Shown: piece after piece, positions 1 to 24,742 of the stretch
Layout of the letters: each line of letters opens with the position of its first letter
How positions within the stretch are numbered: the first letter of the stretch is position 1
DNA from: a bacterium
GTDB taxonomy: Bacteria > Bacillota > Bacilli > Lactobacillales > Streptococcaceae
Direction: 5' to 3'
DNA: 24,742 nt
Assembly (NCBI GenBank): GCA_905221065.1
Contig: CAJNBS010000020.1
Coordinates: 1-24,742, forward strand
Translations under genes and position numbers: made by a program
The notes under the pieces: model-generated
The model's input: only the letters and a program-made list of their open reading frames with translations
The model's database searches: none
Told to the model about the DNA's origin: nothing

Positions 1-105
1 GAACAAGCCATTATAGACTATATCGATTACTACAACAACAAACGAATTAAGGTAAAACTAAAAGGACTTAGTCCTGTGCAATACAGAACTAAATCCTTTC
101 AATAA
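1..105 (+). CDS. IS3-family transposase (OrfB), C-terminal fragment
   Basis: Frame 1 is open from the window edge and ends at TAA 103-105. The visible peptide contains DYIDYYNNKRIKVKL and ends LSPVQYRTKSFQ. The pattern Y-N-x-x-R-x-K with downstream L-S-P-x-x-Y-R is the hallmark C-terminus of IS3-family (IS150-like) rve/DDE integrase-type transposases. In the family this tail follows the catalytic Glu; the catalytic domain itself is off-window. The stop lies five bases before the terminal inverted repeat, the normal arrangement. The 5' part is simply cut by the window, and there is no sign of frame damage in what is visible. Confidence 0.85.
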   Translation, partial: EQAIIDYIDYYNNKRIKVKLKGLSPVQYRTKSFQ

Positions 106-136
106 TTATTTGTCCAACTTTTTGGGGTCAGTACAA
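1..136 (+). mobile_element. Right end of an IS3-family insertion sequence (left-truncated by window)
   Basis: This stretch holds the last 34 codons of an IS3-family transposase followed by a terminal inverted repeat at about 111-136. The repeat core, TTTTTGGGG preceded by GTCCAAC, is the inverse of the left-end repeat seen at 24613-24638 (CCCCAAAAGTTAGAC), with a few mismatches and one-base indels. The two window edges therefore carry two copies of the same or a closely related element, both oriented on the + strand. The body of this copy lies outside the window, so its integrity cannot be judged. Confidence 0.85.
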
Positions 137-205
137 CTTGATACTATGCGTTTTATTGTGGGAAGATTTACTTCATTTTCTACTGAAATTGAGTTTTTCC
201 CCAAC
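136..205 (+). repeat. Left arm of a long-distance inverted repeat
   Basis: This ~70-bp segment abuts the IS3 right end. It is repeated in inverse orientation at 24540-24610, where it abuts the left end of the second IS3 copy. The shared core is TATGCGTTTTATTGTGGGAA plus GATTTA; beyond it the two arms match at roughly 80-85 percent. The short open frame across it (MRFIVGRF...) has no ribosome binding site and is not called as a gene. It may be a remnant of an older mobile element used twice as an IS3 target. The right arm is listed separately. Confidence 0.75.
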
Positions 206-296
206 CTCTTTTTAGTACTTCATTTCATAAACCAACCACTACCATTATCACTTTATCAATCTTCAAGCTATTACTTAAGACCTAATTTAAACAAGT

Positions 297-1631
297 TTAA
301 AAAATATCGAAAAGAAGCTTGATATTAAGAATGGTTAAGACAATTGCAACGACGTAGCCTAGGATTGTGTTCCACTTGGCATTAGTAAATTCTCCCATTA
401 GTGACTTCTTAGAGGTCAAATGGATTAAAGGAAAGATTGAAAACGGAAGAGCGATTGACAGAAAGACCTGTGAGTAAACCAATAACTGATCCAAGGTCTT
501 TTCTTGATGTCCAAACAAGATGGCAACTATAATCACAGGTAGCAAGGCAAAAATACGTGTACCGATACGGATAATCCACTGAGGTAACTTAAGATGCAAA
601 AAACCTTCCATGACAATCTGTCCTGTCAAGGTGCCTGTAATGGTCGAATTTTGACCACTTGCTAAGAGAGCCAGAGCAAATAAAGTTGACAGAGTTGAAC
701 TAGCTATCGCTCCTGCTATCGTCGAATCCTGTAAAGCATTGTACATTTGAGAAAAAGCTGAAATTTCAGATGCATGACTAAAAAAGAGGGAGGCACCCAA
801 AATGAGCAACAAGGAATTGACAACAAAGGCCAAGGACAACTGAAGATTTGAATCCCAGGTCATAAAACGCACTGCTTTTCGAACATCCTTCTTATCTTTG
901 TGGTTGATTTTCCTTGTTTGCGATAGGGATGAATGAAGATAGAGATTATGGGGCATGACTGTCGCTCCTACAATCCCTAAAGCCAAGGTCAATTGACTCT
1001 CATGTCCCGGCAGGGGACTTTCAAATAAAGTCGAAGTCGGTAAATAACCACTAAATATTCCCTGAATACTTGGATTGGATAAAGCCACCAGATAGGAAAA
1101 AATACCTAATATAGTTAAGATAAGAGTCGTAACAATAGCTTCAATCTTCTTGAACCCAAACTTCATCAACAAAAGTAAAAGAAATACATCTAAAACGGTT
1201 AGGAGGATAGCTACCATAATCGGTATTTTAAACAAAAGATTTAAGGCAATCGCTGAACCTAAAACTTCAGCCAAGTCTGTCGCCATTAAAGCCAATTCTA
1301 AAATCACCCACAGACTATAGCGGAGCCATTTGGGAGCATGATGAGCTGTTGCTTGCGCTAAATCCATTCTAGTCACTATACCGAGCTTTCCAGCCATCTG
1401 TTGCAGCTGCATGGCAATGAGGGAAGAAATCAAAATAACAAATAAGAGACTATACTTGTAAGAAGCGCCACCAACTACACTGGTAATCCAGTTCCCAGGA
1501 TCCATATAACCAACTGCTACAAGAGCTCCAGGTCCTAAGAATGCTTTTAGATTCTGCCAAAAATGATTGTTATTGGGAGTTTCAATAGATTGGTTGATCT
1601 CAGAAAGAGAGATCTTTTTGTAAGAAGACAT
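297..1631 (-). CDS. mntH: Nramp-family divalent metal (Mn2+/Fe2+) transporter
   Basis: This is a 444-residue, strongly hydrophobic membrane protein of the Nramp family, proton-coupled importers of Mn2+ and Fe2+. The two diagnostic metal-site motifs are present: DPGN at residues 44-47 in the first membrane helix and MPH at 226-228 in the sixth. Around 11 hydrophobic segments can be counted, and the length is normal. The start at 1629-1631 gives the expected short cytoplasmic N-terminus, but no strong Shine-Dalgarno is visible, only a weak AGAAAG further upstream. The gene stands alone behind its own promoter (1723-1751), separated from carB by a hairpin. Manganese is the expected main substrate in catalase-negative streptococci; this is family inference. 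The sequence is intact. No clear terminator follows; the left inverted-repeat arm lies about 90 bp downstream. Confidence 0.93.
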   Translation of the reverse strand: MSSYKKISLSEINQSIETPNNNHFWQNLKAFLGPGALVAVGYMDPGNWITSVVGGASYKYSLLFVILISSLIAMQLQQMAGKLGIVTRMDLAQATAHHAPKWLRYSLWVILELALMATDLAEVLGSAIALNLLFKIPIMVAILLTVLDVFLLLLLMKFGFKKIEAIVTTLILTILGIFSYLVALSNPSIQGIFSGYLPTSTLFESPLPGHESQLTLALGIVGATVMPHNLYLHSSLSQTRKINHKDKKDVRKAVRFMTWDSNLQLSLAFVVNSLLLILGASLFFSHASEISAFSQMYNALQDSTIAGAIASSTLSTLFALALLASGQNSTITGTLTGQIVMEGFLHLKLPQWIIRIGTRIFALLPVIIVAILFGHQEKTLDQLLVYSQVFLSIALPFSIFPLIHLTSKKSLMGEFTNAKWNTILGYVVAIVLTILNIKLLFDIF

Positions 1632-1678
1632 CGGAATTTTACACTTTCTAATCTTTCTTTACTTTTTTAATGGATTTT

Positions 1679-1751
1679 TTGAAAATATAATGAAAATAGT
1701 TTCCAATTTTCAATTCATCCTTATTATATCACATTTTAGAATGATTCTTAA
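1679..1751 (-). promoter_or_regulatory. mntH promoter with PerR/Fur-like 7-1-7 box
   Basis: Read on the minus strand there is TTAAGA (1746-1751), 17 bp, then TATAAT (1723-1728) with an extended -10 TGA. The palindrome TTAGAAT-G-ATTCTTA at 1736-1750 overlaps the -35 and spacer. It matches the PerR consensus TTATAAT-N-ATTATAA at 12 of 14 positions. A second dyad, TTGAAAAT (1679-1686) with ATTTTCAA (1706-1713), lies between the -10 and the start codon. The promoter call is good. Assignment to PerR, Fur or another metalloregulator is inference from the box shape only. Confidence 0.6.
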
Positions 1752-1791
1752 GGAAAGCATGATAGTTGAAATAAGCAACACCAGTATTGTA

Positions 1792-1819
1792 AAAGCCAGC
1801 GATTTCTGACGCTGGCTTT
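1792..1819 (-). terminator. Hairpin terminator after carB
   Basis: A perfect 10-bp stem, AAAGCCAGCG / CGCTGGCTTT, with an 8-base loop lies 25 bp past the carB stop. On the minus strand only four T follow the stem, so it is probably a moderate terminator. It would separate the pyr operon from mntH. Confidence 0.7.
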
Positions 1820-1843
1820 AAAACTGTGAAAAATTTTTCTCAA

Positions 1844-4800
1844 CTAGATCGCTTCTGTGACAAAGCTACGACTTTCAAGTACCTTAAGCATGGCATTAGC
1901 TGTATCTAGCGCTGTAAATAGGGGTACACCATGTTCAATGGCTGAACGGCGGATTTGCTCACCATCTTCGTCAGCAGTTCGTTTGGTTCCCACTGTGTTA
2001 ATGATAGCTTGGATTCTTCCTTTGCGAACGAAGCTTGGGATATCCTGATCATCATCACCAATCTTACCAACAGGTTGGGCTTGCAATCCATGACCAGCAA
2101 AGAAGGCTGCTGTCCCTTCTGTCGCAAGGATACCGTAGCCAATATTTTGGAAACGACGAGCCAAGTCCAAGGCTTCTTCTTTAGCATCATCAGCAATGGT
2201 GAATACAACATTTCCAAAGGTTGGCAAATGAAGGTAAGAAGCTTCAAAGGCCTTATAGAGAGCTTTTTCCAAAGTAGTATCAGAACCCATAACTTCACCT
2301 GTTGACTTCATTTCAGGACCAAGCAAGCTGTCTACCTTAGCTAGTTTCGTAAAGGAGAAGACAGGCGCCTTGATATGAACACGAGTACTTTCAGGATAAA
2401 GTCCATCTTGGTATCCAAGTTCTTCAAGTCTTTGCCCAAGAATGAGCTTGGTCGCTACTTGAGCCATAGGGATATTGGTCACTTTAGAAAGGAATGGAAC
2501 CGTACGGCTGGCACGTGGATTGACCTCAATAACGTAGACTTTTTCATCCTTGATAACAAACTGGATGTTCATCATTCCAAGACAGTTAAGGCCGATTGCT
2601 AGTCGTTTGGTGTAGTCTGCGATTGTTTCTTGCACCTTTTGAGACAAGGTTTGTGGAGGATAAACGGCCATTGAGTCACCTGAGTGAACACCGGCACGTT
2701 CGATATGCTCCATGATACCAGGGATGAGAACATTTTCTCCATCTGAGATGGCATCAACTTCGCACTCTTGCCCAACGATGTAAGAGTCAACAAGAACTGG
2801 GTGATCTGGACTAGCCTTAACAGCAGTTCGCATGTAAGAGCGAAGGTCTTCCTCATTTTCCACGATTTCCATAGCACGTCCACCTAAAACATACGAAGGA
2901 CGAACGAGTACTGGGAAACCAATCTTGCGAGCTGCAAGCACTGCTTCTTCTTCATTGGTAGCCGTTTGTCCTGGTGGCTGTGGAATATCCAAGTCTTTTA
3001 GGGCTTGCTCAAAGAGGTCACGGTCTTCAGCTCGGTCTAAGTCAGCAACCTGTGTGCCAAGGATGGTCACACCTGCTTTGGCCAAAGGCTCCGCAAGGTT
3101 GATGGCTGTTTGACCACCGAACTGAACGATTACCCCTTTTGGTTGCTCCAAGTCGATGACATTCATAACATCTTCAAATGTCAATGGTTCAAAGTAGAGC
3201 TTATCAGACACAGAGAAGTCCGTAGAAACGGTCTCTGGGTTTGAGTTCATGATAATAGCTTCATAACCAGCTGCCTGGATAGCCTTAACAGAATGAACGG
3301 TTGCGTAGTCAAACTCAACTCCTTGACCGATACGGATTGGACCTGAACCTAGGACTAGTACAGATTCCTTATCAGATCTGATAGATTCGTTTTCCCATCC
3401 ATAGGTTGAATAGAAGTATGGTGTTTCAGAGTCGAACTCTGCCGCACAGGTATCAACCATCTTGTAGACTGGAACAATCTTGTTTTCCAAACGAAGTTGA
3501 CGAACTTGGTCTGCTGTCGTTTTCCATAATTCCGCAATCTTACGGTCTGAGAAGCCATTGAGTTTGGCTGTTTTCAAAACTTCTAGATCTTGTGGATGGG
3601 CACCCAACTCCTGCTCAATTTCAAAGATATGTAGGAGTTTATCGAGATAAAAGATATCGATTTTTGTAAGCTCAGCAATTTCCTCAGGTGTGTAACCACG
3701 GCGAATAGCTTCTGACACATAGAAGAGACGGTCATCTTGAGCTTTCACAACCTTTTCAATCAAAGCATCATCAGAAACTGCTGCAAGTTCCGGCATTTCA
3801 TTGTGGTGAACGCCAATTTCAAGCGAACGACATGCCTTGAGAAGTGACTCTTCGATGTTACGGCCAATTGCCATAACTTCTCCAGTTGCCTTCATCTGAG
3901 TACCAAGACGACGTTCACCTTTTTCAAACTTGTCAAATGGGAAACGTGGAATCTTGGCAACCACGTAGTCAAGGGCGGGCTCAAACATGGCATAAGTTGA
4001 ACCTGTAACTGGGTTAATAACCTCATCCAAGGTCAAACCGACGGCAATCTTAGCAGCCAATTTGGCAATCGGATAACCTGTCGCCTTAGAAGCAAGGGCT
4101 GAAGAACGCGATACACGAGGGTTTACTTCAATGACATAGTACTTGAAGCTGTGTGGATCAAGTGCCAACTGAACATTACATCCACCTTCAATTTTGAGAG
4201 CGCGGATAATACTCAAGCTCGCGTCACGGAGCATTTGGTTTTCATAGTCTGACATGGTTTGCGCTGGAGCAAATACGATGGAATCACCTGTGTGAATCCC
4301 AACTGGATCAAAGTTTTCCATGTTACAAACAACCAAAGCATTGTTAGCTGAGTCACGCATCACTTCGTATTCGATTTCCTTGAAACCGGCAATTGAACGC
4401 TCAATCAAACATTGGGTAACAGGTGACAATTTCAACCCATTTTCAGCGATTTCACGCAATTCTTCCTCGTTGGCACACATACCACCACCAGTACCACCAA
4501 GGGTAAAGGCTGGACGGACAATGACTGGGTATCCAATTGTCGCTGCAAAGGCAACTGCTTCTTCTACTGTGTTGACAATTTCAGACTCTGGAATTGGTTG
4601 GTTCAATTCTTCCATCAATTGTTTAAAGAGATCACGATCCTCAGCTTGGTCAATGGCAGATAATTTAGTTCCCAGAAGTTCGACACCAAGCTCATCTAGA
4701 ATGCCGTTTTTAGACAATTCCATGGCCATATTGAGCCCAGTTTGACCACCAAGAGTTGGAAGCAAGGCATCTGGACGTTCCTTACGAAGAATACGTGTTA

Positions 4801-5020
4801 CAAACTCAAGTGTAATTGGTTCAATATAAACCTTATCAGCAATCTCCTTATCCGTCATGATAGTTGCAGGGTTTGAGTTAACCAAGACAACCTCATAACC
4901 TTCCTCTTTCAACGACAAGCAGGCCTGGGTCCCAGCGTAGTCAAACTCAGCGGCCTGACCAATAATAATCGGACCAGAACCAATCACCATAATTTTTTGA
5001 ATATCAGTACGTTTAGGCAT
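1844..5020 (-). CDS. carB: Carbamoyl-phosphate synthase large subunit
   Basis: CarB (1058 aa) makes carbamoyl phosphate from bicarbonate, two ATP and ammonia channelled from CarA. The product feeds pyrimidine and arginine synthesis. The N-terminus carries the family's [17 protein letters not shown] motif, and a second copy of this fold ([20 protein letters not shown], near residue 560) marks the duplicated synthetase halves. Each half has an ATP-grasp domain with a glycine-rich loop (TLGGTGGG in the first, VLGGRAM in the second) and the conserved EVNPR motif. The last ~130 residues are the MGS-like allosteric domain that binds UMP or ornithine in relatives. Length is normal and the frame intact. 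It is the last gene of the pyr operon. Unusually, 449 bp of non-coding, hairpin-rich DNA separates it from carA, and no strong Shine-Dalgarno is seen before its ATG. Confidence 0.97.
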
Positions 5021-5469
5021 TTATAAGATATTAAGGGCGTCAAGCGGACAAAGCTAAAATAGGAGTTATGACGAAGAACTGTCAGTTCTAGGAATAACTA
5101 TCTTTTTAGCACCGTCCGTAGCCCGTATTCAGTTCAGCAAATACGGACCACCCTTCTCCTTTCTATTCGTCGCCTCACAGAGCGACATTAAATAAATTCT
5201 CCGACGATTTTTTAGCGAAACGATACTTTTCGATAAAAAATCTAGTGCAGGGAGTTTTTAGTTCGCCTGATAGCGACTAAAAGAAACGACCTGTCTTTTC
5301 TATTCGGCAACTGTCAGGTTGCCATTGAATAAGATACAAAGGACGAATAGAAAGCGATTGAATTTTAGGAAACCAAGGAAGGATTGACAATCCAAGTTGG
5401 TTTCTCTAAATTCCGAGCTTTCCGTCCGTGTTCAGTTACATAAATTCTCCGACGAGCTTTTACTCATTC
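5021..5469 (-). other. Hairpin-dense carA-carB spacer, no gene seen
   Basis: These 449 bp contain no credible ORF but at least six stems. They are AGAACT/AGTTCT nested in AGTTAT/ATAACT (5064-5099); CCGTATT/AATACGG (5123-5146), which competes with TCCGTA/TACGGA (5115-5147); GTCGC/GCGAC (about 5168-5185); GATTTTTTA/TAAAAAATC with inner CGAAA/TTTCG (5206-5242); TTTCTATTCG/CGAATAGAAA (5297-5353) enclosing GGCAAC/GTTGCC (5306-5323); and GAAACCAA/TTGGTTTC (5369-5404) enclosing GGATTG/CAATCC. Two exact 16-bp direct repeats flank part of it. No promoter of good quality is visible on the minus strand. It could be a stack of intergenic repeat elements or a structured mRNA region between two subunits of one enzyme. 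It does not match BOX. Confidence 0.6.
5192..5455. repeat. 16-bp direct repeat pair in the carA-carB spacer
   Basis: ATAAATTCTCCGACGA occurs exactly at 5192-5207 and again at 5440-5455. The second copy ends 14 bp short of the carA stop codon; the first lies in the middle of the spacer, so the units are 248 bp apart. An exact duplication bounding structured DNA suggests insertion of a mobile repeat, or an internal duplication. Confidence 0.7.
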
Positions 5470-6549
5470 TTAGTTTGATTGTTTAAAAGCTTCCATCATC
5501 TCGATAAACTCGTCAAATAGGTAGCTGGCATCGTGTGGACCAGGGGCTGCGTCTGGGTGGAATTGTACAGAGAAACCTGGTTGGTATCTGTGACGCACAC
5601 CTTCAACTGACTTGTCATTGATTTCTTCGTGGGTAATGATCAAGTGTTCTGGCAAGTCCTCACGGCTGACTGCATAACCATGGTTCTGGCTAGTAAAGTC
5701 TACACGTCCTGTAGCAATCTCACGTACTGCATGGTTAAATCCACGGTGTCCAAATTTCATCTTGTAAGTCTTAGCCCCGTTTGCCATAGCAAAGAGTTGA
5801 TGTCCCATACAGATACCAAAGATTGGAATTTTCCCTTGCACACCGCGAATCATGTCCAGTGCTTGTGGAACGTCTTCTGGGTTACCTGGACCATTTGACA
5901 ACATAACTCCATCAGGATTTAGGTGGAGAATTTCTTCCGCTGTTGTTGAATAAGGAACAACCGTCACGTTACAGTTACGCTTAGAAAGTTCACGTAAGAT
6001 TGAGTGCTTGAGACCAAAGTCCACTAGCACCACGCTCAAACCAACTCCTGGAGCTGGATATGATGTTTTAGTAGAAACCTGTTTAATATTATCTGTCGGC
6101 AAAACTGTCGCTTGGAGCTGGTCCGTCACATGGTCCATACTGTCCCCAACATGGGTCAAGGTTGCACGCATGGTACCATGCTTACGGATAATTTTTGTTA
6201 GAGCACGCGTATCAATTCCTGAGATACCAGGAATTTTTTTAGCTTTCAAAAATTCATCCAGCGTCATTTGATTGCGCCAGTTGCTTGCTCTACGTGCCTC
6301 TTCGAAAACAACGACTCCCTTACAAGTTGGAATAATAGATTCGTAATCATCACGGTTAATGCCATAATTTCCCACCAAAGGATAGGTAAAGGTCAAGATT
6401 TGTCCATTATAAGACTGGTCTGTAATGGACTCTTGGTAGCCAGTCATCCCTGTATTAAAGACGATTTCGCCTGTTACATCAATATCTGCTCCGAAGGCCT
6501 TGCCTTCAAAAACTGTGCCATCTTCTAATACTAGAAGTCTTTTTGTCAT
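5470..6549 (-). CDS. carA: Carbamoyl-phosphate synthase small (glutaminase) subunit
   Basis: CarA (359 aa) hydrolyses glutamine and passes ammonia to CarB. The N-terminal CPSase_sm_chain domain (about 1-140) is followed by a class I glutamine amidotransferase domain (about 170-355). That domain has the nucleophile Cys247 in FGICMGHQ and His331 in [12 protein letters not shown]. The third triad position, usually Glu (HPE), is Asp333 here. The start at 6547-6549 is supported by AGAGGTGAG upstream. The gene lies 49 bp after pyrB in the same direction, within the PyrR-controlled operon. Length and frame are normal. Confidence 0.97.
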
Positions 6550-6598
6550 ATTCTCACCTCTCGTGGACGCTCACTGGCGTCTTTTAACGTCTTGTGTT

Positions 6599-7522
6599 TT
6601 AGTTGGCGTTTCTACTCGCCAGTACGGATTCTAAGATTGCCATTCGAACAAAAACACCATTGGTCATTTGTTGGACAATCCGTGATTTTGGTGCTTCAAC
6701 CAAGTGGTCTGCGATTTCTACATCACGGTTGACTGGAGCCGGGTGCATGAGGATTGCTGTTTCTTTTAAGCGATCATAACGTTCTTGAGTCAAGCCATGT
6801 TGGGCATGGTAGTCTTCTTTTGAAAAAACTGTACCACTATCATGACGTTCATGTTGCACACGGAGAAACATCATTACATCCACCTGATCAATGATTTCAT
6901 CAATAGTTACAAACTGTCCATAGTCTGCAAATTCTTGACTTCTCCATTCCTCAGGTCCTGCAAAGAACAGTTCAGCTCCCAAGCGTTTCAAAATCTGCAT
7001 ATTGGATTTGGCAACACGTGAGTGGTCCAAGTCACCTGCAATAGCAACCTTGAGACCCTCAAAGTGACCAAATTCCTCATAAATAGTCATCAAATCAAGC
7101 AAGCTCTGGCTAGGGTGTTGACCCGAACCGTCTCCACCATTGATAATGGAAGTCGTAATCGTCGGACTTGCAATCAACTCTCTGTAATAGTCAACCTCTG
7201 GATGTCGAATCACACAGACATCCACTCCTAAAGCAGACAAAGTTAAAATGGTATCATAAAGTGTCTCCCCTTTATTAACTGAACTAGTCTTCACATCAAA
7301 GTCAAGTCGTTCCAATCCCAGTTTAATCTCTGCCACTTCAAAGGACTTATGCGTCCGTGTAGAATCCTCAAAGAAAAGATTGGAAACAATCGGATGGTCT
7401 TCATAAGGAAGCTGGGCTCCATTTTTAAACTCAATTCCTCGCTTGATCAATTTCATGACTTGATCGACAGTGAGGTCTTCCATGGACACCACATGGTTCA
7501 ATGCTTGTTGATTTTCTGACAT
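6599..7522 (-). CDS. pyrB: Aspartate carbamoyltransferase catalytic subunit
   Basis: PyrB (307 aa) joins carbamoyl phosphate to aspartate, the committed step of pyrimidine synthesis. The carbamoyl-phosphate loop STRT is at residues 54-57 within [11 protein letters not shown]. The [11 protein letters not shown] motif near residue 255 is specific to aspartate rather than ornithine transcarbamoylases. Length fits the Bacillus-type unregulated trimer, and no pyrI-like regulatory subunit is nearby. The start has a good AAAGGAG seven bases upstream, and the gene begins 18 bp after pyrR, so the two are co-transcribed. Control is expected through the PyrR attenuator upstream of pyrR. Confidence 0.97.
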
Positions 7523-7540
7523 GGCTACTCCTTTAGCTTT

Positions 7541-8105
<565 letters not shown>

Positions 8106-8170
8106 GAAATGTATAGCTAAGCGAGCCCTACCGCAAACAGTATAGACTTCACCCTTCTACTTTATCGCGC

Positions 8171-8203
8171 TCCTTGCCTGCCTCACGGGACAGGTTTAAA
8201 GGA
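8171..8203 (-). promoter_or_regulatory. PyrR-binding anti-antiterminator loop
   Basis: On the minus strand the sequence is TCCTTTAAACCTGTCCCGTG followed by AGGCAGGCAAGGA. TCCTT pairs with AAGGA and CCTG with CAGG, with the conserved CCCGTGAGG purine-rich loop between. This fits the known PyrR-binding consensus in Bacillales and Lactobacillales pyr leaders. It sits about 65 bp upstream of the terminator stem. Confidence 0.85.
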
Positions 8204-8220
8204 ATATTTAGTTATCAATT

Positions 8221-8249
8221 ACTATAGCACAAAGCGGGCCTAAAATCAA
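8221..8249 (-). promoter_or_regulatory. pyr operon promoter
   Basis: On the minus strand TTGATT (8244-8249) is separated by 17 bp from TATAGT (8221-8226), which has an extended -10 TGC. The predicted start near 8213 leaves a leader of about 150 nt that contains the PyrR loop and terminator. Confidence 0.7.
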
Positions 8250-8272
8250 GCAAAAACTTTTGAGACCCCATC

Positions 8273-8902
8273 TTATAAATTACTAAAATCATATAATTGC
8301 GGGTACTGGTCACACTCTGGATTTTTAGGATGACAAATGGCTCTTCCAAAATAAATCATGGCCTGATGGGCTGCTAACCACTTCTCAGGTGGCAAGATAT
8401 CCATGACCCGTTTTTCCACCTCAAGTGGTGTCGCTGATTTTTTGACAATATCGTGGTGCTTACAAATACGCTCAACATGAGTATCCACTGCAAAGGCTGG
8501 GATACCAAAGCCCACACTCATGACAACATTGGCCGTCTTGCGACCAACACCTGCCAGACTTTCCAATTCTTCACGTGTCTGAGGGACTTGACCATCAAAA
8601 TCGTCTAGTAGTTGTTGGGCACATTTTTTAAGGAATTTAGCTTTATTCCGATACAATCCCAGACGAGAAATGTGTGAAGCAATCTCATTCTCTGTCGCCA
8701 CAGACATAGCTTGGGGCGTTGGAAAGGCCGCAAAGAGACCTGGTGTTGCCTTATTTACCGCTGCATCCGTTGTCTGGGCTGACAACATGACCGCGACCAA
8801 TAGTTCAAAATGATTGGTAAAATCAAGACTGGGCTTGGCATCTGGAAACAGATCAATGATTTCTTCTAGCACTTTTCGTGCTCGTTTTTTTGACAAGACC
8901 AT
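8273..8902 (-). CDS. nth: Endonuclease III-like DNA glycosylase, degenerate Fe-S site
   Basis: Nth (209 aa) excises oxidised pyrimidines and nicks abasic sites in base-excision repair. The helix-hairpin-helix motif AGVGRKTANV carries catalytic Lys122, and AFAVDTHVERI carries catalytic Asp140. The family's C-terminal iron-sulfur loop, C-x6-C-x2-C-x5-C, is only half kept: Cys190 and Cys197 are present, but the next two positions are Tyr200 and Phe206. A cluster of the usual kind probably cannot form, while the catalytic residues are intact. The start codon overlaps the yceD stop by one base (TAATG), implying translational coupling. The gene ends just before the pyr promoter with no clear terminator. 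Confidence 0.93.
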   Translation of the reverse strand: MVLSKKRARKVLEEIIDLFPDAKPSLDFTNHFELLVAVMLSAQTTDAAVNKATPGLFAAFPTPQAMSVATENEIASHISRLGLYRNKAKFLKKCAQQLLDDFDGQVPQTREELESLAGVGRKTANVVMSVGFGIPAFAVDTHVERICKHHDIVKKSATPLEVEKRVMDILPPEKWLAAHQAMIYFGRAICHPKNPECDQYPQLYDFSNL

Positions 8903-9444
8903 TATTCGTCTCCATCAAATAGTCCTTGTAAGCCAGCAAAAGGACTGTTTTCTTCTTTCTTAACTGCTTGTTGGGCTTGGTATTCTTCCTCTGTCATGAT
9001 TTGCCAGTCATTTCCTGACACAAATCCTTGTCCAGCCTCTTCTTCAGCCGTCAAGATCTTTATAGGGATATTGAGCAGGATATTGTCTGATACGCTCTCA
9101 GCAAGGTCAAGTTCTCCATTTTCGATAGGCAAGACCAAATCATCATCTAAAACTTCTTGATCTAACTGGTTGGTTGCGCCTTCCATGAAAACTTCTGTGA
9201 CTGGATAAGATTCAGCTAACTCAACTGGCTCCATACTACGACTTGAAGCAAGAACAATAGTGTAAGATAGTTGATAATCTAAGAAATACATACGGTCTTC
9301 ATACTGTACTTTCCCAACAGCAAGGATATCTTTCACATCTAAAATTTCTTGATTACGTGCACGCAGGTCTGCGACTAGGTCTAAAGTTTGTTCAAAGTGC
9401 AATCCTTCAGACTGCTTACGAATTTCTTGAATATTTAATTTCAT
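8902..9444 (-). CDS. yceD: YceD/DUF177-family protein
   Basis: The 180-aa protein belongs to the DUF177/YceD family, linked in E. coli and plants to 23S rRNA maturation or accumulation. It starts MKLNIQEIRKQSEG, has a central beta-rich part, and carries the late conserved LPIENGELDLAESVSDNILL segment where family members have their conserved D-L motif. The acidic tail ends GLQGLFDGDE. No signal peptide or membrane helix is seen, so it should be cytosolic. In many bacteria yceD precedes rpmF (ribosomal protein L32); here it is instead coupled by a one-base overlap to nth. The start at 9442-9444 has GGAGG upstream. Family call firm, function inferred. Confidence 0.88.
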   Translation of the reverse strand: MKLNIQEIRKQSEGLHFEQTLDLVADLRARNQEILDVKDILAVGKVQYEDRMYFLDYQLSYTIVLASSRSMEPVELAESYPVTEVFMEGATNQLDQEVLDDDLVLPIENGELDLAESVSDNILLNIPIKILTAEEEAGQGFVSGNDWQIMTEEEYQAQQAVKKEENSPFAGLQGLFDGDE

Positions 9445-9472
9445 ACTTCCTCCATAAAGATTTACTCTCTTG

Positions 9473-9481
9473 ATTATATCA
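9473..9481 (-). promoter_or_regulatory. Extended -10 promoter for yceD-nth
   Basis: On the minus strand TGATATAAT lies 28 bp upstream of the yceD start. No good -35 is seen at 16-18 bp, which is common for extended -10 promoters in streptococci. Confidence 0.6.
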
Positions 9482-9681
9482 TGAAAAGGCTACAAATCAG
9501 CCCAGCAAACTTTGTAATTAAAATTCGAATTTTTAACGTATTTACTATATCTTTTTTGTTCTTAGTGCTATACTATAGGCAAGAATACATGATAGAAAGA
9601 AGGATACCCCTAGGGAAAACAAGGAACTCATTACTAATGATTACCACTCGGATTTTAGAACTTGGAATTGTCAGTTTTCTG

Positions 9682-9710
9682 TTGACAAAATTTCCTTAAA
9701 GGTATAGGAT
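9682..9710 (+). promoter_or_regulatory. Promoter of the ABC-F leader
   Basis: A consensus TTGACA (9682-9687), a 17-bp spacer and TAGGAT (9705-9710) predict a start near 9717, giving a 5' leader of about 300 nt. A second, weaker extended -10 (TGCTATACT, 9566-9574) lies upstream. The rest of 9482-9681 shows nothing else that I can support. Confidence 0.75.
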
Positions 9711-9741
9711 AAGGGTACAAATACTCGGAGGTAAGGGAGAC

Positions 9742-9753
9742 ATGAACAACTAA
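9742..9753 (+). CDS. Three-codon leader peptide (uORF) M-N-N
   Basis: ATG AAC AAC TAA is preceded by a very strong ribosome site (GGAGG at 9727-9731 and AGGGAG at 9734-9739). Such a short ORF is meaningful only because of its context. It sits about 25 nt from the predicted transcript start and directly before a hairpin that hides an antiterminator strand. A ribosome paused on it would cover the 5' side of that hairpin. Very short uORFs are known in leaders of antibiotic-resistance ABC-F genes. No function is expected for the peptide itself; translation of it is the likely sensor. Confidence 0.65.
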   Translation: MNN

Positions 9754-9840
9754 GTCTATCAAATAAAGAACTTTATTTAGTAGATCTTGTTTTTGTCTCT
9801 TTTTGTGTGCTCTTTTTATACTAGATTTTCTAGTATCTTG

Positions 9841-9927
9841 TCCTCATTGAAAATCAAAAAACTAGAAAGCTATGCTCCTCTTGGGTTGGGCAGCTCCAAG
9901 CTAGTTTGACGAGCTTTTCAACGAGGA
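9841..9927 (+). repeat. BOX-like miniature repeat inside the ABC-F leader
   Basis: An 87-bp unit has near-perfect 13-bp terminal inverted repeats, TCCTCATTGAAAA and TTTTCAACGAGGA (12 of 13). The first ~35 bases resemble the outer end of the BOX elements at 11782 and 17911 (TGAAAATCAAA, then ACTAG and AAGCTA), but the centre differs. It is probably a diverged BOX relative or a separate small mobile repeat. As RNA it would fold into one long stem. Confidence 0.55.
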
Positions 9928-9954
9928 TAATAGAGTTTTTGACATAGATTTTGG

Positions 9955-9981
9955 GCTCTACTAGATAAAGTAGAGCTTTTT
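9955..9981 (+). terminator. Attenuator terminator upstream of the ABC-F gene
   Basis: A perfect 8-bp stem, GCTCTACT (9955-9962) / AGTAGAGC (9969-9976), has a 6-base loop and is followed by TTTTT. It ends 36 bp before the ABC-F start codon, so it must be bypassed for expression. Confidence 0.85.
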
Positions 9982-10017
9982 GTTATGCACAATCAACATT
10001 CTAGAAAGGGCAATCAT

Positions 10018-11544
10018 ATGATAAACATCAATCATCTAACCATCACACAAAACAAAGATTTACGAGACCTTATCTCTGACTTAAGCATGACCATCCAAGA
10101 CGGGGAAAAGGTTGCTATTATCGGTGAAGAAGGAAATGGCAAATCAACCTTACTTAAAATTTTAATGGGGGAAGCTTTGCCTGATTTCACTATCAAGGGA
10201 AACATCCAGTCTAACTATCAGTCGCTGGCCTACATTCCTCAAAAACTCCCAGAGTACCTGAAAAATAGAACCCTACACGACTACTTCTTTTTGGATTCTG
10301 CTGATTTAGACTACAGTATTCTTTATCGTTTAGCGGAGGAGTTGCATTTTGATAGCAATCGATTTGCTAGCGACCAAAAGATTGGCAGTCTATCAGGGGG
10401 CGAAGCTTTGAAAATTCAGCTCATCCATGAGTTAGCTAAACCCTTTGAAATCCTATTTTTAGATGAACCTTCAAATGACCTAGACCTAGAGACGGTTGAT
10501 TGGCTAAAAAGTCAGATTCAAAATATTAGACAAACTGTTATTTTCATTTCCCATGATGAAGAATTTCTTTCTCAAACGGCAGACACTATTGTCCACTTGC
10601 GACTGGTCAAGCACCGTAAAGAAGCAGAAACGTTAGTAGAGCATTTAGACTATAATCGATACAGTGAGCAGAGAAAGGTTCATTTTGCCAGACAAAGCCA
10701 GCAAGCTGCTAATGACCAAAGAGCCTATTACAAAACCATGAAAAAGCATCGCCGAGTCAAGCAAAATGTAGAAACTGCACTTCGAGCTACCAAAGACAGT
10801 ACTGCCGGTCGCCTATTGGCTAAAAAGATGAAAACTGTCCTCTCACAAGAAAAGCGCTACGAAAAGGTAGCTCAGTCCATGACTCAAAAGCCACTTGAAG
10901 AAGAACAAATCCAACTTTTCTTTCCAGACATCCAACCATTACCGGCTTCTAAAGTCTTAATCCAACTGGAAAAAGAAAATTTGTCCATCGGCGAGCGAAT
11001 TTTGTCTCAGGGACTACAACTAACTGTCCGTGGCCAAGAAAAAATCGGTATCATCGGCCCAAATGGTATTGGGAAATCAACTCTGTTAGCCAAGTTACAG
11101 CAACTTCTTAATGATAAAAGAGAGATTTCGCTTGGTTTTATGCCACAAGATTACCACAAAAAACTGCAATTGGATTTATCACCAATAGCCTATCTCAGCA
11201 AAACTGGTGAAAAAGAGGAACTGCAGAAAATCCAATCTCACTTAGCTAGTCTCAATTTCAGTTATCCAGAAATGCAGTATCAAATTCGCTCCTTATCTGG
11301 CGGACAACAGGGTAAACTCCTACTTTTGGATTTAGTCTTGTGCAAACCAAACTTTCTCCTCTTAGATGAGCCTACACGAAACTTTTCTCCCACTTCTCAA
11401 CCAGAAATCAGAAAACTCTTTGCAACCTATACAGGCGGTATCATCACTGTTTCGCATGACCGTCGTTTCTTAAAAGAGGTCTGTTCAATCATCTATCGCT
11501 TAACAGAGCACGGTTTGGAGGTCGTTAATTTAGAAGATTTATAA
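10018..11544 (+). CDS. ABC-F family ATPase (possible ribosome-protection protein)
   Basis: A 508-aa soluble protein with two ABC ATPase domains and no membrane segments, the ABC-F layout. Domain 1 has Walker A GEEGNGKST, signature LSGGE and Walker B ILFLDEPSNDLD. Domain 2 has Walker A GPNGIGKST, signature LSGGQ and Walker B LLLDEPTRNFSP. Between them is a charged, helical interdomain linker (about residues 200-290) of the kind that reaches into the ribosome. The start at 10018 is preferred to an in-frame ATG at 9985, because GAAAGGG lies eight bases before it and 9985 follows the terminator U-tract directly. Members protect ribosomes from lincosamides, streptogramin A, pleuromutilins, macrolides or phenicols, or aid translation generally. 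The attenuated leader argues for the antibiotic-responsive kind, but the drug class cannot be read from the sequence. Confidence 0.9.
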   Translation: MININHLTITQNKDLRDLISDLSMTIQDGEKVAIIGEEGNGKSTLLKILMGEALPDFTIKGNIQSNYQSLAYIPQKLPEYLKNRTLHDYFFLDSADLDYSILYRLAEELHFDSNRFASDQKIGSLSGGEALKIQLIHELAKPFEILFLDEPSNDLDLETVDWLKSQIQNIRQTVIFISHDEEFLSQTADTIVHLRLVKHRKEAETLVEHLDYNRYSEQRKVHFARQSQQAANDQRAYYKTMKKHRRVKQNVETALRATKDSTAGRLLAKKMKTVLSQEKRYEKVAQSMTQKPLEEEQIQLFFPDIQPLPASKVLIQLEKENLSIGERILSQGLQLTVRGQEKIGIIGPNGIGKSTLLAKLQQLLNDKREISLGFMPQDYHKKLQLDLSPIAYLSKTGEKEELQKIQSHLASLNFSYPEMQYQIRSLSGGQQGKLLLLDLVLCKPNFLLLDEPTRNFSPTSQPEIRKLFATYTGGIITVSHDRRFLKEVCSIIYRLTEHGLEVVNLEDL

Positions 11545-11781
11545 ACAAAAAGAAACCTAAAGAATTGTTGGAAAAACAATCTTTAAAATCCGACTACAAT
11601 GTTTATTTTTTATAAATTGATTATTATAGATTAAGTTTGGGACAAATTTTATAATATTCACACTCCTGAAGATAATTCTTGGCTTTGAAGCGCTATTTGA
11701 ACATTATAATCAGTGATAAATCTTATGTTCACAGTCAAGTCAATCATTTCTTTCAAAGTCATTCATAAGCAACTCTAAGTA
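11545..11781. other. Intergenic stretch, possible transposase scraps
   Basis: No gene is seen. A weak stem (AAAGAaTTGTT / AACAAtCTTT, about 11558-11585) follows the ABC-F stop but has no good T-tract. On the minus strand, short open pieces such as VNIRFITDYNVQIALQSQ and, in another frame, YLQECEYYKICPKLNL read like fragments of a decayed transposase, broken by frameshifts. I cannot assign them to a family. The repeat and terminator that follow are listed separately. Confidence 0.35.
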
Positions 11782-11895
11782 ATACTCAATGAAAATCAAA
11801 GAGCAAACTAGGAAGCTAGCCGCAGGTTGCTCAAAGCACTGCTTTGAGGTTGTGGATGAAGCTGACGTAGTTTTAAGAGATTTTCGAAGAGTATA
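11782..11895 (-). repeat. BOX element, A-C type without boxB
   Basis: About 114 bp run from ATACTCAATGAAAATCAAAG to the end GATTTTCGAAGAGTAT. They match the BOX element at 17911-18060 except that the central boxB module is missing. In BOX nomenclature boxA lies at the right end here (minus orientation). BOX elements are non-autonomous repeats with inverted ends typical of S. pneumoniae and close relatives. Confidence 0.9.
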
Positions 11896-11923
11896 ACCAG
11901 ATAAAAACTCACTTCAAAATAGC

Positions 11924-11962
11924 AAAAAAACGAGCACTTCCTCTTTTGGAAATGCTCGTTTT
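11924..11962 (-). terminator. Bidirectional terminator between ABC-F and pht
   Basis: The stem AACGAGCACTTCC (11929-11941) / GGAAATGCTCGTT (11948-11960) has one mismatch. On the minus strand it is followed by a run of seven T (11924-11930), so it mainly ends pht transcription. On the plus strand the stem is followed by TTTTC and could also stop reading from the ABC-F gene. Confidence 0.85.
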
Positions 11963-12050
11963 CTTATCTTGCCATGTTTTATAATTACAATGAGAAATAG
12001 GAAACAGCCTTGAATGGGAAAATCTCCTAGATCTCCGACTACCAACTTTT

Positions 12051-15000
12051 TTACTCTACTGGTTTTTCTTGATTTCCAGTACTTGTTGTGGATTCTGTTG
12101 TTTCCTTTTCTGAAGCTAGTTCAGCAGGTTTAGAATCTGTTGCCTTGCTCGGTTTGTTTTCCTCACTTGCAGTTTCACTGTTAGATTCTGTAGCTGCGTT
12201 AGGTTGGTTCTCAGCACTGGTCTTATCACCATTTGCCTCGGCATTTGTTGCTGGACTTGCTTCTTCACTCGCACTTGATTTTGACTTGATTTCTTGATTC
12301 AAGACCAGAATAGCTTTTGTCAATTCAAGTAAAGCAGCCTTATCTTTACTCTTAGCAGAAAGTTGATCTAGTAGAGCATCCACCTTGTCAAAGTCCGCAT
12401 CAGAACCCTTATTGTTTTCTAAGTAAGCGTGGAGTGACATGAGGATATCGTAAAGTTTTTGATAGAGAACAAGTGTCTGAGGATCTTGCTCAGCATTTTC
12501 CTTCTCTTGTTGAAGGGCGCTGGCAATACGAGTCAAGACGTCTTTCACCTGACTATTTACTTCATCCAAGTCTGCATCAGCCTTGTTTGTGGCAGCTTTG
12601 AGATTTTCTACTTCTTCTGCCAAGGATTGTCTGATTCCTTCTTCTTGGATTTGTTCCAAGAGTTGATTTGCCTTGCTCAAAAGACTTTCTACTTGTTCCT
12701 TGCTGACATGATTGACATGCTCTTCAGGCATAAAGTCTCCGTACAATTCTTTCAAGAAGCCATAAATAGCTGTCTTGGCAGTTTGGTTATCTACTTTTTC
12801 AGTATCTAGAACTGTCTGAGTCGATTTAGCAGTAGTTGGCTGAGCTTTCAACGCTTCTTCCACTTCTTGTTTTACCTGATAGATGTTTGGGAATAATTTG
12901 TTCAATTCTGCTGCCTTAAGGAAGGATTGAGATTGATACAAGGTCCAAGTCAACTGAGCTACTTTATTACGAAGTTCATCACTCAAACGACCGTCATTTA
13001 CGTGTTCATAGAAATACTTGATGTATTCAACTGTTGTAACACCTGTTCGATCATTAAAGTCTTGAAGAGCTTGAAGTTGTGATTCAACCGCTGCTAAACC
13101 AGCCTCATCTTTTGCCAACTTAGCTTCTTGAAGTCGAACGAGAAGGTCTTTCTTAGGAAGCCCATAAGAGTCTGTATCCAGTGTGTTGATTTTATCAATC
13201 AAGGCCTGATATTTCTTATCTAAAGCACTTGTTTTAACAGGCTTGACACTTTCATCAATATGGATATATTGCTTATCAAAGAGTTCAAGTGTTGCAAGAT
13301 AACCCGCTGTAGAGTTAGTTGCCAGTTTCTTCATGTTTTCAGTAAACTGACCTAAGGCTAACTCAATCTGTCTTTGTTCGATAGGCTTGTCTTTATAGAT
13401 GCTTCTGCTATCAGATAGAAGTTGGTCTACTTTTGCCAAGACCGCCTTCTCATCAAAAGCCCCAGGCTGGTAGTTGGATTGGAGAGCTGGAATCTTGTTT
13501 TTCAAAGCCACTTCATAGCCCTTGGTTTGAACCTTGATATAGTGATTGTGGTCGCCATGAGGAATCACAAAACTACCATTTTCTACCTGTAAGCTATACG
13601 GAGACACGCCATCTCGCAAAGCAGTTGTATAAAGTTCATTTAGGAAATCAAGTTCTGGATTTCCGGTTTGGAGTGGAAGTCGAACATGTTCCTTACGAAC
13701 AGCATATGGGTGGATATGAGTTGGATCGTAGGCTTGGTCTGGATTTCCAAAGACGAAGAATCCATTTGAAATTCTAATAGCTTCAAGTGGAACCCCATAG
13801 GTCTTAGAAATATAAGCAATTTTTTCTTCATCGCTAGCATCTCTTGAGAAAGACTCTACCGTTTTAGCAAGAGGTTTTACAGGCTCTGCATCATGATGTG
13901 TTTTCAAATGATCCTGCGCTGCCTTGATTTGTTCAGCTGTCAAATCCTTCTTGAAGAAGTAATGATTGTGATCGCCGTGACTCATTACAAACCCTTGCTC
14001 ATCCTCACTAATGACACGATTGGCATCAAAACCGTGATCATGATGGTGTCCATGATGATCTTCGTCGTGATCGTCATCATGAGCTGGACTTGGTGTTGTT
14101 GTATTTGCCCCTTTCAAGTGATCTTGCGCTGCCTTGATTTGGTCAGCTGTCAAATCCTTCTTGAAGAAGTAATGATTGTGATCCCCGTGACTCATGATAA
14201 AGCCTGAACTATCTTCAGCAATAATCCGATTGGCATCAAAGCCGTGTCCATCTTCTTCATGTTCCTCATGTGAGACACCAGGATTGGCAGGAAGAGATGG
14301 TGAAGGTGTGGTCAGACCATTATTTGGAAGAGTCGGCTGCACAATTGGGTTCGATTTGGGAATGTAATGGAAATGGTCACCATGTCTGACGATATAAGCT
14401 GTAGCTGTTTCTTCAACAATATCTTTTGGATTAAAGATATAACCATCAGATGTTGCAGAAATAGCCTTATTTGTTGTCAATGAAGCATGATTCACTGTAG
14501 ATGGATTACTTGAAAGACTTCCTAGACTAGACGCTACTTCATGAGGTTTTTCATTTGTAGAGACCGTAGAACCAGTTCCACCGATAGGCACCATTCTGGC
14601 AATCTTTTCTTCTAAAGGTGAGAGTTTACTGTAAGGAATAAAGTGGTAATGGTCGCCATGCGGAATCGCAACTCCATTTGCCGTACGGCTGATAATCTTA
14701 GCAGGGTCAAAAACAAGACCGTCTGATTCACTGTAACGTTGGTCACTAGGTGAATCGTAGAGTTCTTTCAAAAGACTTTGAAGACTTTCAGCTTTATCTG
14801 CTGGCTCGCTAGTTGAGCCTTGTGCTACAGATTGCGTGTTATTGTCACTAGCTGCTGAAGAATAACTTAACTGACTCGGTTGCGTATTTTTCCCAGCTAG
14901 ATGAGCTTTTGCTGCTGCTAATTCACTAGCAGACAAATCACCTTTTGGAATATAGTGATAGTGACCTCCGTGAGGAACGATATAAGCATCACCCGTATCT

Positions 15001-15584
15001 TCGATAATATCAGCTGGATTAAAGACATAACCATCATCAGTCGTATAGCGTCCCTGAGACCTTGCTACAGCAACATCAGCGCTGACCTTCTCATTATCTT
15101 TGGCATGTTCTTGTTTTTGACGGTTGATTTCATCTTTGGTTCGAACATTATCAGCATGAGCTGCATCTTTCAGGTAGACATAATATTTTCCATCGACCTT
15201 GATGATATAACCACCTTTGATCTCATTGACAATATCTCCATCCTTAAGTTGGTAGTTTGGATCCTTCATCAAGAGTTCTTCACTAAAGAGGGCATCATAA
15301 GGAACTTTCCCATTATAGTAATGATAGTGATCACCGTGTGACGTTACATAACCCTGATCTGTAATTTTGATTACAATTTGCTCAGCCTGAATTCCTTCTT
15401 TCTGGCTAACCTGATCTGGTGTCAGGTTTTCACTTTTCTGACTTGACTGACTGCCATCCACATAAGAGACACGATTGTTGTCCTTATTTTCCTGTGAACG
15501 ATGCTGATTTAGTGCGTAAGCGCAAAGACTCAAAGATACGATAACAGCTGATCCGGCTGCTATATACTTTTTACTGAATTTCAT
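12051..15584 (-). CDS. Polyhistidine triad (Pht) surface protein, seven triads
   Basis: This 1177-aa exported protein belongs to the streptococcal Pht family, which binds zinc through HxxHxH triads and helps zinc uptake and evasion of complement. A signal peptide occupies about residues 1-25, with an LSLC segment at Cys21 that is only a weak lipobox. Seven triads start near residues 83, 205, 309, 401, 466, 536 and 676. Residues ~447-570 are a 70-aa unit present twice, with a His/Asp-rich linker (about 501-517). After the last triad comes a long helical region and a low-complexity Ser/Glu/Thr-rich tail with no LPXTG anchor. PhtE, the largest pneumococcal member known to me, is about 1040 aa with six triads, so this is an enlarged PhtE-like protein. 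GAGGG lies six bases before the start. Two AdcR-like boxes lie in the promoter, so zinc should repress it. The allele (A, B, D, E) is not assigned. Confidence 0.93.
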   Translation of the reverse strand: MKFSKKYIAAGSAVIVSLSLCAYALNQHRSQENKDNNRVSYVDGSQSSQKSENLTPDQVSQKEGIQAEQIVIKITDQGYVTSHGDHYHYYNGKVPYDALFSEELLMKDPNYQLKDGDIVNEIKGGYIIKVDGKYYVYLKDAAHADNVRTKDEINRQKQEHAKDNEKVSADVAVARSQGRYTTDDGYVFNPADIIEDTGDAYIVPHGGHYHYIPKGDLSASELAAAKAHLAGKNTQPSQLSYSSAASDNNTQSVAQGSTSEPADKAESLQSLLKELYDSPSDQRYSESDGLVFDPAKIISRTANGVAIPHGDHYHFIPYSKLSPLEEKIARMVPIGGTGSTVSTNEKPHEVASSLGSLSSNPSTVNHASLTTNKAISATSDGYIFNPKDIVEETATAYIVRHGDHFHYIPKSNPIVQPTLPNNGLTTPSPSLPANPGVSHEEHEEDGHGFDANRIIAEDSSGFIMSHGDHNHYFFKKDLTADQIKAAQDHLKGANTTTPSPAHDDDHDEDHHGHHHDHGFDANRVISEDEQGFVMSHGDHNHYFFKKDLTAEQIKAAQDHLKTHHDAEPVKPLAKTVESFSRDASDEEKIAYISKTYGVPLEAIRISNGFFVFGNPDQAYDPTHIHPYAVRKEHVRLPLQTGNPELDFLNELYTTALRDGVSPYSLQVENGSFVIPHGDHNHYIKVQTKGYEVALKNKIPALQSNYQPGAFDEKAVLAKVDQLLSDSRSIYKDKPIEQRQIELALGQFTENMKKLATNSTAGYLATLELFDKQYIHIDESVKPVKTSALDKKYQALIDKINTLDTDSYGLPKKDLLVRLQEAKLAKDEAGLAAVESQLQALQDFNDRTGVTTVEYIKYFYEHVNDGRLSDELRNKVAQLTWTLYQSQSFLKAAELNKLFPNIYQVKQEVEEALKAQPTTAKSTQTVLDTEKVDNQTAKTAIYGFLKELYGDFMPEEHVNHVSKEQVESLLSKANQLLEQIQEEGIRQSLAEEVENLKAATNKADADLDEVNSQVKDVLTRIASALQQEKENAEQDPQTLVLYQKLYDILMSLHAYLENNKGSDADFDKVDALLDQLSAKSKDKAALLELTKAILVLNQEIKSKSSASEEASPATNAEANGDKTSAENQPNAATESNSETASEENKPSKATDSKPAELASEKETTESTTSTGNQEKPVE
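13905..14246 (-). repeat. Tandem duplication inside pht, 210-bp period
   Basis: The segment starting at 13905 recurs at 14115 with only a few base changes. The period of exactly 210 bp (70 codons) keeps frame. Each unit encodes HGFDANR, a SHGDHNHYFFKKDLTA triad block and the IKAAQDHLK helix. This looks like a recent in-frame gain of one triad. Confidence 0.85.
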
Positions 15585-15662
15585 AAATCCCTCATTTCAA
15601 TAAATGATGAAGCTTTTTCTTAACTTCCTTTACTTGATTAAATAGTTTTCTAAATTGGTTAT

Positions 15663-15716
15663 TTAACCAATTAATTAACCAGTAAATAGTTTACATTTTT
15701 TAAGTTTATCTGTCAA
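15663..15716 (-). promoter_or_regulatory. pht promoter with two abutting AdcR-like zinc operators
   Basis: On the minus strand TTGACA (15711-15716) is 17 bp from TAAACT (15688-15693). Written on the + strand, TTAACCAATTAA (15663-15674) and TTAACCAGTAAA (15675-15686) each match the AdcR consensus TTAACYRGTTAA at 11 of 12 positions and touch end to end, covering the expected start site. AdcR is the zinc-dependent repressor of pht and adc genes in streptococci, so repression in high zinc is expected. Confidence 0.8.
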
Positions 15717-15813
15717 GATTTTTATATCATAAAAAAATTATTACCCCCCTAAAACGGGTGGTTTGCCTGTCTCACACCTGACTTAGCGAGACGGACTGAA
15801 AGTCACGTAATCC

Positions 15814-15844
15814 AAAATATCGCCCCAGCTGAAGCGATATTTTT
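15814..15844 (-). terminator. Terminator after ciaH
   Basis: The stem AAAATATCGC (15814-15823) / GCGATATTTT (15834-15844, one extra T) overlaps the ciaH stop codon by two bases. On the minus strand it ends in TTTT, a modest U-tract. Between it and the pht promoter (15717-15813) lie small stems such as GTCTC/GAGAC and GACT/AGTC, but no ORF. Confidence 0.65.
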
Positions 15845-17177
15845 ATTTTTTCTTTTTAGATGGTGTGTGGATGGCAATCTTCACTTCAAAGATTGTTCCC
15901 TTTGGTTTATTATCTTTAACAGTAATGGTTCCTTTAAGCGCATCTACAATTTGCTTGGCTAGGGATAACCCTAAACCGAAACCACCTTTTTGACGGGTTC
16001 TAGCCTTGTCGACTCGATAAAAACGATCAAAAATTTTCTTCTTATCTTCTGTCGAAATACCGACTCCATTATCAGAAACCAGTAAATACAGATTGCGATC
16101 GGTCGCCGAGATAAGAAAATCAATTTCACCATCCTCTTCAGTGTACTTGACAGCATTATCAAATAGGATAGTCATCAACTGCTTCAAGAGAAGCTGGTCT
16201 GTGACAATCGTGCGATGAATACGATTTTCAAAACGGAAGACACGGTCATTTTCCGAAGCAATCATTTCATAGTTTGTAAAAGTCGTATTGAAAAAACTAG
16301 TTGGAACTTCTGCAAGTTCCGGCTTAATCCCATCATCTCTCCGAGCTAAGTTCAGCAAGTTTGTCGTCAAAAAACGCATATTTCGGACTTCTTCCAAACT
16401 CGATGCAATGCTTTCGCTCACATCCATAATGGTAGCTTCTGGCTTTCGGAAAAGGGTCTCTAAACGATTTTGCAGAACTGCAAGTGGAGTTCGTAACTCA
16501 TGACTGGCATTTTCCACAAAGGACTGCTGCTTCTGCATACTCTCAAGCAGAGGTCGGACACTGACTCGAGCTAGATAGAGACTGGCAAGCAAAGATAAAA
16601 TCCAGAAACTAGCCATCACGACCACAATCAATTGCTCATGCTTTTGACTTGCTTGCTCCAACTGACTGGTATTAATCAAGACAGCCGCATACTTGATATT
16701 TGTTGAAACCGAACTGATATTTGTTTCCATCAAAATCATGCGATAGATTTCTTCCTGTCCATAGCTATTAAAAACCTGAATCTGATAGATATGGCCTAGC
16801 TCTTTCTTCTCTAACTTAATCTTATCTAATCCCAAAAATCGATTTCCAGAAAGGAGCTGGGTAAAATTCTTATCAAAAAGAATGACTTCTGTGTTGGAAC
16901 TGACATTGGGTTTTACTTCAGTCTTGCTAGTATCTGTAGCCGCATTCTCTAAGTCTTTAATCTCTTCTGTCGCCCTATTTACCGCAAGCTGAATAACTGC
17001 CTGAGGATTCTTACTCAAGCCATGGAGTGTATCATCCACCGAAGTATAGAGACTCGAATGCATAACCTGCAAAATAATCAGAGTCATGGTAGAGAAAATC
17101 AGGGTAAAGACACCAAAGTTGCGGATAAAGTAACTAAAGTCATCCGCATACCATGTTTTTTTTAGTTTACTGAACAT
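15843..17177 (-). CDS. ciaH: Sensor histidine kinase CiaH
   Basis: CiaH (444 aa) is the membrane sensor of the CiaRH system, which responds to cell-wall stress and affects competence, beta-lactam tolerance and virulence. A membrane helix at about 20-40, an extracellular region to ~182 and a second helix at ~183-203 precede the HisKA domain with phospho-acceptor His226 in [12 protein letters not shown]. The catalytic ATPase domain follows, with an N-box near DNAVKY, then DNGVGI and FGLGLS. Thr230, four residues after the His and the site of the known T230P laboratory resistance mutation, is Thr here, so the kinase looks wild-type at that site. The start lies inside the end of ciaR (11-bp overlap), so the pair is translationally coupled. 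Confidence 0.96.
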
Positions 17178-17841
17178 CTTTTAAAATATACCCAACACTA
17201 CGCAAGGTTTGCAAATTCTCTGCAAAAGTGGTTCCTTTTAATTTCTTACGGACTTTTGAAACATAAACTTCAACGACCGAAATCGTTGTATCACTATCAA
17301 ATCCCCATAGACGATCAAAAATCTGAGTCTTCGGCAAAATCACATTTTGATTTTGAAGGAAATAAACCAGTAAATCGAACTCTTTCCCCAGCAATTCGAC
17401 AGGAGTATCTTCGACTTTAACGGTATTGGTTGACAAATTAACCGCGATATTTCCATAAGTCAAGGTGTTTTCATTAAATTTACCTGAACGTTTGAGAAGG
17501 GCCTGAATCCGCATTTTGAGTTCTTCGAGGTAGAAAGGTTTGGTCAGGTAATCATCCGCTCCCAATTCAAATCCATGTCCCTTGTCATCCAAGCTTTCCT
17601 TGGCAGTCATGATTAGAACTGGGGTCGTAATCCCCTTTTCACGCAATTCTTTCAAGACTTGGAAACCATTTTTTTCTGGCAACATCAAATCGAGCAAAAT
17701 CAAGTCATAGACGCCACTCTCAGCTTCGTAGAGACCTTCTTCTCCATCAAATACCTGCATGACATCCGCAAAATCGTCTAAAAAGTCAAATACTGAATTT
17801 GACAGGCCTAGGTCATCCTCAACTAATAAGATTTTTATCAT
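17167..17841 (-). CDS. ciaR: Response regulator CiaR (OmpR family)
   Basis: CiaR (224 aa) is the DNA-binding partner of CiaH. The receiver domain has the acidic pair in LLVEDD (residues 8-10), phospho-acceptor Asp51 in LILLDLMLP and the conserved Lys in YLTKPF. A C-terminal winged helix (about 125-222) contains [20 protein letters not shown]. The frame stays open upstream to 18009, but that extension runs through the BOX element. The start at 17839-17841, after AAGGAGGAG, gives the canonical [11 protein letters not shown]-terminus. CiaR activates promoters with two TTTAAG half sites, and one partial pair is seen in its own promoter. Confidence 0.97.
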
Positions 17842-17865
17842 GAGAAACTCCTCCTTATTAAGACC

Positions 17866-17887
17866 ATTATACCAAATTTGCCTTAAA
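17866..17887 (-). promoter_or_regulatory. ciaRH promoter with CiaR-type half sites
   Basis: On the minus strand TTTAAG (17882-17887), five bases, TTTGGT (17871-17876), then TATAAT (17866-17871). The first half site is perfect for the CiaR direct repeat TTTAAG-N5-TTTAAG; the second is degenerate. The -35 is poor (TTGAGT at 20 bp), in line with an activator-assisted promoter. Confidence 0.65.
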
Positions 17888-17910
17888 AAAAACTCAACTC
17901 TCTGCATTTT

Positions 17911-18060
17911 ATACTCAATGAAAATCAAAGAGCAAACTAGGAAGCTAGCCGCAGGTTGCTCAAAGCACTGCTTTGAGGTTGTAGATAGAACTGACGAAGT
18001 CAGTAACATATATACGGTAAGGCGACGCTGACGTGGTTTGAAGAGATTTTCGAAGAGTAT
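17911..18060 (-). repeat. BOX element, complete A-B-C
   Basis: The 150-bp element reads, on the minus strand, from ATACTCTTCGAAAATCTCTT (boxA side) through a central boxB with GTCGCCTTACCGTATATATG to boxC ending GATTTTCATTGAGTAT. Its ends are inverted repeats. It lies 38 bp past the pepN stop and just upstream of the ciaR promoter. BOX elements can change expression of neighbouring genes. Confidence 0.93.
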
Positions 18061-18098
18061 TACATGAGATAGCTGAGTTTTCTTTTATTTAGTCTTGA

Positions 18099-20645
18099 TT
18101 ATTTAGTTCCGTATTGAAGAACAACTGCTTCCACTGCAGCTTTTTCACGGTTAATCAAGTCAACACGCGCTGCAATTTCCTTGATTCCCATACCGATATT
18201 ACGGCTAAGAGCAAGATCAGAAAGTTGTGGCTCAAAGAACTCCTTGTATTCCGCCAAGCGTTGCTCTGTCTTAAATACATGAGCAGGAAGGATAACAAAG
18301 CTATCAAAGCTCATATCCCCACCAAGAGCTGCCTTAATCCAAGCCCAGTTTTCACGAGCCCAAGACCATGCTGTTTCCTGAGTTGCTTGATGGTTTAAGA
18401 ACTGGAAGTACCAAGCAGACAAGTCTTGTGGTTTGACCACAAATTTGTCCTTCCAAGAAGCAATCAAGGTTTGGATATTGTCCACATCTTTACTATAGGC
18501 AAGAGCAGCTGCCAACTGACGTTTAAAGACAGCATCTGTTGCGTGCGTATAAGTATCAAGATAAAGTGCTAACAAGTCTTTAGTCTCATGATGTTTCAGC
18601 TCATTGATCAGAACTTGTGAGCGAATGGCTGCTGGGAGTCCTGCAAGATTCTCCTTATGGGCTGCGAAGATTTGGCTAGCAACTTGACTAGCTTCTGCAT
18701 CATTTGAGCGAATCATCATAGAAATGGCCAACTGACGAACCAATTCATCCTCATCTGATTCTCCGTCTTTTGCTTCGAAACCAAGACGATCATAGTTGTG
18801 ACGAGCCAATTTAGCAACTAGTGCTTTGAAGGCTGTTTCAGCTTCTGTTCCTTCGTCGATAAAGCGTTCAAGGGCAGAAATCACTTGAGAAACAGCTGAA
18901 ACCACAAGGTAAGACTCTTCCTTAGCAAGTTTATCAATGACTGGGAGCAAGTCAGCATAAGAAATGTGCCCTGCTTCAGCAAGCAAGCGACGTTCTTGGA
19001 CGATTTGCAGTTTGCTTGTGTTATCAAGCTCAACTAGGTCTGCAAGAACTGCATCTAGTAAGTCTCCTTGATAGTCTGTAATGTAGTGGGCTGTATTTTC
19101 AGTATTGAGACGAAGAGCTCCTTCATTTTCAGCAAGAAGAGCTGCGTAGCCAGGGATTTCGATACTTTCAGTTTCAAGTGTATCTGGCAAGCCTTTCCAG
19201 TTGCTGTTGAGTGGTACAACCCAGAGACGTTTCTTGTCCTCGTGCTCACCGATGAAGAATTGTTTTTGTGAAATCTTCAAGACATCATTTTCAACTTTGA
19301 CAGTAAGTACTGGGTAGCCAGGTTGCTCCAACCAAGAATCCATGAAGGCTGCAACATCACGACCTGATGCTTGACCTAGAGCATCCCAAAGGTCACGTCC
19401 AATTGTATTGCTGTACTGGTGTTTTTCAAAGTAAGCGTGCAAACCTTTAGCAAAATCAGCATCACCTAGCCAACGGCGAAGCATGTGCATGAGGCGGCTT
19501 CCTTTAGCATAGACGATAGCACCGTCAAAGAGGGTATTGATTTCATCTGGGTGTTTAACTTCGACGTGAACAGACTGAACACCATCAGTCGCGTCACGTT
19601 TCAAGGCAGACGGAACACCACCTGTTTGGAAATCTTCAAAGATATTCCAACTTGGCTCGATAGCATCCACACAGACATATTCCATCATATTAGCGAAGCT
19701 TTCATTGAGCCAAAGGTCATCCCACCATTTCATAGTCACGAGGTTCCCAAACCATTGGTGAGCCAATTCATGTGCCACAACAAGGGCAACTTGTTGACGG
19801 CTGGCAAATGTTGAGTTCTCATCCACAACCAAGTAAACTTCACGGTAGGTCACAAGACCCCAGTTTTCCATAGCACCTGATGAAAAGTCAGGAAGGGCGA
19901 TATGGAGAGATTGAGGAATTGGGTACTTGACTCCGTAGTAATCTTCGTAAAACTCGATTGAACGAACGGCGATGTCCAGTGAGAAATCAAGATTAGATAG
20001 TGGGTGGGCTTTGGTTGAGTAGACACCTACGAGGGTACCGTTTTTAGTTTTAGCCGTTACTCCTTGTAAATCACCAGCGACAAAGGCCAACAAGTAAGAA
20101 GACATGCGAGGTGTTGTCTCAAACTTCCAGATACCTGTTTCCTTGCGGTTTTCAACATCGATTTCTGGCATGTTTGACAAGGCCACTTCACCTTCCGCTT
20201 GGTCAAAACGTAGAGAGAAGTCAAAAGTCGCTTTGGCTTCAGGCTCATCCACACATGGGAAGGCTTCACGCGCAAAATGGCTCTCGAACTGGGTAGACAA
20301 GACTTCCTTCTTGACACCATCAACTGTGTAGTATGAAGGGTAAATCCCTGTCATGTTGTCTGTGATTTTACCAGAAAAGGTAAGAACCACTTCAACTTGA
20401 CCAGCCTCAGCCAATTCGATATGAAGGGCTTCATTGTCATAGTCAACTGTAAATGGACGAGCTTGACCTGCAACTTCTACAGAAGCAATTTCCAAGTCTT
20501 TTTGATGAAGGGAAATACGGTCACTTTGTGCTTGACCAGTGATGGTCAGCTTCCCAGAAAACGTCTTGGTCTCACGACTCAAGTCTAAAAATAAATCATA
20601 GTGTTCAGGAACAAATTGCTTAATAAAATGTTCAACTGCTTGCAT
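18099..20645 (-). CDS. pepN: Aminopeptidase N (M1 zinc metallopeptidase)
   Basis: PepN (848 aa) trims N-terminal residues from peptides in the cytosol and helps amino-acid supply in lactic acid bacteria. The M1 signature is complete. The exopeptidase motif GAMEN is at 257-261, the zinc ligands are in HELAH (292-296), and the third ligand Glu315 is in LNESFA. A C-terminal helical domain, the ERAP1-like part, fills ~520-848. There is no signal peptide. Length matches lactococcal and streptococcal PepN. TAGGAG precedes the start, and an extended -10 lies ~50 bp upstream, so it is transcribed on its own. A BOX element follows and no strong terminator is seen. Confidence 0.96.
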   Translation of the reverse strand: MQAVEHFIKQFVPEHYDLFLDLSRETKTFSGKLTITGQAQSDRISLHQKDLEIASVEVAGQARPFTVDYDNEALHIELAEAGQVEVVLTFSGKITDNMTGIYPSYYTVDGVKKEVLSTQFESHFAREAFPCVDEPEAKATFDFSLRFDQAEGEVALSNMPEIDVENRKETGIWKFETTPRMSSYLLAFVAGDLQGVTAKTKNGTLVGVYSTKAHPLSNLDFSLDIAVRSIEFYEDYYGVKYPIPQSLHIALPDFSSGAMENWGLVTYREVYLVVDENSTFASRQQVALVVAHELAHQWFGNLVTMKWWDDLWLNESFANMMEYVCVDAIEPSWNIFEDFQTGGVPSALKRDATDGVQSVHVEVKHPDEINTLFDGAIVYAKGSRLMHMLRRWLGDADFAKGLHAYFEKHQYSNTIGRDLWDALGQASGRDVAAFMDSWLEQPGYPVLTVKVENDVLKISQKQFFIGEHEDKKRLWVVPLNSNWKGLPDTLETESIEIPGYAALLAENEGALRLNTENTAHYITDYQGDLLDAVLADLVELDNTSKLQIVQERRLLAEAGHISYADLLPVIDKLAKEESYLVVSAVSQVISALERFIDEGTEAETAFKALVAKLARHNYDRLGFEAKDGESDEDELVRQLAISMMIRSNDAEASQVASQIFAAHKENLAGLPAAIRSQVLINELKHHETKDLLALYLDTYTHATDAVFKRQLAAALAYSKDVDNIQTLIASWKDKFVVKPQDLSAWYFQFLNHQATQETAWSWARENWAWIKAALGGDMSFDSFVILPAHVFKTEQRLAEYKEFFEPQLSDLALSRNIGMGIKEIAARVDLINREKAAVEAVVLQYGTK

Positions 20646-20666
20646 AATTTTCTCCTATCTAAGTTT

Positions 20667-20705
20667 AAGAGCTAGAGCTCTTCTTCAAACAAACTTATTA
20701 TATCA
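20667..20705 (-). promoter_or_regulatory. pepN promoter and 5' leader dyad
   Basis: On the minus strand TGATATAAT (20697-20705) is an extended -10 without a clear -35. Between it and the ribosome site is a perfect dyad, AAGAGCT-ag-AGCTCTT (20667-20682), which could be an operator or an mRNA hairpin. Confidence 0.55.
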
Positions 20706-20766
20706 TGTTTTGCCAAAGAAAAAAGGATTGGCCGGTAATTTCCAAAACTTTCTTCCTTCTAATAGT

Positions 20767-21207
20767 CTACCGTGGGTAGACCTTGCGAAATTCTTCTAAA
20801 ACAACCTTGGTGTCAGGTGTAAAAGTTAGTCCTGCCTCCCTCATCCACTCGGTGAAACAGTCTTCATGAACCTGGCGCCAATAGGCTAAAGATTTGTCTC
20901 CCTCACCTTCTTTGAAGGCATGGTCAGCAGAAACTTGATTAAAGGATTCAACAGAAACCTTTGTAATTTCAACAATGCAGACAGCCTGATTTTGACTGTC
21001 TAAAATGACATCAAAAGTTCCTTCTTGTGGAAGGGGTTCTTCTTCTAGTGCGTAGAGGTCGTAAGCCGAGGCAGTTGCTGTCTTTTCGCCTCTTAGAACC
21101 AAATCTGCCAAGAGATCTGCTTCCACTCCAAAAGCCCAGGCATCTATCTCATCTCCAATTGAGGGATTGATTTGCTTGTAGGCATTCCACATTTCTTGCG
21201 GTGTCAT
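20767..21207 (-). CDS. ASCH-domain protein
   Basis: This 146-aa soluble protein matches the ASCH family, a PUA-like fold thought to bind RNA or act on modified nucleosides. Typical marks are the early MWNAYKQINP helix, the G-E-K-T-A-T-A pattern (GEKTATAS near residue 40), a middle strand ending VCIVEITKV and late GDKSLAYWRQVHEDCF. Its ATG overlaps the stop of the upstream gene (ATGA) and has AAGGAG before it, so it is coupled to that gene as the last member of a five-gene operon. Some ASCH proteins hydrolyse N4-acetylcytidine; whether this one does is unknown. Confidence 0.85.
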   Translation of the reverse strand: MTPQEMWNAYKQINPSIGDEIDAWAFGVEADLLADLVLRGEKTATASAYDLYALEEEPLPQEGTFDVILDSQNQAVCIVEITKVSVESFNQVSADHAFKEGEGDKSLAYWRQVHEDCFTEWMREAGLTFTPDTKVVLEEFRKVYPR

Positions 21208-22055
21208 AGGTTGCTCCTTTGTAATTTTTTACTTACTTCTTTTATACGTTTGAGATGGTCTGGATGATCAATCTCTAAATCAAAAATCTCTGGAATAGAA
21301 CTATAGTGGATAATGCACTTGATACCCATCTGATTCATTTTTTGTATGAACGAATCATTCAGATAACCTGCCACAGCAAAGTCAATCTTTTTCGTCCTTG
21401 CTTTATCCTGCATCTGTCTCAGTATATCTAACATAATGGGACTTTCCATATCATGCCATTGACTATTTCTAACAGTCGCAAAAACAAAAGAAGTCAAATC
21501 ATTCATTCCAACTACAATTTTTGAAATGCCCGTTTCCAGTATTCTATCCAAGTCAAAATACGCTGACGGTAATTCAATCATCGTGGCAATTTTCCCAGTA
21601 AAACCCTGCTGACGCAACACTCTAATAGCTTGCTCTAACTGCTCAGCATCATTGACAAAAGGAAAGATAACAGACAGATTGGGATTGGTTTGATAAACTT
21701 CTGTAACGACATATGCTTCAGCCTGAAATTCATCTGGACACGCCAGTAAACGCCTGGTCCCTCTATAACCAAACAAAGGATGACGTTCGTCAAAATGCTG
21801 TTTAGTTCCCTCTAAACAATTGGCTTCTGTATTCGTTAATTCAGAAAAACGATACCAGACCTCCTCATCTGAGTACAAGGAACAAATAGTGTCTAGATAA
21901 TCTTTTACAAATTGCTGACAACTTGGTAACAGGATGTTTTGGTTAAGCTCCCTCAATAAGTATTCCCCACGAATCATGCCAATGTGGTGAAATAGTTGAG
22001 GATAAACTTTTTCAATAATTTTTTCACCACTAAGAGCTAGTTGGTTTCTCATCAT
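21204..22055 (-). CDS. Orphan PEP-utilising-enzyme C-terminal (TIM-barrel) domain protein
   Basis: This 283-aa protein matches only the last domain of PEP synthase, pyruvate phosphate dikinase and PTS enzyme I. Recognisable motifs in order are GMIRGEYLL (25-33; family GLxRTEFL), HPLFGYRGTRR (92-102), MIELPSAYFDLD (159-170) and VVGMNDLTSFVFATVR (181-196; family GSNDLTQ). These residues bind PEP and Mg2+ in relatives. The ATP-grasp and phospho-histidine domains are absent. The usual late catalytic Cys (as in CGQAP) seems replaced by the AVAGY stretch near 227-231. It may bind PEP or a similar ligand without the full reaction. The gene overlaps the Nudix gene by 26 bp; the second of two adjacent ATGs (22050-22052) is better spaced from GGAAGGTG and may be the true start. 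Confidence 0.75.
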   Translation of the reverse strand: MMRNQLALSGEKIIEKVYPQLFHHIGMIRGEYLLRELNQNILLPSCQQFVKDYLDTICSLYSDEEVWYRFSELTNTEANCLEGTKQHFDERHPLFGYRGTRRLLACPDEFQAEAYVVTEVYQTNPNLSVIFPFVNDAEQLEQAIRVLRQQGFTGKIATMIELPSAYFDLDRILETGISKIVVGMNDLTSFVFATVRNSQWHDMESPIMLDILRQMQDKARTKKIDFAVAGYLNDSFIQKMNQMGIKCIIHYSSIPEIFDLEIDHPDHLKRIKEVSKKLQRSNL

Positions 22056-22530
22056 TCACCTTCCAATTCATATACAAGGTCTTGTCCAGTTCTGGAAATC
22101 CTAATAATTCAGACTTAACCTTCAAGACTAATGGCGATGCATTTTCTTCTGTGATTTTTTGAATATCCATCCAAACATATCCCAGTGAATCATTCGAACC
22201 GTCAGAAACAGTTTCAGAAATATTCACTTGAAATGCCTCCTCATTCATTTCAACATCATACAAGGCCATGATATGGTGAACCATAAAATTTGTTAACTCT
22301 TCCCTGACGAAAACATCGTAGATTCGAGGATTGGAGTAGCTTCTAACATTAAATCCTGTCTCTTCCATAACTTCTCTAATCAGCGTTTCCGTCAGTCCTT
22401 CACCAAGTTGCTGACTACCGCCGGGTAGATCATAACGATGTTGATAAGGGCCTCTCGTTTTTTCAATGCAGAGTAACTTGCCGTTTTCAAAGCAAACACC
22501 ATAAACTCCAAAGTGTTTTTTGATTTCCAT
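22030..22530 (-). CDS. Nudix hydrolase
   Basis: This 166-aa protein has a perfect Nudix box: Gly38-x5-Glu44-x7-Arg52-Glu53-x2-Glu56-Glu57-x-Gly59. The family hydrolyses nucleoside diphosphates linked to another moiety, needing Mg2+ or Mn2+. An N-terminal strand (HFGVYGVCFENGKLLCIEK) and the PYQHRYDLPGG approach are typical of small ADP-ribose, NADH or nucleotide pyrophosphatases, but the substrate cannot be read off. It lies 10 bp after the SDR gene and overlaps the next gene, so it is in the operon. In the context of a Tad2-like gene, an ADP-ribose-type substrate would be an attractive but unproven idea. Confidence 0.92.
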   Translation of the reverse strand: MEIKKHFGVYGVCFENGKLLCIEKTRGPYQHRYDLPGGSQQLGEGLTETLIREVMEETGFNVRSYSNPRIYDVFVREELTNFMVHHIMALYDVEMNEEAFQVNISETVSDGSNDSLGYVWMDIQKITEENASPLVLKVKSELLGFPELDKTLYMNWKVNDEKPTSS

Positions 22531-22540
22531 CCAACTCCTC

Positions 22541-23239
22541 CTACTTCAAAGACCAGCCACCATCAATAGTTAATATTTGTCCCTGCATGGCAGATGCCTT
22601 TCCACTGGCCAAAAAGAGACTGACTTCTGCCACTTCCTCTGGCTCAATCCAGCGTTTGATTGGCGTTTCACTAGCTACCCAGTCAGCCAATCCACCTGGC
22701 TCAAAGTCTGCAGCGGTCATACCCGTCTTGACGGCTCCTGGAGCAACCCCAAAGACCTGAATCCCAGCTTCTGCATAGTCTAGAGCCAACTGCTTGGTAA
22801 AGCCAGCTAGGGCGTGCTTCGAAGAAGTATAGGCGTGTCCACCACCACCTGCTAGGATAGAAGCAATGGAGCACATATTGATAATGATTCCTTTTTTATT
22901 CTCCAGCATTTGTGTCAAATAATGCCGAGTCAACTCAACAGGAGTCACATAGTTAATTTCAAAAATCTCTTGAATTTCCTGCGCCGTTTGCTCCAAAAGT
23001 GGTTTATAATCATCCAAAACTCCAGCAGTATTGCACAAAACATCCACCTGAGGACACCAGTCAAAAATAGGCTCCAAGTCCAAGGTCAAATCTCTCTGCA
23101 AAAAGTGGAAATCACCCTCTAAAAGTGGATTTTCACCTTGGTCAACTCCATAAACTTGATAGCCCTTCTCTAAAAAGAGGCAAGCTTGAGCTAATCCGAT
23201 ACCTGAGCTCACCCCTGTAATGAGTACACGTCTAGTCAT
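22541..23239 (-). CDS. Short-chain dehydrogenase/reductase (FabG-like)
   Basis: This 232-aa classical SDR binds NAD(P) through TGVSSGIG (8-15). It has the NTAG motif at 70-73 and the catalytic Ser124, Tyr137 and Lys141 (Y-x3-K). PGAVKTGM near residue 167 and the C-terminal ILTIDGG complete the fold. It resembles 3-oxoacyl-ACP reductases in sequence but stands far from any fatty-acid gene cluster, so it probably reduces another carbonyl. Asp33 at the end of the second strand favours NAD(H). The start overlaps the end of the Tad2-like gene by 8 bp. Confidence 0.9.
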   Translation of the reverse strand: MTRRVLITGVSSGIGLAQACLFLEKGYQVYGVDQGENPLLEGDFHFLQRDLTLDLEPIFDWCPQVDVLCNTAGVLDDYKPLLEQTAQEIQEIFEINYVTPVELTRHYLTQMLENKKGIIINMCSIASILAGGGGHAYTSSKHALAGFTKQLALDYAEAGIQVFGVAPGAVKTGMTAADFEPGGLADWVASETPIKRWIEPEEVAEVSLFLASGKASAMQGQILTIDGGWSLK

Positions 23240-23468
23240 GCACTTCTACCCAATCTGTCGCCAAAACATCACAAGGTGTCGGACTCCACATGGAAAAACC
23301 TTCTCCCTCCCCAGACACGTTGATTAGGAAATAGGGCGTCACTTCAAGCGCAACCCCATTTTGCTCGATAGTGTCAAAAAGTTGGACATAATTTTCCGCC
23401 CCTCCCCAACCAGTGCGTACATATTTTTTCTTAGCCTTTAAGCCAGGCAGTATTTCTTCAAATGTCAT
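23232..23468 (-). CDS. DUF2829 / Tad2-like small protein
   Basis: This 78-aa protein has the DUF2829 pattern: MTFEEILPGLKAKKKYVRTG, the W-G-G-x-E-N-Y turn, a mid-protein VTPYFLINVSG strand, then FSMWSPTPCDVLATDWVEV. This is the fold of Tad2, a phage protein that sequesters the cyclic ADP-ribose-type signal of the Thoeris defence system; related proteins bind other cyclic nucleotides. Here it is a chromosomal gene heading an operon, not part of a visible prophage. The frame is open to 23498, but AAAGGAG six bases before 23466-23468 selects the shorter start, which matches family N-termini. Cytosolic. Ligand and role unknown. Confidence 0.85.
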   Translation of the reverse strand: MTFEEILPGLKAKKKYVRTGWGGAENYVQLFDTIEQNGVALEVTPYFLINVSGEGEGFSMWSPTPCDVLATDWVEVHD

Positions 23469-23501
23469 GTTTTTCTCCTTTGATTCTACATTCTTCATTT
23501 A

Positions 23502-23535
23502 ATTATAACAAAAAACCGCTTTGCAACGGCTTTTT
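23502..23535 (-). promoter_or_regulatory. Promoter of the five-gene operon, next to an imperfect terminator
   Basis: On the minus strand TGTTATAAT (23502-23510) is an extended -10 about 35 bp before the DUF2829 start. Directly upstream is the hairpin AAAAGCCG / CGGTTTT (23512-23534, one bulged base) followed by TTTTTT. This would stop reading from the IS630-like element and insulate the operon. Confidence 0.6.
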
Positions 23536-23573
23536 GACTCATTTTAAATCAAAATCAATAAGCATTTTATAAT

Positions 23574-24465
23574 TATAGTCATTTAGTTTTAAAAAAGCGT
23601 TCCAAACATTCAAAAATATTTGGAACTTCCCTTAATAAATCCGTCACTTTCTTCTTCAAAATATCTCAAACTTGCTCAATAGGATTCAAATCTGGTGAAT
23701 GAGGTGGTAGAGGTAAGAGAAAGTGTTTATCTTGAATGTAAAGTTCATCCAAGATATGCTTGGGATGAAAACTGGCATTGTCCATAACAATGACATGAGG
23801 TGTCTTCAAAGCAGGCAGGAGTTGCGTTTTGAACCACTCCACAAAGAAATCACTTGTCATACTTTCCTTGTAAATCATGGGAGCTATAAACTCTCCATCT
23901 ACTTATCCTGCAACAATTGAAGTCCGCTCAAAACGCCGTCCGCTAATCTTTTCATAGACTTTCTCCCCTCTAAGAACTCGTGCATAAGGACGATAGAGGT
24001 AGCGGTCGATTCCCGTTTCGTCAATATATACGACTGGTAAATCTTTAAGGTCATCTAAAATATCAAGAAATTCAGCGACTTTCTCAGGATCTTGTTCCTT
24101 AAAGCTAGTCGTCTTTTTTTAAAGTGACCTTAATCTGCTTTAAAGCTGCCCATACTGAAGGGACAGCACAATCAAAATGTGCCGCAATTTCCCGTAAAAA
24201 AGCGTCTGGATGGGCCTCGACAAAAGCTTTCAATTCCTCTAAAGGAATCTTTCGCTTTTTGCCGACTCGCTTTTTCCGCTCTAAGTGTCCTTGTTCACGT
24301 CTTTCTTTTCCCACGTGAAGAGAGTTCTGACGCCTACATCAAAAACTTTGGCCGCCTCGACATGGCTATGTCCTTCTTTGATGTAATCTAATACTCCTTG
24401 TTTAAAATCTGTACTATATACCATAGCTTTATTATAATATTCTTATTTAAAACTAAGCAACTATA
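23574..24465 (-). mobile_element. IS630-family insertion sequence, decayed
   Basis: The 892-bp element is bounded by 24-bp imperfect terminal inverted repeats, 23574-23597 (TATAGTCATTTAGTTTTAAA plus AAAG) and 24442-24465 (inverse: TATAGTTGCTTAGTTTTAAA plus TAAG), about 20 of 24 matching. The TA at the tips fits the IS630/Tc1 TA target. Both ends are present but the transposase is broken, so it can move only if complemented in trans. It sits about 65 bp upstream of the DUF2829 operon promoter. Confidence 0.85.
23579..24424 (-). pseudogene. IS630-family transposase, broken by two frameshifts and two stops
   Basis: The N-terminus, MVYSTDFKQGVLDYIKEGHS, is a helix-turn-helix start. The frame shifts near 24310 into the segment VGKKRKIPLEELKAF...VTLKKDD, then shifts again at a seven-A run (24114-24120); six A would restore frame. 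The catalytic part follows: VVYIDETGI (first Asp), VIVMDNASFH (second Asp) and SPDLNPIEQ (Glu), the DDE triad of the family. Two in-frame stops interrupt it, one between SIVAG and VDGEF and one at the Trp expected after NPIEQV. The tail ends ECLERFFKTK. Homopolymer slippage at the A-run could be programmed in a living element, but the other three lesions argue for decay. Confidence 0.88.
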
Positions 24466-24612
24466 TCATGGCTTGTACTGAATATTTTATATATTGTCTT
24501 ACTTCGTCCTCACAAAAATATATCAAAAATCAAAAGCGCTTAGGAAAAAACTCTATTTCATGAGAGAATAGAATAAATCTTCCCACAATAAAACGCATAA
24601 TATCAAGTTTTT
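24466..24612. other. Short spacer between IS630 and IS3 elements
   Basis: This AT-rich stretch has no gene. Its right half contains the second arm of the long-distance inverted repeat. The left half (24466-24539) has no counterpart at the other end of the window. Confidence 0.6.
24540..24610 (-). repeat. Right arm of the long-distance inverted repeat
   Basis: Read on the minus strand this begins AACTTGATATTATGCGTTTT and continues ATTGTGGGAAGATTTATTCT, matching 136-205 at roughly 80-85 percent. As at the left, the repeat begins directly at the tip of an IS3 element, but here at the left end of the element rather than the right. Confidence 0.75.
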
Positions 24613-24742
24613 TTGAACTGCACCCCAAAAGTTAGACAGAAAAAATCTAACTTTTGGGGTGTTTTTATTATGAAATTAACTTATGATGATAAAGTTCAGA
24701 TCTATGAACTTAGAAAACAAGGATATAGCTTAGAGAAGCTTT
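24613..24742 (+). mobile_element. Left end of a second IS3-family insertion sequence
   Basis: The terminal inverted repeat (24613-24638) pairs with the right-end repeat at 111-136. It is followed by a 16-bp perfect stem, CACCCCAAAAGTTAGA (24621-24636) / TCTAACTTTTGGGGTG (24646-24661), then TTTTT, then the orfA start. The stem is formed partly by the terminal repeat itself and resembles a terminator that shields orfA from outside transcription. The element is cut by the window edge. Confidence 0.85.
24670..24742 (+). CDS. IS3-family OrfA, N-terminal fragment
   Basis: ATG 24670-24672 opens a frame reading MKLTYDDKVQIYELRKQGYS followed by LEKL to the window end. The K-V-Q-I-Y-E-L-R-K-Q-G-x-S pattern is the first helix of the helix-turn-helix in OrfA of IS150-type IS3 elements, which binds the element ends. 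No strong Shine-Dalgarno is seen before the ATG; the stem just upstream may limit translation and transcription. The rest lies outside the window. Confidence 0.8.
   Translation, partial: MKLTYDDKVQIYELRKQGYSLEKL

Follow-up and report, generated by a model that had tools for sequence, protein, structure and literature searches.

Several described systems are close to the locus analysed here. In Bacillus subtilis, the vmlR leader carries an upstream open reading frame (uORF) encoding M-I-N within the hairpin SL-1, followed by the pause hairpin SL-2, the terminator SL-3 and SL-4, and the uORF variants M-I-N, M-D-N, M-D-K and M-R-K respond to lincomycin (PMC9226507). For C. difficile cplR, vmlR2 and lsaA, the uORF consensus before the ABC-F gene was given as M-R-[I/M], M-K-[L/Q] and M-A-G-N (PMC10201436). 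The streptococcal ABC-F gene msrD is subject to transcription attenuation by ribosome stalling on the leader peptide MsrDL (M-Y-L-I-F-M; PMC10314930), and in Listeria a lincomycin attenuator precedes the ABC-F gene lmo0919 (VgaL; PMC5418344).

The window, i.e. the complete stretch of 24,742 nt of Streptococcaceae DNA which was analysed (contig CAJNBS010000020.1), contains an ABC-F gene with a leader which is, with high probability, a ribosome-sensing transcription attenuator controlling this gene in cis. Among the leaders of ARE ABC-F genes named in the original prediction, the likeness to that of vmlR holds in detail for the layout of uORF, SL-1 and terminator. Like vmlR, the locus has a three-codon uORF in SL-1, a mutually exclusive antiterminator, an intrinsic terminator and a chromosomal ABC-F gene, and the uORF peptides M-I-N, M-D-N and M-D-K are also found in Streptococcus leaders. 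It differs in that another ABC-F gene is concerned. An SL-4 sequestering the Shine-Dalgarno (SD) sequence, induction and NusG pausing are features described for vmlR. A hairpin with the uORF and a terminator before the ABC-F gene are shared with cplR, but cplR, vmlR2 and lsaA are from other genera and have other uORF consensus sequences (PMC10201436, in whose main text the word “Streptococcus” does not occur). With msrD, the locus would share ribosome-stalling transcription attenuation of a streptococcal ABC-F gene, but msrD belongs to a mobile macrolide-resistance operon and is regulated by a six-residue, macrolide-specific arrest peptide (PMC10314930). The lmo0919 attenuator is likened here for its position before an ABC-F gene (PMC5418344). 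Finally, the 5' part of the leader is, according to its Rfam score (Table 1), the same RNA element as RF02436 and pneumococcal F43, but these are annotated as an sRNA gene.

While the kind of leader is known (vmlR/cplR type), neither the streptococcal family and how widely it is spread nor such a reinterpretation of SpF43 was encountered in the literature searched. In the available parts of that literature, this gene was nowhere described as having a short-uORF leader, Dar et al. 2016 and the pneumococcal supplementary tables being outside its scope. According to a review, such regulation proved to be widespread in Gram-positive bacteria when the human oral microbiome was analysed by Term-seq, and for this reason a prior sighting of the locus is possible (PMC5418344). 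Our reading would link a so far unexplained “sRNA” of pneumococci to a core ABC-F gene which has not been studied, both as parts of a single testable circuit spread through Streptococcus including S. pneumoniae and oral commensals.

Parts of the leader in the window

Table 1. Coordinates of the features of the locus (positions in the window)
Feature	Position	Strand	Basis or remark
Promoter, sigma-70-type	9682..9710	+	TTGACA 9682-9687, TAGGAT 9705-9710, spacer 17 bp; 10/12 consensus matches; kept in 19 aligned relatives
Rfam RF02436 SpF43_sRNA match, read as 5' part of the leader	9717..9814	+	covariance-model score 110.2 bits, gathering cut-off 70
Shine-Dalgarno site GGAGG of the uORF	9727..9731	+	read directly
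SL-1, putative anti-antiterminator hairpin around the uORF	9733..9803	+	tip 9754-9785; -23.0 kcal/mol, z -4.40; 0/200 shuffles equally stable
uORF M-N-N-stop, ATG AAC AAC TAA	9742..9753	+	read directly; conserved in relatives
Antiterminator strand	9770..9784	+	pairs with 9957-9971, 15 positions, one G-U
U-rich GUGUGCUC box 3' of SL-1	9800..9812	+	candidate pause or weak first terminator
Inserted small repeat element, linker	9838..9936 (approximate)	+	absent from short-spaced relatives
Intrinsic terminator	9954..9981	+	hairpin 9954-9977, -13.0 kcal/mol, z -4.03, 1/200 shuffles equally stable; T run 9977-9981; 5' part 9957-9971 is the antiterminator partner
ABC-F protein, 508 aa, regulated gene	10018..11544	+	two ABC domains, sequence likeness

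Upon direct reading, the uORF and its SD site are present, and the predicted coordinates hold. The promoter, predicted to be of consensus type, is present and good but not perfect. A scan of positions 9300-12200 at the level of 10/12 matches yielded 7 promoter sites compared with 7.1 in shuffled sequences; hence, the promoter match alone carries little weight. In an alignment of the 19 relatives without the linker insertion, TTGACA and a -10-like box are conserved. Transcription is predicted to start near 9717, the position at which the SpF43 match also begins.

The hairpin originally drawn at 9754-9785 is real, but it is just the tip of the longer SL-1. The uORF lies within the 5' arm of SL-1, the stop codon being placed in an internal loop. 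SL-1 is followed by UUUUU, and the U-rich GUGUGC box at its 3' side may be a pause site or a weak first terminator. The terminator, predicted at 9955-9981, was recovered with a hairpin starting one position earlier, and it ends 36 bp before ATG 10018. By inspection, the antiterminator strand and the terminator arm are complementary over consecutive positions as predicted (window pair CTTTATTTAGT with ACTAGATAAAG), and the mutual exclusion of the three stems is seen in the predicted structures of the window.

The following mechanism is proposed. RNA synthesis would begin near 9717, and when ribosomes translate the uORF and depart, SL-1 would lock the antiterminator strand; the terminator would then fold and transcription would stop before the ABC-F gene. 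A ribosome held on the uORF, whether at the start codon or at the final codon or stop, would keep SL-1 open by its footprint. The free strand 9770-9784 would pair with 9957-9971, the terminator would not form and the ABC-F gene would be transcribed. The stall would take place on the uORF, the AUG, the Asn codons and the stop being candidate sites, and a pause may occur at the GUGUGC box. By analogy to vmlR, inhibitors of the peptidyl-transferase centre (lincosamides, pleuromutilins, streptogramin A) are the most likely inducers, and the ABC-F protein would relieve the stress which is sensed.

The inserted repeat element of the linker is missing in those 19 of 57 related leaders which have a short spacing. 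The distance from the uORF start to the gene is 185-192 nt in these 19 close relatives, 279-295 nt in 32, 338-341 nt in three and 384-385 nt in three; in the window it is 276 nt. For L005 and L022, the M-K-N uORF served as the point of reference. In the predicted structures of the window the insertion folds on itself, and the antiterminator pairing is still possible. Full-length relatives of the insertion at the same site were found in two of the four genomes searched, and all four contain stretches of 28-35 nt from its left part at other places, too. Judged by eye, the region 11795-11897 downstream of the ABC-F gene resembles another such repeat; both repeats are presumably RUP-like.

Conservation of the uORF and position of SpF43

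In total, 136 leaders were read: the window, 57 of 60 close streptococcal loci (L024, L025 and L039 had too little upstream sequence), 20 leaders from weaker or divergent Rfam matches, 44 of 45 from protein matches (L120 lies at a contig edge) and 14 from a search of the order and the genus, of which 11 are outside Streptococcus. The closest relatives of the protein are from named mitis-group streptococci. A short uORF behind an SD site was found in 130 of the 136 leaders, with 18 starts set by hand. It is present in 124 of the 125 Streptococcus leaders, the exception being L140, where the 700 bases read contained no recognisable leader, and in 6 of the 11 leaders of other genera, where it encodes M-Y-T-I or M-D-T-I.

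The 130 uORFs start with ATG (122), TTG (6) or GTG (2), and TAA is the stop codon in 129 of them. Among the 110 three-codon uORFs, 103 end with Asn-stop (AAC 90, AAT 13), while codon 2 is variable. Other uORFs have four, five (M-D-N-N-K-like), seven (M-Y-K-K-S-I-A) or, in L148, fourteen codons; the latter leader is without a convincing antiterminator. The exact sequence ATGAACAACTAA occurs in 54 of the 57 close loci; L030 encodes the same peptide as the window using the other Asn codon, and L005 and L022 encode M-K-N. The natural set comprising M-N-N, M-K-N, M-I-N, M-D-N, M-R-N, M-Y-N and M-D-K plus the forms of four, five and seven codons is a ready panel for studying by what means ribosome inhibitors are sensed through very short peptides or through initiation as such.

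Two observations on small ORFs were made in addition. In L137 and L143, an extra small ORF separates the terminator region from the ABC-F gene, and a similar one is found in L140. In L170 and L171, from other families of the order, possible three-codon uORFs (M-K-L, M-R-I) were noticed by eye, which recall the vmlR2 and cplR consensus; these have no strong SD and were not counted.

In S. pneumoniae TIGR4, F43 is a Northern-confirmed RNA of 99 nt (1216148-1216246) between SP1281 and SP1282, all being codirectional (Mann et al., PMC3395615), and a study from 2025 equates the putative sRNA M52 with F43/Spd_sr63 (PMC12323649). The available parts of both papers make no mention of a uORF or of attenuation of this gene. 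SpF43 matches with E ≤ 0.001 were obtained in 83 of 147 Streptococcus genomes, 61 of which exceed the cut-off. In 59 of these 61 genomes the match is located ≤ 450 nt upstream of the ABC-F gene on the same strand; in the other two, match and gene are on separate contigs. Under the attenuator reading, SpF43 would then be mainly the stable 5' part of a cis-acting leader, which would offer a reason for its strong sequence conservation.

Alternatively, SpF43 could be chiefly a trans-acting small RNA which neighbours the ABC-F gene incidentally. Such a role would suit the Northern-confirmed 99-nt RNA, the annotation as sRNA, including that in Rfam, and the 3' end of the match at 9814, which is at the U-rich box and away from the terminator at 9981. 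Nevertheless, we regard it as very improbable, given the tie to the ABC-F gene in 59 of 61 genomes, the preservation of the uORF with synonymous AAC/AAT codons and the covariation with a terminator arm beyond the sRNA (see below). Genomic position and covariation argue for a cis-acting rather than a trans-acting SpF43. For a spontaneous nonencapsulated pneumococcal variant which also has a change in cpsE, a SNP was listed upstream of SP_1282 at a distance of 61 bp (PMC4243769); its place in the leader depends on the strand and start codon used.

Pairing between leader and terminator arm

Leaders in which uORF and terminator are both present numbered 128; at 85%, they were grouped into 36 clusters. 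A duplex-energy test of the terminator arm against the leader was weak, because G+C-rich arms pair indiscriminately: 11 of the 36 clusters reached p ≤ 0.05, a single one of the 36 had its cognate arm as the best, and the window had p = 0.0598. An ungapped 11-mer test and a strand permutation were the second and third attempts after this test. In the 11-mer test, which used the best match between terminator arm and leader, 24 of the 36 clusters surpassed shuffled leaders at p ≤ 0.05 (window, p = 0.0125), and the p-value combined after Fisher was 1.7e-25 for clusters which are non-independent.

For the covariation analysis, the 11-mer registers were set by hand for 26 of the 36 clusters, with a one-base slip in L104. 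The clusters L121, L130, L133, L139, L144, L147, L148, L151, L164 and L166 were omitted because they are off the shared register, some appearing shifted or bulged by eye; therefore, the paired fraction is flattered. In the 26 clusters, 268 of 286 positions are paired; permuted strands averaged 230.4 (sd 4.2) and did not exceed 246. None of 10,000 strand permutations, a procedure which ignores relatedness, reached 268. Changes on both sides occurred at 10 of the 11 positions; examples are the pairs CTTTATCAAGT with ACTTGATAAAG in L112 and CCATATCAGGT with ACCTGATATGG in L150.

The covariation check in leaders of relatives, suggested with the original prediction, revealed compensatory changes in the antiterminator. 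Across clusters, the outer limits of SL-1 were placed inconsistently. Co-evolution of the antiterminator and the terminator arm is, at the level of sequence, the mark expected of selection on a cis switch. Sequence and comparison establish the parts, their mutual exclusion and their co-evolution. A coincidence in AT-rich DNA, or plain terminators without switching, is hardly credible: the tests for single leaders are modest, as the two p-values of the window illustrate, but the combined tests, the covariation and the genus-wide conservation of uORF and architecture contradict it.

Another arrangement concerns the U-rich GUGUGC-like box after SL-1, which is present in 31 of 36 clusters compared with 16.8 expected, using a pattern picked post hoc. 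SL-1 and its U5 tract might form the main terminator or pause, being opened by translation of the uORF and not by stalling, with the distal terminator as a back-up. The stability of SL-1, the UUUUU behind it, the end of SpF43 at 9814 and the frequency of the box are in line with this. It leaves the covariation between 9770-9784 and the distal arm unexplained, however, and the automatic scan placed the outer pairs of SL-1 and the U tract inconsistently across clusters, so that these placements were not used. We consider this arrangement unlikely.

Folding was examined for the attenuator in 28 leaders, i.e. the 26 clusters sharing the register and two more mitis-group leaders. Co-transcriptional folding used the transcript before the 3' arm of the terminator, and the ribosome was represented by a block of 31 nt. 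An antiterminator probability ≥ 0.5 was predicted for none of the 28 leaders when unblocked, for 27 when the AUG was blocked and likewise for 27 with a block on the last codon. Control blocks upstream and in the linker gave 0/28 and 2/28, compared with 24/28 for the AUG in the same run, in which a longer 5' flank was used. In equilibrium folding with the full terminator, the antiterminator probability in the window increased from 0.00 to 0.99 upon blocking. At equilibrium, only 6 of 28 leaders, including three from the cluster of the window, switched at either stall position; therefore, the timing of transcription must matter in the other leaders.

The ABC-F protein and the signal

Two PF00005 stretches were found in the protein. 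Sequence matches to solved structures are led by ABC-F chains, namely YheS (best), the ribosome-protection chain of 7p48, ExpZ/VmlR (6ha8, 127 bits) and Lmo0919; 6ha8 is taken to be VmlR. Among the best 25 of 194 families, no curated NCBIfam cut-off was reached (best NF000355, 301.1 vs 380), and four orthologues were likewise below the cut-off (284.6-311). The AlphaFold model, which is of low confidence (mean pLDDT 65.8), has two linker helices (217-258, 262-289) and a short turn. Deriving the protein class from this model was dropped, the model being too weak. Searches for the protein gave hits with E ≤ 1e-100 in 126 of 147 Streptococcus genomes; across the order, 31 of 148 genomes, representing 7 of 48 genera, had a hit with E ≤ 1e-60.

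Concerning the antibiotic-inducible attenuator originally proposed, the attenuator is supported, with its parts found genus-wide and with compensatory changes, but the protein stays below the cut-offs of the ribosome-protection families listed. It is the regulation, and not the protein, which makes a “resistance factor” plausible. With the same attenuator, the ABC-F protein could instead be a housekeeping or rescue factor responding to translation stress in general, such as an initiation block, starvation or difficult messages. The genomic distribution is that of a core and not of an acquired gene, and the NCBIfam scores, YheS as the best match among solved structures and the low-confidence model with two linker helices and a short turn point in the same direction. 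Conversely, the short-uORF leaders which have been tested functionally precede resistance ABC-F genes (PMC9226507, PMC10201436), and vmlR is chromosomal, too. Altogether, a housekeeping or rescue function has a substantial chance, albeit clearly below even.

More tentatively, and with a rather low expectation of being correct, M-x-Asn-stop may be an old, general sensor of ribosomes held up as translation begins, common to vmlR of Bacillus and the core ABC-F gene of streptococci. In this proposal, SpF43 would be the short product of a second, earlier decision point (SL-1/U5-GUGUGC, a pause or terminator opened by translation) in tandem with the distal terminator. If true, a genus-wide, non-acquired response of streptococci to translation stress would have been filed as an sRNA.

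Regarding the start of the ABC-F gene, an in-frame ATG at 9985 would result in an ORF of 519 aa, the length of many database homologues. ATG 10018 has a better-placed AGAAAGG site, and ATG 9985 follows directly after the terminator. Elsewhere in the window, a PyrR binding site (RF00515, 61.5 bits, cut-off 54) was detected at 8074-8206 on the minus strand, immediately before a pyrR-like ORF at 7541-8062.
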